Assembly: GCF_031583025.1 (NCBI RefSeq)
Contig: NZ_CP134062.1
Coordinates: 310,001-374,000, forward strand
Length of the DNA stretch: 64,000 nt
DNA from: Mycobacterium sp. Z3061
GTDB taxonomy: Bacteria > Actinomycetota > Actinomycetes > Mycobacteriales > Mycobacteriaceae
Direction of reading: 5' to 3'
Shown here: positions 1 to 64,000 of the stretch, in pieces
Layout of the letters: each line of letters starts with the position of its first letter
How positions within the stretch are numbered: position 1 is the first letter of the stretch
Program-made: the position numbers and the translations under genes
The notes under the pieces: model-generated
Told to the model about the DNA's origin: nothing
Seen by the model: the letters and a program-made list of their open reading frames with translations, nothing else
Database searches by the model: none

Positions 1-377
1 CTCTCGCCGAGGCGTCATCGGCGGTGGCGCAGGCGATCACCGAACAGCCGGAACTGTTCGTGGCGCGCGCGCGGCTGTACCAGAGGGTGCCGGCGCTACG
101 GGCGACGATGCTCCGGATCAATGAGGACTGGATCGACCAACTCACCGCGGAGGTCGCACGCTGGTTGGGGTGCGAGGGCGGGAATGACCTCCGGCCGCGC
201 CTTGCCGCGACATTGCTCAACGGGGCCAACCGCGCCGCCATCGATGTGTGGGTCGGCGGCGGCGGTCACGGCGACCTGCCCGGCCTGATTGCCGAATCGG
301 TTCAGTTGGTGCGGCCGGCGATCTGCGCAATCGAGCAGGCCGGCACCGCCGCCGCGGAGAGTCAACGTGCCGGCTGA
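1..377 (+). CDS. TetR-family regulator, C-terminal part (cut by window start)
   Basis: The reading frame is open from base 3 and has no start in the window, so the N-terminal DNA-binding helix-turn-helix lies outside. What remains is an all-helical segment of about 124 residues of the kind that forms the ligand-binding and dimerisation domain of TetR regulators (ARLYQRVPALRATML, then a Trp-rich helix and an Ala-rich last helix). The stop overlaps the GTG of the next gene, so regulator and catabolic genes are probably co-transcribed, which fits autoregulation of the following operon. The family call rests on the C-terminal pattern alone. Confidence 0.6.
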   Translation, partial: LAEASSAVAQAITEQPELFVARARLYQRVPALRATMLRINEDWIDQLTAEVARWLGCEGGNDLRPRLAATLLNGANRAAIDVWVGGGGHGDLPGLIAESVQLVRPAICAIEQAGTAAAESQRAG

Positions 378-1116
378 ATCACGTCCACTGGCGATCGTCA
401 CCGGAGGGGCGCGGGGGATCGGTGAGGCCATCGTCGACACGTTGGTGGCCGCCGGACACCGGGTGGCCGCTGTCGACATCAATGCAAAAGCCCTCGAGCG
501 GATTCGCGCTTCGGAGTACGCGCGATCGGGACAACTCATCCCCGTGCAGCTGTCGATCACCGAGCGTGCAGCGGTGGAGACGGCGGTGCGCGACCTGACC
601 GACCGTCACGGGCCCATCTGTGCGCTGGTCAACAATGCCGGGATGACCTTGCCCGCAACATTTTTGGATCAGACCGACGATGACTGGGATCAGATCGTGG
701 AGGTCAATCTCAAGGGCACGTTCGTGGTGTCGCAAGTCGTGGCCCGTTCGATGGTGACCGCAGGTGGCGGTTCGATCGTCAACGTGAGTTCGGTATCGGC
801 GCACGGGGTGCGTACCGGACCGCCCGCATACGCCGCCGCCAAGTCGGGAGTCGAGGGGCTGAGCAGGCTGATGGCCGTGCAACTGGGCGAGCACGGTGTC
901 CGGGTCAACACGGTGGTGGTCGGTACGACCGCGACTCCGTGGCTGCTGTCGCGCAAGAGTGAGGCGGAACTTGACCGGATGCGCGCGACGACCCTGACCG
1001 GCCGGCTCGGCGAACCCTCAGACGTTGCGGCCACGGTCGCGTTCCTGTGCTCACCGCAGGCCAAACACGTCACCGGTCAGCTTATTTCGGTCTCGGGTGG
1101 CCAGTGGATACCGTGA
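367..1116 (+). CDS. SDR-family NAD(P)-dependent oxidoreductase
   Basis: Classical short-chain dehydrogenase of about 249 residues. It shows the cofactor-binding TGGARGIG near residue 14, the NNAG structural motif, and the catalytic Ser-Tyr-Lys set (VNVSS, then YAAAK). The C-terminus GGQWIP is typical of the family. I chose GTG at 367 because a GAGAG sits just upstream and the start overlaps the TetR stop; the open frame runs further upstream but that extension has no SDR character. It probably oxidises a hydroxyl group, perhaps a 3-hydroxyacyl-CoA, in the beta-oxidation-like operon that follows. The substrate cannot be read from the sequence. Confidence 0.85.
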   Translation: MPAESRPLAIVTGGARGIGEAIVDTLVAAGHRVAAVDINAKALERIRASEYARSGQLIPVQLSITERAAVETAVRDLTDRHGPICALVNNAGMTLPATFLDQTDDDWDQIVEVNLKGTFVVSQVVARSMVTAGGGSIVNVSSVSAHGVRTGPPAYAAAKSGVEGLSRLMAVQLGEHGVRVNTVVVGTTATPWLLSRKSEAELDRMRATTLTGRLGEPSDVAATVAFLCSPQAKHVTGQLISVSGGQWIP

Positions 1117-1188
1117 AGCGATCGATAGGACAATGAGACAGAGATTGATATGCTGTTTAGCTGTCGCAGTTCAGTGCCGGGAGATGTC

Positions 1189-1956
1189 GTGGAGTTGAAG
1201 AGAATACTGTTCGAGGTCAGTGAGCAGATCGCGACTATCACGATCAACCGTCCGGACCGGCTCAACGCCACCGACGATCTCACCCGTACCGAGCTGGGTA
1301 TGGCTTGGGCGCAGGTTCGCGACGATCCGAACATCCGGGTAGCCATCATCACCGGTGCCGGTGACCGCGCATTCTCGGCCGGCCAAGACATCCAAGCCAC
1401 CGCCGCGAACGGCATCCGGAACAAAGTGCCGGGCTCCCGTTTGCACCACAATGTGTGGAAGCCGGTCATATGTGCCTTGAATGGCATGGTGGTCGGTGGC
1501 GGCCTGCATCAGGTGGCGGACGCGGACCTGATCATCGCGGCCGAACATGCCGAGCTGATCGACACCCACCTGCGGGTCGGCAACGTCTTCGCCCTCGAGC
1601 CGGCGGTACTGCTGCGCAGGATGCCGCTGTCGATGGTGATGCAGCTCGCGCTGATGACCAAACAGGGTCGCATCAGCGCGCAGCGGGCCTTCGAGATCGG
1701 TTTGATCAACGAGGTCGTACCGGCAGATCAGCTGCAACGGCGCGCACGAGAGATCGCGCTGGAGATCACCAAGCTCTCACCGGCCACCGTCCAGGCTTCC
1801 ATCAAGGCGATGTGGACCAGTCTCGACGTCGGCCTGCACGCGGCCAATGACGTCGCGTACCGGTACGTGCTGCAACACCAGTTGACCCACCCCGACTACC
1901 GGGAGGGAATGGTCGCGTTCGCCGAGAAGCGCGAACCTCGCTGGGTGGTGGAGTAG
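1189..1956 (+). CDS. Enoyl-CoA hydratase/isomerase (crotonase) family protein
   Basis: Crotonase fold of about 255 residues with the CoA/oxyanion motifs AFSAGQDI (near 61-68) and NGMVVGGGL (near 98-106). In standard hydratases the latter reads GGGCEL and supplies the first catalytic Glu; here that position is His107 (GGGLHQ), while a Glu remains further on (ALEPAV). It may therefore be an isomerase, hydrolase or C-C lyase rather than a simple hydratase. GTG 1189 is preferred because GGGAG lies 5 bases upstream; an ATG at 1150 would add 13 residues of no family character. It lies between an SDR and an acyl-CoA synthetase in the same operon. Confidence 0.82.
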   Translation: MELKRILFEVSEQIATITINRPDRLNATDDLTRTELGMAWAQVRDDPNIRVAIITGAGDRAFSAGQDIQATAANGIRNKVPGSRLHHNVWKPVICALNGMVVGGGLHQVADADLIIAAEHAELIDTHLRVGNVFALEPAVLLRRMPLSMVMQLALMTKQGRISAQRAFEIGLINEVVPADQLQRRAREIALEITKLSPATVQASIKAMWTSLDVGLHAANDVAYRYVLQHQLTHPDYREGMVAFAEKREPRWVVE

Positions 1957-1963
1957 CGCCGAA

Positions 1964-3589
1964 ATGACGGAATCTGCCCGGGTTTTCAGCTACGATGCGT
2001 TGCCGTACCCACCAGTTGTTCCGGCGATGCTGGCCCACATGACCACCGCTTACGGCGACAACGATTTCATTGTCACCGCGGTCGGCGGCGGTCGCACCGC
2101 TCGGATTACCTACGCGCAGGCGGAAACCCGATCGGCCGAGATGGCACGCCGGCTGCTCGCAGCTGGAGTCACCAAGGGTGTCCGGGTGGGCATACTCGCG
2201 CCCAACGGGCCCGACTTCGCGGTCGCGCTTCTCGCCGTCACTCGGATCGGCGCCGTTGCGGTGCCGATCAACACCTTCTTTCAGCCCCCGGAGCTCGGCT
2301 GGGTGCTGCGCGATGCCGACGTCCACACCCTGCTGGTAGTGGACACAATCCTCGGCAAGGACATGCTCGCCCGATTCGTCGAGGCAGCCGGCGGTGCAGT
2401 GCTCCCTAACGAACGACTGCCGCACCTGCGCAATGCCTTTCCGCTCACCCACAGTGCGAGGAGCTGGCCGAGCCGGTGGCCTGAGCCGGTCGTCGAAGGG
2501 CTGCTGCGCGCAGCTGAGTCGACCGTGCGCCCCTCCGATGACCTGGTCATCATCTACACCTCGGGTAGCACGTCGGACCCCAAAGGGATCATCCATACAC
2601 ACGCCACCGCGATCACCCACTCCCGATTCATTGCGACGCAGCATGAATGGCAGCCGTGGGACCGGGTTTACATTCCGATGGCGTTCTTCTGGGTCGGTGG
2701 TCTGATCTTCGGCTTGCTCGGGCCGATGCAGACCGGTGTCGCGATCCTGACCGAGCACAAGTTCGACGCCGGCGACGTGCTGCGACTGCTTGAGTCCGAA
2801 AAGGCTACGTACGCAACGGGTTTTCCCCACATCGGGCCGGCTTTGGCGAACCACCCGGACTTCGCGACCACCGACCTGTCCACCCTGCGCGGGGGCTACC
2901 ACCAGGTGCTGTTGCCGCCCGAGTTGCGGGCCGACGACCCATCGCTACGGGTGACCCAGTTGGGCATGACCGAAACATGCAGTTCGCACACCTGGTGGCC
3001 ACCGCATGAGCCCGTGCCCCCCGGGAAGCGCGGTTCGCTCGGCGTGTCCGCGCCGGGATATCAGCACAAGGTCGTGGACGACTCCGGGGCCGAGGTGCCG
3101 GATGGCACCGTGGGCGAGATCTGCGTGCGTGGCGTGGCCATGATGCGCGGGATGGTCGGTCGCCAAAGTACTGAACTCTTCGATTCCGATGGTTGGTACC
3201 ACACCAGAGATGCCGGATACCGCGACGAGGACGGACATCTGTACTTCACCGGGCGCACCGACGACATGATCAAGACGGCGGGCGCGAACGTTGCGCCGGT
3301 CGAGGTGGAGGCAGTGATCAGCCGGGTCGACGCGGTGCGGATCGGCTACGTCGTGGGCGTTCCCGACCCAGACAGAGGCGCACTCGTCTGTGGGATAGTC
3401 GTATGCAACGAGGGCCAGCAGGTGACGTCACGGGATTTGGTCGGCGCGTGCCGAAAAGAACTGGCCGCCTACAAAGTGCCGAAGCGATGGGTGATTCTGC
3501 CTGATGCCGAACGGTTGCCCTACACAACTACCAACAAGATCGACAAGAAGCTGTTAGTGAAGCTGCTGGAGTCTGGGTCGCTGGCATGA
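1964..3589 (+). CDS. Acyl-CoA synthetase (AMP-binding, FadD-type)
   Basis: ANL-superfamily enzyme of 541 residues that activates a carboxylic acid to its CoA thioester through an acyl-adenylate. The P-loop YTSGSTSDPKG is near residue 197, the TE motif appears as GMTETCSSH, and the hinge and C-terminal region show YHTRDAGYRDEDG and GRTDDMIKT. The terminal catalytic Lys is within TTTNKIDKK. It begins 7 bases after the crotonase and its stop overlaps the next start (ATGA), so it is the entry enzyme of the operon. The acyl substrate is unknown; medium-chain or cyclic acids are usual for such clusters. Confidence 0.9.
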   Translation: MTESARVFSYDALPYPPVVPAMLAHMTTAYGDNDFIVTAVGGGRTARITYAQAETRSAEMARRLLAAGVTKGVRVGILAPNGPDFAVALLAVTRIGAVAVPINTFFQPPELGWVLRDADVHTLLVVDTILGKDMLARFVEAAGGAVLPNERLPHLRNAFPLTHSARSWPSRWPEPVVEGLLRAAESTVRPSDDLVIIYTSGSTSDPKGIIHTHATAITHSRFIATQHEWQPWDRVYIPMAFFWVGGLIFGLLGPMQTGVAILTEHKFDAGDVLRLLESEKATYATGFPHIGPALANHPDFATTDLSTLRGGYHQVLLPPELRADDPSLRVTQLGMTETCSSHTWWPPHEPVPPGKRGSLGVSAPGYQHKVVDDSGAEVPDGTVGEICVRGVAMMRGMVGRQSTELFDSDGWYHTRDAGYRDEDGHLYFTGRTDDMIKTAGANVAPVEVEAVISRVDAVRIGYVVGVPDPDRGALVCGIVVCNEGQQVTSRDLVGACRKELAAYKVPKRWVILPDAERLPYTTTNKIDKKLLVKLLESGSLA

Positions 3590-4239
3590 GGAGCGATCCA
3601 GTGGACCTGGCAGCGCGGATCGCGCGACTGGAGGCGCTCGACGAAATCAGGCAACTGGCGGCGAAATACGCCGTCGCACTGGACATGCGCGACTTCGACG
3701 CTCTGGTGAATCTGTTCATCGACGATGTCGGTGTTCCCGGCGGAAAGCACGGCCGGGCAGCGATGCGCGAGTGGTACGACACGCAGATCAGGCAGGTGCT
3801 GCTGGGCAGTGCGCACGGCATTCTCGGCCACATCATCGACGTGCATGATGCGAACCGGGCTACCGGACTCGTCTACTCTCGCAACGACCTGGAGACCGAG
3901 TCGACGTGGGTCATTGAGCTGTTGGCCTATCTCGACAGCTATGAGCGGAGAGAGGGGCGCTGGTACTTCGCGCGACGTACACCCTTGTTCTGGTATCAGA
4001 GCGACATCACCGACCCGCCGCTGGGTCCCCAGAAGTTGCGCTGGCCGGAATCCCCCTGGCAAGAAGGCGCTTTCCACGATGCCTTCCCATCATGGCAGGA
4101 TTTTTGGGACGCCGAGCCCGGTCGCTTCGATGCGCCGGTACCCCCTCCTGCCGCCGTCGGGACATGGCTGAGCACGCTACGCCGGGGTAGCACCGCGCCA
4201 CGGGTGAACCCAACCGGGCGTGCCGCATCGGAGGCTTGA
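3586..4239 (+). CDS. SnoaL-like / NTF2-fold protein
   Basis: Protein of 217 residues. The N-terminal helix pattern (IARLEALDEIRQLAAKYA) followed by MRDFDALVNLF is the signature of SnoaL-like NTF2 folds, a cone-shaped pocket found in small isomerases, hydratases and dehydratases. The C-terminal third is Pro-rich and probably disordered. ATG 3586 overlaps the upstream stop; GTG 3601 has a better AGGAG spacing and is an alternative start. In mycobacterial lipid and steroid clusters such proteins accompany acyl-CoA dehydrogenases. The reaction cannot be assigned from sequence. Confidence 0.78.
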   Translation: MRSDPVDLAARIARLEALDEIRQLAAKYAVALDMRDFDALVNLFIDDVGVPGGKHGRAAMREWYDTQIRQVLLGSAHGILGHIIDVHDANRATGLVYSRNDLETESTWVIELLAYLDSYERREGRWYFARRTPLFWYQSDITDPPLGPQKLRWPESPWQEGAFHDAFPSWQDFWDAEPGRFDAPVPPPAAVGTWLSTLRRGSTAPRVNPTGRAASEA

Positions 4240-4240
4240 T

Positions 4241-5368
4241 ATGTCCAGCGATACAACAGGTTTGACTTTCACCGAGGAACAGGATGAGCTGCGCCGCACT
4301 GTGCGTTCCTTTCTGGAAAGCAAGGCCGGTGAGGACGCCGTGCGCCAGCAGCTGGATTCCGAATCGGGTTACGACCCGGCGGTGTGGCGTCAGCTGTCGG
4401 GTCAGCTCGGGCTGGCGGCGCTGGCCATTCCCGAAGACTATGGTGGTCAGGGCTATTCCTTTGTCGAGCTCGGTATCGTCGTCGAGGAGATGGGCAGGAC
4501 GCTTTGCCCGGCGCCATTTTTCGCATCCGCGGTACTGGCTGCGAACCTTGTCCTGCATTCCGGCGACGAGGTCGCCCGGGAGAAGTACCTTCCGGGCATC
4601 GTGTCCGGCGGAAGCGTCGCTACCGTGGCGATCACCGAAGAATCCGGTCGCTGGTCGGATGACGCCATCCACGCAACCGCGCGCAAAGTCGGCGGCGGAT
4701 GGGTACTGGACGGAGTAAAGACATACGTGCTGGATGGCTGCGCTGCTGACGTCGTATTCGTCGCGGCTCGCACCGGCGCCGGACTTTCGTTGTTCGCTGT
4801 TGACCAGCTCGAGGGAATTTCTCGTCGGAACTTGTCCAGTCTGGATCCGACGCGCAGATCAGCACGCGTTGCATTCGAGGCCACGCCGGCGACATTGATC
4901 GGCGAGGAGGGCCGGGCATGGCCGGTGCTGACGCGGGTGTTGGCGCTCGGCTGTGCCGCGCTGGCAGTGGAACAGGTTGGCGGCGCACAGCGTTGCCTGG
5001 AGTTGGCAGTCGACTATGCGAAGGTTCGCCGGCAGTTCGGCAGGCCGATCGGATCGTTTCAGGCGATCCGGCACAAGTGTGCTGACGTCATGTTGGATGT
5101 CGAATGTGCACGCGGCGCATCGTATTACGCCATTCGCGCGGCGGCCGAGCTCTCCGACGAATTGCCGGCGATCGCCTCGCTGGCCAAGGCCTGCAGCTCG
5201 GATGCGTATGCGCGCGCGGCCGCGGCCAACATCCAGATCCACGGGGGCATCGGTTTCACCTGGGAACATCCGGCCCATCTCTATTACAAGCGTGCCAAAT
5301 CCTCGGGGCACCTGTTGGGCGACGCCGCCTTTCACCGTTCACGGCTCGCGGACTGGATCGGTATATGA
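4241..5368 (+). CDS. Acyl-CoA dehydrogenase (FadE-type)
   Basis: FAD-dependent acyl-CoA dehydrogenase of 375 residues introducing the alpha-beta double bond. The N-terminal helical domain contains LGLAALAIPEDYGGQG, and the C-terminal domain contains RRQFGRPIGSFQAIRH and the conserved QIHGGIGFTWEHPAHLY. The start is ATG 4241 behind a GGAGG at 4230-4234. It is the last gene of the plus-strand operon that starts at or before base 1. Together with the synthetase, crotonase and SDR it gives a nearly complete beta-oxidation turn; the thiolase or lyase step is probably supplied by 11364-12955. Confidence 0.9.
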   Translation: MSSDTTGLTFTEEQDELRRTVRSFLESKAGEDAVRQQLDSESGYDPAVWRQLSGQLGLAALAIPEDYGGQGYSFVELGIVVEEMGRTLCPAPFFASAVLAANLVLHSGDEVAREKYLPGIVSGGSVATVAITEESGRWSDDAIHATARKVGGGWVLDGVKTYVLDGCAADVVFVAARTGAGLSLFAVDQLEGISRRNLSSLDPTRRSARVAFEATPATLIGEEGRAWPVLTRVLALGCAALAVEQVGGAQRCLELAVDYAKVRRQFGRPIGSFQAIRHKCADVMLDVECARGASYYAIRAAAELSDELPAIASLAKACSSDAYARAAAANIQIHGGIGFTWEHPAHLYYKRAKSSGHLLGDAAFHRSRLADWIGI

Positions 5369-5371
5369 GGC

Positions 5372-6181
5372 TCAGAAGTCGGTGCCCCCGTCGATGTTGA
5401 TGGCCGCACCCGTCATGAAGCCCGCCCGGTCGCCGAGCAGAAATGCGATCAACTCGCCGGCTTCGATCGGTTGTCCGCCCCGGCCCAACGCCACCCGCAT
5501 GTTCCAGTCCGGATTTCTGGCAAGGTGCGTATAGATCGCATCGTGCAGTGGCACATCGTATTCGGCTGCGCGTCGGGCTCGGATGAAGTCGTTCACCTCG
5601 GTATCGAACAGGCCCGGGCACACAGTGTTGACCCGGATCCCCTCTGAGCCATGTGTTTTCGCCAAGATCTTGGACAAGGTCAACACGGAGGCTTTCAGCG
5701 CGTTGTACGGCGGAATGAGAACTTTTGGTGCGCGGACCGAGTACGCGGCCGTCGTGACGATCGTGCCTCCGCCATTTCGCTGCAGATGCGGAATGATTGC
5801 GCGGCAGGAACGGACGGTCCCCATCAAGATCAATTGGTAATACCAGTCCCAGGAGTCGTCGCCGTGTTCGAGGAACGGTCCCTGCTGGTTCATCGGTCCC
5901 GCGGTGACGGCCAGACCACGCAGCGGTCCCAGTTCCGCGGCGGCCCGGTCGATGGCGCGGTCCATGCCGTCGCCGGGTGCGGCGGCGTCAACCGCGATTC
6001 CGATCGCGTGTACCCCGTGAGCGGAGGTCAGTTGTGTGGCCCGGTCGCCGGCGCGGACGCCGTCCCGGGCCAAGAGTGCGACATTGGCGCCGCTCGCGGC
6101 CAGTTGTTCGGCGGCGGCGAAACCCATTCCGGTGCTCCCGCCCACGAGAACGAAGTTCCGCCCCGCTATGCCCAGGTCCAC
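5372..6181 (-). CDS. SDR-family oxidoreductase with altered active site
   Basis: SDR of about 269 residues with a glycine-rich cofactor loop GGSTGMG, a TAGPMNQ segment where NNAG normally lies, and the Tyr/Lys pair in PPYNALK. The position 13 residues before the Tyr, where the catalytic Ser normally sits, reads Ala (TTAAYSVRAPK), with a Ser two residues later. GTG at 6181 is preferred because GAGGGG lies about 7 bases upstream; the frame extends to 6220. It is transcribed divergently from the SDR at 6279, and its 3' end abuts the acyl-CoA dehydrogenase. An atypical or reduced activity is possible. Confidence 0.8.
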   Translation of the reverse strand: MDLGIAGRNFVLVGGSTGMGFAAAEQLAASGANVALLARDGVRAGDRATQLTSAHGVHAIGIAVDAAAPGDGMDRAIDRAAAELGPLRGLAVTAGPMNQQGPFLEHGDDSWDWYYQLILMGTVRSCRAIIPHLQRNGGGTIVTTAAYSVRAPKVLIPPYNALKASVLTLSKILAKTHGSEGIRVNTVCPGLFDTEVNDFIRARRAAEYDVPLHDAIYTHLARNPDWNMRVALGRGGQPIEAGELIAFLLGDRAGFMTGAAINIDGGTDF

Positions 6182-6223
6182 GTCACTGCCCCTCAGGTGA
6201 ATCAAACCAGGTAGAGTCAATCA

Positions 6224-6244
6224 GACAATATATGTATTACTGTC
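6224..6244. promoter_or_regulatory. Probable TetR-type operator between divergent SDR genes
   Basis: A 21-bp interrupted inverted repeat centred on G6234: GACAATATAT on the left, TATTACTGTC on the right. It matches at six of ten positions per arm, with the outer GACA/TGTC and the TA dinucleotide conserved. It sits in the only promoter-sized gap between 6181 and 6279. The right arm resembles the palindrome at 8970-8988 (CTGTCGC) and the sites at 10500-10526, so one regulator, possibly the TetR at 8320, may bind all three. Confidence 0.45.
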
Positions 6245-6278
6245 GCATACCGGGATCTGTCTGAAGGACGAGGCGTCG

Positions 6279-7043
6279 ATGGGTGAGCGAACGTTGGCGG
6301 GTAAGCGCGTCGCCGTGGTCGGCGCTTCGGCGGGCATCGGCCGGGCTTTCGCGGTGCGGGCCGGCAAGGAAGGCGCGGACCTGCTCGCCACGGCGCGTCG
6401 ACAGGATCGGCTGGAAGAGGTTGTCGCCGAGGCGGGCTGTGGCACCGCGGTACGGGGCGATGTGCGCAACCCACAGGATTGCGCCAACATTGCCGACGCG
6501 GCCCGTGACCGACTGGGTGCCGTCGACCTGCTGTTCATCTCGGTCGGCTACGCGCCGTTACGGATGTTCGCCGACACCTCTGCCGACGACTGGTTCGACG
6601 TGATGCAGACCAATGTGGTGAGTGTGCATCAGGTGATCAAGTCCTTCCTTCCTGTGCTGGCGCCGGGCGCGATCGTCAGCGCGCTGTCCTCTGAAACCGT
6701 GGGACAGCCGCGGACCGCCCTGGGTGCTTACTCGTCCAGCAAGGCCGCGCTGTCGGAGAGTCTCAACGCCTGGCGCACTGAGCATCCCGACTTCCGTTTC
6801 TGTTGTGTCACCGTCGGCGGTACGGTGCCGACCGAGTTCACCGCGGCGTTCGATCCGGATCTGCTCGGAGTCGTCGTGCAGGATTGGATCGCACGCGGCC
6901 TGCTGCAGGAGACGCTGATGTCACCCGACGATGTGGCTGATGTCCTGGCGGGAATTTTCGCCAGCGCATCCAACTTCCCTCAGGTGGGGCTCGAACAGCT
7001 GGTCGTTCGACCGCCGTCATCGATGCGTGCGTTGGGTGTCTGA
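6279..7043 (+). CDS. SDR-family oxidoreductase
   Basis: SDR of 254 residues with VVGASAGIGRAF as the cofactor loop and a catalytic Ser-Tyr-Lys set in SALSSETV and YSSSKAA. The NNAG position reads ISVGYAP, a common substitution. The C-terminal extension (SPDDVADVLAGIF) suits a reductase with a short substrate-binding lid. The ATG follows GAAGGACG within a good spacing. It is followed 4 bases later by the DUF427-thioesterase fusion, so the two form a small operon driven from the 6224-6244 operator region. Confidence 0.85.
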   Translation: MGERTLAGKRVAVVGASAGIGRAFAVRAGKEGADLLATARRQDRLEEVVAEAGCGTAVRGDVRNPQDCANIADAARDRLGAVDLLFISVGYAPLRMFADTSADDWFDVMQTNVVSVHQVIKSFLPVLAPGAIVSALSSETVGQPRTALGAYSSSKAALSESLNAWRTEHPDFRFCCVTVGGTVPTEFTAAFDPDLLGVVVQDWIARGLLQETLMSPDDVADVLAGIFASASNFPQVGLEQLVVRPPSSMRALGV

Positions 7044-7047
7044 GCCG

Positions 7048-8316
7048 ATGCAAGTCCGGTCCGCATGGCCTGACCATCCCGACTACCGGATTGCGGCCAC
7101 GCCCTGCCCATTTCGTGCACAGGTGTGGCTCGGGGAAGTGCTTCTTGCCGAGAGTGACCGTTGTCTGGTGGTCACCGAGACCGACCATGAAGACCGGCTC
7201 TACTTTCCCGAATCTGACGTGCGGTGGCAGCTCTTCACGCAATCGGAGCACACCACCGTATGTCCGTTCAAAGGGGAGGCGAGCTACTGGTCGCTGGCCG
7301 ACCCCGTCATTCGGGACGCTGTATGGACCTACCGCAGCCCGCTGCCCGAAGTAGCCGCGATCGGCGGGCATGTCAGCTTCTACCACGAGGTACTGCGAGT
7401 GGTAGTTCTCGAGGACTGGCCCGACGGGTCAGCCGTCGCGACCTCTTTTCCACTGTGGGGAGACGCGGCCGAGCTCTGCCGACTCATGGATGTCGAACAG
7501 GTGGACGCGGGGCGATTTGTCGGGCCGGCCCACGGACCGACCCGACGTAACGTCGTCGAAGGTGGCCAACTGCTGGGCGAGGCAATCATGGCGGCAGCCA
7601 AAACCTTTCCCGGCCAACGAATCACATCGGCCTCCATGATCTTCGCAAAGGCCGCGTCGTTCGACGCACCGGTTGATCTGGCCGTCGAAGTCCTGCGGCG
7701 GGGCAGAACTTTCTCCTCCGCGCAGGTGCGCGTCAGCCAGCATGGCGTGTTGCGCAGTGCGGGAGTAGTGCTGGCGGACTCGGGGGCCGACGATGTGATG
7801 CGAGACGTGCAGCGCATGCCGGACGTACCCGGACCCGATGAAGCGGTCCCTTTCTCAGGCTTCGGTATGACCGGCCGCGAGATCAGAGTGGTTGACGGCG
7901 CCTACGATCCGGACCCCGATCGGGTGGGACCGCCGGAGATCGATGTGTGGGTGCGCTTCAGGGATACTCCCGGAGATAACCGGTTGGCGGCGGCGCTCCT
8001 GGCCCAGTCGACCACGCATTGGACTATCGCCGCGGGCATGCTGCCGCACCCAGGCCTGGGCGAGGCCCGCGCTCACGTGACGTTGTCGACGGGAATCATG
8101 CAGGCCACCATCGCCTTCCACGACGACGTCGATGTCACCGAGTGGTTGCTGTACACGAATCGCGCCATCTGGTCAGGACGGGGCCAGGTGCAAGGCGACG
8201 GCCGCGTCTTCAGCCGCGATGGCCGGCTCGCGGCGTCCTACACAATCCAGGCGATGGTGCGGGAGTTCGCTGCGGAACCGGCGGCCATGGGTCATGACAG
8301 CCGGACAGCTATGTAA
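7048..8316 (+). CDS. DUF427 domain fused to TesB-like acyl-CoA thioesterase
   Basis: Protein of 422 residues built from two parts. Residues about 1-115 look like a DUF427 beta-tent domain (RLYFPESDV, TVCPFKGEASYWSL, VSFYHEVLRV). From about residue 145 it resembles a double-hotdog acyl-CoA thioesterase II (RRNVVEGGQLLGEAI, RITSASMIFAKAASF, FRDTPGDNRLAAALLA, THWTIAAGMLPH). The thioesterase half would hydrolyse acyl-CoA, and the DUF427 half has no known function here. The start is ATG 7048, 4 bases after the upstream stop. An upstream open frame to 6931 overlaps the SDR and is not used. The fusion suggests DUF427 works on the same acyl ligand. Confidence 0.8.
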   Translation: MQVRSAWPDHPDYRIAATPCPFRAQVWLGEVLLAESDRCLVVTETDHEDRLYFPESDVRWQLFTQSEHTTVCPFKGEASYWSLADPVIRDAVWTYRSPLPEVAAIGGHVSFYHEVLRVVVLEDWPDGSAVATSFPLWGDAAELCRLMDVEQVDAGRFVGPAHGPTRRNVVEGGQLLGEAIMAAAKTFPGQRITSASMIFAKAASFDAPVDLAVEVLRRGRTFSSAQVRVSQHGVLRSAGVVLADSGADDVMRDVQRMPDVPGPDEAVPFSGFGMTGREIRVVDGAYDPDPDRVGPPEIDVWVRFRDTPGDNRLAAALLAQSTTHWTIAAGMLPHPGLGEARAHVTLSTGIMQATIAFHDDVDVTEWLLYTNRAIWSGRGQVQGDGRVFSRDGRLAASYTIQAMVREFAAEPAAMGHDSRTAM

Positions 8317-8319
8317 GGC

Positions 8320-8931
8320 TCAACGCAGCCCGTTGACGGCGAACTTCTCCACGTACTTGCGGACGGTCTCGGGTTTGGTCATGTCAAAACTGAGGCCCTG
8401 GTTGACGGTCGAGAACGAGTACACGATGCGGGCCAGCCATTCGCTGGCCGCCGTCACGTCGACCCCGGCGCCTACCTCACCACGCTTCTGCGCGTCGCGC
8501 ACATAGGGCTCGAGGAACTTCGTGGACCGCCGGACCGCGGTGTCGCCGTCAGAGATCATGTGGCGCATCAGTTCAGCGTCGTCAGCCATCAGCCGGTTGC
8601 GGGTGCGGTGGTCGAGCAGGATGTTCGCGTGCGTTTCGGCCATCGCACCGAGTTGTTCGGCCAGGGTGGGCTTGCCGGCCATCGCGGCGGCGACCGCCCG
8701 ATAGAACCGTTGCGCCCCATGCTCGATCGCGGCCTCGATGAGCACATCGCGATCGACGAAGTACCGATACACCGTGCCCCGTGACACCTTGGCCATCCGG
8801 GCTACGTCCTGGACGCTGGTGCGCTGAATGCCCAATTGTGTGAAGCACTCGTTGGCGGCGTCGAGAATTTGTTCACGCCGGTCGAATTCGTCGGCGCTCT
8901 CCACCTCGCCAGCGACCCGCTCAGTCGACAT
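8320..8931 (-). CDS. TetR-family transcriptional regulator
   Basis: Regulator of 203 residues. The N-terminal helix-turn-helix is clear at about residues 20-65 (REQILDAANECFTQLG, TSVQDVARMAKVSRGTVYRYF), followed by a helical ligand-binding domain. The start ATG 8931 has a GGAGGAG Shine-Dalgarno upstream. It lies between the thioesterase and aldehyde dehydrogenase genes, with a palindrome (8970-8988) directly upstream that is probably its own operator. It is the best candidate for local control of the 6181-13763 genes. The ligand is unknown; an acyl-CoA is plausible from context. Confidence 0.9.
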   Translation of the reverse strand: MSTERVAGEVESADEFDRREQILDAANECFTQLGIQRTSVQDVARMAKVSRGTVYRYFVDRDVLIEAAIEHGAQRFYRAVAAAMAGKPTLAEQLGAMAETHANILLDHRTRNRLMADDAELMRHMISDGDTAVRRSTKFLEPYVRDAQKRGEVGAGVDVTAASEWLARIVYSFSTVNQGLSFDMTKPETVRKYVEKFAVNGLR

Positions 8932-8969
8932 TCCACTCCTCCGCGCGATAGTCCCGGCTAATTATGCTA

Positions 8970-8988
8970 CGTGACAGTTTCTGTCGCG
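8970..8988. promoter_or_regulatory. Palindromic operator upstream of tetR
   Basis: The sequence CGTGACAGTTTCTGTCGCG contains a perfect GACAG/CTGTC inverted repeat with a 3-bp centre, and the flanking CG pairs extend it with one mismatch. It lies 39 bases upstream of the TetR start at 8931, where autoregulation would act. Its CTGTCGC half matches the right arm at 6224-6244. Confidence 0.5.
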
Positions 8989-9001
8989 CTGTTGCAACGA
9001 C

Positions 9002-10495
9002 TCAGCCGAGGAACGTTGTCTTCATGTCCAGATACTCCAAGATCCCCGGCCGGCCGTTCTCACGGCCGATTCCGGACTGCTTCACCCCGCCGAACGGAAT
9101 ATGCGGTTGCAATGTCCAGCAGTTGACCCCCACGTTGCCGGCCCGAAGGGCCCGGCTGAGCCGAATCGCCCGCCCCATGTCTTTGGTGTAGACGGCCGCT
9201 GCCAGGCCGTATGGGTTGTCGTTGGCCAGTCGAACCGCTTCGTCCTCGTCGTCGAAAGGTATGACGCATAACACAGGTCCGAAAATCTCTTCGCGCGCCA
9301 CCGTCGTCGAATTGTCGACGTCGACCAGAACCGTTGGCGCGACGAAATTGCCCGTCGCGGGTCCCCCTTCGGGCCGGCCGCCGCCAACGGCAAGCCGCGC
9401 TCCATCGCGGAGCGCGGCTTCGATGCGGTCCAGCACCCGATCCCTGTGCTGCGGGCTGATCATCGGGGCGGCCGTCACGCCCGGGTCGAACGGGTCGCCG
9501 AACGTCGCGGCGGCGGCGAAGCCGGTTATGGCGTTCACGACCTCCTCGTAGACGTCCCGGTGCGCGAGGATGCGGGATTGGCATACACATACCTGACCGG
9601 ACAAACCCAGAAACGCGTTCCCGGCGGCTATTCCGACGGCCATCCCGACATCGGCGTCCGGGAAGATCAGTGCCGGGCTCTTGCCGCCCAACTCGAGTGA
9701 CACCCGGCCGATTCGGGCACCGACGGCCGACGCGATTCCGGCGCCCACGGTCCTGCTGCCGGTGAACGACACCTTGTCTACCCGCGCGTCCCCGACCAGC
9801 GCGGTACCCACCGGGTCACCGGGCCCGGTCACGAGATTGAACGTCCCGGGGGGTATGTCCGCCTCGGCGATCAACTCCGCAAGCCGCAGGCTGACCAGCG
9901 GGGACAGCTCGGAAGGCTTGGCCACCACCGTGCAGCCCGCCGCCAAGGCGGGCGCTACCTTCTGGGCGAAAAGGCTCATCGGCGCGTTCCACGGCGTAAT
10001 CACCGCGGCCACGCCCACGGGTTCGTACGTGCTGTAGGTGACTGGCTGGCTCGGGTCCCACTGCGGATAGGTCTCACCGGTGACCTTGTCGATCCAGCCG
10101 GCGTATGAATCGAAGACGTCAGCCGGATACTCGGCACCCATTTGATAGAAGCCGACGAACGAGCTCGGTGTCGAATTATCCAGCGACAAGAGCGTATTGA
10201 GATTGTCGGCGTCATGGCGGATGAGTTCGGCGATGCGGCGCACGACGCGTGCCCGTTCCCGGCCCACCATACGTGGCCACGGTCCGTCATCGAACGCAGC
10301 GCGAGCGGCGGTCACGGCTTCGTCGACCGTCGATACGTCGGCGACGGGGGTGTTGAACACGCGTTCGCCGGTCGCCGGGTGGATGTGCGGAATCGGTTCG
10401 GCGGACCCTTCGATCCAGGAACCGTTGACGAAGAGCCGGGCCGGCGGCAGGGTCGCCGTCGCCAGTTTGTTCAAGACCGAGATAGCTGTCACCAA
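9002..10495 (-). CDS. Aldehyde dehydrogenase (NAD(P)+-dependent)
   Basis: ALDH superfamily enzyme of 497 residues that oxidises an aldehyde to a carboxylate. Key residues are visible: Asn170 in TPWN, the cofactor-binding SFTGSRTVG near 243, Glu268 in LELGG, and the nucleophile Cys303 in GQVC. The C-terminus has PFGGVKQSG as usual. It is transcribed divergently from the SDR at 10567 across a 70-bp gap containing an inverted repeat. In this cluster it could turn an aldehyde released by the retro-aldolase (11780-12955), or an alcohol-derived aldehyde, into the acid activated by the acyl-CoA synthetase. Confidence 0.92.
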   Translation of the reverse strand: MVTAISVLNKLATATLPPARLFVNGSWIEGSAEPIPHIHPATGERVFNTPVADVSTVDEAVTAARAAFDDGPWPRMVGRERARVVRRIAELIRHDADNLNTLLSLDNSTPSSFVGFYQMGAEYPADVFDSYAGWIDKVTGETYPQWDPSQPVTYSTYEPVGVAAVITPWNAPMSLFAQKVAPALAAGCTVVAKPSELSPLVSLRLAELIAEADIPPGTFNLVTGPGDPVGTALVGDARVDKVSFTGSRTVGAGIASAVGARIGRVSLELGGKSPALIFPDADVGMAVGIAAGNAFLGLSGQVCVCQSRILAHRDVYEEVVNAITGFAAAATFGDPFDPGVTAAPMISPQHRDRVLDRIEAALRDGARLAVGGGRPEGGPATGNFVAPTVLVDVDNSTTVAREEIFGPVLCVIPFDDEDEAVRLANDNPYGLAAAVYTKDMGRAIRLSRALRAGNVGVNCWTLQPHIPFGGVKQSGIGRENGRPGILEYLDMKTTFLG

Positions 10496-10499
10496 TTAA

Positions 10500-10526
10500 A
10501 CAGTAGTACGTGATATGTCATACTGT
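10500..10526. promoter_or_regulatory. Inverted repeat in divergent ALDH/SDR promoter
   Basis: ACAGTAGTA at 10500-10508 and TCATACTGT at 10518-10526 form an imperfect inverted repeat with perfect ACAGTA/TACTGT ends. It occupies the promoter region between the divergently transcribed aldehyde dehydrogenase and SDR genes. The ACAGTA half-site recurs, inverted, at 6236-6243, which suggests a shared regulator, although the spacing between arms differs. Confidence 0.4.
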
Positions 10527-10566
10527 TACACCAACTAGGTCATCGGCAACGCGTGGGGGAGTAGTG

Positions 10567-11367
10567 GTGTCCCGCTTAGACGGCAGATACGCATTGGTCA
10601 CCGGTGGTGCGCAGGGACTGGGCGGCGCGATCGCGCAGTCGCTGGCCAACCTGGGCGCCCACGTCACGATCGTCGACCTGAATGAGGAAAAAGGCCGAAC
10701 CCGCGCCGAGCAGATCAGCGGCGCAGGTGGGCAGGCCGCGTTTGTCAAGGTTAATGTGGCTGACCGAGCGGCCATTGAGGCCGCCGTGCAGCAGGTCGCG
10801 CAGACGGCCGGCGGGCGCATCGACGTCTTGGTCAATGCCGCGCAGTTCTTTGCGATGCCGAAGGCACTGGAACTCGTCACGGACAAGGATTGGGAGCTGT
10901 CGGAGGCCACCGGGCCGAAGGCGACCTTCCGCTTCATGCAGGTCGGCTTTCCCTTTCTGAAGGCCGCGGGACGGGCCTCGGTCATCAACTTTGTGTCGGG
11001 ATCCGCGCTGGCCGGCATCGCTTACACAGCCCCCTATTCGGCGGCGAAGGGAGCGATCGCCGCTCTCACGAAAGTCGCAGCCAATGAGTGGGCGCGGCAC
11101 GGCATTCGCGTCAACGCGGTGTGCCCGTTCGCGTTGACCGACGTTCAGCGCAAGATGATCGGCACGGAATGGGACAACTACACCCGGACGGCGACGGCCT
11201 CGCCGATGAAACGCGGTGCCGACCCCGAGACCGAAATCGCGCCCGCGGTAGCTTTTTTGGCGGGCGATGATGCGGCATTCATCACTGGCACAGTGCTGCA
11301 TATCGACGGCGGCATGACCGAGTTGTCAACCGTCGACTATTCGCAATCGCCGGGGGTCTTCGGTTGA
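10567..11367 (+). CDS. SDR-family oxidoreductase
   Basis: SDR of about 266 residues: TGGAQGLGGAIA cofactor loop, VNAAQFF in place of NNAG, catalytic Ser in NFVSGSA, and YSAAKGA with the Tyr and Lys. GTG 10567 has a GGGGGAG run at optimal distance; GTG 10564 is an alternative. The stop overlaps the next start (TTGA), so it heads a three-gene operon with the DUF35 protein and the thiolase-like lyase. In steroid side-chain pathways the analogous dehydrogenase or hydratase steps precede retro-aldol cleavage, so it may shape the substrate of that pair. Confidence 0.85.
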   Translation: MSRLDGRYALVTGGAQGLGGAIAQSLANLGAHVTIVDLNEEKGRTRAEQISGAGGQAAFVKVNVADRAAIEAAVQQVAQTAGGRIDVLVNAAQFFAMPKALELVTDKDWELSEATGPKATFRFMQVGFPFLKAAGRASVINFVSGSALAGIAYTAPYSAAKGAIAALTKVAANEWARHGIRVNAVCPFALTDVQRKMIGTEWDNYTRTATASPMKRGADPETEIAPAVAFLAGDDAAFITGTVLHIDGGMTELSTVDYSQSPGVFG

Positions 11368-11780
11368 ACCGGTTGCCCGTTCCGGCGCTGACCGAGCTCA
11401 GCCGGCCATTCTGGACCTCCGGTGCGCAGGGTGTCCTGCGCATGCAGCGCTGTCGCCACTGTCAAAGGCTTTGTCACCCACCTGGATTGCGCTGTCCCCG
11501 GGACCACGGGTTCCTGGAGTATGTAACGCTCAGTGGCCGGGCACGAGTGGAATCGTGGACCGTCAACCGCCACCAATTCTTTCCCGGCTTCACGCCGCCG
11601 TATCTGATCGCTTTTGTCAACCCGGTCGAGGACGAAAGCGCCCGCCTGCTCACCAATCTGGTGAACATCGCTGCCGAGGATGTCGCAGCCGGATTGCCGG
11701 TGCGCGTCGTCTTCGAGCGGCGAACCGCGGACGACGGCGCCGAAGAGGTCTTCGTCCCGCTTTTCGAGCCGGACCGCTGA
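11364..11780 (+). CDS. DUF35 OB-fold zinc-ribbon protein
   Basis: Protein of 138 residues with a rubredoxin-like zinc ribbon, CRHCQRLCHPPGLRCP near residues 30-45, followed by an OB-fold (VTLSGRARVESWT). DUF35 proteins bind CoA thioesters and form obligate complexes with thiolase-like partners, such as the ChsH2-DUF35/Ltp2 aldolase of steroid side-chain degradation. The likely start is TTG 11364 in a TTGA overlap. Its stop overlaps the ATG of the thiolase-like gene, consistent with a stoichiometric complex. Dehydratase activity is not implied because no MaoC domain is present. Confidence 0.85.
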   Translation: MNRLPVPALTELSRPFWTSGAQGVLRMQRCRHCQRLCHPPGLRCPRDHGFLEYVTLSGRARVESWTVNRHQFFPGFTPPYLIAFVNPVEDESARLLTNLVNIAAEDVAAGLPVRVVFERRTADDGAEEVFVPLFEPDR

Positions 11781-12955
11781 TGAGTGGTCCGTTGACTGAC
11801 CGGGTCATTATCAGCGGCATCGGGCAATCCGCGATCGGCCGAAGGCTCGGCCGCGACGGGTTGGACCTCACTGTCGAAGCGTGCCTGGCGGCAGTAGCCG
11901 ATGCCGGCCTCACGCTTGCCGAAATCGACGGTTTGACAACCTATCCGGGTGCGTCCCAGCCCGGTGTCGGATTCTCCGGCGCGTCCCTGCGGGACATTCA
12001 TGACGCTCTGGGTATCAAGCCGAACTGGGTCGCGGGTGGCGTGGAGTCGCCGGGCCAGCTCGGGGCGGTGGTGGACGCCATGTTGGCGGTGGCCGGTGGG
12101 TTGGCCGATCATGTGCTGTGTTGGCGCAGCATCTGGGAAGGCACCGCACAGGGGTCCGGGCGGCGCAAGGGCTATGGCTCGGGGATGGGCCGGCCGAGCG
12201 GCCTGCTGGGCTGGCAGTTGCCTTTTGGCGCAACCGCGGCGAACCTTGCCGGACTTCAGATCCGTGCGCGGATGTTGCGTTACGGGCTGACCCGTGAGCA
12301 ATTGGCGTCCGTAGCCATCGCCCAACGTGCGCACGCGGCTTTCAACTCCGCGGCCATCTATTCCGAACCGCTGGATCTGGAGACATATCTCGACGCGCGA
12401 ATGGTGTCCGATCCGTTGTGCATGTTCGACTGCGATATCGCCTGCGACGGGGCCACCGCGTTCGTCGTATCGCGCGCCGAACATGCCAGCCAGGTGGACC
12501 ATCCGGCGGTGACCGTCGAGGCTCTCGACTGCGCGCATCACGATCGCTTCACCTGGGAGGGCGGCGACGACATCACCCGGATCAGCTCACGGTGGTCCAC
12601 CATTTGGGAGCGCACCGATTTCACCGCGGCGGACGTCGATGTGGCTTCGCTCTACGACGGGTTCAGCGTGTTCGTCCTGTGCTGGCTGGAGGACTTCGGT
12701 TTTTGCCCGGTTGGCGAATCGGGTTCGTGGATAGCCGATCCGGCGCGGATCTCCCTGGGCGGTGAACTGCCGATCAACACCGCGGGAGGGCAGCTGTCCG
12801 GCGGCCGTCTGCACGGTTTCGGGCATCTCCATGAAGCGTGTCTGCAGATCCGTGGGGAGGCCGGTGCGCGCCAGGTCGACGGAGCCGGGCTGGCCGCCGT
12901 CGGTGTGGGGGCAGCTAACAGCGGTACGACCGCGATGTTGCTGCGGCGGGCCTGA
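11780..12955 (+). CDS. Thiolase-superfamily lyase, Ltp2-like retro-aldolase
   Basis: Protein of 391 residues of the sterol-carrier/lipid-transfer branch of thiolases (IISGIGQSAIGRR, DIACDGATAFVVSRA, SLYDGFSVFVLCWLEDFGFC, LPINTAGGQLSGG, HGFGHLHEACLQIRG). The usual N-terminal nucleophilic Cys of true thiolases is not apparent, as in Ltp2-type enzymes, which cleave beta-hydroxyacyl-CoA by retro-aldol chemistry using Tyr residues; Tyr in LYDGFS is a candidate. ATG 11780 overlaps the DUF35 stop (TGATG). The likely role is release of acetyl- or propionyl-CoA plus a ketone or aldehyde. The assignment is by family and neighbour. Confidence 0.82.
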   Translation: MSGPLTDRVIISGIGQSAIGRRLGRDGLDLTVEACLAAVADAGLTLAEIDGLTTYPGASQPGVGFSGASLRDIHDALGIKPNWVAGGVESPGQLGAVVDAMLAVAGGLADHVLCWRSIWEGTAQGSGRRKGYGSGMGRPSGLLGWQLPFGATAANLAGLQIRARMLRYGLTREQLASVAIAQRAHAAFNSAAIYSEPLDLETYLDARMVSDPLCMFDCDIACDGATAFVVSRAEHASQVDHPAVTVEALDCAHHDRFTWEGGDDITRISSRWSTIWERTDFTAADVDVASLYDGFSVFVLCWLEDFGFCPVGESGSWIADPARISLGGELPINTAGGQLSGGRLHGFGHLHEACLQIRGEAGARQVDGAGLAAVGVGAANSGTTAMLLRRA

Positions 12956-12977
12956 GCAGAGCGACCGGCCTGGACCG

Positions 12978-13763
12978 TCAACCTTGCATGTAACCCCCGG
13001 CGTCAACCGGGATGGACTGGCCGGTGATGGTCCGGCTCTCGTCGCCGGCCAGGAACAAGGCCAGGTTGGCGACGTCGTCAGTGGACGAAATAGTCTTCAA
13101 TGCAACGCTTCTCAGAGATCGCTCGCGGATCACGGCGCTATCCACCCCTTCCTCGCGTGCAATCCGTGCCACCCAGTTGCGGTACAGATCGGTGTCGATG
13201 CTGCCGGGCACGATGCAATTGCACCGGATGCCGTGCGGCCCCACCTCGAGTGCCACCGCCTTGGTGAAGGCGCGCAACGACGCCTTGGCGGTGACGTAGT
13301 GAGTCTTGCGGGCCATACCCGCATAGGACGCCGTGGAGGAGAAATTGAGGATGACGCCGGACCGGCGCTGCAGCATCGACTGCAGCAGCACGTGTTTCGT
13401 GCACAGCATCGCGGCCGTGACGTCGATGGCGATGGTCGAGTTCCAGTTTTCAAGCGTCTGTTCCCACACCCACTTGTCCTGTCCCGGCGCCGCGGCGTTG
13501 TTGCACAGGATGTCAACGTGTCCGAATGCCTCCACCGTGCGGGACACCAGTGCTATCACGTCGTCTTCACTGGTGACGTCGGCGCGGACGGCGATGGCGT
13601 TCGGACCGGCTTCCTCAGCAGCCTCGCGCACCAGTTCCTCGCGCCGGGCCGCAAGTACGACCTTGGCTCCTTCCCGGGTGAAGATGGCGCCCATGGTTCG
13701 GCCGAGACCGGCACTGGCACCGGTGATGATCGCCACCTTGCCCGCCAGGCGTCCTTCTATCAC
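12978..13763 (-). CDS. SDR-family oxidoreductase
   Basis: SDR of 261 residues with TGASAGLGRTMG, CNNAAAP, the active-site Ser in NFSSTAS, Tyr and Lys in YVTAKAS, and a classical C-terminus DAGGYMQG. It is convergent with the thiolase-like gene, separated by 22 bases. The MIEGRLAGKVAIITG start is typical and no longer frame is needed. It is the last gene of the catabolic region before the formate dehydrogenase locus; the substrate is unknown. Confidence 0.88.
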   Translation of the reverse strand: MIEGRLAGKVAIITGASAGLGRTMGAIFTREGAKVVLAARREELVREAAEEAGPNAIAVRADVTSEDDVIALVSRTVEAFGHVDILCNNAAAPGQDKWVWEQTLENWNSTIAIDVTAAMLCTKHVLLQSMLQRRSGVILNFSSTASYAGMARKTHYVTAKASLRAFTKAVALEVGPHGIRCNCIVPGSIDTDLYRNWVARIAREEGVDSAVIRERSLRSVALKTISSTDDVANLALFLAGDESRTITGQSIPVDAGGYMQG

Positions 13764-13836
13764 CGCTGCCCCTCACTGAACGCGGCCACCGCAGCCGGGC
13801 TCATCTGGCAGTCTCGCAGGCCCCGAGTTGACGCAC

Positions 13837-13842
13837 TAGTCT
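13837..13842 (+). promoter_or_regulatory. Predicted -10 element of fdhA (leaderless)
   Basis: TAGTCT matches the mycobacterial TAnnnT -10 pattern. It is followed by exactly six bases and then the ATG at 13849, the spacing expected when transcription starts at the A of the start codon. No Shine-Dalgarno sequence is visible. Confidence 0.5.
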
Positions 13843-13848
13843 TCGAGT

Positions 13849-16800
13849 ATGGGACTCACCCGACTCTTCCTGGAATGGCCCGTCGTCCGGCAATTGCGGT
13901 CCGGAGACGGACTTGGCCGCGGTCCGGCGGTGACCTCCAAGCACACCCGCGCCATCACCCCGCGCACCACGACCGCTGACCGGGTGGTGCAGAGCATCTG
14001 CCCGTACTGCGCGGTGGGCTGCGGGCAGAAGGTCTACGTCAAGGACGAAAAAGTCGTCCAGATCGAGGGTGACCCCGATTCGCCGATATCCCGCGGCCGG
14101 CTCTGCCCGAAAGGATCGGCCAGCGAACAACTCGTCAACTCCCCGGGCCGGCAGATGAAAGTCCTCTACCGCGCGCCCGGCGCCACCGAATGGGAACCGC
14201 TGGAGCTCGACCGGGCGATCGACATGGTCGCCGACCGGTTCGTCGAAGCCCGCCGGCACGCCTGGCAGGACATCGACAAACACGGCCACCCACTGCGGCG
14301 CACCATGAAGATCGCCGCACTGGGCGGCGCCACGCTGGACAACGAAGAGAACTACATCATCAAGAAACTCTTCACCGCCGCCGGCGCCATCCAGATCGAG
14401 AACCAAGCCCGTATTTGACACTCCGCCACGGTTCCCGGTCTGGGAACCTCCTTCGGGCGCGGCGGCGCCACCCAATCACTGCAAGACATGGCCAACGCGG
14501 ACTGCATCGTCATTCAAGGCTCGAACATGGCCGAGTGCCATCCCGTCGGGTTCCAGTGGGTGGAAGAGGCTAAAGCCCGCGGCGCCAAGCTGATTCACGT
14601 CGACCCGCGATTCACCCGGACCTCGGCCGTGTCCGATAAGCACATCCCGATCCGGGCCGGCTCCGATGTCGTACTGCTGGGCGCGCTGATCAATTACGTG
14701 ATCGCCCGCGACCTCTGGTTCAGGGAGTACGTGCTGGCCTACACGAACGCGGCCACTCTGATCAACGAAAACTACCGCGACAGCGAGGATCTCGGCGGGC
14801 TGTTCTCCGGCTTCGACCCCGAGACCGGCCAGTACGACACCTCCACCTGGACCTACGCGGGACAGGAGGACGAGCCCGACCCCGAACACGGGGCGAGTGC
14901 CGCCGCCCGCGCCGCCGGCGACGCGCACGGCAGCGGCGGTCCGCCCCTGCCGCATGCCCGCGTCCAGCGCGACGAGACACTGCAGCACCCGCGGTCGGTG
15001 TTCCAGATCCTCAAGCGGCACTACGCGCGCTACACGCCGGAGATGGTGCGCGACGTCTGCGGCATCAGCATCGAGGACTTCGACTACCTCGCCCGCGCCG
15101 TCACCGAGAACTCCGGCCGCGAGCGCACCACCTGTTTCGCCTACGCGGTGGGCTGGACCCAGCACACGCTCGGAGCCCAATTCATCCGCACCGCAACGAT
15201 TCTGCAGTTGTTGCTGGGCAACGTCGGCCGCCCCGGCAGCGGCATCATGGCGCTGCGCGGCCACGCCACCATCCAGGGCTCCACCGACATTCCGACGCTG
15301 TTCAACCTGCTGCCCGGATATCTGTCGATGCCGAAGGCCGGCGTCCACGACACCTATCGGCAGTACATCGAGGCGGTAGGCCCCAAGAACCAGAAGGGCT
15401 TCTGGGCCAACGCCGACACCTATATGGTCAGCCTGCTCAAGGCCTGGTGGGGCGACGCCGCCCGGGAGGACAACGATTGGGCCTACGACTACCTGCCGCG
15501 GTTGTCCGGCCCGCACGGCACCTATCAGACCGTCATGTCGATGCTCGAGGATGAGGTCGACGGGTACTTCCTGCTCGGCCAGAACCCGGCGGTCGGATCG
15601 GCGCACGGCCGGATGCAGCGGATGGGCATGTCCCACCTGAAGTGGCTGGTGGTGCGTGACCTCAACCTGATCGAGTCGGCCACGTTCTGGAAGGACGGGC
15701 CCGAGATCGCCTCCGGCGAGCTGAAGACGGAAGACATCCAGACCGAGGTGTTCTTCTTCCCGGCGGCCACCCACGTCGAGAAGGCCGGCTCCTTCACGCA
15801 GACCCAACGCCTCGTGCAGTGGCGGCATCAGGCGGTCCAGCCGCCCGGTGACTGCCAGAGCGAACTGCAGTTCTTCATCGAGCTGGGCAAGCGGATCAGG
15901 CAACGCCTGGCGGGGTCCACCGATGATCGTGACCGCCCGCTGCTTGACCTGACCTGGGACTATCCCACCGACGAACACGGCGAACCGGACCCCACCGCGG
16001 TGCTGGCCGAGATCAGCGGGCGCTATCTGACCGGGCCGAAGGCGGGCCAGCCGGTACCGGGTTACACCGAACTGGCCGCCGACGGATCGACGGCGTGCGG
16101 CTGCTGGATCTACTCGGGGGTGTACGCCGACGGCGTCAACCAGGCCGCCCGCCGGGCACCGCTCGGCGGCCCCACCCCGAGCCAGTCGGAATGGGGTTGG
16201 GCCTGGCCCGCCGACCGGCGCATCCTCTACAACCGCGCCTCGGCCGACCCGGACGGCAAACCGTGGAGCGAGCGCAAGCGCTACATCTGGTGGGACCCCG
16301 CGCAGCAACGCTGGGTCGGAGACGACGTACCCGACTTCCCGGTCGACCGCGCCCCGGACATCCGTCCCGATCCCGACGTCGGCGGGCCGGACGGGCTGGC
16401 CGGTGACGACCCGTTCATCATGCAGGCCGACGGCAAGGCCTGGCTGTTCGCGCCCAAGGGCCTGGTGGACGGGCCGCTGCCCACCCACTACGAGCCGCAG
16501 GAGTCGCCGGTGGCCAATGCGTTGTACCCGCAGCAGCAGAACCCGTCGCGAATCATGTTCCCGCGCAAGGACAATCTGTGGGCCCCCAGTGCCGGAGACC
16601 CGGGCAGCGACGTCTACCCGTATGTGTTCACCACTTATCGGCTCACCGAGCATCACACCGCGGGCGGCATGAGCCGCTGGCTGCCGTACCTCGCCGAGCT
16701 GCAGCCGGAGATGTTCTGCGAGGTCTCCCCGGAGCTGGCCGCCGAACGCGGTCTCGAGCCGTACGGCTGGGCGACGATCGTCTCCCCGCGGGCGGCCATC

Positions 16801-17121
16801 GAGGCCAAGGTGCTCGTCACCGAGCGGATGAGGCCCCTGGTCATCGGCGGCCACACCATCCACCAGATCGGGCTGCCCTACCACTGGGGGGTGGGCAGTG
16901 ACGCCGTGGTGAGCGGAGACGCGGCCAACGACCTGCTGGGGGTGGCGCTGGACCCGAATGTGCAGATCCAGGAGTCCAAAGCCGGCTCGTGTGACATCCG
17001 CCCGGGCCGGCGGCCGCAAGGTGAGGCGCTGCTGCGGCTCATCGAGGAGTACCAGTCGCGTGCGGGGGTAACCGTGGAGACGGACAATATCCGGGTGACT
17101 CATCCGCAGCGGGAGGCTTGA
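13849..17121 (+). CDS. fdhA: Formate dehydrogenase alpha subunit, selenocysteine-containing
   Basis: Molybdopterin oxidoreductase of 1090 residues read through an in-frame TGA at 14416-14418, which encodes selenocysteine (Sec190). The frame continues with HSATVPGLG and family sequence on both sides. The N-terminal [4Fe-4S] site is CPYCAVGC (Cys51, 54, 58) with Cys86 in LCPKG, and the bis-MGD domains follow. It oxidises formate to CO2 and passes electrons to the beta subunit. No twin-arginine signal is visible, unlike E. coli FdnG, and a stop at 13837 excludes an upstream start, so the enzyme probably faces the cytoplasm. Its stop overlaps fdhB (TGATG). Acidic and Pro-rich inserts near residues 340-380 lengthen it beyond FdnG. 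Confidence 0.95.
14416..14448 (+). promoter_or_regulatory. UGA selenocysteine codon and bacterial SECIS element
   Basis: The TGA at 14416-14418 is followed after 18 bases by the loop GGTCT (14437-14441), enclosed by a perfect 7-bp stem, GGTTCCC (14430-14436) and GGGAACC (14442-14448). From memory, the loop sequence and the 18-base distance equal those of E. coli fdhF, whose GGUCU loop is bound by SelB. The element lies inside the coding region, as in all bacterial SECIS, and the selA, selB, selC and selD genes are adjacent. Confidence 0.93.
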
Positions 17122-18083
17122 TGGCGCAGCTGGTCGAATCGACCGACCCCACTGACGACGCGGGTTGGCCGGATCCCAAGCCGCGTAAGGGGTTTTTCAC
17201 CGACACCTCCATCTGCATCGGCTGCAAGGCGTGCGAGGTGGCCTGCAAGGAGTGGAACCGCAACCCACGCGACGGTGACCTGGAAATCCTCGGTTCGTCC
17301 TACGACAACACCGGCAGTCTGGGTGCCAGCACCTGGCGGCACGTCGCGTTCATCGAGCAGGGCCGTGACCGCATCGAGGAGGCCCGCGAATCCGGGCGCG
17401 CCCTGGTGAGCCTGGGCATGCCGTCCGTGCCGGCCCCGCCCGACACCACTCCGCCGGACACTCCGGAGTTCCGTTGGCTGATGGCCTCGGACGTGTGCAA
17501 GCACTGCACCCACGCCGGCTGCCTCGACGTCTGCCCGACGGGTGCGTTGTTCCGCACCGAATTCGGCACCGTCGTCGTGCAGGATGACGTGTGCAACGGG
17601 TGCGGCACCTGCGTTGCCGGGTGCCCGTTCGGCGTCGTCGAGCGGCGCAGCGACGGCACCTACGCCACGCCGGCCAAACGCTCGGAGCGCCCGGAACACG
17701 GGTTCGTAACCGGCGTGGCCCAGAAATGCACGCTCTGCTACGACCGGCTTCTAAAAGACCAGACGCCGGCCTGCGCCCAGACCTGCCCGACGACGTCGAT
17801 CAAGTTCGGCGACCACGACGATCTCGTCGCGGCCGCGCGCGAACGGGTTTCCGCGTTGCATGCGCGCGGCATGACCGAGGCGCGCCTGTACGGCGCCAAT
17901 GAGCACGACGGTGTCGGCGGCACCGGGTCGGTCTTCCTGCTCCTGGACGAGCCCGAGGTGTACGGGCTGCCACCGGATCCGCGGGTCTGCACGGCGGATC
18001 TGATGACCATGTTCAAGCGGGCCGGGGTGGCCGCCGCCGGTATGTTCGCCGCGGGTGCGCTGGCCTTTCTGCGGGCGCGATGA
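17121..18083 (+). CDS. fdhB: Formate dehydrogenase beta subunit (4x[4Fe-4S] ferredoxin-like)
   Basis: Electron-transfer subunit of 320 residues. Four cysteine clusters are visible: CIGCKACEVAC (Cys32-42), CKHCTHAGCLDVCP, CNGCGTCVAGCP and CTLCYDRLL...CAQTCP, enough for four [4Fe-4S] centres linking the molybdenum site to the membrane. The last 20 or so residues (VAAAGMFAAGALAFL) are hydrophobic and may be a membrane anchor, as in FdnH. The start is ATG 17121, overlapping the alpha-subunit stop; a TTG precedes it in frame. Its stop overlaps the next ATG (ATGA). Confidence 0.93.
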   Translation: MAQLVESTDPTDDAGWPDPKPRKGFFTDTSICIGCKACEVACKEWNRNPRDGDLEILGSSYDNTGSLGASTWRHVAFIEQGRDRIEEARESGRALVSLGMPSVPAPPDTTPPDTPEFRWLMASDVCKHCTHAGCLDVCPTGALFRTEFGTVVVQDDVCNGCGTCVAGCPFGVVERRSDGTYATPAKRSERPEHGFVTGVAQKCTLCYDRLLKDQTPACAQTCPTTSIKFGDHDDLVAAARERVSALHARGMTEARLYGANEHDGVGGTGSVFLLLDEPEVYGLPPDPRVCTADLMTMFKRAGVAAAGMFAAGALAFLRAR

Positions 18084-19144
18084 GCACGTCGGAGTACGAC
18101 AGCCTGCGGCCGCCGTCGGGTGGGAAACGTCGTCGTCGTGGCGACGGGAAGCGCCGCCGCGATGAGTCGTTGATGGTGCCGGACGCCGAATTCTCCTCCT
18201 ATTACGGACGTCCGGTGGTCAAGCCGGCGCCGTGGGGTCACGAGGTCGGCGCCTATCTGTTCCTCGGTGGAGTGGCCGGTGGGTCAGGCTTGCTGGCAGC
18301 GGGCGCCCAGCTTACGGGTCGAAAGGTGTTGCGCCGCAACACCAGGCTTGCCGCTCTGGGCGCCGTGATGCTGGGGGCGGTGGCACTGGTCAAGGACCTG
18401 GGGCGACCTGAGCGCTTCGTCAACATGCTGCGCACCTTCAAGCTGACCTCGCCGATGAGCGTCGGCTCGTGGATCCTGAGCTTCTTCAGCGCAGGGATTG
18501 GGGTGGCCGCGGCGTCCGAGGTCGACCGGCTGACCGGTGAGCGGCTGCCGCTCGGTCCGCTACGGCCGGTGCTGCGCGCGATGGAGGGCCCGGCCGGCTT
18601 GGAGGCCGCGCTGCTCTCTCCGCCGCTGGCGGTGTACACCGCAGTGTTGTTGTCCGACACCGCAACCCCGACGTGGAACGCGGCGTACAAAGACCTGCCG
18701 TTCGTCTTCGTCAGCTCGGCGAGCCTGGCCGCATCGGGATTGGCGATGATCACCACGCCGGTCGCCGAAGCCGTGCCCGCCCGCAGGCTGGCGGTCATCG
18801 GCGCCGTGAGTGATCTGATCTCCGCCAGGATCACCGAATACCGGATGGACCCGGTGACCAGGGAGCCGCTACACCACGGGACGCCCGGCCGGTTGCTGCA
18901 GGCGAGTGAAATACTGGCTGCCGCAGGAGGTTTGGGTGCTCTGCTGGGCGGGGGTCGCCGCGATGTCGCTGTTCTGTCCGGCCTGACGCTTCTGACGGCG
19001 TCGGCGATGCTGCGGTTCGGCTTCTTCGAGGCGGGTAAGGAATCGGCGCGCGATCCCCGCTACACGATCGAGCCGCAGAAGCGCAGGCTGGCCGCGCGCC
19101 GGGCGGCGGGGATCACCGACGACTCGATCACCAGTGCTGGTTGA
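18080..19144 (+). CDS. NrfD/PsrC-like membrane subunit of formate dehydrogenase
   Basis: Integral membrane protein of 354 residues with a basic, Lys/Arg-rich N-terminus (GGKRRRRGDGKRRRDE) and about eight hydrophobic stretches, starting GAYLFLGGVAGGSGLLAAG. This fits the NrfD/PsrC family, which passes electrons between an iron-sulfur subunit and membrane quinone and lacks haem. It replaces the cytochrome b subunit (FdnI) of E. coli formate dehydrogenase N. It is the third gene of the fdh operon by ATGA overlap and is convergent with selD 6 bases later. Confidence 0.88.
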   Translation: MSTSEYDSLRPPSGGKRRRRGDGKRRRDESLMVPDAEFSSYYGRPVVKPAPWGHEVGAYLFLGGVAGGSGLLAAGAQLTGRKVLRRNTRLAALGAVMLGAVALVKDLGRPERFVNMLRTFKLTSPMSVGSWILSFFSAGIGVAAASEVDRLTGERLPLGPLRPVLRAMEGPAGLEAALLSPPLAVYTAVLLSDTATPTWNAAYKDLPFVFVSSASLAASGLAMITTPVAEAVPARRLAVIGAVSDLISARITEYRMDPVTREPLHHGTPGRLLQASEILAAAGGLGALLGGGRRDVAVLSGLTLLTASAMLRFGFFEAGKESARDPRYTIEPQKRRLAARRAAGITDDSITSAG

Positions 19145-19150
19145 AGCAGG

Positions 19151-20122
19151 CTAACGAATTTCGATGCCGCTGCCCGCCGTGGTGTGGCCGATAACGGGAT
19201 GGCCGGGCAGCTCACCGACCACCAGCAGTCCGCCCGAGGTTTGGGCATCGGCCAGCAACAGCAAGTCGTCTTCGGTTACCCCGTTTGTGATTTCGAGGTG
19301 GGGCCGTACCCAGTCGAGATTGCGGCGGCTGCCGCCGGAGACGAACCCGTCTTTGAGCGCCACCAGCGCGGCGTCGAGCACCGGCACCGCGGCGCGCTCT
19401 ACGACGGCGCCGATGCCGGAGGCCCGGCACAGTTTGTGCAGGTGACCGAGCAGCCCGAACCCGGTCACGTCGGTGGCCGCTTGGACACCCGCCTCGAGTG
19501 CCGCCTCGGACGCGTCACGGTTGAGCCGCGTCATGAGGTCGATCGCTTCCTGGCACACCTCACCGGTCTGCTTGTGCCGGTTGTTGAGCACGCCGACGCC
19601 GAGCGGTTTGGTCAGCGTCAGCGGCAGCCCCGGGCGGGCGGAGTCATTGCGCAGCAATCGCGCGGGGTCGGCCACGCCGGTGACGGCCATCCCGTACTTG
19701 GGTTCGGGGTCGTCGATCGAATGCCCGCCGATCACCGGGCAGGCCGCCTCGGACGCCACCGCGAGCCCGCCGCGCAGCACTTCGGTCATCAACTCCAGCG
19801 GCAACACGTCACGCGGCCAGCCGACGAGATTGATGGCGACGACCGGGCGCCCGCCCATCGCATAGATGTCGGACAGCGCGTTGGCGGCGGCGATGCGTCC
19901 CCAGTCGTAGGCGTCGTCGACCACCGGGGTGAAGAAATCCGCGGTGGACAGCACCGCCAGGTCGCCGACCCGGACAGCGGCGGCGTCGTCACCGTCGTCG
20001 AGTCCCACCAGCACGTCGGGGCCGGCCTGGCCGGTGAGCCCGCGCACCGCCTCTTCCAGCTCGCCGGGCGGGATCTTGCAGGCACAGCCGCCGCCGTGTG
20101 CGTAGCCGGTGAGCCGCGTCAT
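19151..20122 (-). CDS. selD: Selenide, water dikinase (selenophosphate synthetase)
   Basis: Enzyme of 323 residues making selenophosphate from selenide and ATP, the selenium donor for SelA. The N-terminal catalytic loop HGGGCACK contains Cys13 and Lys16, matching Cys17 and Lys20 of E. coli SelD, so this is the Cys rather than the Sec form. Further motifs are DDAAAVRV, STADFFTPVVDD, NALSDIYAMGG and ATDVTGFGLLGH. It is somewhat shorter than the E. coli protein. The start ATG 20122 lies 6 bases after a TAGGCT -10-like element. It converges on the fdh operon and faces away from selC-selA-selB. Confidence 0.95.
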   Translation of the reverse strand: MTRLTGYAHGGGCACKIPPGELEEAVRGLTGQAGPDVLVGLDDGDDAAAVRVGDLAVLSTADFFTPVVDDAYDWGRIAAANALSDIYAMGGRPVVAINLVGWPRDVLPLELMTEVLRGGLAVASEAACPVIGGHSIDDPEPKYGMAVTGVADPARLLRNDSARPGLPLTLTKPLGVGVLNNRHKQTGEVCQEAIDLMTRLNRDASEAALEAGVQAATDVTGFGLLGHLHKLCRASGIGAVVERAAVPVLDAALVALKDGFVSGGSRRNLDWVRPHLEITNGVTEDDLLLLADAQTSGGLLVVGELPGHPVIGHTTAGSGIEIR

Positions 20123-20128
20123 GGTTCG

Positions 20129-20134
20129 AGCCTA
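20129..20134 (-). promoter_or_regulatory. Predicted -10 element of selD (leaderless)
   Basis: On the minus strand TAGGCT is followed by CGAACC and then the ATG of selD, the same TAnnnT-six bases-ATG arrangement seen before fdhA and the adenylyl cyclase gene. Confidence 0.45.
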
Positions 20135-20149
20135 CGGAGCTCGGCGAGT

Positions 20150-20195
20150 GTGCGGCCAGCCGCACGCCGGTAGCCGAATGTGCGGCCAGCCGCAC
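20150..20195. repeat. Two copies of a 16-bp palindrome, 30 bp apart
   Basis: GTGCGGCCAGCCGCAC occurs at 20150-20165 and again at 20180-20195. Each copy is an inverted repeat of GTGCGGC around a CA centre. They fill the gap between the selD start and the selC tRNA gene, so they could be operators, transcript hairpins, or members of a genomic small-repeat family. Confidence 0.7.
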
Positions 20196-20239
20196 GCTCG
20201 GAGGCCGCTGGCAAGCGCGGCAGAGGTACGTTTACCCCT

Positions 20240-20332
20240 GGAGGCGTTTGGGTTCCTGGTGGTCCCCCCGGTCTTCAAAACCGGTGAGATCGAGCATCTC
20301 GGTCTGGCGGGTTCGATTCCCGTCCGCCTCCG
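20240..20332 (+). tRNA. selC: tRNA-Sec (anticodon TCA)
   Basis: A 93-base tRNA with the features of selenocysteine tRNA. The anticodon stem CCGGT/ACCGG encloses the loop CTTCAAA with anticodon TCA at 20275-20277, and a long variable arm (GAGAT/ATCTC) follows. The T arm is GCGGG, TTCGATT, CCCGT. The acceptor stem starts GGAGGCG and ends CGCCTCC with discriminator G; the eighth acceptor pair (T with C) is mismatched. CCA is not encoded. It lies 39 bases before selA, in the same orientation, and decodes the UGA in fdhA. Confidence 0.95.
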
Positions 20333-20371
20333 CTTTTGCTTCAAAAGTGAAAGCCCATCAGGAGAGGTCAC

Positions 20372-21679
20372 GTGACACAGGTCGACCCGCGGCGACTGAT
20401 TCCGCGCACGGATCAGTTGCTGGCCCTACCGGCTGTGCAGCGGCAGCGAAACAGGCTGGGCGACAAAGCCGTCCGTGCCACGGTGCGCGAAACGCAGGAG
20501 CGCGCGCGCCGCGGTGACCTGCCACCGGACCAGGTGCCGGCAGCGGTCGAGGCGGCCCTGGCCGCCCAGGCCACCACCTCGCTGCGGCCGGTGCTGAACG
20601 CCACCGGCGTCGTCGTGCACACCAATCTCGGCCGTGCTCCGCTGGCCGCCGGCGCGGTCGACGCGTTGATCGCCGCCAGCGGCTACGTCGACGTCGAACT
20701 CGACCTCACCACCGGTACCCGCTCCAAACGCGGCGTCGCACTCCGGGAAGCGCTGCTCGGCGCCTGCCCGGCGGCCGAGGACGCCCTCGTCGTCAACAAC
20801 GGTGCCGCCGCCCTGGTGCTGGCGACCACCGCCCTGGCCGGCGACAAGGAAGTGATCATCAGTCGCGGTGAACTCATCGAGATCGGAGCAGGCTTCCGGC
20901 TGCCCGACCTGATCGCCTCCACCGGCGCGCGACTTCGCGAAGTCGGCACCACCAATCGCACCCATCTCAGGGACTACGAGGCGGCGCTGGGGCCGGAAAC
21001 GGGCTGCGTGCTCAAGGTGCACCAGAGCAACTTTCGGGTGGAAGGCTTCACGGCCGCCGCATCGCTGGCCGACCTGCACACACTGAGCGCGGCGCGGCGC
21101 ATTCCACTGATCGCCGACCTGGGCAGCGGGCTCCTCCGGCCGGACCCGGTGCTGCCCGACGAGCCCGATGCCGCCACCGCGCTGGCCGAGGGCGCCGACC
21201 TCGTCATCGCGAGCGGCGACAAACTGCTCGGCGGACCACAGGCGGGGATCATCCTGGGCCGCGCCGAGGTGATCACCAGGCTGGCGCGGCATCCACTGGC
21301 CCGGGCGGTCCGCGCCGACAAGCTGACCCTGGCCGCGCTCGAGGCGACGGTCCGCGCCGGCGGCTCCCCGGTGACCGCGGCTCTGCATGCCGAGAGTGAC
21401 CGGTTGCGTATCCGCGCGCAGCGATTGGCCGACGCGGTCGGCGCGACCGTCGTCGCGCATGACGGCCGCGTCGGTGGCGGCGGTGCGCCCGGCGTGCCGC
21501 TACCCGGGTGGGCGGTCCGCCTGCCGGAGTCGGCTGCCGCACCGCTGCGTGCCGGCGAGCCCGCGGTACTGCCCCGCGTGCACGACGGCGCCTGCCTGCT
21601 GGATCTGCGCTGCATTGCCGAGGCCGACGACAATCGCCTGCTGGCTGCGGTGCGCGCGGCGCTGGACGGACAGCCCTGA
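20372..21679 (+). CDS. selA: L-seryl-tRNA(Sec) selenium transferase
   Basis: PLP enzyme of 435 residues converting seryl-tRNA(Sec) to selenocysteinyl-tRNA(Sec) with selenophosphate. The PLP-binding lysine is Lys284 in SGDKLLGGPQAG; other family motifs are NATGVVVHTNLGRAP, VVNNGAAALVL and LADLGSGLL. GTG 20372 is preceded by AGGAGAGGTCA, a strong ribosome site. It is slightly shorter than E. coli SelA (463). It lies directly after selC and 11 bases before the chosen selB start, so selC, selA and selB are likely one unit. Confidence 0.95.
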   Translation: MTQVDPRRLIPRTDQLLALPAVQRQRNRLGDKAVRATVRETQERARRGDLPPDQVPAAVEAALAAQATTSLRPVLNATGVVVHTNLGRAPLAAGAVDALIAASGYVDVELDLTTGTRSKRGVALREALLGACPAAEDALVVNNGAAALVLATTALAGDKEVIISRGELIEIGAGFRLPDLIASTGARLREVGTTNRTHLRDYEAALGPETGCVLKVHQSNFRVEGFTAAASLADLHTLSAARRIPLIADLGSGLLRPDPVLPDEPDAATALAEGADLVIASGDKLLGGPQAGIILGRAEVITRLARHPLARAVRADKLTLAALEATVRAGGSPVTAALHAESDRLRIRAQRLADAVGATVVAHDGRVGGGGAPGVPLPGWAVRLPESAAAPLRAGEPAVLPRVHDGACLLDLRCIAEADDNRLLAAVRAALDGQP

Positions 21680-21690
21680 GCACTCATGTC

Positions 21691-23466
21691 GTGGCCACCG
21701 CGGGCCACGTCGACCACGGCAAGAGCACACTCATTCACGCGCTCACCGGCATGGAGCCCGACCGCTGGGAGGAGGAGCGTCGCCGCGGCCTGACCATCGA
21801 CCTCGGCTTCGCGTGGACCACGCTGCCGTCCGGCCGCAAGGTCGCGTTCGTCGACGTGCCGGGCCACCAGCGCTTCCTGGGCAACACGCTGGCCGGCCTC
21901 GGTCCCGCGCCGGTGGTGTGCTTCGTCGTCGCCGCCGACGAGGGCTGGCGCGCACAATCCGACGACCACCGCGACGCCGTTGCGGCACTGGGCATTCAGC
22001 ACGGTCTCATCGTGATCACCCGCGCCGACCGGGCCCCGGAGCGCGGCGCCGAGGTGCTCGCCCAGGCCCGCGCCGAGTTGGCCGAAACCGGCCTGCGCGG
22101 CGCCCCGGGCATCATCGTGTCGGCCGTCGAGGGCAGCGGGCTCGCCGAGTTGCGTGCGGCTTTGGACGGCGTACTGGCGCAGGTGCCGGCACCCGAGACC
22201 GGCGCCCGGGTGCGGCTGTGGGTGGACCGTTCCTTCACCATCACCGGCGCCGGCACGGTGGTGACCGGCACGTTGCCCGCCGGGACACTCACCGTCGGCG
22301 ACCGGCTGGACCTGTTCGGTGCGTCGCGCATCCGGTCGGCGACGATTCGCGGAGTACAGAGTTGTGGGCAGCCGTTCCCCTTCCTGGGACCCGTTTCGCG
22401 GGTGGCGCTGAACCTTCGCGGTGTGCCCCGCGAAGCCGTGCGCCGCGGCGACGCGCTGATCACCCCGGACGCATGGCCGGACACCCGGCTACTCGACGTG
22501 CGGCGCACCTCCGGCGGTGTGTGGAGTGAGGCCCCGACTCATCTGGTCGCCCATGTCGGCACGGCGGCCGTGCCGGTGCGGTTGCGCCCCTTCGATGACG
22601 ACCATGCCCGGCTCACCCTGGACCGGAGCCTGCCATTGGTGTTCGGCGACCGGCTGGTGCTGCGCGACCCGGGCAGCGTCCGGATTGTCGGCGGTGCCGA
22701 GGTGCTCGACGCCGAACCTCCGGGGCTGCGCCGACGCGGCGACAGCGGGCGCCGCGCAGCGATTTTGGCGCGCGCGGAACCCGGCGGTGACGTCGAAGCC
22801 GAGGTCGCGCGCCGGGGAGCCGTTCCGGAAACGCATCTGCGCCGGCTGGGGTTGTTACCGCACACCGTTCCCGCCCAGGTCCTGGTCGTCGACGGTTGGT
22901 GGGTGCACCGACCGACGCACGAGGCATGGCAGCACCGGCTGCGGGCCGCGGTCGACGGCCTACGCGCACGAGATCCGTTGGCCGACGGTCTGTCTCGGGG
23001 CGCGGCCCGCGACCTGCTGGCGCTGCCCGACGAAGCACTGCTGGACGGGGTTGCCCGCGCCGCCGGGCTCGAGCAGGACGGCGGCACCATCCGGCTACCC
23101 GGCACCCGCGACGAACTCGGTGACGCCGAAGCACCGATCAGTGAGCTGGAGAAGAAGTTACGAGCTGACCCGTTCGGGGCACCGGAAGCCTACGAACTAC
23201 AGGCGCTGAAACTGGGCACCCGCGAACTGGCCGCCGCCGAGCGCGCCGGACGCGTGTTGCGATTGCGCGACGGCGTGGTGCTGTTGCCGAACGCACCCGC
23301 GCTGGCCATGCGCACCCTGGCCACGCTCGATCAGCCCTTCACCACAAGCCAAGCACGCCAGGCACTTAACACCACCAGGCGGGTCGCGATTCCGCTCCTC
23401 GAACACCTCGACGCCCGCGGATGGACCCGTCGACTGGATGCCGGTCACCGAGAAGTGGTGCGCTGA
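21691..23466 (+). CDS. selB: Selenocysteine-specific elongation factor
   Basis: GTPase of about 591 residues that delivers Sec-tRNA(Sec) to UGA codons next to SECIS hairpins. The N-terminal EF-Tu-like domain has the P-loop AGHVDHGKS, RRGLTIDLGF (switch I) and DVPGH (G3); the G4 motif reads TRAD instead of the usual NKxD-like sequence. The Ala/Arg-rich C-terminal half fits the four winged helices that bind the SECIS. GTG 21691 gives the standard N-terminus just before ATAGHVDHGK; in-frame codons back to 21676 overlap selA and lack an ATG, so the exact start is uncertain. Confidence 0.93.
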   Translation: MATAGHVDHGKSTLIHALTGMEPDRWEEERRRGLTIDLGFAWTTLPSGRKVAFVDVPGHQRFLGNTLAGLGPAPVVCFVVAADEGWRAQSDDHRDAVAALGIQHGLIVITRADRAPERGAEVLAQARAELAETGLRGAPGIIVSAVEGSGLAELRAALDGVLAQVPAPETGARVRLWVDRSFTITGAGTVVTGTLPAGTLTVGDRLDLFGASRIRSATIRGVQSCGQPFPFLGPVSRVALNLRGVPREAVRRGDALITPDAWPDTRLLDVRRTSGGVWSEAPTHLVAHVGTAAVPVRLRPFDDDHARLTLDRSLPLVFGDRLVLRDPGSVRIVGGAEVLDAEPPGLRRRGDSGRRAAILARAEPGGDVEAEVARRGAVPETHLRRLGLLPHTVPAQVLVVDGWWVHRPTHEAWQHRLRAAVDGLRARDPLADGLSRGAARDLLALPDEALLDGVARAAGLEQDGGTIRLPGTRDELGDAEAPISELEKKLRADPFGAPEAYELQALKLGTRELAAAERAGRVLRLRDGVVLLPNAPALAMRTLATLDQPFTTSQARQALNTTRRVAIPLLEHLDARGWTRRLDAGHREVVR

Positions 23467-23483
23467 TCCGCCTACCGCCAGGC

Positions 23484-23489
23484 TATTCT
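23484..23489 (+). promoter_or_regulatory. Predicted -10 element of the adenylyl cyclase gene (leaderless)
   Basis: TATTCT followed by GCACGC and then ATG 23496. The distance puts the transcription start at the start codon. No Shine-Dalgarno sequence is present between selB and this ATG. Confidence 0.5.
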
Positions 23490-23495
23490 GCACGC

Positions 23496-24752
23496 ATGGC
23501 GCCCGAAGCGCATCCAGCGGCGGCGGTGCCGGTCACGAGTCGACGCCGCCGCCTGCCGCCGCGCAACGCCACCTATCCCAAAAGCGTTACCCGCCAGAGG
23601 CGTGTTCTGGTCAGGGCCACCAGGATCGGCGCCGTCGTCAGCGCTTTCTACACTCTCCTCGCCATCTTCGTCGGTCATGACGGGACCCCCATCGCCGTGC
23701 TCAGCGCCGTCAGCACAGTGGTCTACCTGGGGATTCCGCTGCTGTACCGCTTCGGGGAACTCGTCGCGCCAATGGTTTTCATCGTCGCCGCCTACGTGCT
23801 GATCACATCACTGTGCTTGAACGTCGGCACCGGAACCGGAATTCAGTTCTACTACCTGGTGGGCGCATCAATTGTGGTCCTGGTGCTGGGCATCGACCAC
23901 ATCGTGCTGGCGACGGTGATGGCGGCGGTGGGAGCGGTGCTGACCGTCCTCCTGCAGATGACGGTACCCGAAACGACCGGCGTGCAACCTCATTGGGCCT
24001 ACGCCTTCGGCTACATCGTGTCGGTGGCGACATCCTGGCTCATGGTCATGGCGATCGTCTGGTCGGCGTTGCGCGAAATCACCCGTGCCGAACGGGTGAT
24101 CGAAGCGGAATACCTCCGGTCGGAGTCGTTGCTGGCCAACATTCTGCCGGCGAAAATCGCTGAGCGGTTGAAGGATCCGTCGCGGCCCGTCATCGCCGAC
24201 AGGTATGACGATGCCTCGGTGTTGTTCGCCGATATCGCCGGTTTCACCAGTAGAGCCAGTGATACCCCGCCCACTGACCTGGTCCGGTTCCTGGATCAGC
24301 TCTACACCAAGCTGGATGGCCTGGTCGACCGGCACGGGCTGGAGAAGATCAAGACCAGTGGCGATTCGTACATGGTCGTCAGCGGGGTACCGGATCCGCG
24401 TCCGGACCACCTAGAAGCGCTGGCTCAGCTCGCACTGGACATGGCGCAGGCCGTTGCCGGTCTGAAAGATCCACGGGGCCGGGCTGTTCCGTTACGGATC
24501 GGGTTGGCGGTCGGTCCCGTGGTCGCCGGTGTGGTCGGAGCGCGCAAGTTCTTCTACGACGTATGGGGCGACGCCGTCAACGTCGCGGCGCGGATGGAGA
24601 CCACCGACGTCGAGGGCCGCATCCAGGTGCCCCAGGACGTGTATGACCGGCTCAAGGACCGGTTCGTGTTCGAGGAACGCGGCGACATCGACGTCAAAGG
24701 CAAGGGCGTGATGCACACCTGGTATCTCGTCGGCAGAGCTCCCTGGCGTTAA
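23496..24752 (+). CDS. cya: Class III adenylyl cyclase, six-transmembrane, Rv1625c-like
   Basis: Protein of 418 residues making cAMP from ATP. About six hydrophobic helices span residues 42-192, then a HAMP-less linker (EAEYLRSESLLANILP) and one cyclase domain. Catalytic residues are visible: metal ligands Asp246 (FADIAGF) and Asp290 (SGDSY), purine-selecting Lys286 and Asp355, and transition-state Asn362 and Arg366 (GDAVNVAAR). From memory the architecture and sequence closely resemble M. tuberculosis Rv1625c, which acts as a homodimer with the cyclase in the cytoplasm. The open frame extends upstream to 23421, but ATG 23496 lies at leaderless distance from TATTCT. It shares its TTAA stop with the convergent gene. 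Confidence 0.95.
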   Translation: MAPEAHPAAAVPVTSRRRRLPPRNATYPKSVTRQRRVLVRATRIGAVVSAFYTLLAIFVGHDGTPIAVLSAVSTVVYLGIPLLYRFGELVAPMVFIVAAYVLITSLCLNVGTGTGIQFYYLVGASIVVLVLGIDHIVLATVMAAVGAVLTVLLQMTVPETTGVQPHWAYAFGYIVSVATSWLMVMAIVWSALREITRAERVIEAEYLRSESLLANILPAKIAERLKDPSRPVIADRYDDASVLFADIAGFTSRASDTPPTDLVRFLDQLYTKLDGLVDRHGLEKIKTSGDSYMVVSGVPDPRPDHLEALAQLALDMAQAVAGLKDPRGRAVPLRIGLAVGPVVAGVVGARKFFYDVWGDAVNVAARMETTDVEGRIQVPQDVYDRLKDRFVFEERGDIDVKGKGVMHTWYLVGRAPWR

Positions 24753-25774
24753 ATCCCCGCTGCGTCCGCGATTTCGCGTGCCTTCTGCACCCGGGCGTCG
24801 ATCCACGCGAGCACGGGAGTTCCGGCTGAGGCCTTGTTCTGCGGCTCGTCCATCGCCCGGCGCATCACCCCCTCTGCGATGATGGCCAGCTTCCACAGCC
24901 CCAGGGCATGCCAGTACTGCAACGCGGCGGCGTCGCGGCCCGTCTCGTCCAGGTACAACCGGGTCATCTCCGCCCGGTCCGGAAAACCTTCCAGTGTCGA
25001 CGGCGCGTAGTCACCGCTGAGCGCTTCACCCGGCTCGGCCCAGTAGGTGAGCAGACTGCCCATGTCGGCCAGCGGATCGCCCAGTGTGGACAGTTCCCAG
25101 TCCAGCGTCGCCACGATCGCACCGGTCTCCGGTGAGGTGATCAGGTTGCGCAGGTGAAAGTCGCCGTGCACCAAGCTGACCTCGCGCTGCTCGGGCGCGG
25201 CGGCAGCCAGCCGGCGGGTGAGGTCGTCCAGGTCCGGTAGTTCTCGCGTCTTGGAGAGCTCCCACTGGCCTGCCCAGCGTTTGAGCTGACGCTGGGCGTA
25301 CGGCTTGTGGCTGGCGAGGTCGGCCAGGCCCACCTCGTCGAGGTCGACCGCGTGAATCTTGGCCAGGGTGCGCGGTAGGTCGACGGCGATCTGATGCCGT
25401 TGCCGCGGCGTCAGCGCTTCGGCCACCCCCATGGTGTCGACCACCAGCCCGTCCACGAACTCCATCAGCACCAGCGGCACGTCGCTGAAATCGGAATCCG
25501 TTGTCGTTGCGATGATTTGCGGTACCGGCACCGGGGTGTCCGCCAGGGCCGCGATGATGCGCGCTTCCCGCAGTACGTCGTGCGCCGAGGCCAGCAGATG
25601 GCCCAGGGGCGGCCGGCGCAACACCCAGGCGCGGCTCCCCGCATCGCTGACCCGGTACGTGAGATTGGACTGGCCGAGGCCGATCCGCTGAAACTGCAAC
25701 GGTGCTTCGAACTCGATCCCGAGCGTGGTGAGCCAGCGTGCCACCGCGTCAGGGTCGAGGCCGATGACCGTCAC
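24749..25774 (-). CDS. APH/choline-kinase-like phosphotransferase (FadE36/ACAD11-N type)
   Basis: Kinase-fold protein of 341 residues with the catalytic loop [11 protein letters not shown] and the Mg-binding [13 protein letters not shown], both typical of aminoglycoside-phosphotransferase-like proteins. The set [14 protein letters not shown] and [12 protein letters not shown] matches the subgroup found in mycobacteria as Rv3761c and fused to acyl-CoA dehydrogenase in ACAD10/11. Its GTG overlaps the stop of the acyl-CoA dehydrogenase gene (GTGA), so the two proteins are co-expressed. By analogy with LvaA and ACAD11 it may phosphorylate a 4-hydroxyacyl-CoA. Antibiotic resistance is unlikely. 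Confidence 0.85.
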
Positions 25775-26985
25775 TTAGGCGCCCGGTACTTGCGCAGCTC
25801 CTGACTGGCGATGGACCGCTTGTGCACCTCGTCCGGGCCGTCGGCCAACCGCAAGGTGCGCAGATGCGCCCACGCCATGGCGAGCGGGAAGTCGTCGGTC
25901 ACACCGCCGCCGCCGTGCACCTGAATGGCGCGATCGACGATCTTCAGGGCGATGTTCGGGGCCGCCACCTTGATGGCCGCGATCTCGGTCCTGGCTTCCT
26001 TGTTGCCGACCGTGTCCATCAGATACGCGGCCTTCATGGTGAGCAGCCGGATCATCTCGATGTCGATACGGGACTCGGCGATCCAGTCCCGGATATTGGC
26101 GTTGGCACTGATCGGTTTGCCGAAGGTGACCCGCGACTCCGCACGCCGGCACAGCAGTTCCAGCGCCCGCTCGGCCATGCCGATCGCCCGCATGCAGTGG
26201 TGGATACGACCCGGGCCCAGTCGCGCCTGGCTGATGGCGAAACCCTCGCCCTCGCCCTTGAGCACGTCCTTCGACGGCACCCGCACGTCCTCGAAGTCGA
26301 TCTCCGCGTGGCCCTCGCGGTCCTGGTAGCCGAAGACCGACAGATTGCGCCGGACCGTGATGCCCGCGGCATCGATCGGTACCACCATCATCGACTGCTG
26401 ACGGTGCGGTGCGGCGTCCGGATCGGTCTTGCCCATCACGATCAGCACCTTGCAATTGCGGTGCATTCCGTTGGAGGCGAACCATTTACGGCCATTCAGG
26501 ACGTAGTCGTCACCGTCGCGGACCATCGACATCTCCACGTTGGTGGCATCGGAGCTCGCGACGCCAGGCTCGGTCATCGCGAACGCCGACCGGATCTTGC
26601 CGTCCAGCAGAGGCTTGAGGTAGCGCTCCTTGTGCTCGTCGGTGCCGAACAGCGTCAACACCTCCATGTTGCCTGTGTCCGGGGCGCTGCAGTTGCACGC
26701 CTCCGAGGCGAGGTGGCTGCGGCCCATGATCTCGGCCAGCGGTGCGTACTCGAGGTTCGTCAGTCCCGGCCCCCACTCGGGATGTGGGTGAAACAGGTTC
26801 CACAGGCCCCGCTTTCGTGCCTCGGCCTTGAGGTCCTCCAGGATCGGCGGGTGGTAGTGCGGGTCACCGGCTTCCCGCATCTGCTCGTCGTAGACGACCT
26901 CCGACGGGTACACGTGCGAATCCATGAACTCGAGCAGGTCCGACTGGTACTGCAGGGCGCGCTCGGAGATATCAAACAGGGCCAT
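25771..26985 (-). CDS. Acyl-CoA dehydrogenase, ACAD10/11-like
   Basis: FAD-dependent protein of 404 residues: [38 protein letters not shown], and the C-terminal [15 protein letters not shown] and [11 protein letters not shown]. These match the branch that includes ACAD10/11 and LvaC, in which the dehydrogenase fold can act on a phosphorylated 4-hydroxyacyl-CoA made by a kinase-like partner. That partner is encoded immediately downstream with overlapping stop and start. The ATG 26985 lies 6 bases after TAGACC on the minus strand, suggesting a leaderless message. Ordinary fatty acyl-CoA oxidation is the alternative. Confidence 0.88.
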
Positions 26986-27052
26986 ACCAGTGGTCTACAC
27001 CACCCGCGCGATAGGCCCCTTCGCGGCATCGCCAACCAGGCGGTTCGCGCGT

Positions 27053-27058
27053 TACCGT
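27053..27058 (+). promoter_or_regulatory. Predicted -10 element of the alcohol dehydrogenase gene
   Basis: TACCGT, then CGACGG, then ATG 27065: the same six-base spacing as the other putative leaderless promoters in the window. The 79-bp gap also contains the divergent TAGACC element (26992-26997, minus strand) of the acyl-CoA dehydrogenase gene. Confidence 0.4.
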
Positions 27059-27064
27059 CGACGG

Positions 27065-28171
27065 ATGAAGACAACAGCCGCGGTCCTCGTCGAAGCGGGC
27101 CGGCCATTCGAACTGATGGAACTCGACCTGGACGGGCCGAGAGAGGGCGAAGTCCTGATCAATTACACCGCGGCCGGGTTGTGCCATTCCGACCTGCACC
27201 TCACCGACGGTGACCTGCCGCCTCGCTTCCCGATCGTCGGCGGCCACGAAGGAGCCGGGGTCATCGAGGATGTCGGCCCGGGCGTGACCAAGGTGAAACC
27301 CGGCGATCACGTCGTCTGTAGCTTCATCCCCAGCTGCGGACACTGCCGGTACTGTTCCACCGGCCGGCAGAGTCTCTGCGACCTGGGGGCGACGATCCTC
27401 GAAGGGTGCATGCCGGACGGATCCTTCCGATTTCACGGTGGCGGAACGGATTTCGGCGCGATGTGTATGCTCGGGACCTTCGCCAAGAAGGCCACCATCT
27501 CGCAGCATTCGGTGGTCAAGGTCGACGACTGGCTACCGTTGGACGTCGCGGTGCTGGTCGGCTGCGGCGTGCCGACGGGATGGGGCAGCGCCACCTACGC
27601 GGGCAATGTCCGCCCCGGCGACATCACCGTGATCTACGGCATCGGCGGAATCGGTATCAACGCCGTCCAGGGCGCGGTGCATGCCGGCGCCAAATACATC
27701 GTGGTGGTCGACCCGATCGCGTTCAAACGCGACGCCGCGCTCAAGTTCGGTGCGACCCACGCCTTCGAAAACGCCGCGGCGGCCGCCGAGAAGATCAGTG
27801 AACTGTCCTGGGGCCAGGGCGCGGACCAGGCCATCGTCACCGTCGGCACGGTGGACGAAGACGTGATCTCGGCGGCGTTCGACGCCGTCGGCAAGGGGGG
27901 CACCGTCGTCGTCGTGGGCCTCGCCGATCCCGCGAAGGCGACTGTCCACGTCTCGGGGGGCATGCTCGTGCTGACCGAAAAGACGATCAGGGGCTCACTG
28001 TTCGGCTCGGCCAACCCGCAGTACGACATCGTCCGGCTGCTACGCCTCTACGACGCGGGACAACTCAAGCTCGACGAACTCGTGACGACGAAGTACCGCC
28101 TCGAGGACGTCAATCAGGGTTATCAGGACCTGCGGGAGGGCAAGAACATTCGAGGCGTCATCGTTCACTGA
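27065..28171 (+). CDS. NDMA/mycofactocin-type zinc alcohol dehydrogenase
   Basis: Zinc-dependent medium-chain dehydrogenase of 368 residues. Catalytic zinc ligands are in GLCHSDLH (Cys38) and GGHEGAG (His60, Glu61), and structural zinc cysteines in [15 protein letters not shown]. The Rossmann loop is [13 protein letters not shown]. The sequence closely follows the Rxyl_3153 group ([30 protein letters not shown]), whose members keep NADH bound and are thought to need mycofactocin, or NDMA in vitro, to recycle it. It is divergent from the acyl-CoA dehydrogenase and convergent, with a 7-base overlap, with the aldolase. The open frame upstream to 26924 lies inside the neighbouring gene and is not used. 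Confidence 0.9.
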
Positions 28172-29178
28172 GCCCCGGGGGCGGTGAGGTCCAGCGCGAT
28201 ATCGACCAGCATGTCCTCCTGCCCGCCGATCATGCCGCGACGGCCCGCCTCTTCCAGCAGCGTCCTGGCGTCGATGCCGTAGCGAGCCGAAGCCTCTTCG
28301 GCGTGCCGCAGGAAGCTCGAATAGACACCGGCGTACCCGAGCGTCAACGTCTCGCGATCCACCCGAACGGGCCGGTCCTGCAGGGGACGGACCAAGTCGT
28401 CGGCGGCGTCCTGGAGTGCGTGCAGGTCGCAACCGTGCTGCCAACCGAGCTTGTCGGCGGCGGCGACGAAGACTTCCAGCGGTGCGTTGCCGGCGCCGGC
28501 ACCCATCCCGGTCAGGGAGGCATCGACGCGGGCGGCCCCGTGCTCTACGGCCGTGATTGAGTTGGCCACCCCCAGCGACAGATTGTGGTGCGCGTGGATC
28601 CCGACTTCCGTTGTCGCCAGCAGTATTTGGCGCACGGCGTCGACGCGTTCGGCGACGTCGCGCATGGTCATGGCACCACCGGAATCGACCACGTACACGC
28701 AACCGGCGCCGTAGCTCTCCATCAGTCTGGCCTGTTCGGCCAGTGCGGTGGGCGTGGTCAGGTGGCTCATCATCAGGAACCCGGCGGTGTCCATGCCGAG
28801 TTCGCGGGCCGCCGCGATGTGCCGGGCGGAAATGTCGGCCTCGGTGCAGTGCGTGGCGACGCGGACCACGGTGGCACCGGCGCGGTGCGCGTCTTTCAGG
28901 TTGCGAACGGTGCCGATGCCGGGCAGCACCAGCGTTGCGACCCGAGCGTGCCGCACGTTGGCCGCGACGGCCTCGATCCATTCCAGGTCGGTGTGTGCCC
29001 CGAAGCCGTAAACGCAACTGGATCCGGCCAATCCGTCCCCGTGCGCGACTTCGATGGAGTCGACGCCTGCGGCGTCGAGTGCCGCGGCGATCGCGACTGC
29101 TGAGTGCAGCGTGTACTGGTGCCGCACGGCGTGCATCCCGTCACGCAGGGTGACGTCGCTGATGAAGAGGCCAGTCAT
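28165..29178 (-). CDS. dmpG: 4-Hydroxy-2-oxovalerate aldolase
   Basis: DRE-TIM metallo-aldolase of 337 residues ([17 protein letters not shown] at the N-terminus; metal-binding His pair in [11 protein letters not shown]). It cleaves 4-hydroxy-2-oxoacids to pyruvate and an aldehyde, which is channelled to the acetaldehyde dehydrogenase encoded just upstream. The start ATG 29178 overlaps that gene's stop (ATGA). The order hydratase, dehydrogenase, aldolase is the same as in the mycobacterial hsaEGF cluster, but the neighbours differ, so this is probably a paralogous or separate pathway. Confidence 0.94.
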
Positions 29179-30119
29179 GAGGTGGCCCCGGCCGATTGGC
29201 GGGCGATGCACTCGGCGGTGGCCTGCGCCGCGGAGGTCATGATGTCGAGATTGCCGGCGTAGGCAGGCAGGTAGTCCCCGGCCCCGGCGACCTCCAGCAT
29301 CGCGGTGACCCGGGTGCCGGCGAACTTGCCGGTTTCGGGGATGTATAAAGGTTTTTCGGGGGTGAAGGTTTCGAACTGCACACCTTGGGTGAGCCGGTAG
29401 CCGGGCACGTAGGCGTTGACGCGTGCCACCATGTCGGCGATCGATGCCCGGATCGCGCCGTGATCGGCGTCCCCGTCGACCAGACAGTAGACGGTGTTGC
29501 GCATGAGTACCGGTGGGTCGGCCGGATTGATAATCATGACGGTTTTGCCGCGTTGGGCTCCTCCCACGGATATCAGTGCTGCCGAGGTGGTTTCGATGAA
29601 TTCGTCGATTCCGGCGCGGGTTCCGGGGCCCGCGGACTTCGACGAGATGCAGGAGACGACTTCGGCGTAGGAGACGACGCCGTGCTCGGCAATCGCGGCC
29701 ACGATCGGCACCGTCGACTGGCCGCCGCAGGTCACCATGTTCAGGTTGCCCCGGTCGAGGTGGTCATCGAGGTTGACCACCGGGACGCAGTATGGGCCGA
29801 CGGCAGCCGGGGTGAGGTCGAGCACCCGTACCCCGGTCGGTTGCAGCCTCGCCCAGTTGGCCCGGTGGACGGTGGCAGATGTCGCGTCGAATACCAGCCT
29901 GATGTCGCCGAAGTGTGGCATGGACAGCAAGCCCGCGACGCCGCCGGCCGTGGTGGGAACGCCAGCGGCGCGGGCGCGTGCCAAACCATCTGAATCGGGG
30001 TCTATGCCGGCCATGGCGACCACTCGAAGCGCGCCGTCGCTACGCAGGATCTTGGTCATCAGGTCGGTGCCGATGTTGCCCGAGCCGATGATCGCCACCG
30101 GCCAGTCATGTTGCGCCAC
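29175..30119 (-). CDS. Acetaldehyde dehydrogenase, acylating
   Basis: Enzyme of 314 residues converting acetaldehyde (or propanal) and CoA to acyl-CoA with NAD+. It has the nucleotide loop [11 protein letters not shown], the catalytic Cys131 in [10 protein letters not shown], and the conserved [12 protein letters not shown]. It forms a channelling complex with the aldolase, whose start overlaps its stop. Eleven bases separate it from the hydratase gene upstream. Family membership is clear; the physiological chain length of the aldehyde is not. Confidence 0.94.
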
Positions 30120-30130
30120 TGCAGTTTCCT

Positions 30131-30898
30131 CTACGTGAAGGTGAGAGATAGGGTGCCGAGGGTGTCGATGGTCGCGGTGGCGACGTCACCGCCTGTCACG
30201 AATGCAGCGGCGGTGAAGGACCCGGACATCACGAACTGGCCCGCGGAGAGTTCGGTGTCGAACTCGGCCAGCGCGTTGGCCAGCCAGGCGACCGCTGCAG
30301 CGGGGTCGCCCATCACGGCATCACCGGTGCCACGGCCGACTTCGGTGCCGTTGAGGACCAGCGACGCGACGACCTGCGGCAGGCAGAGGTCGCCGGTACA
30401 GGGCAACCACTCGCCGATCACCACCGCGCCCGAACTCGCATTGTCGGCGACGGTGTCGGCCAGGGTGAGCTGCCAGTCCGCGATACGGCTGTCGACGATT
30501 TCCAGCGCCGCGGCCACGGATTGCGTTGCGGCATAGACATCCGCCGTGGTCACGCCGGGGCCGCGCAACGGATCCCGCAACAGAAAAGCGATCTCTGGCT
30601 CCACGCGCGGGCTGCAGAACCGCGACGCGTCGACACTTCCGCCCGCGATCACCATGTCGTCGAGGATGAAACCGAAATCCGGTTCGTCGACACCGAGCAG
30701 CGCCTGCATGGGCCGCGACGTCAGGCCGATCTTGCGGCCCACCAGTACCGCACCGGCAGCCAGCCTGCGCCGCAGATTGATCTGCTGAATCGCGTAGGCG
30801 TCCGCGACTCGCAGCCCGGGCATGGACTCGGTCGGGGGCCGGATCGGTGCGCGATCGCGTGCGGCGTTCCAGAGGGCGTCGGCGGTAGCGGTGAGCAC
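30131..30898 (-). CDS. 2-Hydroxypenta-2,4-dienoate hydratase (MhpD/HsaE-like)
   Basis: Protein of 255 residues of the fumarylacetoacetate hydrolase/hydratase group ([60 protein letters not shown]). It hydrates the 2-hydroxydienoate released by meta-cleavage to 4-hydroxy-2-oxo acid, the substrate of the aldolase. It heads the minus-strand operon, opposite the monooxygenase gene, with a perfect 22-bp operator-like palindrome between them. Confidence 0.9.
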
Positions 30899-30922
30899 AA
30901 GAACTCCTGAGGTATTGACTCC

Positions 30923-30960
30923 GTAGTGATCATTACATTACCGTAGCGACCACTACGGTA
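30923..30960. promoter_or_regulatory. Divergent operator of the meta-cleavage operons
   Basis: A perfect inverted repeat TACCGTAG (30939-30946) and CTACGGTA (30953-30960) with a 6-bp spacer lies in the 101-bp gap between the two divergent operons. A second, shorter imperfect palindrome, GTAGTGATCATTAC at 30923-30936, lies beside it. CCGTAG also recurs at 30921-30926. A regulator binding here could control both operons together; no regulator gene is adjacent. Confidence 0.6.
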
Positions 30961-30999
30961 CAAGTGTCGATGACGACACCCGAAGAATGAGAGTCAGAA

Positions 31000-32571
31000 G
31001 TGAGCGATTCGGGATCACCGGTCTGTTCAACACCGACCTACGACGTCGCCATCGTCGGCTACGGGCCGGTCGGTGCCACGGCTGCCAACCTGCTGGGCAG
31101 GCAGGGGCTGAAAGTCGTTGTCATCGAACGTGATCCCGACATCTACAACCGGGCGCGAGCGATCTCGACCGACGAGGAGGTGATGCGCGTCTGGCAGTCG
31201 GTGGGCCTGGCCGACCGCTTGCAGCAGGACATGCTGCCCGACCGTCCGGTGGCCTTCGTCGACGCCGATGGTGCTCCCTTCTACGAAACGACCATCTCCG
31301 GGCACGGATGCGGCCATCCGCCGCAGCAGTTCATCTATCAGCCGGCCGTCGATCAGGTACTGCGCGAGGGGGTGGCCCGTTTCGGCAACGTCGGGTTGAT
31401 GCTCGAGCACGAATGCCTGCGGGTGATAAACAAAGGCGACCACGTCGAGCTGATGCTGGCTGACCTCCGCTCAGACCTCTTCAAACGGGTCCGCGCCGCC
31501 TATGTGATCGCAGCCGACGGCGGCTCGTCACCGACGCGCGGACAGCTGGGTGTCGGCTATTCAGGCAAGACCTACTCCGAACGGTGGGTGGTCATCGACA
31601 CCAAGGTCGTCAAGGAATGGGACGCCCACGACCGCTTGCGGTTTCATTGCAACCCCGCTCGTCCCACCGTCGACTGCCCGACGCCGCTGGGTCACCACCG
31701 GTGGGAGTATCCGGCCCGGGCCGGCGACACCGACGAATATCTCGTCAGCGACCAAGCCGTGTGGAAGGTGCTCAACGAGCAGGGCATCACCGACGAGCAC
31801 GTCGAGGTACTGCGCGCGGTGATCTACCGTCACCACGTCCGCACCGCCGACCGGTGGCGGGTCGGCCGCGTGTTCCTGGCCGGTGACGCCGCACACGCCA
31901 TGCCACCGTGGATTGGGCAGGGCATGGCCGCGGGTGTCCGCGACGTCGCCAATCTGTGCTGGAAGATCGCCGCTGTGCTGCGGGGGCAGGCATCCGAGGC
32001 ACTGCTGGATTCGTATGAGAAAGAACGCAAACCGCATGTCACCGAGGTGACCAGGCGGGCGGTGCTGATGGGCCGCGTCATCACCGAGCACAACGAGGTG
32101 CTCGCGGCCGTCCGCAACCACCTGCTGCGGCTGATCACCAAGGTGCCCACGATAACTCGGCAAGGGCAGAAGCTCTATTGGGTCCCCGAGGCCCACTATC
32201 CCGACGGATTCTTCGCCGGGGCCGGGCACAGAGCAGAGGGCCGGCAGATCATCCAGCCCCGCATCAGTGACGACACCGGTGCCAAGGTGCGCCTCGACGA
32301 CGTCCTGCAGGGCCGTTGGACGCTGCTGCACACAGGTGCTCCGCCCCCCGGCGCGCAGGCATGGTCACAGCGCGGGGTGATGGTGCTTCCGGTACGCGAC
32401 ACCATGCTGACGGCCTGGCTCACGAAGCACAAGGCCACCGCCGTGGTCGTACGCCCGGACGGATTCGTATACGCAGCAGCCGGTTTCGCTGGGCCGTTGC
32501 CGCCACCGCCGCCCGGTCTGGACTGCGCCGTCAGCACCCCGGCGGCGATCGCGAGCGGGGTTCTCGCATGA
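31000..32571 (+). CDS. FAD-dependent aromatic monooxygenase, MhpA-like
   Basis: Single-component flavoprotein hydroxylase of 523 residues. It shows the FAD dinucleotide loop VGYGPVGATAANLLG, the DG motif VIADGGSSPTR, and the second FAD motif FLAGDAAHAMPPWIGQG. This is the PHBH/3-(3-hydroxyphenyl)propionate hydroxylase family, which adds a second hydroxyl to a phenol to give a catechol. GTG 31000 is the only suitable start near GAGAG. Its stop overlaps the hydrolase start (ATGA). The ring substrate is not defined; phenylpropanoid-like acids are the family precedent. Confidence 0.9.
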   Translation: MSDSGSPVCSTPTYDVAIVGYGPVGATAANLLGRQGLKVVVIERDPDIYNRARAISTDEEVMRVWQSVGLADRLQQDMLPDRPVAFVDADGAPFYETTISGHGCGHPPQQFIYQPAVDQVLREGVARFGNVGLMLEHECLRVINKGDHVELMLADLRSDLFKRVRAAYVIAADGGSSPTRGQLGVGYSGKTYSERWVVIDTKVVKEWDAHDRLRFHCNPARPTVDCPTPLGHHRWEYPARAGDTDEYLVSDQAVWKVLNEQGITDEHVEVLRAVIYRHHVRTADRWRVGRVFLAGDAAHAMPPWIGQGMAAGVRDVANLCWKIAAVLRGQASEALLDSYEKERKPHVTEVTRRAVLMGRVITEHNEVLAAVRNHLLRLITKVPTITRQGQKLYWVPEAHYPDGFFAGAGHRAEGRQIIQPRISDDTGAKVRLDDVLQGRWTLLHTGAPPPGAQAWSQRGVMVLPVRDTMLTAWLTKHKATAVVVRPDGFVYAAAGFAGPLPPPPPGLDCAVSTPAAIASGVLA

Positions 32572-33434
32572 CCAGCATCGACTTGGCCGAACGGACGGTC
32601 GTTGTCAACGGTCAGCCGATCTTTTACGCCGAAACCGGAAGCGGGGCGCCGGTGGTGCTGCTGCACGGAGGCGGGCCCGGTGCATCGGGCGTGACGAACT
32701 ACTCCCGCAACATCGACGCGCTGGCGCGGCGTTTCCGGGTGATAGTTCCCGACATGCCGGGGTACGGCCGTTCTACCAAAACGCTGGACCAGTCCGACCC
32801 GTTCGGCTTCCTCGCGGATTCGGTCCGGGGGCTGCTCGACCAACTCGGTGTTGGGGCAGCGCATCTGGTGGGCAACTCCTATGGTGGCGCCGCCGCGTTG
32901 CGCCTCGCCCTGGACACCCCCGACCGGGTCGACAAGCTGGTCCTGATGGGTCCCGGCGGAATCGGTACCACCCGGGCGCTGCCCACCGCAGGCCTCAAGA
33001 GCCTGCTGTCCTACTACGGCGGGGATGGCCCGAGTCGAGAGAAGCTGGCGAGCTTCATCCGCACATATCTTGTGTACGAGAGAGATTCAGTGCCGGACGC
33101 GCTGATCGACGTGCGCTACGAGGCGTCGATCGACCCCGAAGTGGTGGCCAATCCGCCGCTGCGCCGTCCGTCGGGACTGCGCACGCTGTGGCGGATGGAC
33201 CTGACCCGAGATGCGCGCTTGAAGCATTTGCAGACGCCGACATTGGTGCTGTGGGGCCGTGACGACAAGGTCAACCGGCCGGCGGGTGGACCGATGCTGC
33301 TCAACATGATGCCGAACGCCGAACTGGTCATGACCTCCCACACCGGCCACTGGTTCCAGTGGGAACGGGCCGAGCTGTTCAACGAATTGGTATATGAGTT
33401 CCTGCAACCGGATTCGAGGTTGGCTCATGCGTGA
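32568..33434 (+). CDS. Meta-cleavage product hydrolase (alpha/beta hydrolase, MhpC/HsaD-like)
   Basis: C-C hydrolase of 288 residues. It has the oxyanion segment LLHGGGPGASG, the nucleophile Ser104 in GNSYGG, the acid Asp in WGRDDKVN and the base His in SHTGHW, all as in BphD/MhpC/HsaD. It splits the ring-fission product into a 2-hydroxydienoate and a carboxylic acid. The start ATG 32568 overlaps the monooxygenase stop. An in-frame extension to 32316 is only an antisense-like reading of the monooxygenase region. Confidence 0.92.
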   Translation: MTSIDLAERTVVVNGQPIFYAETGSGAPVVLLHGGGPGASGVTNYSRNIDALARRFRVIVPDMPGYGRSTKTLDQSDPFGFLADSVRGLLDQLGVGAAHLVGNSYGGAAALRLALDTPDRVDKLVLMGPGGIGTTRALPTAGLKSLLSYYGGDGPSREKLASFIRTYLVYERDSVPDALIDVRYEASIDPEVVANPPLRRPSGLRTLWRMDLTRDARLKHLQTPTLVLWGRDDKVNRPAGGPMLLNMMPNAELVMTSHTGHWFQWERAELFNELVYEFLQPDSRLAHA

Positions 33435-34413
33435 TGTATTCGGCCGGGTGCACCTCGGCTACCTCGTCATCGAGACGAACAAGTTCACCGAGTGGCGCAG
33501 ATTCGGACGCGACGCTCTCGGCATGCACCTCGACGATGCCATGCCCGACGTCCAGCGATTTCGGCTGGACGACCACGAATGCCGCTTCCTGTTGCAGCGC
33601 GGGCCCGCCGAGGACGTCGCCGCGCTGGGCTGGGAGGTCGACGATCACGCTGCCTTCGACGACATCGTCTCCCGCGTCACCGGCCACGGCGTCCCCGTCA
33701 CCGGCGGCACCGACGAGGAGGCCGCGTTGCGCGGTGTCGAGCGGCTGGTGCGGTTCCCCGGACCCAACGGCCTGACCCAGGAGATCTTCACCCGCGCCAG
33801 GACGAGCAGTGTCCCGCTCGCCGTCCGGGGTGGATTCGTCACCGGCGCTTCGGGATTGGGTCACGTCGCGCTCACCAGCAAGAAACCCGAGCAGGTCCGC
33901 GGTTACTACCAGACCGTGTTCGACGCCCGGCTGACCGATTTCATCGACGAAACCATCAACGGGCTGAAGTTCAAGATCCGCTTCCTGCGGGTGAACGAGC
34001 GTCATCATTCGGTGGCGGTCGCTGCGGTCAACCGGTTGCCGCTCAACCCGATTCGTACCCGGGTGCAGCACTGCAACATTCAGGTGGCCTCGCTGGACGA
34101 CATGACGACGGCCTATCAGCGGGTCAAAGAACTCGGCTTCGAGATGGCGCTCGGCGTCGGCCAGCACACCAACGACCGTGAACTCTCCTTCTACGCCGTG
34201 ACGCCGTCCGGTTTCGAATGGGAGGTCGGCTGGAACCCGATCGTCGTCGACGAATCCACTTGGGAACCAACGACGCATCAGGGCATCAGCATCTGGGGTC
34301 ACACTCCGGAAGGTCAGAGCATCATCGACAAACTCAACCAGTTCAAGGTCGGAGCACAGTCGTTGTGGCACCGCGAAGACACCGTGCCCGCACTGGCGGG
34401 CGCAACCGGGTAA
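33427..34413 (+). CDS. Extradiol catechol dioxygenase (type I, VOC fold; BphC/HsaC-like)
   Basis: Ring-cleaving Fe(II) dioxygenase of 328 residues with two VOC domains. Likely iron ligands are His146 (GLGHVALTS), His215 (VQHCNIQV) and Glu266 (PSGFEWEVG); a catalytic His lies in NERHHS near 193-194, matching BphC. The ATG lies 8 bases inside the hydrolase gene, so the three genes are translationally coupled. MhpB of the classical mhp pathway is a type II enzyme, so the enzyme set here is closer to the biphenyl and steroid pathways. Confidence 0.92.
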   Translation: MRDVFGRVHLGYLVIETNKFTEWRRFGRDALGMHLDDAMPDVQRFRLDDHECRFLLQRGPAEDVAALGWEVDDHAAFDDIVSRVTGHGVPVTGGTDEEAALRGVERLVRFPGPNGLTQEIFTRARTSSVPLAVRGGFVTGASGLGHVALTSKKPEQVRGYYQTVFDARLTDFIDETINGLKFKIRFLRVNERHHSVAVAAVNRLPLNPIRTRVQHCNIQVASLDDMTTAYQRVKELGFEMALGVGQHTNDRELSFYAVTPSGFEWEVGWNPIVVDESTWEPTTHQGISIWGHTPEGQSIIDKLNQFKVGAQSLWHREDTVPALAGATG

Positions 34414-34416
34414 AGC

Positions 34417-36654
34417 TCAGTCGCGGGCTGCCTCCAGCGCGTCGTTGAACGTCTTGCTCGGCCGCATCACCGCCGCGGTCTTTTCCGGGTCCGGGTAGTA
34501 ATAGCCGCCGATGTCGGCCTCTTCGCCCTGCACCGCGTTCAGCTCGCGCACGATGGTGTCTTCGTTCTTGGCCAAAGCTTCGGCGAGCGCGGCGAAGTGC
34601 TTCTTCAGCTCCTCGTCGTCGTCCTGCGCGGCGAGCTCCTGCGCCCAGTACAGGGCGAGATAGAACTGGCTGCCCCGGTTGTCGAGCTCGCCGGTCTTAC
34701 GGGACGGGCTCTTGTCGTTCTCCAGCAGTTTGCCGATCGCGGCGTCCAGGGTCTTGCCCAGGATCTTGGCGCGCTCGTTGCCGGTCTTGATGCCGATGTC
34801 CTCGAAACACGCACCCAGTGCCAGGAATTCGCCGAGGGAGTCCCAGCGTAGGTGGTTCTCCTCGACCAACTGGTGCACATGCTTGGGCGCCGAACCACCC
34901 GCACCGGTTTCGTACATCCCACCGCCGGCCATCAGCGGCACGATCGAGAGCATCTTGGCGCTGGTACCCAATTCCAGGATCGGGAACAGGTCGGTCAGGT
35001 AGTCGCGCAGGATATTGCCGGTCGCGGCGATGGTGTCCAGCCCGCGGACCAGGCGCTCGAGCGTGTACCGCATGGAACGCACCTGGGACATGATCTGAAT
35101 ATCGAGTCCCTCGGTGTCGTGTTCCTGCAGGTATGTCTTGACCTTCGTGATCAGTTCGTTCTCGTGCGGCCGGTAGGGGTCGAGCCAGAACAGCACCGGC
35201 ATCCCGGAGTTGCGTGCCCGGTTGACGGCCAGCTTGACCCAGTCGCGGATCGGCTCGTCCCGCACGATCGGCATACGCCAGATGTCGCCTTCTTCCACGT
35301 TCTGGCTGAGCAGCACCTCACCGGTTTCGGCGTCCACGATGTTGGCGACCCCGGCCTCGGGTATCTCGAACGTCTTGTCGTGGGAGCCGTACTCTTCGGC
35401 CTGCTGCGCCATCAGGCCGACATTGGGGACGGTGCCCATCGTCGTCGGGTCGAACTGGCCGTTGGTCTTACAGAAGTTGATGATCTCCTGGTAGATGCGG
35501 GAGAAGGTGGACTCCGGGTTGACGGCCTTGGTGTCTTTCGGCCGCCCGTCGGCGCCCCACATCTTGCCGCCGGCCCGGATCATCGCCGGCATGGACGCGT
35601 CGACGATCACGTCGCTGGGCGAGTGGAAGTTGGAGATGCCCTTGGCCGAGTCGACCATCGCCAGTTCGGGGCGGTGCTCATGGCAGGCGTGCAAGTCGCG
35701 GATGATCTCGTCGTGTTGTGACGCGGGCAGCGACTCGATCTTGTTGTACAGATCGACCAACCCGTTGTTGACGTTGACGCCCAGCTCGTCGAACAAATCC
35801 TGGTGCTTCTCGAAGGCGTCCTTGTAGAAGATGCGCACCGCATGCCCGAACACGATCGGGTGGCTGACCTTCATCATGGTCGCCTTGACGTGCAGTGAGA
35901 ACATCACGCCCGTCTTGTGTGCGTCTTCCATCTGCTCTTCGTAGAAGTCGCAGAGGGCCTTCTTGCTCATGAACATGCTGTCGATGATGTCGCCATCCAG
36001 CAGCGACACCTTGGGCTTGAGCACGATGGCCTCGCCGCTCTGGGTGACCAGCTCCATCCGCACGTTGCGGGCGCCGTCCACCGTCATCGATTTCTCGCCG
36101 TGGTAGAAGTCGCCGTGCTTCATGGTCGCGACGTGGGTGCGCGAGGCCATCGACCACGGGCTCATGCTGTGCGGGTGCTTGCGTGCGTATTCTTTGACCG
36201 CCTTGGGTGCTCGCCGGTCGGAGTTTCCTTCGCGCAGAACGGGGTTCACCGCGCTACCCAGGCAATTGCCGTAGCGCTTCCGGAGCTCCTTTTCCTCGTC
36301 CGTCTTGGGATTCTCCGGGAAGTCCGGAATCTTATAGCCCTTGCCCTGCAGTTCCTTGATGGCGGAGACCAGCTGCGGCACCGAGGCGCTGATGTTGGGC
36401 AGCTTGATGATGTTGGTGTCTGGGTCCTGAGTCAGCTTCCCCAGCTCGCCGAGGTTGTCCGGGACGCGCTGGTCTTCGTTCAGCTGGTCGGGGAACTGGG
36501 CCAGAATCCTGGCCGCCACCGAGATGTCACTGGTCTTGATCTTGATGCCCGCCGGCTCGGCGAAGGCCCGGACTATCGGCAGAAATGCGTAGGTCGCCAG
36601 CAGTGGCGCCTCGTCGGTCAGCGTGTAGATGATGGTCGGCTGATCATCGCTCAT
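34417..36654 (-). CDS. icd2: Isocitrate dehydrogenase (NADP+), monomeric type
   Basis: Protein of 745 residues, the full length of monomeric NADP-dependent isocitrate dehydrogenases (about 740). The N-terminus [20 protein letters not shown] and the segments [19 protein letters not shown] and [17 protein letters not shown] are diagnostic. It converts isocitrate to 2-oxoglutarate, CO2 and NADPH in the cytosol. The ATG has a GGGAG site 7 bases upstream. It is convergent with the dioxygenase gene (3-base gap) and divergent from the flavin monooxygenases. Some mycobacteria carry both this and the dimeric enzyme. Confidence 0.97.
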
Positions 36655-36931
36655 GCGTGTTCTCCCGGCGTCAGTGTCGGTCGGCTAATGATGGCTCCGC
36701 GTTGGTAACGGCTACCAGTATCGCCGCTCCACTATCTCAGCGGATACCCCGTCACCCAGCCGCTACCGTTCAGGCGGCGAGATCACACCCCTGGACGGGC
36801 CGCCGCAACGTAACGACCGTCACTCCCGGTCGATAGAAGCCCTGCTCAGGGCGTATTTTCTCGCTTGTCGTTTCCCTCAGTGGGAGCCAAACCCGTTTCC
36901 CTGACGGGCGAGGCGCATAGCGTCTTTTGTG
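36655..36931. promoter_or_regulatory. Divergent intergenic region with possible leader hairpins
   Basis: A 277-bp gap between icd2 (minus) and the first flavin monooxygenase (plus). Close to the plus gene two small hairpins can form, TCCC/GGGA at 36873-36885 and CCCGT/ACGGG at 36892-36908. A competing stem pairs CCCTCAG (36874-36880) with CTGA and GGG at 36901-36908, bulging one C. I cannot match a known riboswitch. A TATTTT at 36854-36859 may serve as a -10. Confidence 0.3.
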
Positions 36932-38047
36932 ATGCCACCAAGCTTCTTCTGGTTCCTGCCGACGAGCGGCGACAGCAGGTCGATCGTCGGTGCGTCGCAC
37001 GCGTCGTCCCACTTGGGTCTGCCCGCCGGCTATCGCGGGCCGACCCGTCGTTACCTGGCCGAGGTGGCCCGCGCCGCCGACCGGCTCGGCTATGAGGGCG
37101 TGCTGACGCCCACCGGGACCTGGTGTGAAGACGCCTGGCTGACTGCCTCGGCGTTGGTGGCCGAGACCGAGAGGCTGAAGTTTCTGGTCGCTTTCCGTCC
37201 GGGCCTGACGCCGCCGACCCTGGCCGCTCAACAAGCGGCGACCCTGCAGCGATTCTCCGATGGCCGGGTGTTACTCAACATCGTCAGCGGTGGCGACGAC
37301 AGCGAGCAACGGCGATTCGGCGACTGGCTCGGTCACGACGAGCGGTATGCGCGCACCGCAGAATTCCTGCAGATCCTCACCGCGTTGTGGACGAGGGATT
37401 CGGTGGATTACACCGGTCGGTACTACCGGGTCGCCGACGCACGGGTGCCCGTGCCACCGGATCCGGTGCCGGGTATCTACTTCGGTGGCTCATCAGCGGC
37501 GGCCCTCCCAATCGCCGCCGAGTTCGCCGACGTCTACCTCACCTGGGGCGAGCCGCCGCCTGTCGCGGCCGCCAAGATCGCACGTGTTCGCGCACAAGCC
37601 GTCGCACGCGGCCGGGACATCCGATTCGGTATCCGGTTGCACACCATCAGCCGGGACACCTCCGCCGCGGCCTGGGCGGTCGCCGAGTCGCTGCTCGCCG
37701 AACTGACCGAGGGACAGATCGCGGCAGCCACGGAACTGCACGCAAAATCCGAATCGGAAGGCCAACGGCGGATGACGGCACTGCACGGTGGGCGTACGGA
37801 CAAGCTGGAGATCTACCCGAACCTGTGGGCCGGCGTCGGCCTGATCCGCGGTGGTGCCGGCACGGCCCTGGTAGGCAGTCATCAAGAAGTGGCAAACCTC
37901 ATCACCGAATACCATTCGCTCGGCTTCGACGAGTTCATCCTTTCCGGCTATCCGCATCTGGAGGAGGCGTACTGGTTCGCTGAGGGTGTGCTGCCATTGC
38001 TGACCGCTCAGGGGGCAGTTCGATCGAGGGAAGCGTTGGCGCAGTGA
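36932..38047 (+). CDS. Luciferase-like flavin monooxygenase, SsuD-type
   Basis: FMNH2-dependent monooxygenase of about 371 residues. The N-terminus FFWFLPTSGDSRSI, the RFSDGRVLLNIVSGGD motif, and IYFGGSSAAALPIAAEFADVYLTWGEP are the pattern of alkanesulfonate monooxygenase SsuD, which releases sulfite from sulfonates using reduced flavin from a separate reductase. A GTG at 36929 immediately precedes the ATG and is an alternative start. It heads four tandem genes of the same fold. No reductase or sulfonate transporter is visible in the window. Confidence 0.88.
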   Translation: MPPSFFWFLPTSGDSRSIVGASHASSHLGLPAGYRGPTRRYLAEVARAADRLGYEGVLTPTGTWCEDAWLTASALVAETERLKFLVAFRPGLTPPTLAAQQAATLQRFSDGRVLLNIVSGGDDSEQRRFGDWLGHDERYARTAEFLQILTALWTRDSVDYTGRYYRVADARVPVPPDPVPGIYFGGSSAAALPIAAEFADVYLTWGEPPPVAAAKIARVRAQAVARGRDIRFGIRLHTISRDTSAAAWAVAESLLAELTEGQIAAATELHAKSESEGQRRMTALHGGRTDKLEIYPNLWAGVGLIRGGAGTALVGSHQEVANLITEYHSLGFDEFILSGYPHLEEAYWFAEGVLPLLTAQGAVRSREALAQ

Positions 38048-39243
38048 GCGTTTCGCCGGATGGATTTTTCCTGGCCGTGGCCCTCGATGGCGCCGGATGG
38101 CACCCGGCGGCGTGGCGGGAGCCCGACGCCCGGCCCAGCGAACTCTTCACCGCAGGCTACTGGGCCGATCTCGTCGTCGAGGCCGAGCGCGGATCGTTGG
38201 ACTTCGTCACCATCGAAGATGGCTTGGCGGTGCAGTCCGACGAACAGTTCGATCCCGACAACCGTTGCGACCGGGTGCGCGGCCGACTGGACGCAGTGCT
38301 CATCGCCGCACGGATCGCGCCGCTTACCAAGCGGATCGGGCTGGTGCCGACGGTGGTCGCGTCCCATACCGAGCCGTTTCATGTGTCGAAGTCGATCGCC
38401 ACGCTCGACTACGTGAGCGCGGGCCGGGCCGGGGTTCGTATCCGCGTGTCCAGCCGCAACGATGAGGCGGCGCACTTCGGCCGCCGTGTGCTGCCCCGCT
38501 TCTCTGACGATGCGCTCACCGACCCGTCCCAGCGCCCACGGTTCGACGAACTTCTCCTCGAGGCAACCGACTACGTGGAGGTGCTGCGTCGGTTGTGGGA
38601 CAGCTGGGAGGACGACGCCGAGATACGCGATGTCGCCACGGGACGGTTCATCGATCGAACCAAGCTGCACTACATCGACTTTGAAGGGCGCTGGTTCTCC
38701 GTCAAGGGGCCCTCGATAACCCCCCGGCCGCCGCAAGGCCAACCGATCGTGGCCGCCCTGGGTCACGGCGCTGCCACCTACCAGTTCATCGCCGACAGTG
38801 CGGATGTCGGATTCGTGACCCCGCAGGACGCCGGGCAGGCCGAAGCCATCGTTGCCGACATCGCGCGACGCGCTGTGGCAAGACCGCGGGGCCCGCTGCA
38901 CCTGCTGGCTGATCTCACCGTTTTCCTCGATGACACCCCGGTAGCCGCCGCTGCCCGCCGGCGTCGGCTTGACGAGCTGGCCGGAAGCGAATATCGCAGT
39001 GATGCGGCGCTTTTCGTCGGGACACCCGCCCAGTTGGCCGATCTGCTGCAGGAGTGGCGATCGGATAGCCTGGCGGGGTTCCGGCTGCGTCCGGCGACGC
39101 TGCCGCACGACCTGTTGCAGATCACCGACGGGCTGGTGCCCGAGTTGCGCCGCCGAAAACTGTTCCGGGCCTCCCGTACCGCCGAAACGCTGCGCGGGAC
39201 GCTGGGATTGGCACGGCCCACCAGCCGGTACGCCACCGCCTGA
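38044..39243 (+). CDS. Luciferase-like flavin monooxygenase (second of four)
   Basis: LLM-class protein of 399 residues (SLDFVTIEDGLAVQSD, KRIGLVPTVVASHTEPFHVSKSIATLDYVSAGRAGVRIRVS) with the long insertion typical of the NtaA/DszA/SnaA group. It uses reduced flavin and oxygen; the substrate is unknown, and organosulfur or amine compounds are typical. GTG 38044 overlaps the previous stop (GTGA), so it is co-translated with the SsuD-like gene. Unlike that neighbour it lacks the FGGSS motif. Confidence 0.85.
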   Translation: MSVSPDGFFLAVALDGAGWHPAAWREPDARPSELFTAGYWADLVVEAERGSLDFVTIEDGLAVQSDEQFDPDNRCDRVRGRLDAVLIAARIAPLTKRIGLVPTVVASHTEPFHVSKSIATLDYVSAGRAGVRIRVSSRNDEAAHFGRRVLPRFSDDALTDPSQRPRFDELLLEATDYVEVLRRLWDSWEDDAEIRDVATGRFIDRTKLHYIDFEGRWFSVKGPSITPRPPQGQPIVAALGHGAATYQFIADSADVGFVTPQDAGQAEAIVADIARRAVARPRGPLHLLADLTVFLDDTPVAAAARRRRLDELAGSEYRSDAALFVGTPAQLADLLQEWRSDSLAGFRLRPATLPHDLLQITDGLVPELRRRKLFRASRTAETLRGTLGLARPTSRYATA

Positions 39244-39261
39244 CTCTCAAGGAACGTCCCA

Positions 39262-40647
39262 ATGGCTAAGCCTGTCAAGCAAATTCACCTCGCAGCCCAC
39301 TTTCCAGGTGTCAACAACACCACCGTGTGGAGCGATCCGGCAGCGGGCAGTCACATCGAATTCAGCTCGTTCGCCCAGTTTGCCCGGACGGCCGAGCGGG
39401 GCAAGTTCGACTTCCTGTTCCTTGCCGAAGGATTGCGGCTGCGCGAACAGAACAACCAGATCTACGATCTCGACGTTGTCGGCCGGCCCGACACCTTCAC
39501 GGTGCTTGCGGCGTTGGCGGCGGTCACCGACAGACTGGGATTGACCGGCACCATCAACTCGACGTTCAACGAGCCCTATGAGGTGGCGCGGCAGTTCGCC
39601 TCGCTGGATCACCTGTCCGCCGGCCGGGCGGCCTGGAACGTGGTGACGTCTTGGGATGCGTTCACCGGTGAGAACTTTCGGCGCGGGGGGTTTCTGGCCG
39701 AGGACCAGCGTTACGAGCGGGCGAAGACGTTCCTGCAGACGGCGAACGAACTGTTCGATTCTTGGCGGGGCGACGAGATATTGGCGGACAAGGACTCCGG
39801 AGTCTTCCTGGCCGACGCCGGCGCCGGCTCGTTCGCACATCAGGACGCGCACTTCGACATTCACGGTCGGTTCAACGTTCCCCGCAGTCCGCAGGGCCGT
39901 CCGGTCATTTTTCAGGCGGGCGACTCCGATGCGGGTCGCGAGTTCGCGGCGGCGGCCGCCGACGCGATCTTCTCCCGGCACAGCACCCTGGCAGCGGGGC
40001 AAGCGTTCTACAGCGATGTCAAGGGGCGTCTGGCCCGCTACGGACGGCACCGCGACGAGTTGCTGATCCTGCCTGCCGCCACCTTCGTGATCGGGGAGAC
40101 CGACGCCGAGGCCGAGGAGATCGGGCGCGAGGTGCGACTGGCCCAGGTTTCCCCGCAGACGGCGATCAAGTTCCTCGAACAGCTGTGGAACCGCGACCTC
40201 AGCGACCACGACCCGGACGGCCCGCTGCCCACCGTCGATCCGATCGTCGGGGAGAACACCATCTCACGCGGCAGGGCCAGCGTCCGCATGTACCGGGATC
40301 CGGTTGCCATAGCGAACGATTGGCGGGATAGAGCCGCCGCGGAGAACCTGACCACTCGCGAGCTGATCGTCGAGGTGACCGGGCGACAGTCGTTCGTCGG
40401 ATCAGCGCAGACGGTCGCCGCGTCCATCGACGAACTCGTGCAGCTCGATGCCAGCGACGGCTTCATCCTGGTCCCCCACATCACACCGGGTGGGCTGGAT
40501 CCATTCGTCGACCAGGTCGTGCCGCTGCTGCAGGACCGAGGCGTCTTCCGGTCCGACTACAGCGGAACCACGCTGCGTGACCATCTGGGCTTACCCCCGC
40601 TGCGGCGCCGGGCCGGCGCCGACGCAGCCGGTTCCGCGGCATCCTGA
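39262..40647 (+). CDS. NtaA/DszA-type flavin monooxygenase (third of four)
   Basis: LLM monooxygenase of 461 residues, the usual length for nitrilotriacetate monooxygenase component A and the dibenzothiophene sulfone monooxygenase DszA. Family motifs include HFPGVNNTTVWSDP, LFLAEGLRLREQN, SRLGLTGTINSTFNEPYE-like sequence near residue 95, SAGRAAWNVVTSWD and VIFQAGDSDAGREFAA. The ATG follows AAGGA. It sits 18 bases after the previous gene. With the SsuD-like protein it suggests desulfonation or oxidative C-S cleavage of an organosulfur compound. Confidence 0.88.
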   Translation: MAKPVKQIHLAAHFPGVNNTTVWSDPAAGSHIEFSSFAQFARTAERGKFDFLFLAEGLRLREQNNQIYDLDVVGRPDTFTVLAALAAVTDRLGLTGTINSTFNEPYEVARQFASLDHLSAGRAAWNVVTSWDAFTGENFRRGGFLAEDQRYERAKTFLQTANELFDSWRGDEILADKDSGVFLADAGAGSFAHQDAHFDIHGRFNVPRSPQGRPVIFQAGDSDAGREFAAAAADAIFSRHSTLAAGQAFYSDVKGRLARYGRHRDELLILPAATFVIGETDAEAEEIGREVRLAQVSPQTAIKFLEQLWNRDLSDHDPDGPLPTVDPIVGENTISRGRASVRMYRDPVAIANDWRDRAAAENLTTRELIVEVTGRQSFVGSAQTVAASIDELVQLDASDGFILVPHITPGGLDPFVDQVVPLLQDRGVFRSDYSGTTLRDHLGLPPLRRRAGADAAGSAAS

Positions 40648-40655
40648 GGGGCATC

Positions 40656-41765
40656 GTGCCGACGCCATTGACAGTCCTCGACCTGGTCCCGATTTCATCG
40701 GGATCGACGGCAGCGCGCGCCCTGGACAACAGCATCGACCTGGCGCGGCGTGCCGAGTCACTGGGCTACGCCCGTTACTGGTTCGCCGAGCACCATCTCA
40801 ATCCCGGCGTGGCCGGAACTTCACCGGCCATCCTGCTGGCTTTGACCGCGTCGGAGACGTCGACGATCCGGCTCGGCTCGGGTGCGGTGCAGATGGGTCA
40901 CCGCACTGCGTTGGCGACCGTGGAGGAGTTCGGGCTGCTCGACGCCCGGTTTCCCGGCAGGTTCGATCTGGGGCTGGGGCGTTCCGGAGGCAAACCGACC
41001 GGGCCACGCCCCGCTGATGCGGTGGTCGAACGACGCCCACCTGACGGCCTCACGATTCCGCCCGCCTTCGACCCGACGTCGTTGTTACAGTCGCCCCGCC
41101 TGGCATTGCACAAAGCGCTGCTGCAGTTGCCGGGTGCGCAATCGCAGAACTACACCGAGCAGGTGGATGACATCCTCAGCCTGATCGCCGACACGTACCG
41201 CGCCGAGAACGGTGAGGAGGCGCACGTCGTCCCCGGAGGCGGTGCCGACCTGCAGATCTGGATTCTCGGCAGCAGCGGTGGGGAAAGCGCCGCGGTGGCC
41301 GGAAGCAAGGGTTTGCGGTTTGCCGCCAACTACCACGTCACACCGTCCGCTGTTCTCGAGGCGGTCGACGCCTATCGAGCCGCTTTCCGGCCGTCGGCCG
41401 AGGTGAACCGGTCCTACGTCGCCGTATCCGCTGACGTCGTCGTCGCCGAGGATGAGGCGACCGCCCGGGAGCTGGCAGCGGGATATGGGCTCTGGGTACG
41501 CAGTATCCGCACGGCCGAGGGAGCCATTCCGTACCCGACGGCCGACGAAGCGCGCGGGCACGTCTGGACGGAGGCCGAGCGTCGGCTGGTGGCCGACCGC
41601 GTCGACACCCAGTTCGTGGGAACCGCCCCGCAGGTCGCCGATCGGCTGGAACGCCTGCGCGACGCCACCTCGGCCGATGAGTTGATCATCACGACGATCA
41701 CTCACGATCACCGTGACCGGGTGCGGTCCTATGAATTGCTCGCCGAGGAATGGAATCGGCGCTGA
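40656..41765 (+). CDS. Luciferase-like flavin monooxygenase, MsnO8-type (fourth of four)
   Basis: LLM protein of 369 residues. The N-terminus LTVLDLVPISSGSTAARALDN and the motif RYWFAEHHLNPGVAGTSPA, then RLGSGAVQMGHRTALATVEEFG, are typical of the MsnO8/YwcH-like group. GTG 40656 follows GAGGGGCATC. It ends the plus-strand operon 2 bases before the convergent nitronate monooxygenase gene. The four LLM proteins are not near-identical, so this is a pathway or substrate-range set rather than a recent duplication. Confidence 0.86.
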   Translation: MPTPLTVLDLVPISSGSTAARALDNSIDLARRAESLGYARYWFAEHHLNPGVAGTSPAILLALTASETSTIRLGSGAVQMGHRTALATVEEFGLLDARFPGRFDLGLGRSGGKPTGPRPADAVVERRPPDGLTIPPAFDPTSLLQSPRLALHKALLQLPGAQSQNYTEQVDDILSLIADTYRAENGEEAHVVPGGGADLQIWILGSSGGESAAVAGSKGLRFAANYHVTPSAVLEAVDAYRAAFRPSAEVNRSYVAVSADVVVAEDEATARELAAGYGLWVRSIRTAEGAIPYPTADEARGHVWTEAERRLVADRVDTQFVGTAPQVADRLERLRDATSADELIITTITHDHRDRVRSYELLAEEWNRR

Positions 41766-41767
41766 GC

Positions 41768-42787
41768 TCACAAGCTGCCTGCGAGTCTTCCCAAGATCTC
41801 CGCGGTGGGTTCGTCGGTCGCGTGCCGGTAGCCCGTGCCTGCCCAGAGATGGACGAAGTCCGGTTGACCCGCCGCGGCCGCGGCCTTGCGCAGCGGGCTG
41901 GTGAGGTAGTGGATGGCGGGATAGCCCCATGGCGCGTCCGCCTCGTGCGCGTCGATGAAGGCGTTGCGCAGGCCGCGGGCGGGCCGTCCGGTGAAGGCGC
42001 GGGTGATGACGGTCTCGGTTCGGGCCGGGTCCACCAGGGCCGCCCGGTGGGTCGCCGATGCGCCGCTTTCCGCCGCGCGCAGCAGCACGGTGCCGACGAC
42101 GGCCGCCGCGGCGCCGGCGTGGATCACTTCGGCCACCGCCTGCGGGGTGGCCAGTCCGCCGCCGGCGATGACCGGGAGGTCGACCGCCCGGGTGATGTCC
42201 GCGACGAGCGTGGTGATCGGAGTCGGGACCAGCGGCTCGGTCGGGGTGAATGTGCCGGAATGGCCGCCGGCGGTGTGCGCCTGGACCGCCAACGCGTCGG
42301 CACCGGCGTCGCGCGCGGCAGTCGCCTCGACCCGGTTGGTGACGGTCTGCACGACGATGGTGCCGGCCGCCTTGAGCGCCTGGACCACCCGCTGCGGCGG
42401 GATGCCGAACGTGAAGCTGACCAGTGGGACGGGGTCGTCCATGAGCAACTGGATTTTGTCGTCGAAGCTGTCGGTGTCTTCGATGGGTTCGGCGGGCAGG
42501 CTGAGGCCGAACCGCACGGCGTCGCGCTGGATCTCAGCGGCGTACCAGCGATACAGCTCGGGGTCTACCGGCAGCGGGTTCGGAGCAAAAATGTTGACGC
42601 CGAACGGGATTGATTCGGCACGGACCTGCCGGATCTGTTCCTCGACGGCTTGTGCCGTCTTGTAGCCGGCCGCGACCATGCCCAGACTGCCGGCGCGGCC
42701 GGCCGCGATGACCATCGCGGGGGAGGTGGGGCCACCGGCCATCGGCGCGGCCAGCACGGGCAGGGTGATTCCGAGTTGCGACAACAT
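41768..42787 (-). CDS. Nitronate monooxygenase (2-nitropropane dioxygenase-like)
   Basis: FMN-dependent TIM-barrel protein of 339 residues (PVLAAPMAGGPTSPAMV, SIPFGVNIFAPNP, VQAHTAGGHSGTF, PVIAGGGLATPQAVAEVI, GTVLLRAAESGASATHR). The AGGHSG and GGG motifs bind FMN phosphate. Such enzymes oxidise toxic nitronates such as propionate 3-nitronate to aldehydes. The ATG 42787 lies 5 bases after the TetR stop, so the two are one operon. The frame extending upstream overlaps tetR and is not used. Confidence 0.88.
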   Translation of the reverse strand: MLSQLGITLPVLAAPMAGGPTSPAMVIAAGRAGSLGMVAAGYKTAQAVEEQIRQVRAESIPFGVNIFAPNPLPVDPELYRWYAAEIQRDAVRFGLSLPAEPIEDTDSFDDKIQLLMDDPVPLVSFTFGIPPQRVVQALKAAGTIVVQTVTNRVEATAARDAGADALAVQAHTAGGHSGTFTPTEPLVPTPITTLVADITRAVDLPVIAGGGLATPQAVAEVIHAGAAAAVVGTVLLRAAESGASATHRAALVDPARTETVITRAFTGRPARGLRNAFIDAHEADAPWGYPAIHYLTSPLRKAAAAAGQPDFVHLWAGTGYRHATDEPTAEILGRLAGSL

Positions 42788-42792
42788 GTTGA

Positions 42793-43356
42793 TCAGCTCC
42801 GTCTCAGACCGTCCAGGGCGACGTCGGTCACCCGCTCGGCGAGGTCGGCGTTGTATCCCTGCATCGCCTGACATCCCACGAGCAGTGTTTTCACTTCTGG
42901 CACACCGACATCCGGCCGGGCGGTACCGGCTTGTTGGGCGGCGTGCAGCAACTCGGCCAGCATGCCCAGGAATTCCTCCTCGGCCCGGGGGACCGCCTTG
43001 TTGACGTCTATCCCGATGCCGGCCAGGGCTTCCACCAGGCCCCGGTCGGCGGCACCCCACTGCAACACCATCGACCTCAGGAACGTGAACAACGCCTGGC
43101 CGGGGTCTCCGGACTCAAGCAGGGCGCGGCCCTCGTCGATCAGATGGTGCATCCGATCGGCGATCACCGCCTGAAACAGTGCGTCTTTGGTTGGGAAATG
43201 GCGATAAACGGTGCCGGCGCCCACGCCCGCGCGCCGCGCGATTTCGTCGATAGGCACCGACAGGCCCTCGGCCGCGAAGGTTTGGTAGGCGATATCCAGC
43301 ACCCGCGCCCGGTTGCGGGCGGCGTCGGCCCGTACCGGCCGCGCGGTGCTCGCCAT
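42793..43356 (-). CDS. TetR-family transcriptional regulator
   Basis: Repressor of 187 residues with an N-terminal helix-turn-helix (ARNRARVLDIAYQTFAAEG, VPIDEIARRAGVGAGTVYRHFPTKDALF). The C-terminal domain is of the SbtR/TetR_C type (QWGAADRGLVEALAGIG). It is co-transcribed with the nitronate monooxygenase and divergent from the SDR at 43537. Two 16-bp palindromes in the shared promoter region are its likely binding sites, giving both autorepression and control of the SDR. Confidence 0.92.
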   Translation of the reverse strand: MASTARPVRADAARNRARVLDIAYQTFAAEGLSVPIDEIARRAGVGAGTVYRHFPTKDALFQAVIADRMHHLIDEGRALLESGDPGQALFTFLRSMVLQWGAADRGLVEALAGIGIDVNKAVPRAEEEFLGMLAELLHAAQQAGTARPDVGVPEVKTLLVGCQAMQGYNADLAERVTDVALDGLRRS

Positions 43357-43380
43357 CTGGTGCCTCCCTGATTCAGACGG

Positions 43381-43436
43381 TTGACAAAACGGGGCGTACG
43401 TTCCGTATAGTATGCGAAAGCGGAGCGCTCGCCCCG
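43381..43436. promoter_or_regulatory. Promoter with two TetR operators
   Basis: For the plus strand, TTGACA (43381-43386) and TATAGT (43406-43411) form a -35/-10 pair with a 19-bp spacer. CGGGGCGTACGTTCCG (43390-43405) sits between them and CGGAGCGCTCGCCCCG (43421-43436) just downstream. Each is an imperfect palindrome, and each is an inverted copy of the other with consensus CGGGGCGnnCGnTCCG. A bound TetR dimer would block both the spacer and the start region. Confidence 0.65.
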
Positions 43437-43536
43437 TTTAACGACAACTTTACGCGATGATCCTGCGCAGAGGGTGGCGGCGACCCGCACTTTGCCGCCC
43501 TCACCGCCGAGTCAACCGCTACAAGAGGAGTTCTTC

Positions 43537-44436
43537 ATGGCGAAATGGACCGCCAACGACATCCCCGATCAAACCGGCCGCACGGCCGTCGTCACTGGGG
43601 CCAACACCGGCCTCGGCCTCGAGACGGCTGCCGCGCTCGCCGCCCACGGCGCACGCGTGGTGCTTGCCGTCCGCAACCTGGAGAAAGGCAAGCAGGCCGC
43701 CGACCGGATCACGGCCGCGACGCCGGGGGCCGACGTACAGCTGCAAGAGCTCGACCTCGGCTCACTGGCGTCGGTACGCGAGGCCGCGGCGCAACTGCGT
43801 GCCACCCACGACCGTATCGACCTGTTGATCAACAACGCCGGCGTCATGTACCCGCCCAAGTCGACCACCGCCGATGGTTTCGAAATGCAGTTCGGCACAA
43901 ATCATCTGGGCCACTTCGCGTTGACCGGGCTGCTGCTGGACCGGCTGCTGCCAGTCCCGGGGTCGCGGGTTGTGACGGTCAGCAGCGTCGGTCACCGCAT
44001 CCGCGCCGCGATCCATTTCGACGACCTGCAGTGGGAGCGCAGCTACAGCCGGGTCGGCGCATACGGCCAGTCCAAGCTCGCGAACCTGCTCTTCACTTAC
44101 GAACTGCAGCGTCGCCTGGCCCCGCACGGCACCACCATCGCAGCGGCGGCGCATCCGGGCGTCTCCGACACCGAGCTGACCCGGCACCTGCCCACGTTGA
44201 TCGCACGGCTGGGCAAGCCGTTGTTCCAGCCCGCCGAACTCGGCGCGCTGCCGACGCTGCGAGCCGCCACCGACCCTGCCGTCCAGGGGGGCCAGTACTA
44301 CGGACCCGACGGGTTCCAGGAAGTCCGCGGGTTCCCGAAACTCGTTGCCTCCAGCGCACAGTCGCACGACGTGGAACTGCAGCGCCGGCTGTGGGCGGTG
44401 TCCGAGGAGCTCACCGGGGTCAGCTACGACGTCTAG
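43537..44436 (+). CDS. SDR-family oxidoreductase (retinol-dehydrogenase-like)
   Basis: Protein of 299 residues of the longer, WWOX/retinol-dehydrogenase-like SDR branch: VVTGANTGLGLETAAALA, INNAGVMYPP, FQTNHLGHFALTGLLLD-like segment, SSVGHRIRAAIHFDDLQ, and Tyr/Lys in YGQSKLANLLF. It probably reduces an aldehyde, ketone or quinone with NADPH. ATG 43537 has a strong GAGGAG site; an in-frame extension to 43474 does not look like protein of the family. It is controlled by the adjacent TetR through the two-operator promoter. Confidence 0.92.
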   Translation: MAKWTANDIPDQTGRTAVVTGANTGLGLETAAALAAHGARVVLAVRNLEKGKQAADRITAATPGADVQLQELDLGSLASVREAAAQLRATHDRIDLLINNAGVMYPPKSTTADGFEMQFGTNHLGHFALTGLLLDRLLPVPGSRVVTVSSVGHRIRAAIHFDDLQWERSYSRVGAYGQSKLANLLFTYELQRRLAPHGTTIAAAAHPGVSDTELTRHLPTLIARLGKPLFQPAELGALPTLRAATDPAVQGGQYYGPDGFQEVRGFPKLVASSAQSHDVELQRRLWAVSEELTGVSYDV

Positions 44437-44454
44437 ACCCGACAGAATGGGTCG

Positions 44455-45393
44455 ATGCAGGCGCTGCGGAACATCATCCTGTTGACGTCCATTGCCGCGA
44501 CGGCGCTGGTCGGCTGCGGCACGGTGGCGCCCGGCGGCCGGCCCGCGCCGGGGGCAGGCTCCAGCGGCGACTTCGCCGGGCCCGTGGACATCGGCAATGG
44601 CCGGCATCTGTACCTGCAATGCCGTGGCCGCGGCGCACCGACCGTCATTCTGGAATCCGGCTACCACAATTCGTCGGACCCGTGGAGTCAGTCCGACGCC
44701 ACCGAGCCTGCCAGGGGACCCGCGGTGTTGCCCGCGCTGGCCGGCTCGCACCGGGTTTGCGCCTACGACCGGCCCGGGACTTTGCGCAACTCCGACCCGC
44801 CCACCCTCTCCGATCGCAGCTCATCGGTACCGATGCCGCGCACGGCGAGCGACGTGGTCAGCGATCTGCATACGCTGCTGGAGGCCGCGCACCTGCCGGG
44901 CCCGTACGTGCTGGTCGGTCACTCGCTGGGCGGGCTGTTCATTCGGCTGTATGCGCAGACCTACCCCGCGCAGGTGCGGGGACTGGTCTTCGTCGACGCG
45001 TTCGCGGCCGAGATCCCGGACTTGCTGGGATCCGATTGGCCGGCCTACCGGCGAGCGCTGGACGGACCGTTGCCGCAGTTCACTGATTCGCCGTCCTTCG
45101 AAATCGTCGACATCGATCGCAGTGTCACGGAGGTCCTGGCGGCACCGGCGCTGCCACCCGTTCCGGCTGCCGTGCTGACCAGGACGGAGCCCTTCATCAT
45201 TCCGCCCGACCTACCCGCCGAGAAGGGCGAGAAATTGGAGCAGGCCTGGCGCGACGCCACCACCGACCTGGTCGCGCTGCGCCCGCAGACCCCGCGGATC
45301 TCGGCGACCGGCAGCGACCACTTCATCCAGGTTCACCAACCTGATTTGGTCGCCGCCAGTGTCGGTTTGGTGATTCAGCGATCGGGGAGTTGA
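44455..45393 (+). CDS. Alpha/beta-hydrolase lipoprotein
   Basis: Protein of 312 residues with a lipoprotein signal: basic start, hydrophobic ILLTSIAATALVG and lipobox Cys21 (LVGC), so it is predicted to be anchored on the outer face of the cytoplasmic membrane. The hydrolase core has the nucleophile in LVGHSLGGLFIRLYA, and a likely acid and His in the C-terminal ATGSDHFIQ. The N-terminal AYDRPGTLRNSD segment resembles haloperoxidase-type folds. CAGAAT lies 6 bases before the ATG, so the mRNA may be leaderless. Its 3' end overlaps the convergent DivIVA-like gene by 19 bases. Confidence 0.85.
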   Translation: MQALRNIILLTSIAATALVGCGTVAPGGRPAPGAGSSGDFAGPVDIGNGRHLYLQCRGRGAPTVILESGYHNSSDPWSQSDATEPARGPAVLPALAGSHRVCAYDRPGTLRNSDPPTLSDRSSSVPMPRTASDVVSDLHTLLEAAHLPGPYVLVGHSLGGLFIRLYAQTYPAQVRGLVFVDAFAAEIPDLLGSDWPAYRRALDGPLPQFTDSPSFEIVDIDRSVTEVLAAPALPPVPAAVLTRTEPFIIPPDLPAEKGEKLEQAWRDATTDLVALRPQTPRISATGSDHFIQVHQPDLVAASVGLVIQRSGS

Positions 45394-45983
45394 TCGGTGA
45401 CCGCGCTCACCGCTGCGACACTGCCGCTGACAGGTGCTGTCTGGGCATCGCTTCGCCGCCGGTAGGCCGACTCCAGGACTGCCGGAACGTTCGCGAGGTT
45501 GCGGTGCACGGCTGCGAGTTGCTGGAGAGTTGATATTTGTTGACTCGTCACCTGTGCGGCCGCGCGCTCGGCTTCGGCCAGAAGTTGCGAAGCACAGTCT
45601 TTGGCTTCGGCGATCAGCCTGTCGGCCTCGGTGCGTGCCACCGCGAGAATGTCCGCCGCCTCGCCGCGCGCATCGCTTTGCATCTGGGCGACTTCGTCGA
45701 CCGTGGTGCGCAGTAGTTTCGAGATACGGTGGGCCACCGACTGCGGAGACGTTGACACGTCATACAAGGTGGCGATCTCCGTCTTGAGTGCGGCGATCTC
45801 CTTGAGCGCTTCGGACAATCGGGAGTGCAGCAGCTGGTTTTCATTGAGCAGGGACTGCTTCGCGTGGGCTTCCAGCCAGATGTACTCATCCACCGCGGTC
45901 TGTTCATAGCCGTTGCGTGCGCGTGCAAATTTGGGAGCGGCGCTAGCGGTCACGTGTGGGCCTGCCTTGATTGCGAGGGACAT
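45375..45983 (-). CDS. DivIVA/Wag31-domain coiled-coil protein
   Basis: Protein of 202 residues. The motif FARARNGYEQTAVDEYI near residues 19-35 is the DivIVA-type N-terminal signature, followed by a long coiled coil with Ala/Glu/Gln heptads (LLNENQLLHSRLSEALKEIA, then LLAEAERAAAQVTSQQISTL). It is shorter than the essential Wag31 and lacks its N-terminal membrane-binding motif, so it is a paralogue. Such proteins localise at curved membranes or poles and recruit envelope or division factors. It lies 11 bases after the secreted Gly/Ala/Val-rich protein gene on the same strand, suggesting a linked envelope function. Confidence 0.82.
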   Translation of the reverse strand: MSLAIKAGPHVTASAAPKFARARNGYEQTAVDEYIWLEAHAKQSLLNENQLLHSRLSEALKEIAALKTEIATLYDVSTSPQSVAHRISKLLRTTVDEVAQMQSDARGEAADILAVARTEADRLIAEAKDCASQLLAEAERAAAQVTSQQISTLQQLAAVHRNLANVPAVLESAYRRRSDAQTAPVSGSVAAVSAVTDQLPDR

Positions 45984-45994
45984 ATTTCGCCCGA

Positions 45995-46723
45995 TCAGTC
46001 GCCACGAGGACCGCGGCCACCAGCAGCGGCGCCACCCGCCGTGTCAGGCCCTCCGGCCGCACCCGCTGCGGCAGCGCCTCCACCTGCGGCAGCACCTCCG
46101 GCTGCGGCAGCGACTCCGACAATGCCGCATGCCGAGGCCGCGGCCCCACCTGCTCCCGCCATAACTGGCAGGGGAACCGCGAGCGGTACCGCAACCGGCG
46201 CAGCCAGCGGCACCACCACCGGTACTGGGCCGGGCAGGACTACCGGGTCGGCGACCCCAGCACCCATGAGCACCGGCCCGCCCTTACCGGCCGCAACCGG
46301 GACGGTGCCGGGCACTGGATCGGCAGTGCCGGCCTGCACAATCGTGGCTTCCGCACCCGCCGCACCCCCGCCATCGGGTACACCCGCAGCCGCCCCTGCG
46401 GCCGCCGCGCCACCCGCACCAGTCGCACCCCCGGCGACGACACCCCCACCGCCGGCTGCAGCCGCCGCGCCGGCACCTGCTGCACCGGCGATGGGCAACG
46501 CCAAAGGAACTGCGCCGACGATCGGAACAGGCACGGCGCCGGCGATCACGGGCCCGGGTAGGGCCATCGCGACCGGCGCTGCCTCAGGCGCTGGCTGCTC
46601 GACGCAAGCCGGGCCGCCCGCGATGAATGGGACGGCGGCGGCCCCTGGACTAGACGCCAGCGCGCTCCCGCACCAGACCCCGCCGGTAAGCACCGATATC
46701 TGAAATAGTTGGACTACTTTCAC
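45995..46723 (-). CDS. Secreted Gly/Ala/Val/Pro-rich low-complexity protein
   Basis: Protein of 242 residues, not recognised. It starts at a GTG behind GAGGGAGA on the minus strand. The N-terminus (MKVVQLFQISVLTGG, then SALASSP) looks like a signal peptide with a possible cleavage after ALA. The remainder is almost entirely Ala, Gly, Val, Pro and Leu in irregular repeats (VPVPIVGAVPLALP, PVPVVVPLAAPVAVPLAVPLP) with few charged residues. It could be a structural or surface protein. Neither catalytic motifs nor a PE/PPE domain are present. The long AT-richer upstream region is its probable promoter. Confidence 0.6.
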   Translation of the reverse strand: MKVVQLFQISVLTGGVWCGSALASSPGAAAVPFIAGGPACVEQPAPEAAPVAMALPGPVIAGAVPVPIVGAVPLALPIAGAAGAGAAAAAGGGGVVAGGATGAGGAAAAGAAAGVPDGGGAAGAEATIVQAGTADPVPGTVPVAAGKGGPVLMGAGVADPVVLPGPVPVVVPLAAPVAVPLAVPLPVMAGAGGAAASACGIVGVAAAAGGAAAGGGAAAAGAAGGPDTAGGAAAGGRGPRGD

Positions 46724-47235
46724 TGAAATTTCTCCCTCGCTTGGGCGACGGTGATTTCGCCGATTGGTGATTGGTCCGAACCGTATGTGGCGGTGCGAAC
46801 AATTCCTAGACCACCGATTGAGATGGTTATAGAACCGTTGTCTATTGACCGAAGTACATTCGTGTAATTCGCGACTTTATGTGAATTGAGCTATTTTTCC
46901 GGACTGCCCAACGGCACGGCTCTGCTCCCTCAGCAACACGATGAGCTGGACATATGACCAAAATTGGCCAAGGCGCCGTGGCCCGGGTGAGCAATTGCCG
47001 GATCGCACACGACAGGTTCGTCTCACCGCGGATTATTGTATTTCACGGTAGACCGAAATGGTTCAACCAGGACCCGATTGTAGTTCCCCGAACAATTTCG
47101 TCTGCGTATGCGCCGAAATGTTGCCCACGGATATTGATGGCCGAGCCCGCTGAATGGCCGACGCTATTCGGTCGCCGGGCGCATCACTCCTGCCAGACAC
47201 GCATTACCGCAGCGGTGAGTGCTCGGCAGGGCCGG
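46724..47235. other. 512-bp gene-free, AT-richer stretch
   Basis: Between the FAD oxidoreductase stop (47236) and the secreted protein start (46723) no convincing gene is present. The stretch, especially 46780-47130, is visibly richer in A and T than its surroundings, with short runs such as TATTTTT (46891-46897). It is upstream of the secreted protein gene, so a promoter, a long 5' leader or a small RNA is possible. A plus-strand open frame crossing it continues as antisense through the oxidoreductase gene and is not credited. Confidence 0.4.
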
Positions 47236-48840
47236 CTACTGATTCCCGAGATCTGCGGCGGCGTGTTTGCCGGCACGCCGACCGGCGTACACGCAGTCGG
47301 CCAGCGAGAGCCCGCTGACGTAGGAGTTGGAGCAGATTCCGGTCGCGGTCCGGCCCGCGCTGTACAGGCCGGGAATCGGCGAACCGGCCTTGTCGAGAAC
47401 CGCGCCGGTGCCTTCGTCGACGCGGATGCCGCCCAGGGTCAGCATCGGTGTCGGGTTGAGCAGGTTCGGCCGGATCGAGATGTTCAGCAGCGTGAAGGGC
47501 GGCTTGCTGATCCGGCGGACGAAGTCCGCCGGCTTGCCGACTGGGTCCGCGGTACCGCTGTCGATGGCACTGTTGTGCGCCTGCACGGTGGCGACCAGAC
47601 CGTCGGCGTCAATGCCGGCCCGCTGTGCGACCTCCCGCAGGGAGGCGCCCTTGACCGAGTCGAAGAACATCAGCGCCGCCGACTGGGCGCGCTGAAACCA
47701 CAACGGCTGCTTGATCATTTGCTGACGCGCCTCTTTCATCAGCGACGCGTCGGCAACGAGCCAGCCCTTGCCTTGGTGGTGCCGCACCAACTGGTAGCCG
47801 ACTGCCGCGCCGTAGCGACTCTCGTCGATCACGCGCTGACCCTGCTCGTCGACGATTATTGCACTGATGAAAGCACTTGGGGGCGTGATGAATCGCCATG
47901 CCGACACGTTGTCCATCCGCTCGGTGACAGCGCCGGCGCTCTGCGCCATCGCGATACCGCTGCCATCGTCACCGCTGGTGCCGAGCTGAAGTCCGCCTAA
48001 GTATTGGGGCGCAAAGCGTTTGACCCACTCTGTGTTGGCCATGTAACCGCCGGCGCAGATGATCACCCCGCGCCGCGCCTGAATCCGCACCGGTCGGGCG
48101 TAGCGCCGCTCGAGATTGCGCAACTGCCGTTCCATCTGCGCGCGCAACGGCGGGTAGTAGATGCCCGGCTTGGTCGACAGTCCGGCCAGTCTCGAATAGC
48201 GCTTCTGGATGCGCGGCGGCGCGTGGCGCATCGTCGTGGCCTGCACCCCGATCACCCGGCCGGCGGAGTCCTGGATCAGACGGCTGACCTGCGTATGCGG
48301 CTGGAACCGAACCCCCAGGGCCAGAGCTGATTTGGCCAGCGGTTCATACATCTTCTTGCCCGAGGTGCCCTTGCCTTTCACCCGGTGTCCGCGTTGCACG
48401 GGTGGCGTAACGGCGCGGAACGCACCGGCGTTCTCACTGCCAGAGTGGTACAGGTAGTAGTGATTGTTCGGGTAGGACGTCTTGTACGGGCACACCGTGG
48501 AATCGAACGGCACGCCGTAATCGCTGAGCCAACGGATCATTTCGGGGCTACCCGCCACGAATGACTCCAGGGTTTGCGGGCTTACGGCGTCGCCGACTTC
48601 GAGGCGGAGATACGTCAGCATCTGCTCGTAGCTGTCGCTCACACCCGCCTGCTCCTGCACCCAGGTGCCGCCACCGGCGTAGATGATGCCGCCGGATACG
48701 GCGGTCGACCCGCCACCGTTGGCGCGATCCAGCGCCAGCACGTCGGCCCCGTTCTCGCGGGCGGCGATGGCCGCGCAGGTACCCGCGGCGCCGAAACCCA
48801 CCACCAGCACGTCGGCTGATTCGTCGAAGCGCTCAGGCAT
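47236..48840 (-). CDS. FAD-dependent oxidoreductase (fumarate reductase/KstD-like flavoprotein)
   Basis: Protein of 534 residues with the N-terminal FAD loop VVGFGAAGTCAAIAARE and a C-terminal closing motif GLYSAGRTATGICSNSYVSGLSLADCV. It belongs to the succinate dehydrogenase/3-ketosteroid dehydrogenase superfamily and resembles FAD-binding dehydrogenases such as Rv0785; the segment RGVIICAGGYMANTEWVKRFAP is conserved there. It probably dehydrogenates a ring or alpha-beta C-C bond. It is the last gene of the amidohydrolase-Rieske-PP2C operon; its ATG lies 8 bases inside the PP2C gene. Confidence 0.88.
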   Translation of the reverse strand: MPERFDESADVLVVGFGAAGTCAAIAARENGADVLALDRANGGGSTAVSGGIIYAGGGTWVQEQAGVSDSYEQMLTYLRLEVGDAVSPQTLESFVAGSPEMIRWLSDYGVPFDSTVCPYKTSYPNNHYYLYHSGSENAGAFRAVTPPVQRGHRVKGKGTSGKKMYEPLAKSALALGVRFQPHTQVSRLIQDSAGRVIGVQATTMRHAPPRIQKRYSRLAGLSTKPGIYYPPLRAQMERQLRNLERRYARPVRIQARRGVIICAGGYMANTEWVKRFAPQYLGGLQLGTSGDDGSGIAMAQSAGAVTERMDNVSAWRFITPPSAFISAIIVDEQGQRVIDESRYGAAVGYQLVRHHQGKGWLVADASLMKEARQQMIKQPLWFQRAQSAALMFFDSVKGASLREVAQRAGIDADGLVATVQAHNSAIDSGTADPVGKPADFVRRISKPPFTLLNISIRPNLLNPTPMLTLGGIRVDEGTGAVLDKAGSPIPGLYSAGRTATGICSNSYVSGLSLADCVYAGRRAGKHAAADLGNQ

Positions 48841-49600
48841 CGGCGGGCGCCTCTTCGTCGATATCGACGACGACCGCGGTGACGTTGTCCGGCCCGCCCG
48901 CCTGCAGGGCCGCCTCGATCAGCGCCTGGCACGCGTCGGCAGGCTCCGGATGGGAGTCCAGGATCTGCGCCAGCAAAGCGTCGTCGATGACGCCGTGCAG
49001 TCCGTCGCTGGACAGCAGGATCCGGTCACCGGGCAGCAGATCCACCGCCGCCGCGTCCGGCAGGGCTTGCGGGAACATCGCCACATGCCGGGTCAGTATT
49101 GCCCGCGCGGGGTGGCGCTCGGCTTCCTCGACCGAGACCTCGCCGGCGTCGATCATGTCCTGAATCACACTGTGGTCGCGCGTGATCTGCTGCAGGTTCT
49201 GTTCGCGGAACAGATAGGCCCGGCTGTCGCCCAGATGGCCGACCAGCGCCCGCCTGCCCGCTACCAGGACGGCCACCACTGTGGTGTTCGCGCCGGCGGC
49301 GCGGTCGTCGGTAGCCGCGAAAGCCCGGAAATCATCGCAGTATTCGACGATGGCGCGGCCCAACAGGTCGGCGGCGGCCCCACCGTCGAGGTCATCGGGT
49401 TTGAGATGTCGGCTCACATACGTCGGCAGCAATTCCACCACCAACGCGGCCGCCAGGGCGCCGTCGGTGCTGCACGCCACCCCGTCGGCAACGATGAACA
49501 GTGACCGCTCCGGATAGGCGCCCCAGCTGTCCTGGTTGGTTGCGCGGATCCGGCCGATGTCGGACAGGCCGGCGAATTTACGCACCCGGGCCGCCGTCAT
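48833..49600 (-). CDS. PP2C-type serine/threonine phosphatase
   Basis: Protein of 255 residues with the PPM/PP2C metal sites: RATNQDSWGAY, IVADGVACSTDG, GHLGDSRAYLF, ITRDHSV, LLSSDGLHGV and GGPDNVTAVVV. The usual DGMGGH loop reads DGVACSTDG, losing the second Gly pair while keeping the metal-binding Asp. It has no membrane segment, unlike PstP. Overlaps of 4 bases (Rieske gene) and 8 bases (FAD gene) place it inside a catabolic operon, an unusual location. Substrates could be the RsbV-like protein at 53319 or an enzyme of the operon. Confidence 0.9.
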   Translation of the reverse strand: MTAARVRKFAGLSDIGRIRATNQDSWGAYPERSLFIVADGVACSTDGALAAALVVELLPTYVSRHLKPDDLDGGAAADLLGRAIVEYCDDFRAFAATDDRAAGANTTVVAVLVAGRRALVGHLGDSRAYLFREQNLQQITRDHSVIQDMIDAGEVSVEEAERHPARAILTRHVAMFPQALPDAAAVDLLPGDRILLSSDGLHGVIDDALLAQILDSHPEPADACQALIEAALQAGGPDNVTAVVVDIDEEAPADA

Positions 49601-50952
49601 CGCGGACGGCCGGTGTCGCCGCCGGTCATCCGCTCGGATTCGGGCAGGTCGAGATAGCGCTCCAGGTTGCGGTGCATGTTGATCACCCGGCGCTCTTCGT
49701 TGGACAGCACCAGGTGGGTGAAGCCGGGCTGATGCAGGCCACGCTGCAGGCCCGGAAGCACCCGGATGTCCTGGGTGAGCACAATGCCGGGCTCAGCGTC
49801 GGCGGCCGATATCCGGACGTCGGTCGGCTTGCTGCGGCCGGCGCCCGGCGGCATCCGCGTCATCAGGAACATGGTCAGCTCACCGTGGTCGGGATCGGCC
49901 CCGGGACGCGACGTCATGATGGTCAGGTGGTCGGCGTTGACCAGGAACGTCATGTTGGGGAACACGTTGTACTGGCGCAGGCGGGTCACCCGGTCGGTGT
50001 CGGCCCAGCCCAGATCGACCCCGCGACCGGCGGCAAATGCCCGGGTGCGCGCCGCGATCAGATCGGCGACGGTCTGTCCCGGCTCGCGTTCGTCGGCGGG
50101 AAACGGTGTGCCCTCAACCGCGCCCATCAGTGCGCCCTGGGTGTAAACGTAAGCCTCCCATACCTCTTCGTCGCTGAGCGCGCCCTCGAAGCGCGGGCTC
50201 TGCACCCCGTACGGCTGGTCGGACTTACCCGCATGTCGCCAGATCTGTTGTGGCGCATGAATGTCATCGACACATCGCAACAACTCCGGGTGCAGCGTCT
50301 GGATGTGGTACGTCTCGCTGTAACCGTCCGCGATCGTCTTCCAGTTCGCCTCGACCGCGACGGTCAGCGTTGCGTAGCAACGGAAATCGTCGATACGACA
50401 CCACGCGATGTCCTGAGGAATCTCATCCAGGTATTCGGAGAGCGGCATCGCGTCCAGATCCAGGTTGACGAAGACCATGCCCTCAAAGGCAGCTACCCGG
50501 GCCGGGACCAGCGGGAAATCAGACATCCGCAGCGAGCCGAAACCTTTGCGGCCGGGCACCCGCTTGAGCGTGCCGGCCAGGTCCCAGGTCCAGCCGTGGT
50601 AGCCGCACTTGAGTTCGCGCAGCCCCGAACCCGAACCCACGCACAGCGAGTTGCCGCGATGGCGGCAGGCGTTCTGAAACGCGCGAAGCTCGCCGTCGTC
50701 GTCGCGGACGATCAACACACCGTATGGGCCGCAACGGTATTCGAAGTAGTCGCCCGGTTCGGCCACATGGTCGACCATGCAGGCCACCTGCCACACCTTC
50801 GGCCACATCCGCTCGACCTCCAGCGAGGCGAACGCGGGCGAGTAGTACCGCTCGGCCGGCACCCGGGTGGGCGAGGGCGGCGGGGTGCCGATCGCGTCCT
50901 CTCCGGCGCGGACGGGGGCCTTCGCGCCGGCGTGGACAAGGCGTGTCTTCAC
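49597..50952 (-). CDS. Rieske non-haem iron oxygenase, alpha subunit
   Basis: Ring-hydroxylating-type oxygenase of 451 residues. The Rieske [2Fe-2S] site is CRHRGNSLC plus the following CGYHGW, and the mononuclear iron triad lies in ADGYSETYHIQTLHPE with a later Asp. The N-terminal region up to about residue 60 precedes the usual MWPKVWQVACMVD motif. It needs a reductase, which is not in the window. The start GTG/ATG region lies 9 bases after the amidohydrolase. The C-terminal domain resembles choline/carnitine monooxygenase- and KshA-type alpha subunits. Aromatic, quaternary-amine and steroid substrates all remain possible. Confidence 0.92.
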   Translation of the reverse strand: MKTRLVHAGAKAPVRAGEDAIGTPPPSPTRVPAERYYSPAFASLEVERMWPKVWQVACMVDHVAEPGDYFEYRCGPYGVLIVRDDDGELRAFQNACRHRGNSLCVGSGSGLRELKCGYHGWTWDLAGTLKRVPGRKGFGSLRMSDFPLVPARVAAFEGMVFVNLDLDAMPLSEYLDEIPQDIAWCRIDDFRCYATLTVAVEANWKTIADGYSETYHIQTLHPELLRCVDDIHAPQQIWRHAGKSDQPYGVQSPRFEGALSDEEVWEAYVYTQGALMGAVEGTPFPADEREPGQTVADLIAARTRAFAAGRGVDLGWADTDRVTRLRQYNVFPNMTFLVNADHLTIMTSRPGADPDHGELTMFLMTRMPPGAGRSKPTDVRISAADAEPGIVLTQDIRVLPGLQRGLHQPGFTHLVLSNEERRVINMHRNLERYLDLPESERMTGGDTGRPR

Positions 50953-50961
50953 GAAGGCAGC

Positions 50962-52722
50962 TTAACGCGCCCCGCGTACCAGGCGGCCCGGACGGGCGCC
51001 GGTGTCGACGTCCTTGCGCCGGGTGACCGTGCCACTGACGATCGTGGCCGCATATCCGCTGGCGCCCTGCAAGATTCGGCGCCCACCGGCCGGCAGGTCA
51101 TAGGCCATGGCCGCGGGGTGCAGGGTCAGGGCGTCCAGGTCGATGACGTTGAGGTCGGCCTTCTTGCCCGGCTCGATGGTGCCGCGATCGGTGAGACCGA
51201 ACAGATGGGCGGTGTCACGCGACTGCTTGCGGATCACGTACTCCAGCGAGAGCTTCTCGCCGCGGCTGCGGTCCCGGGCCCAGTGCGTCAACAGGAAGGT
51301 GGGATATGAAGCGTCGCAGATCATCCCGCAGTGGGCACCCCCGTCGGAAAGACCCAGCACTCCGGCGGGATGCAGCATCATCTCGCGGATCGCGTCGTGA
51401 TTGCCGTCGGCGTAGTTGAACAGCGGCAACATCAGCATCGCCGTCGCATCGCCCTCGAGCATCAGGTCGTACAGCGTGGACAGCGGGTCCTCACCGCGCG
51501 CGGAAGCGATCGCGGCGACGGTGCGGTCGGGGGTGGGCTCGTAGTCCGGCGGGTTGCCGAGCGCATACAGCCGTCCGAGCGAGTGCTGCACCATCGCGAA
51601 CATGCCGTCGAACAGCACGCCCGGGTCCAGGGGCAGGTCGTCCTCGGACAGGATCGCGGCCTTCACCGCGGGATCGGCCAGGCGCTGGGCAAGCTCTTCG
51701 CGGCTGCACTCGGCTTTGAGTCGCCGGTAGGTGGGCCGGTGGGTGAAGCCGTGGTGACCCTGGAATCCGATCATCATGCCGAACGGTCGCGCGGCGATCT
51801 GTGGGTGCAACCGACTGCCCTCGGCCGCCGCGGCCGCCGAGACGTCCAACTGCTCGCGCCAGAGGTTGGGGTCGGCGTCGACCTGGATCAAAGCGAAGGA
51901 CACCGGCCGGTCGATCTCCCGGCTCAGCCGGCGCATCCAGTCCAGTTCCTTCTTGGGTCCGACGATGTCTTCACCCGCCGCCCCTTGCGGCGCCAGCTCG
52001 AACACCGCCTGGCCTCCGGCGGCCATCGCGCGGCCCAGTCCGAACAGCTCCTCTTCGGCGGCGAAGGTGCCCGGCACGGGTTCGCCGTCCATCGCCACAT
52101 GCGCGAGGGTGCGCGACGTCGAGAACCCGAGCGCGCCGGCCTCCACCGCCTCCCGGACCAGCCTGCCCATCGCCTCGATGTCTTCCGGGGTGGCCGGCTC
52201 GTTGCGGGCGCCCCGCTCGCCCATCGCATAGGCGCGGACGGCGCCGTGGGCGACCTGGCTGCCGACGTCGACGGCGAACCGCTGCTTGCCGATCGTCTCG
52301 AGGTACTCGGGGTAGGTCTCCCAGCCCCAGGTGATGCCCTCGGTGAGCGCGGTGCCGGGGATGTCTTCGACACCCTCCATCAGCCGGATCAGCCAGTCCT
52401 CGGTACCGGGCCGGACGGGGGCGAAGCCGACCCCGCAGTTGCCGGTGACCACCGTCGTGACACCGTGCCCGCTCGACGGCTCCAACAGGCTGTCCCAGCT
52501 GACCTGGCCGTCGTAGTGGGTGTGGATGTCGACGAAGCCGGGCGCGACCACGTGCCCCGTCGCATCGATGGTTTCCGCGGCCGCACCGGCGAGCCCGGGA
52601 CCGTCGGCGTCGCGGCGCGCGACTTCGACGATCTTGCCGTCCTTGATGCCGACGTCGGCGCGATAGCGCTGCGCGCCGGTGCCGTCCACGACGGTGCCAC
52701 CGGTGATTTTCAGATCGAACAT
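50962..52722 (-). CDS. Amidohydrolase, N-acyl-D-amino-acid deacylase-like
   Basis: Metal-dependent hydrolase of 586 residues of the D-aminoacylase/dihydroorotase type. The N-terminal beta strand [21 protein letters not shown], metal-binding [24 protein letters not shown], and the late [16 protein letters not shown] and [15 protein letters not shown] motifs are characteristic. It probably hydrolyses an amide or N-acyl bond and feeds the Rieske oxygenase downstream. It is the first gene of the minus-strand operon, 36 bases from a perfect palindrome (52758-52778). Confidence 0.9.
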
Positions 52723-52757
52723 GGGGGCCTCCGAGGCGGGAACCAGACACTGCTCAT

Positions 52758-52778
52758 TACGCTACGACGCGTAGCGTA
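52758..52778. promoter_or_regulatory. Perfect palindromic operator upstream of the amidohydrolase operon
   Basis: TACGCTACG (52758-52766) and CGTAGCGTA (52770-52778) form a perfect 9-bp inverted repeat with a 3-bp spacer ACG. It lies about 36 bases upstream of the amidohydrolase start on the minus strand, overlapping the probable -10 region (TATATAC is adjacent). The shape fits a TetR or GntR site. No matching regulator gene is next to it, so the regulator is elsewhere. Confidence 0.6.
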
Positions 52779-52838
52779 TATAGCGACGTTAGGCGTCGTA
52801 CCCGCCTCAGTCAATGAATCCGGACCAACTCTGGAGAG

Positions 52839-53270
52839 TCAGCGAGCGGGCGCGGTCAGGCGCTTCCACTTCAGCGTGACCTGGGTGCCGTGCGGCGTGC
52901 CCTGAATGTCCGCTTCGTCGGCCAGGACGCGCATCAGCGGGATGCCGCGGCCCCGGGTCAGGTCCCTGGTCGCCCCGCGTTGGCGCCACCGGCCCCGATC
53001 CTGGACCGTGACCGCCAGAGTGTCCGATTTGGCGTCATAAGCCGCGCTGACGTCCATCGTCCCGGCATCCGGGGTGTCCCGATACGCGAATTCGGCGGCG
53101 TTTGCCAGGGCCTCGCTGACCGCCAGTACCAGGTCGCTGAACCGCTCGGAGCCCAGCGTGAAGTGCCGGTCGAGCCAGTTGCGGAACTCGACACGGATCC
53201 GGTGAGCGTTGAGCGCATCCGCAGCCACCCGCATACGGACAAAGCGGGATCGGTCGTCGAGAGGCGTCAT
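52839..53270 (-). CDS. RsbW-like anti-sigma factor (GHKL serine kinase)
   Basis: Protein of 143 residues with the HATPase_c_2 pattern: LVLAVSEALANAAEFAY (N box), TVQDRGRWR (G1-like), RGRGIPLMRVLADEADIQGTPHGTQVTLKW (G2 and ending). RsbW-type proteins bind a sigma factor and phosphorylate a STAS antagonist. Such an antagonist is encoded 48 bases upstream in the same direction, so the pair can form a partner switch. No sigma factor gene is within view. The HGTQ near the C-terminus is the expected ATP-lid end. Confidence 0.88.
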   Translation of the reverse strand: MTPLDDRSRFVRMRVAADALNAHRIRVEFRNWLDRHFTLGSERFSDLVLAVSEALANAAEFAYRDTPDAGTMDVSAAYDAKSDTLAVTVQDRGRWRQRGATRDLTRGRGIPLMRVLADEADIQGTPHGTQVTLKWKRLTAPAR

Positions 53271-53318
53271 GAGAGGGCCGACGGTCAGCGTGTCCTGCCC
53301 TCCCGGGTACAGGCAGGT

Positions 53319-53714
53319 TCAGGCACCGGCGATCCAGCTCAGCGCGTTATCCAATGTGCGGTGCAACGACAGCAGGCTGTCGATGCCCATCAGTTTGATC
53401 GGACGACTGGTGGCCGGGCCGTCGGCCACCACCGCGAAGCGCGTCGGCGGCGCCACCTCGGCCTGCCCGTTGACCAGGACGCTCAGCCCCGCAGAGGCCA
53501 GGAACTCGACCTTGGTGAGGTCGACGATCAATGCCGCCGGGCTGGGAGCCAGTGCCGTGTGTATCGCCTCGGCCAGCGCAGGAGCGCTGAGCATGTCCAC
53601 TTCGCCCGAGACGGCGAGCACCACGGCCCCGTCCGTCTCGTACTGTTCGACTTCGAATGGGGCTCGATTCACTGAATCGCCGGGTTGATCGACCATGCTG
53701 TATCTCAAATCCAT
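53319..53714 (-). CDS. STAS-domain anti-anti-sigma factor (RsbV-like)
   Basis: Protein of 131 residues with a STAS fold: VVLAVSGEVDMLSAPALAEAI, then ALIVDLTKVEFLASAGLSVLV. The Ser in FLASAGL is the position phosphorylated in RsbV/SpoIIAA. An internal ATG at 53696 (MVDQPGDS) would give a 125-residue protein and is equally plausible. It is the first gene of a two-gene unit with the RsbW-like kinase. Dephosphorylation would require a PP2C phosphatase, and one lies 3.7 kb away at 48833. Confidence 0.88.
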   Translation of the reverse strand: MDLRYSMVDQPGDSVNRAPFEVEQYETDGAVVLAVSGEVDMLSAPALAEAIHTALAPSPAALIVDLTKVEFLASAGLSVLVNGQAEVAPPTRFAVVADGPATSRPIKLMGIDSLLSLHRTLDNALSWIAGA

Positions 53715-53976
53715 CCTTGCGGGAAAACGCTACTTTTCAGACAACCACGCAAAACCGGGGCTGTTGCTTCAACCCGCCGAACACCGCCGGATCCTGCGCC
53801 GGCAAAAGCGGCGCGACGGCAGTTAACCGCTGTCAATTCTAGGTCACGCGGCAAAAACGCCCGAATCGCGCCGCGGGCCGCCCGCGTCCGGACGCACATC
53901 GGCACTGGTGGGCCGGTCCGTGGCGCCACTCATCCTTTGTCTGACGAACCCCGCTCCCGGGGCTTGTGCACGTTGG

Positions 53977-53982
53977 TAGCGT
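53977..53982 (+). promoter_or_regulatory. Predicted -10 element of the ABC permease gene
   Basis: TAGCGT, then CTGGGG, then ATG 53989: the six-base spacing again. The GGGG could alternatively act as a ribosome site. The rest of the 274-bp gap (53715-53988) shows no clear gene. Confidence 0.4.
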
Positions 53983-53988
53983 CTGGGG

Positions 53989-55038
53989 ATGCTCTTTGCT
54001 GCCCTGCGCGATATGCAATGGCGGAAGCGACGCCTCGTTATCGCCATTGTCAGCACCGGACTGATCTTCGGGATGACGCTCGTGATGAGCGGGCTGGCGA
54101 ATGGTTTCACGGTGGAGGCCCGTAACACCGTCGATTCGCTGGGGGTCGACGCTTTCGTGGTGAAGGACGGCTCGGCCGGACCTTTCCTGGGGTCGACCCC
54201 GTTCCCCGACGTCGATCTGGCCAGGGTGAGAGGCGAGGCCGGAGTTTCGGCGGCGGCGCCGCTGGGTTGCGTCGGGACGATCATGAGAGAGGGCTCGTCG
54301 ACCCGGAACGTCACGGCCTTCGGGGCGCCCGAGCACGGACCCGGTATGCCACAGGTTTCGGAAGGCCGGGCGCCGTCCCGGCCCGACGAGGTCGCCGCCT
54401 CCAGCGTCTTGGGCCGCCACCTCGGCGACACCATTCAGGTGGGTGCGCACACCTTGAAGATCGTCGGCATCGTGCCCAACTCGACGGCGCTGGCGAAGAT
54501 CCCCAATATCTTCCTGACCACCGAGGGCCTGCAGCAGGTCGCCTACAACGGACAGCCCATGGTCACCTCGATCGGCATCGACGGCACCCCGCGGGCACTC
54601 CCGGACGGCTACCGCACCTTCGACCGCGACGGCGCCGTCAAGGACCTGATCCGCCCGTTGAAGGTGGCGGTGAACTCGATCACGATCGTGGCGATCCTGC
54701 TGTGGATCGTGGCGGTGCTGATCGTCGGATCGGTGGTGTACCTGTCCGCGCTCGAGCGGGTGCGCGACTTCGCGGTGTTCAAGGCGATCGGCACACCGAC
54801 GCGGTCGATCCTGGCCGGGCTGGCGTTGCAGGCGCTGATCGTCTCGCTGCTGGCCGCGGTGGTAGGCGTTATCCTTTCCAAGCTGTTGGCGCCGTTGTTC
54901 CCGATGGTCGTCGCAGTGCCGTCACTCGCCTATGTGCTACTTCCGGTGGTCGCGATCGTCATCGGCCTGCTGGCCAGCCTCGCCGGGCTGAGACGGGTGG
55001 TGGCCATTGATCCCGCTCTCGCGTTCGGAGGTCCCTGA
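53989..55038 (+). CDS. FtsX/MacB-type ABC transporter permease
   Basis: Membrane protein of 349 residues. One helix lies near residues 18-38 (IAIVSTGLIFGMTLVMSG), a periplasmic MacB-like domain at about 40-220, and three helices at the C-terminus (SITIVAILLWIVAVLIVGSVV, LALQALIVSLLAAVVGVIL, LLPVVAIVIGLLASLAG). The last part contains the FtsX-like ALERVRDFAVFKAIGTPTRSI. It pairs with the ATPase encoded 3 bases downstream, and the two genes resemble M. tuberculosis Rv0072/Rv0073. MacB-type complexes act by mechanotransmission on envelope substrates; the substrate is unknown. Confidence 0.9.
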   Translation: MLFAALRDMQWRKRRLVIAIVSTGLIFGMTLVMSGLANGFTVEARNTVDSLGVDAFVVKDGSAGPFLGSTPFPDVDLARVRGEAGVSAAAPLGCVGTIMREGSSTRNVTAFGAPEHGPGMPQVSEGRAPSRPDEVAASSVLGRHLGDTIQVGAHTLKIVGIVPNSTALAKIPNIFLTTEGLQQVAYNGQPMVTSIGIDGTPRALPDGYRTFDRDGAVKDLIRPLKVAVNSITIVAILLWIVAVLIVGSVVYLSALERVRDFAVFKAIGTPTRSILAGLALQALIVSLLAAVVGVILSKLLAPLFPMVVAVPSLAYVLLPVVAIVIGLLASLAGLRRVVAIDPALAFGGP

Positions 55039-55041
55039 CCG

Positions 55042-56034
55042 GTGGGTGATCTGAGCATTCAGAACCTGGTCGTCGAGTACTACAGCGGCGGCTATGCCCT
55101 GCGACCGATCAACGGGTTGAACCTCGATGTGGCGTCCGGGTCGCTGGTGATCCTGCTCGGACCGAGCGGGTGCGGGAAGACGACACTGCTGTCGTGCCTG
55201 GGCGGCATTCTGCGGCCGAAGTCCGGGGCGATCAAGTTCGACGATCTGGACATCACGACCCTCGACGGCGCGGCGCTGGCGAAGTACCGGCGGGACAAGG
55301 TCGGCATCGTCTTTCAGGCGTTCAACCTGGTACCGAGCCTTACCGCACTGGAGAACGTGATGGTGCCGATGCGCGCGGCCGGGATGTCCCGGGCCGCTTC
55401 GCGCAAGCGTGCCGTGGAGTTGCTGGAGCGCGTCAACCTCGGTGACCGGATGAAGCACCGCCCCGGTGACCTCAGTGGCGGGCAGCAGCAACGCGTCGCC
55501 GTCGCCCGCGCGATCGCCCTGGATCCCCCGTTGATCCTGGCGGACGAACCCACCGCCCACCTCGATTTCATTCAGGTCGAGGAGGTGTTGCGGCTGATCC
55601 GCGAACTTGCCGACGGTGACCGGGTAGTGGTGGTGGCAACCCACGACAGCCGGATGCTCCCACTGGCCGACCGCGTCGTCGAGCTGACGCCCGACTTCGC
55701 CGAGACGGACCGGGAACCGGAAACGGTAGAGCTGGCGGCCGGCGAGGTGTTGTTCGAGCAGAGCACGATGGGCGAGCTGATCTACGTGGTGAGTGAGGGC
55801 GAGATCGAGATCGTGCACGAAATGGCCGACGGCGGAGAGGAACTGTTCAAGGTGGTCGGCCCCGGAGACTACTTCGGTGAGATCGGGGTGCTGTTCCACC
55901 TGCCGCGCTCGGCCACCGCGCGTGCGCGCACCGCGGCGACCGTCGTCGGCTACACGGCGCCGGCGTTTCGGGAGCGGCTGGGCACCGGCGGGCTGCGGGA
56001 CCTGATCGAACACCGCGCGCTGGGCAGTGACTGA
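55042..56034 (+). CDS. ABC transporter ATPase fused to cyclic-nucleotide-binding domain
   Basis: Protein of 330 residues. Residues 1-215 form a MacB/LolD-type ATPase: Walker A GPSGCGKTT, Q-loop FQAFNLVPSLTALENV, signature LSGGQQQR, Walker B LILADEPTAHLD and H-loop ATHDS. Residues about 235-320 look like a cNMP-binding domain (GEVLFEQSTMGELIYVVSEGEIEI, then GDYFGEIGVLFHLPRSATARA), with phosphate-cassette residues GEI and RSA. This suggests cAMP or cGMP gating of transport. The start is GTG 55042, next to the permease stop. The domain combination matches Rv0073. Confidence 0.92.
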   Translation: MGDLSIQNLVVEYYSGGYALRPINGLNLDVASGSLVILLGPSGCGKTTLLSCLGGILRPKSGAIKFDDLDITTLDGAALAKYRRDKVGIVFQAFNLVPSLTALENVMVPMRAAGMSRAASRKRAVELLERVNLGDRMKHRPGDLSGGQQQRVAVARAIALDPPLILADEPTAHLDFIQVEEVLRLIRELADGDRVVVVATHDSRMLPLADRVVELTPDFAETDREPETVELAAGEVLFEQSTMGELIYVVSEGEIEIVHEMADGGEELFKVVGPGDYFGEIGVLFHLPRSATARARTAATVVGYTAPAFRERLGTGGLRDLIEHRALGSD

Positions 56035-56128
56035 ATCACCGGTTGAACGGATCGCGGCGGCGCTTCGTGGTGCGGTGTGAGCACCGATCCCTGAGACTGT
56101 GTCGGGACAGCTCAGAGAGGACGGCGGA

Positions 56129-57211
56129 ATGGAACCGCGCGACGACGACGAGTCCCGAGGGCGCTCCGCGCTGAGCCGGCGAGGGGCGCTGCTGGGGATG
56201 GGCGCGGTGGCCGGCTTCGCCGCGGTGGACGTCGGCGCGTTTGCCTACGCCGGTGGCTGGCTGCGGCCCGACACGCTGACCCCGGGACGGTTCACCGATC
56301 GTTTCGAGGATATTTACGGCCGCCACAACGGCTTTCGCCGTAACCACGCCAAAGGGCTCAGTGCCACCGGCACTTTCGAGAGCAACGGATCGGGTGTGAG
56401 CATCTGCCGGGCGACGGTGTTCAGGCGCGGGACGGTACCGGTGATCGGCCGGTTCTCGCTGGGCGGCGGGCTACCCGATCAGCCCGACAAAGCCGACACC
56501 GTCCGTGGTCTGGGCCTGTTGTTGCAGACATCGGACGGCCAGCAGTGGCGCACCGCCATGATCAACCTCCCCGTCTTCACCGACAGCACGCCGCAGGGGT
56601 TCTACGAGCGACTGCTGGCCGGCAAACCGCAACCCGACACCGGCAAACCGGACCCGCAGCTCATGGCCGCGTTTCTGCAGCGCCATCCGGAGACCGCGGC
56701 GGCGATGAAGATTATCAGGCAGTCACCGCCCAGCGCAGGTTTCGCCGACAGTACGTTCAACGGGCTCAATGCTTTTCGCTTCACCAGCGAGTCCGGTGCA
56801 ACCGTTGCGGTGCGGTGGTCCGTGATTCCGCTCGACAACGGCGGCCCGGCCGCCACGCCCCCGCCGACCGACAAGGACTACCTGTTCGACGAACTCATCC
56901 GCACGGTGGCGCAGCGACCGGTGCGCTGGCGCCTGGTCCTGACCGTCGGTGAGCCCGGCGATCCCACCGACGATGCGACCAGGCCCTGGCCTGCGACGCG
57001 CCGCACCATCGATGCCGGCACCATCACCATCACCGCGGTACAGACCGAAGCGCCCGGCAACGCCAGGGATATCAACTTCGACCCGACCGTACTTCCGGAC
57101 GGCATGGCTCTGTCGGATGATCCGATTCCCAAGGCCCGGGCCGGCGTGTACGCGCGCTCCTTCACCCGGCGTGCCGGAGAACCGAAGTCGCCCAGCGAAG
57201 TTCGCGTCTGA
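56129..57211 (+). CDS. Catalase-like haem peroxidase with Tat signal
   Basis: Protein of 360 residues. The N-terminal twin-arginine motif SRRGALLGMGAVAGFAAVD predicts Tat export. The rest is a small catalase-fold domain (RFTDRFEDIYGRHNGFRRNHAKGL, GRFSLGGGLPD, MINLPVFTDSTPQGFYERL, HPETAAAMK), as in SrpA-type catalase-related peroxidases. His in RRNHAKG is the distal haem residue. The ATG follows GAGAGGACGG. It overlaps the cytochrome b561 gene (TGATG), so the exported enzyme probably receives or donates electrons through the membrane b-type cytochrome. Confidence 0.88.
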   Translation: MEPRDDDESRGRSALSRRGALLGMGAVAGFAAVDVGAFAYAGGWLRPDTLTPGRFTDRFEDIYGRHNGFRRNHAKGLSATGTFESNGSGVSICRATVFRRGTVPVIGRFSLGGGLPDQPDKADTVRGLGLLLQTSDGQQWRTAMINLPVFTDSTPQGFYERLLAGKPQPDTGKPDPQLMAAFLQRHPETAAAMKIIRQSPPSAGFADSTFNGLNAFRFTSESGATVAVRWSVIPLDNGGPAATPPPTDKDYLFDELIRTVAQRPVRWRLVLTVGEPGDPTDDATRPWPATRRTIDAGTITITAVQTEAPGNARDINFDPTVLPDGMALSDDPIPKARAGVYARSFTRRAGEPKSPSEVRV

Positions 57212-57789
57212 TGGCCGAGAAGAAAGCCGCTGCACCACGTTTCGCGCTCCCGTCACGGATTTTGCACTGGCTGATGGCGCCGATGGTGATCGCCCAACTG
57301 CTCATCGGCGTGACGATGGTCGCGTCGCTGAGCCTTTACCCGCTGCTGCTGGCCATCCACCGCCCGCTGGGTGTGCTGATCCTGATCTTCGCGGTGATCC
57401 GCCTGATCAACCGGTGGACCCACACCCTGCCGCCGTTCCTGGCCACCATGGGCCCCGCCGAACGCCGCATCGCCTCGTATTCGGAGTATCTGTTGTACGG
57501 GTTGCTGTTCGTTCAGCCGCTGACCGGGTGGGCGATGCTGTCGGCGGCACGCAACCCGATCGTGTCGCTGGGCCCGTTTCACCTGCCCGGCATCGCGCCA
57601 CACGACATCGACGTCTACGCGGTGCTGCGCCAGGCGCACGGAGTCTTCGCCCTGCTGCTCTTTTTGGCCTTCACCGCACATGTCAGCGCGGTTCTCTTCC
57701 ACACCTTTGTCTTGCGCGACCGGATCATCGACCGAATGGCGCTGTGGCCGGCCAAACGTCGCGAACCGCTCAGCGGTGGTGCTGACTGA
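57211..57789 (+). CDS. Cytochrome b561 family membrane protein
   Basis: Protein of 192 residues with four transmembrane helices. Haem-ligating His are suggested in SRILHWLMAPMVIAQLL, AIHRPLGVLILIF, RQAHGVFALLLFLAF and HVSAVLFHTFVLRD, as in the bacterial b561 family. It can oxidise membrane quinol and pass electrons to a periplasmic partner; the Tat-exported peroxidase encoded just upstream is the obvious one. ATG 57211 shares bases with the upstream stop. Its 3' end overlaps the convergent lpqC-like gene by 20 bases. Confidence 0.9.
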   Translation: MAEKKAAAPRFALPSRILHWLMAPMVIAQLLIGVTMVASLSLYPLLLAIHRPLGVLILIFAVIRLINRWTHTLPPFLATMGPAERRIASYSEYLLYGLLFVQPLTGWAMLSAARNPIVSLGPFHLPGIAPHDIDVYAVLRQAHGVFALLLFLAFTAHVSAVLFHTFVLRDRIIDRMALWPAKRREPLSGGAD

Positions 57790-58711
57790 AGAACTGCCAG
57801 ATGGTGTCGGTGGCGTCCAGCGCGGTGGACGGTTGCGGGAGACCCAACCGTTCCAAGATGGGCCCGCGGACTCCACCGGGCCACTGGTGGCCGGCGTCAG
57901 CCACCGAGATCAACTCGACGGTGCGTCCCTCGGGGCACGCGGCCGTCTCGGTGGTGACCGCGCCGGTGGTGGTCGAGGTCGGTGCCGCGCAGCTGTCGAT
58001 CGTGCGCCAGGCGGCCGTCACAGTCGGCACCGGTGGTCCGTCGACCCGCGGAGTCCCGTTGGCTTTCAATGCCTTTCCGGGACCGCCTTGATAGGGGACA
58101 CTCGCGTCGGCGGTGCCGTGGATCTGTAGTACCGAGGTGGGGTGCGCCCGCGAGCAATCGGTGACCAGGGTGCCTGCCACCGGTGCGATCGCCGCGAACA
58201 GGTCGGTCTGGCACGCCATCCGCAGTGCCATCATGGCGCCGTTAGACATTCCGGTGGCGTAGACACGCGCCGCGTCCACGGACGTCTGGCGCTCGATAGT
58301 AGTGACCACAGCGCTGATGAATCCGACGTCGTCGAGATTCGTTTCGGACGGATTGCCGCAGCACGAACCGGCGTTCCAGGCGCGGCCCTGGCCGTCCGGG
58401 TAGGCCACCAGGAAATGACCTTTGTCGGCCTCGGCGTCCCAGTGGTACGAACCTTCGGCCTGGGCGCCGTTACCGAAACCACCGTGCAGCATCACCACCA
58501 ACGGCGCGGCACCCGTCAACCCTTGCGGCCGGTACACGTTGAACGTTCGGGTGGCGCCGGCCCACTCGATGCTCTGCGAGGACTTGCCCACCGGGATGGC
58601 CGGGTGCTCGGGCGATCCGACGGCGTGGCCGCCGCCGAAACAACCACCCAGCAGGACGGCCAGGGTCGCGATGAGGACAACGATGCCGGCCCGGGCGGAT
58701 CGAGATGCCAT
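57770..58711 (-). CDS. lpqC: LpqC-like lipoprotein esterase (PHB-depolymerase family)
   Basis: Secreted hydrolase of 313 residues. The signal peptide VVLIATLAVLLGG ends in a lipobox with Cys24 (LGGC). The catalytic domain has VVMLHGGFGNGAQAE, the nucleophile Ser in ATGMSNGAMMA, an Asp near GTADASVPYQGG, and His in ADAGHQWPGG, the pattern of poly(3-hydroxybutyrate) depolymerase-like esterases. The closest named mycobacterial relative I recall is LpqC. ATG 58711 is preferred; an upstream open frame crosses the MarR operator. It is divergent from marR, so the palindrome at 58740-58758 may also control it. Confidence 0.85.
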   Translation of the reverse strand: MASRSARAGIVVLIATLAVLLGGCFGGGHAVGSPEHPAIPVGKSSQSIEWAGATRTFNVYRPQGLTGAAPLVVMLHGGFGNGAQAEGSYHWDAEADKGHFLVAYPDGQGRAWNAGSCCGNPSETNLDDVGFISAVVTTIERQTSVDAARVYATGMSNGAMMALRMACQTDLFAAIAPVAGTLVTDCSRAHPTSVLQIHGTADASVPYQGGPGKALKANGTPRVDGPPVPTVTAAWRTIDSCAAPTSTTTGAVTTETAACPEGRTVELISVADAGHQWPGGVRGPILERLGLPQPSTALDATDTIWQFFSQHHR

Positions 58712-58739
58712 CAGCCCATGGTGACAGCCTGAATCGAGA

Positions 58740-58758
58740 TTGACAAGTAACTTGTCAA
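58740..58758. promoter_or_regulatory. MarR operator in divergent lpqC/marR promoter
   Basis: TTGACAAG (58740-58747), TAA, CTTGTCAA (58751-58758) is a perfect inverted repeat with 8-bp arms. The left arm contains a consensus -35 TTGACA for the marR promoter, so binding would block RNA polymerase. The shape (TTG...CAA arms) is typical for MarR regulators. Confidence 0.75.
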
Positions 58759-58769
58759 AATTGAATCTG

Positions 58770-59243
58770 ATGGCAGACTCTGCAGTCATGCCACGTCAGG
58801 ACGCCCAGTGGGAACCCACGGTGCCCGCCCTGGTGCAACGGTTGGCGGCTGCCGGCGGCCCACGGCTCAAGCACGCCTTCGCGGTCGCCGGGCTCGACGG
58901 GATTCGGCCGGCGCAGGCAGTCGCGCTGGTGCCGTTGGCGACCGGCGGACTGCACGCCTCGGATCTGGCCGAGCGGCTGGGGGTGAGTCGCCAGGCGGTC
59001 GCCCAGGCCGTCACGGCACTGGAGCGCCACGGCTACGTGACCCGCGGACCAAACCCCCAGGACGCGCGCACCAGAATCATCGAGCTCACTCCGCGCGGTC
59101 GTCAGACGCTGCGCGTGATGCGTTCTACCGCATCGGAATTAGAGGCGAGCTGGGAGCAGAAACTCGGGCAGCGCCGGCTCGGGGAACTGCGCGCGACGCT
59201 GCAGCTGCTGCTGGACGCCCCAGCTTCCGAAGGCGACCGGTGA
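58770..59243 (+). CDS. MarR-family transcriptional regulator
   Basis: Winged-helix regulator of 157 residues. The DNA-binding part (GLHASDLAERLGVSRQAVAQAVTALERHGYVTRGPNPQDARTRI) is at about residues 60-105, with the wing sequence DARTRIIELTPRG. ATG 58770 was chosen; ATG 58788 (MPRQDAQ) is a close alternative, and a TTG frame at 58740 would begin inside the operator. It is likely autoregulated through 58740-58758. Its last 119 bases lie antisense within the acyltransferase gene. No effector is evident. Confidence 0.88.
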   Translation: MADSAVMPRQDAQWEPTVPALVQRLAAAGGPRLKHAFAVAGLDGIRPAQAVALVPLATGGLHASDLAERLGVSRQAVAQAVTALERHGYVTRGPNPQDARTRIIELTPRGRQTLRVMRSTASELEASWEQKLGQRRLGELRATLQLLLDAPASEGDR

Positions 59244-60540
59244 TGCCGACCACCGGCAGCCGGGCGGTCAGCAGCCGGGCGGCCAGCAACGCGGCGAGCA
59301 TCACCGCGACGCAGACCAGGCCGTCATCCTTGAGTCCCCACTTCACCGCGGCCAGCAGCGCCGCGCCTGCCACACACAGCAGTGCACCGCCCGCACTGCT
59401 GCGCTGAACCGACGGGGCCGCGGGGGCGCCGTCCCAACCGGGCAGCGGGTTGTTCTCCAGTGGGCGAAGCGCCACGAACAGCACTGCCACCACACCGATC
59501 ATGATGAAGAGCTGCTCGAACGTGACGGTGAGAAAGTCGGGCCGGCCCGGGTAGCGCGGGTGCCCGAAGCTGTCGAAGAGCACGTGCACGGCCAGCAGTG
59601 CCGGCATGTGCCACAGGTACAGGGTCATCGCGCCGGAGTTGCCGATCGCCGTGAACCACCACACCCGCGGCCGCCGCGCCCACCGGTTGATCGCCGGTGC
59701 CGCGGCGATGGCCAACGCGCTCAACACAATCGCGTGCCCGGCGAGCAACAGTGACGGGGGGCTCATGTTGGGCAGGCGCATGCCCTCGATGCCGACCAGG
59801 CTCAGCTCGTAGGGTCCCCGCGTGAGCAGCGCGATATTGACCGCCAGCATCGCCGCGGCCGTGGCCAGTGCCGCACGTCCGGTGAGCAGCCCCCGACGGT
59901 AGGCCACACCGAACATGCCGGGAATCAGCCAGACCGCCATGTTGAGGTAGCCGAGTGGCGCCACCGCCCAGTGCAATCGGGCGGCGTCAATGACCGCGGC
60001 CAGGGTGTAGACCCCGATGACCCCGGCCACCAGCCGGGCCGGTGTGGTGATCCGCGACAACACCGGCATCGCGGCCAACACCAGCACGTAAACCCCCAGG
60101 AACCAGAGCAATTGGATGCTGATCCCAGCGACCGGCTCGTAAACATGTTGGGGCAGAACGGGATAGAGCGCTATCAGGGTGACTGCCCAGAATGCCAAGT
60201 AGTAGAACACCGGCCGGAACAGCCTCGTGCAGCGCTTCATCAACCAGGCGCCCCAGCTACTACCGGGCTGCCAGGACGTCACGCATGCGGCAGTGCCGGC
60301 GAAGAAGAACAGCGGCATGATCTGGAAGATCCAGGTCAGCGCCTGGAACACCACCGACGTGGTGAGCAGGTTGTCCCAGATCAGCACACCTCCTCGGATG
60401 GTGCTGACGGCCATCACGGTGTGGCCGGTCACCACGCCGATCAGGGCGGTGATGCGGATGACGTCGATAGCGCGATCACGGTCGGAGGGGGTGCGCGCGT
60501 CCAGTTCGGTGGGGCTGGGAAAGCCCATCAAAGTGGTCAT
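59125..60540 (-). CDS. Membrane acyltransferase (acyltransferase family 3)
   Basis: Integral membrane protein of 471 residues with about ten hydrophobic helices. The start VIRITALIGVVTGHTVMAV includes the family's conserved His, and the core matches OafA/YrhL-type acyltransferases that modify cell-surface sugars or lipids (FFFAGTAACVTSWQ, TRLFRPVFYYLAFW, LWFLGVYVLVLAAMP, MTLYLWHMPALLAVH). The soluble C-terminus is Ala/Pro/Arg-rich and overlaps the convergent marR gene by 119 bases. Substrate unknown. Confidence 0.88.
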   Translation of the reverse strand: MTTLMGFPSPTELDARTPSDRDRAIDVIRITALIGVVTGHTVMAVSTIRGGVLIWDNLLTTSVVFQALTWIFQIMPLFFFAGTAACVTSWQPGSSWGAWLMKRCTRLFRPVFYYLAFWAVTLIALYPVLPQHVYEPVAGISIQLLWFLGVYVLVLAAMPVLSRITTPARLVAGVIGVYTLAAVIDAARLHWAVAPLGYLNMAVWLIPGMFGVAYRRGLLTGRAALATAAAMLAVNIALLTRGPYELSLVGIEGMRLPNMSPPSLLLAGHAIVLSALAIAAAPAINRWARRPRVWWFTAIGNSGAMTLYLWHMPALLAVHVLFDSFGHPRYPGRPDFLTVTFEQLFIMIGVVAVLFVALRPLENNPLPGWDGAPAAPSVQRSSAGGALLCVAGAALLAAVKWGLKDDGLVCVAVMLAALLAARLLTARLPVVGITGRLRKLGRPAAAAASRAVPRAGAARVSAPSSPLIPMR

Positions 60541-60606
60541 TCAAGCAGCTTCGCCGCTCGGCGCGGGGCGGCGCCTGCGTAGTTCTACCCGTCTCGGCGG
60601 GTAGCT

Positions 60607-61686
60607 CTACGGGCCGAGTCCGTCCGCGCCCTGCGCTCCGGCGCGGCCGAGATATTCGCCGCCACTGCCGCTCGCGCCACCGTGCGCGGGGTCGAAACCG
60701 GCGCCGCCGGCGCCGCCGTCGCCACCGTCGCCGACGAACTGCGCGCTGCCGCCGCTGCCGCCGGCTCCGCCCGACCCGTTGACGACGGAGGCTTCCCCGC
60801 CCTGGCCACCCCGGCCACCGTTGCCGAACTGCCCGCCATCACCGCCGTCACCGCCGACCCCGCCGCGCAATGACGTGCTGGATCCGTACCCGTCGCCGCC
60901 GGCTCCACCGCTGCCGAAGAACTGGCCGCCGTTGCCGCCGTTGCCGCCGTCACCACCGCCCGCGGGGCCGAAGGCGCCGGCGCCGCCGGCTCCGCCGTTG
61001 CCGAACCACCCGGCGCTGCCGCCCTGGCCGCCCCAGCCGCCGGTCATGTTGGCACCGCCCAGTCCGCCTTGTCCGCCGGCCCCGCCGTTACCGAACAGCC
61101 ATCCGCCGGATCCGCCGTTGCCGCCTGGAGGCGCGATCTTGTTGATTGCGGTGCTGGCACCGCCCTGACCGCCGTTACCGCCATTGCCGATAAATCCCGC
61201 GGAACCACCGCGGCCGCCGAACTGGCCGGGTCCGCCGGAGCCGCCGTTGCCGCCATTGCCGAACAACAGCCCGCCCGCCCCACCGGCCTGACCGGTTCCC
61301 GCGGCGCCGTCGGCTCCGTTCCCGATCAGTGGACGGCCGGTGGCCGCTTGGGCGGGCGCATTGACGGCGTCGAGCAGGGCTTGTGGCGCGCCCTGCAGCA
61401 ACGCGGCGATGTTCGTCGACTCCGCGGCGGCGTAACTGCCTCCTGCGGCATTGAGTGTCTGCACGAACTGTTCGTGAACGACGGACAGCTGGGCGCTGGC
61501 CAATCGGTACGCCTGGGCGTTGCGGCTGAACGCCGCCGCCACCGCGGCCGACACCTCGTCGGCACCGGCTGCCAGCACGTGAGCCGCCGGTCCTGCGGCG
61601 TTCGCGGCGTCCAGCGCCGTGCCGATGCGGGCCATATTCGTTGCCGCGGCGGCCAGCAACTCCGGCACTGCCGTCAGATAAGACAA
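60607..61686 (-). CDS. PE_PGRS family protein
   Basis: Protein of 359 residues. The N-terminal PE domain of about 100 residues is clear (AVPELLAAAATNMARIG, HVLAAGADEVSAAVAAAFS), followed by the linker GRPLIGNGADG and a Gly-Gly-Ala/Gly-Gly-Asn repeat domain (about residues 125-345) made of units such as GGAGGLLFGNGGNGG and GGSGGPG. The likely start codon is TTG 61686 with GGGGG upstream. PE_PGRS proteins are exported by ESX systems to the cell surface in slow-growing mycobacteria. A 126-residue membrane protein gene lies 16 bases upstream in the same direction. Confidence 0.95.
   Translation of the reverse strand: MSYLTAVPELLAAAATNMARIGTALDAANAAGPAAHVLAAGADEVSAAVAAAFSRNAQAYRLASAQLSVVHEQFVQTLNAAGGSYAAAESTNIAALLQGAPQALLDAVNAPAQAATGRPLIGNGADGAAGTGQAGGAGGLLFGNGGNGGSGGPGQFGGRGGSAGFIGNGGNGGQGGASTAINKIAPPGGNGGSGGWLFGNGGAGGQGGLGGANMTGGWGGQGGSAGWFGNGGAGGAGAFGPAGGGDGGNGGNGGQFFGSGGAGGDGYGSSTSLRGGVGGDGGDGGQFGNGGRGGQGGEASVVNGSGGAGGSGGSAQFVGDGGDGGAGGAGFDPAHGGASGSGGEYLGRAGAQGADGLGP
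60650..61310. repeat. Polymorphic GC-rich repeat (PGRS) region
   Basis: Within the PE_PGRS gene, short tandem codons for Gly-Gly-Ala and Gly-Gly-Asn recur (CCGCCGTTGCCGCC-like units on the plus strand). The copies differ by single bases. Such regions vary in length between strains through recombination and are hard to assemble. Confidence 0.85.
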
Positions 61687-61702
61687 TTCGCGGCCCCCGG
61701 CC

Positions 61703-62083
61703 TCACATCGGCGCGGCGTGCAGAGTCAGGGTGAAGAAGATATAGGCGATGCAGAACAGGAAGTTCAGGGCCACGAGTATCAGGCCGGCGCAGATGACCG
61801 CGTGCCGGCAACGGCGCTGTAGGTGCGTCGTTCTGGCGGCCTTCTTCTCCCGCAGGTACTGAGTAGCGATCAGGGCGAAGTTGACGTCGGTCAACTCCCG
61901 GTCCGCCACTGGTGTTCCGGTCACCAACTGTTGCAGGCGCTTCGGCGGGACGTGCACGCCGACTTGCGCGAAGCTTCGGCTGAGCCGTCGCGCCTGCCTG
62001 CGGCCGAGATACTGACCTCGCATCTGTAGCTGGTGCGAGAGTGTCCGTCGTTCGTCGCCCCAAGGGTTGGACGGGGTCGTCAC
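61703..62083 (-). CDS. Small membrane protein, unknown function
   Basis: Protein of 126 residues starting at a GTG, not recognised. A basic, probably cytoplasmic domain (residues 1-88, with RRQARRLSRSFAQVGV and YLREKKAARTTHLQRRCR) is followed by a hydrophobic helix (AVICAGLILVALNFLFCIAYIFF, about residues 92-115) and a short tail. It could be a regulator tethered to the membrane or an envelope protein. It lies 16 bases upstream of the PE_PGRS start on the same strand, so the two are probably co-transcribed. Confidence 0.65.
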   Translation of the reverse strand: MTTPSNPWGDERRTLSHQLQMRGQYLGRRQARRLSRSFAQVGVHVPPKRLQQLVTGTPVADRELTDVNFALIATQYLREKKAARTTHLQRRCRHAVICAGLILVALNFLFCIAYIFFTLTLHAAPM

Positions 62084-62163
62084 AAGCGGGAAGTCTATGT
62101 CCTAGATCACATTCTGCGGGACATAACGAATTCATTTCTTCGATTGATTTTGGCGGGCGCCGC

Positions 62164-63336
62164 TCACCGCAACTCCTCGGTCGGCACCGCGTAGCGCTCC
62201 TGGTACGCGCTCACCCGCTCCCGAACCTCGCCGGCGATCAGGCCGGTGTCCGACCAGGTGTAGCGACCGCGCCCGCCATCGCCGGGATGGGCTGCCAGAA
62301 AATCGCGCATACGTTGCTCGGCGCTCGGGGTCAGTTCGCGGCCCAGCTTCCGATAGATGCCGCGGATCGTGGTCCAGGGGTCGCTGATGAAGTCCGCGTA
62401 ATGGATGTCGATCACCTGGTCCGTGGGGAGCTTGCCGCTGTCGCGTAGTGCCATCTCGCGGTCGAGACCGACGGCGATCTCTTCATAGGACTGGGCCGCG
62501 CACTCGGTGATGTCGGGTTCGTCGCTGGCCATCCGGCGCAGGTGGTGGGTCAGCGCGGCGATCGACGAGATGACATTGAGCGGATCCCGATGCGTCTGCA
62601 CGATCAACGCGTCCGGGTACTCGGTGAACAAGGTGTCGAGCTGCCACAGGTGTGCCGGCGACTTCAGTAGCCACTGGCCGGGCACTCCGGATTGCAGGTG
62701 CTGCAGGAAGATTCGGTGGAAGCGGTAGGCGCCGGCGTGGTCTGCCTCATAGAGCAACCACCGGTAGTAGCTCGGCAGCCGGTACTGGACCGAGAAGATC
62801 ATGCTGGTGAACTCGCAGGCGGTGATGCGAACACACTCCTGGCCCACCAGTGCGCCCATCGGATGGAACGCCATGAAACCCGGGATGATCTGCTCGGACA
62901 TCTCAATGGCGGCCTGGGCGGCCGCGATCCGCGGGTCGTCGTGGTAGGTCTCGGGCTGGGGCGCCGGGCAGGGAGCGTCGACCTCCCAGGTCAGCGGCGC
63001 CCGCAGGTCGGGGTCCTGGGCGAGCAGGTCGTAGAGAATGGTGGTCCCGGTGCGGGGCTGGCCGACGATGACGATCGGCGCATCGATCCCTTTGGTCGCG
63101 ACCTCCGGATGTTGCTTGCGCCAGTCGATCACTTCGAGGCGATTCTTCAGGGCACGCATCAGGTCGAGGTAGGCGACCTCCACGCCGATGAGCGACAGCC
63201 GTGCCTCGTTGACTAGCCCGTCGGCGACCAGTTCGAGTCCGTGCTGCCAGCCGTCAGCGCCGAAGTCGTCATGACCCGTTTCCTCGCACGCGGTCGCGAT
63301 GAGCCGGTCCGGCGCGAACCGCTCGTGCAGGCTCAC
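62164..63336 (-). CDS. Sulfotransferase-family protein
   Basis: Protein of 390 residues of the mycobacterial sulfotransferase-3 type. The PAPS 5'-phosphosulfate loop is VGQPRTGTTILYDLLAQ near residue 92, and the 3'-phosphate region is VQTHRDPLNVISS with LLKSPAHLWQLDTLF just before. It would transfer sulfate from PAPS to a hydroxyl group of a lipid, sugar or steroid. GTG 63336 has a GAGGAG site and overlaps the stop of the gene before it (GTGA). Residues upstream of this start have no family character. Confidence 0.88.
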   Translation of the reverse strand: MSLHERFAPDRLIATACEETGHDDFGADGWQHGLELVADGLVNEARLSLIGVEVAYLDLMRALKNRLEVIDWRKQHPEVATKGIDAPIVIVGQPRTGTTILYDLLAQDPDLRAPLTWEVDAPCPAPQPETYHDDPRIAAAQAAIEMSEQIIPGFMAFHPMGALVGQECVRITACEFTSMIFSVQYRLPSYYRWLLYEADHAGAYRFHRIFLQHLQSGVPGQWLLKSPAHLWQLDTLFTEYPDALIVQTHRDPLNVISSIAALTHHLRRMASDEPDITECAAQSYEEIAVGLDREMALRDSGKLPTDQVIDIHYADFISDPWTTIRGIYRKLGRELTPSAEQRMRDFLAAHPGDGGRGRYTWSDTGLIAGEVRERVSAYQERYAVPTEELR

Positions 63337-64000
63337 GGTTGCTCTCCTCGATTGCGCACCGACACCGAGACGTCCGGTGGCGACGGATTGTCCAGCCAGC
63401 GCAGGACGATGAAGCCGCGATGACGGCCGCCGGTGTCCAGCCAGTGGCCGAAACCCAAGTCCTGAGCCGAGATTGCGATGCGCACCCGCCCGTCGGCGTC
63501 GGGTTGCACACCGCGGTTCGTCACTGAGCTGTGCCGCCGGCGCGGCTCGAGGCATTCGTGCCAGATGCTCTCCAGCGTGACGTTCCAGTACCGGGTGTCG
63601 GGCGGGGAGATGTCGAGTATGAGGGCCTGGTCCGGGTCGAGACGGAACGTGCCGATCATGTAGAGGTTGTCCGGGGTGGTGTCGGCCGCTCCCAGGTCGG
63701 CCGCCTCAGCGGTCACCAGCGTATTGGGCTGATCGAGGAGCTCCGGCTTGATCGTGCGATGCAGTGTCACCAGCTTCATCAGGGTCCAGGCCATCGCGGT
63801 GAACTGATCGGCCAGCTCGCTCCGCGTCAGCGGCGCCACCGGGTCCGCGTCCAGGGCCTCGATGTGCAGGGTGGCCAGCCGTTCGGCGGCGCGGTCGCCG
63901 ATGTACTCCCGGACGACGAGGGACGACGCGTCCGCGGGGATCTGCAGCCAGTGCGCGCCTGCCCTGGCGGCAGGCTGGTCGGCGGACAGGATGATCTCGA
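63333..64000 (-). CDS. DUF1214-like protein, N-terminus outside window
   Basis: The minus-strand frame runs from the stop at 63333 through the window edge without interruption, giving the C-terminal 222 or so residues. The visible part has LVVREYIGDRAAERLATLHIE, NLYMIGTFRLDPDQALILDIS, PPDTRYWNVTLESIWHE and GFIVLRWLDNPS, the pattern of the DUF1214 beta-rich domain. Its function is unknown. It overlaps the sulfotransferase start by 4 bases, so the pair is co-translated. A GTG at 63839 is an internal codon rather than the start, because the coding frame continues upstream. Confidence 0.7.
   Translation of the reverse strand, partial: EIILSADQPAARAGAHWLQIPADASSLVVREYIGDRAAERLATLHIEALDADPVAPLTRSELADQFTAMAWTLMKLVTLHRTIKPELLDQPNTLVTAEAADLGAADTTPDNLYMIGTFRLDPDQALILDISPPDTRYWNVTLESIWHECLEPRRRHSSVTNRGVQPDADGRVRIAISAQDLGFGHWLDTGGRHRGFIVLRWLDNPSPPDVSVSVRNRGEQP

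Follow-up and report, generated by a model that had tools for sequence, protein, structure and literature searches.

The stretch of DNA analysed here, 64,000 nucleotides from Mycobacterium sp. Z3061 (contig NZ_CP134062.1; hereafter the window), carries on its plus strand a gene for the alpha subunit of a formate dehydrogenase (FDH) at 13849..17121 (end including the final TGA). The frame has a single interruption, a TGA at 14416..14418, which is predicted to be read as selenocysteine (Sec) 190 and to provide the Mo or W ligand. When this codon is read through, the product comprises 1090 residues, and 3' of it the frame remains open for 900 codons. As claimed in a preliminary description of this DNA, the list of open reading frames (ORFs) and the translation gave two frames in the same phase, split solely by the TGA. 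No start upstream of ATG 13849 is possible, because the frame opens at 13840; with this start the proposed Sec is residue 190, as had been stated, within the motif NQARI-U-HSATVPGLGTSFGRGGA. The description had further foreseen one large protein of about 118 kDa; the single large protein stands, while the mass calculated with Cys at position 190 is 120.3 kDa. An 875-residue ORF also runs antisense to the FDH gene (14476-17103, minus strand), most likely as a by-product of high GC.

The alpha subunit matched the NCBIfam model NF041513 from end to end (1935.8 bits, cut-off 1400; residues 7-1071 on positions 3-1067 of 1067) and also scored over the cut-off of TIGR01553 (932 bits, cut-off 814.2). 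The Pfam domain Molybdop_Fe4S4 lies 5' of the TGA, and the molybdopterin and dinucleotide-binding domains (Molybdopterin, Molydop_binding) lie 3' of it, so that the right-hand frame continues the molybdopterin part of the enzyme as proposed. A TGA placed away from the molybdenum-ligand position had been named beforehand as the observation that would speak against a selenoenzyme. In an alignment with chains of solved enzymes, ungapped around the site, U190 lies opposite the non-standard residues X158 of 1H0H chain A, presumably selenocysteine, and X192 of 8CM4 chain A, which is named selenocysteine-containing in its structure listing. The 9QM0 chain in the same alignment has C opposite U190, and we take the residue aligned with position 190 to serve as metal ligand. 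No RR occurs in the first 60 residues of alpha, and with the frame opening 3 codons before the ATG there is no room upstream for a twin-arginine signal. The nearest named loci are from Mycobacterium (96% for one isolate, 92% for M. genavense).

The gene for the iron-sulphur beta subunit (plus strand) is listed as 17118..18083 with TTG 17118, although its start is probably ATG 17121, overlapping the alpha stop. Its product contains Fer4 domains and remained below the cut-off of TIGR01582 (158.2 bits, cut-off 334.7). A membrane subunit of the NrfD/PsrC type is encoded at 18080..19144 on the same strand (PF03916, 61.3 bits, cut-off 25.8). These genes are joined by selD at 19151..20122 on the minus strand, encoding a selenophosphate synthetase that appears by eye to be the Cys form (TIGR00476, 381.5 bits, cut-off 125), and by three genes on the plus strand: selC at 20240..20331, a tRNA-Sec with anticodon TCA found by ARAGORN (RF01852, 74.8 bits, gathering score 47) and the only one over the cut-off in the 6.79-Mb single-contig genome; selA at 20372..21679, for selenocysteine synthase (TIGR00474, 432 bits, cut-off 267.9); and selB at 21691..23466, for the Sec-specific elongation factor (TIGR00475, 264.4 bits, cut-off 242.25; PF09107 SelB winged helix), whose start is uncertain (GTG 21691 proposed, 21508 in the ORF list). 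SelA, SelB, SelD and tRNA-Sec are thus encoded side by side, each over its own cut-off. The adjacency of all four sel genes to the FDH, noted earlier from the letters alone, was borne out by ARAGORN, Rfam and the profile matches.

The tRNA-Sec gene of the window (20240-20340) has no encoded 3' CCA, which is present in the relatives L070, L074, L089, L149 and L151. Right after selB lies a gene that resembles, by eye, an adenylate/guanylate cyclase (23421-24752); it was matched at this place in L068, L078 and L080.

The hairpin downstream of the TGA

Bacterial selenocysteine insertion elements (SECIS) are defined as a hairpin shortly after the UGA with GU in its loop. The candidate SECIS of the window, at 14430..14448 on the plus strand, lies close to the UGA and consists of a 7-bp stem (14430-14436 / 14442-14448) and the loop GGTCT (14437-14441) with a GT core. 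The preliminary description was right about stem and loop but placed the hairpin 18 bases after the TGA; 18 nt is the distance to the loop, and the stem starts 11 nt after the TGA. Its statement that the spacing is that of E. coli fdhF agreed with our measurement of 18 nt from TGA to GGTCT in E. coli K-12 fdhF. Across both strands of the window this is the sole perfect 7-bp hairpin with a GGTCT loop, compared with 14 per strand when any 5-nt loop is allowed. Rfam yielded no SECIS, and within the window only the tRNA-Sec reached its gathering score.

Folding energy was considered as evidence for the hairpin and rejected, because shuffled sequences often fold as well; it is a supporting rather than a defining trait of such elements. 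For a 40-nt piece we obtained z = -1.19, with 27 of 200 shuffles folding as well, and the corresponding counts were 137 of 200 for a 70-nt and 127 of 200 for a 120-nt piece, the best 120-nt fold lacking the hairpin.

The energy of the hairpin is unremarkable, whereas its conservation is remarkable. In the first set of loci the stem pairs were kept in all 32 distinct sequences. In a wider set, each stem pair was kept in 37 or 38 of 38 distinct stretches and the GT loop core in 38 of 38, and compensatory double changes were present in the stem (A-T for G-C, C-G for T-A). Loops of AGTTT or AGTCT, which change Gly to Ser and keep the GT core, occur in Arthrobacter, Kocuria and some others. Synonymous sites were then compared across 131 loci with 115 distinct genes, where we counted 523 fourfold sites at which at least 60% of the genes share the codon box. 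Wobble entropy averaged 1.15 bits over these sites, and the only invariant wobble bases were those of codons 196, 197 and 198 (the main codon box being shared by 115, 87 and 96 genes, respectively), all of which lie in the hairpin. Furthermore, only codons 195 and 197 have one of T or A at the wobble position in more than 90%, in genes whose wobble bases are 89% G or C.

Distribution of the TGA gene and tRNA-Sec

A motif scan covered 141 loci, some of them the same genome fetched twice. The codon was TGA in 131 loci and TGC in four (L036-L038 and L065); one further locus (L056) has TGA but was left out of the count, and five showed no motif, two because they do not include that part of the gene (L033, L059), the others being a remnant (L057), another gene (L062) and a distant homologue (L067). 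The remnant (L057, G089:C94) is broken into several pieces, and no tRNA-Sec over the cut-off was found in its 3.2-Mb genome.

We also sampled 118 genomes drawn from the genus. The TGA gene was present in 59 of them, a full-length TGC version in three (G004, G053, G093), and only fragments in one (G089); the other 55 had no close homologue listed. In 48 of the 59 genomes the TGA was confirmed at the motif itself and, in the rest, by one TGA inside the gene in the homologue search; three of the 59 carry the gene in pieces (G005, G072, G109) and one carries it broken (G006). A tRNA-Sec over the cut-off was found in 57 of the 118 genomes, and all 57 carry the TGA gene (Fisher p 1.5e-31, which ignores shared descent); one of the two tallies of tRNA-Sec used stricter filters. 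The two TGA genomes with neither tRNA-Sec over the cut-off nor a selA match are G006, discussed below for its deletion, and the draft G086. In the latter, the FDH contig is only 6.5 kb long and selB is on another contig; because its near relative G101 has all of these genes, selA and tRNA-Sec of G086 are presumably hidden by a contig gap.

In G004, G053 and G093, the genomes with a full-length TGC gene, we found no tRNA-Sec over the cut-off and no selA match, using a selA query that recovered five of five positive controls down to 60% identity. Their hairpin has a broken stem and the loop GGGCT. Likewise, the Nonomuraea locus L065 combines TGC with a disrupted hairpin, and its 21-kb stretch yielded no sel gene. 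Cys replaces Sec where the machinery was not found.

As for profile scores, the best SelB matches of G002, G010, G011, G014, G040 and others reached 212-235 bits in the genome search, below the TIGR00475 cut-off of 242.25, and this cut-off was passed by only 26 of the 118 genomes compared with 57 that have a tRNA-Sec over its cut-off. The TIGR00475 cut-off may miss many SelBs, although in many cases the score from the genome search covers just a part of the protein.

Probable separate histories of the FDH operon and the sel machinery

In 17 loci, including those of M. paraense, M. colombiense and M. interjectum (for example L074, L086, L089, L090 and L105), an FDH operon of the window lineage is accompanied by selD, selA, selB and tRNA-Sec that belong to a second mycobacterial lineage, and the genes stand in a third order. 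For trees we used 86 of 106 loci, in which alpha, selD, selA and selB were each at least 80% of full length, and dropped 20 as incomplete. By identity to the window, loci with alpha below 70% were assigned to group B, those with alpha above 80% and selA below 64% to the mosaic group, and the rest to group A (window type), which gave 49 A, 19 B and 17 mosaic loci plus one outgroup. As the groups were set by alpha and selA identity, the contrast between these two genes is built in, and the actual tests of the mosaic are selB, selD, tRNA-Sec, beta, nrfD, gene order and the trees.

Identities were compared for 12 A loci hand-picked from the 49, all 17 mosaic loci and all 19 B loci; beta and nrfD entered as best matching stretches with no length filter, some loci being cut inside these genes. 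The mosaic loci had mean identities to A and B, respectively, of 85.6 and 64.0 for alpha, 85.3 and 59.1 for beta, and 82.5 and 49.9 for nrfD. For the machinery the relation was reversed, with 70.0 and 87.6 for selD, 58.9 and 80.7 for selA, 50.3 and 75.1 for selB, and 76.8 and 90.7 for tRNA-Sec. The ranges of mosaic identity to A and to B did not overlap for any of the seven genes, with those of tRNA-Sec nearly touching (73.1-83.7 and 84.2-100). Gene order was fixed within each group (A 49/49, mosaic 17/17, B 19/19). A tblastx scan of flank synteny was too noisy and was left out of the mosaic evidence.

In alpha trees the mosaic rows fell inside A, in two places, and in the selA and selB trees they fell with B. 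In both the selA and the selB tree, A is set apart from the mosaic and B rows by a branch whose support was 100 with 31 chosen rows, and 94 and 96 with all 86 rows; the 86-row selB tree came with a warning about long branches joining at the outgroup. A single alpha clade of mosaic plus B was rejected (p 0.0074), for groups named from identities and not beforehand. The AU tests of selA (p 0.052) and selB (p 0.046) are weak and ask only whether some branch of an unrooted tree splits B off from all other rows. Together, the identities, gene orders and trees indicate that the FDH operon has not shared the history of the sel machinery. Each of the three hairpin sequences seen in mosaic loci is found in A too; in the mosaic reading, the same hairpin would be served by two SelBs that share about 50% identity, together with tRNA-Secs that share about 77%.

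A second kind of change was seen in G006, a genome labelled as the same species (locus L056, G006:C1:222000-241000). Its flanks are 98.3% and 97.0% identical to the window, and the segment corresponding to 18294-29740 (11.4 kb) is missing inside a 455-kb contig. Of nrfD only a stub remains, and selD, tRNA-Sec, selA and selB are gone together with neighbouring genes. The FDH gene keeps its TGA and is broken in frame near codon 674, and the rest of the genome gave no selA match and no tRNA-Sec over the cut-off. G006 is a draft of 380 contigs, so the gap may be an assembly error; the apparent course of events is that the Sec machinery was lost in one 11.4-kb deletion. Overall, it is very likely that in mycobacteria the selenoprotein and its decoding apparatus have been exchanged independently (17 loci) and that, in addition, a same-species draft appears to have lost the machinery in this way.

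Proposed function and alternative readings

Judged from sequence, the alpha gene almost certainly encodes the catalytic subunit of a membrane-associated Mo (or W) FDH of the actinobacterial FDH-N-like family, with Sec190 inserted by way of SelB and the hairpin. SelB carrying Sec-tRNA-Sec would bind the hairpin 14430-14448 and direct insertion of selenocysteine at the UGA 14416-14418, the adjacent selD, selC, selA and selB supplying the selenocysteine, and the selenium of Sec190 would then ligate the metal, Mo or W. Electrons from formate would pass from the Fe-S cluster of alpha to those of beta and on to the NrfD-type subunit, with menaquinone as the putative acceptor. As alpha has no twin-arginine signal, its catalytic side probably faces the cytoplasm.

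A near-cognate tRNA (Trp, Cys or Arg) might instead read the UGA, which would be compatible with the DNA data alone, and near-cognate read-through of UGA may occur when selenium is short. With tRNA-Sec (TCA), SelA, SelB, SelD and a hairpin spaced as in fdhF all present, and with the co-occurrence of the TGA gene and tRNA-Sec, we regard such a reading as very improbable. Even less credible is that the TGA represents a nonsense mutation or a sequencing error in a pseudogene. A plain ORF list does yield two ORFs, and broken copies exist in relatives, namely G006 and the fragments of G089. However, the same TGA is found in 131 loci, the codons after it remain open, synonymous sites in the hairpin are constrained, and intact sel genes and tRNA-Sec lie alongside. 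Scarcely any weight attaches, too, to a split enzyme made of residues 1-189 and a product from ATG 14488: this ATG does open an 877-residue ORF, but a product restarting there would lack residues 190-213 and with them the conserved ligand motif, each TGC homologue is encoded in one unbroken frame, and the conservation of the hairpin would have no reason.

For annotation, the favoured selenoenzyme reading means that the two ORFs are one selenoenzyme gene and not a pseudogene. The expectation that automatic annotation calls a truncation proved correct for a plain ORF list, which splits the gene, but not for RefSeq, which has a single CDS across the TGA in all three annotated relatives examined (the TGA-bearing plasmid records L063, L064 and L066); two further records have no gene table at the locus. 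In L063 (NZ_CP110115.1) and L064 (NZ_LR134459.1) the complete Sec trait with its FDH lies on plasmids, one of them typed conjugative. The plasmid typed as conjugative, in Arthrobacter, has the whole set of FDH, beta, nrfD, selD, tRNA-Sec, selA and selB.

Comparison with known systems and implications

The whole-protein match to NF041513 (formate_DH_Act) left no difference in what was tested. 1H0H and 8CM4, which we take to be Desulfovibrio FDHs solved as alpha-beta enzymes, share the non-standard residue at the aligned position; the window adds an NrfD subunit and has no twin-arginine motif. The E. coli protein is more distant from alpha (1AA6 153 bits, compared with 705 bits for 1H0H), and its fdhF hairpin has, in the predicted fold, a bulge and a 4-nt loop, whereas that of the window has a perfect stem and a 5-nt loop, at the same spacing. 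FDH-N of the E. coli type is periplasmic, with a twin-arginine signal on alpha and a cytochrome b gamma subunit. The window alpha passes TIGR01553 as this type does, but it differs in the missing twin-arginine signal, in a third gene of NrfD type instead of cytochrome b, and in a beta subunit below TIGR01582.

Sec-FDHs with linked sel genes are already known in actinobacteria, and the finding in the window holds as an unexceptional example of them. A close parallel by description, in another genus, is fdnG-fdxH of Corynebacterium aurimucosum ATCC 700975, for which a 2010 publication gives an in-frame UGA in fdnG, fdxH and linked selD, selC, selA and selB (PMC2830990). Actinomycetospora chiangmaiensis DSM 45062, likewise compared by description, has three Sec FDHs, of which FDH1 is listed as one cluster of a Sec alpha of 1078 residues, beta, gamma, SelA and SelB, SelD being absent from the cluster listing; with selenite present, formate accumulation was almost negligible, and FdhA1 appears in the proteome table (PMC7176365). 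A read-through FDH is entered for M. avium paratuberculosis in a table of a 2005 survey (PMC1242214), and a different, non-FDH selenoprotein of M. smegmatis is predicted in PMC6039565.

PMC5029168 records transfers of the Sec trait between actinobacteria, and PMC1794560 puts forward the hypothesis that the trait mostly evolves and moves with FdhA, to which the mosaic group looks like an exception. In the literature searched we did not find the exchange and the deletion described here, and the string "mycobacter" is absent from the main texts of both PMC1794560 and PMC5029168. The mosaic loci and the deletion raise the interest of the finding modestly: the former represent a natural part-swap experiment on the compatibility of SECIS, SelB and tRNA-Sec, and G006, compared with the complete genome from its species, shows what appears to be an ongoing loss of selenocysteine.
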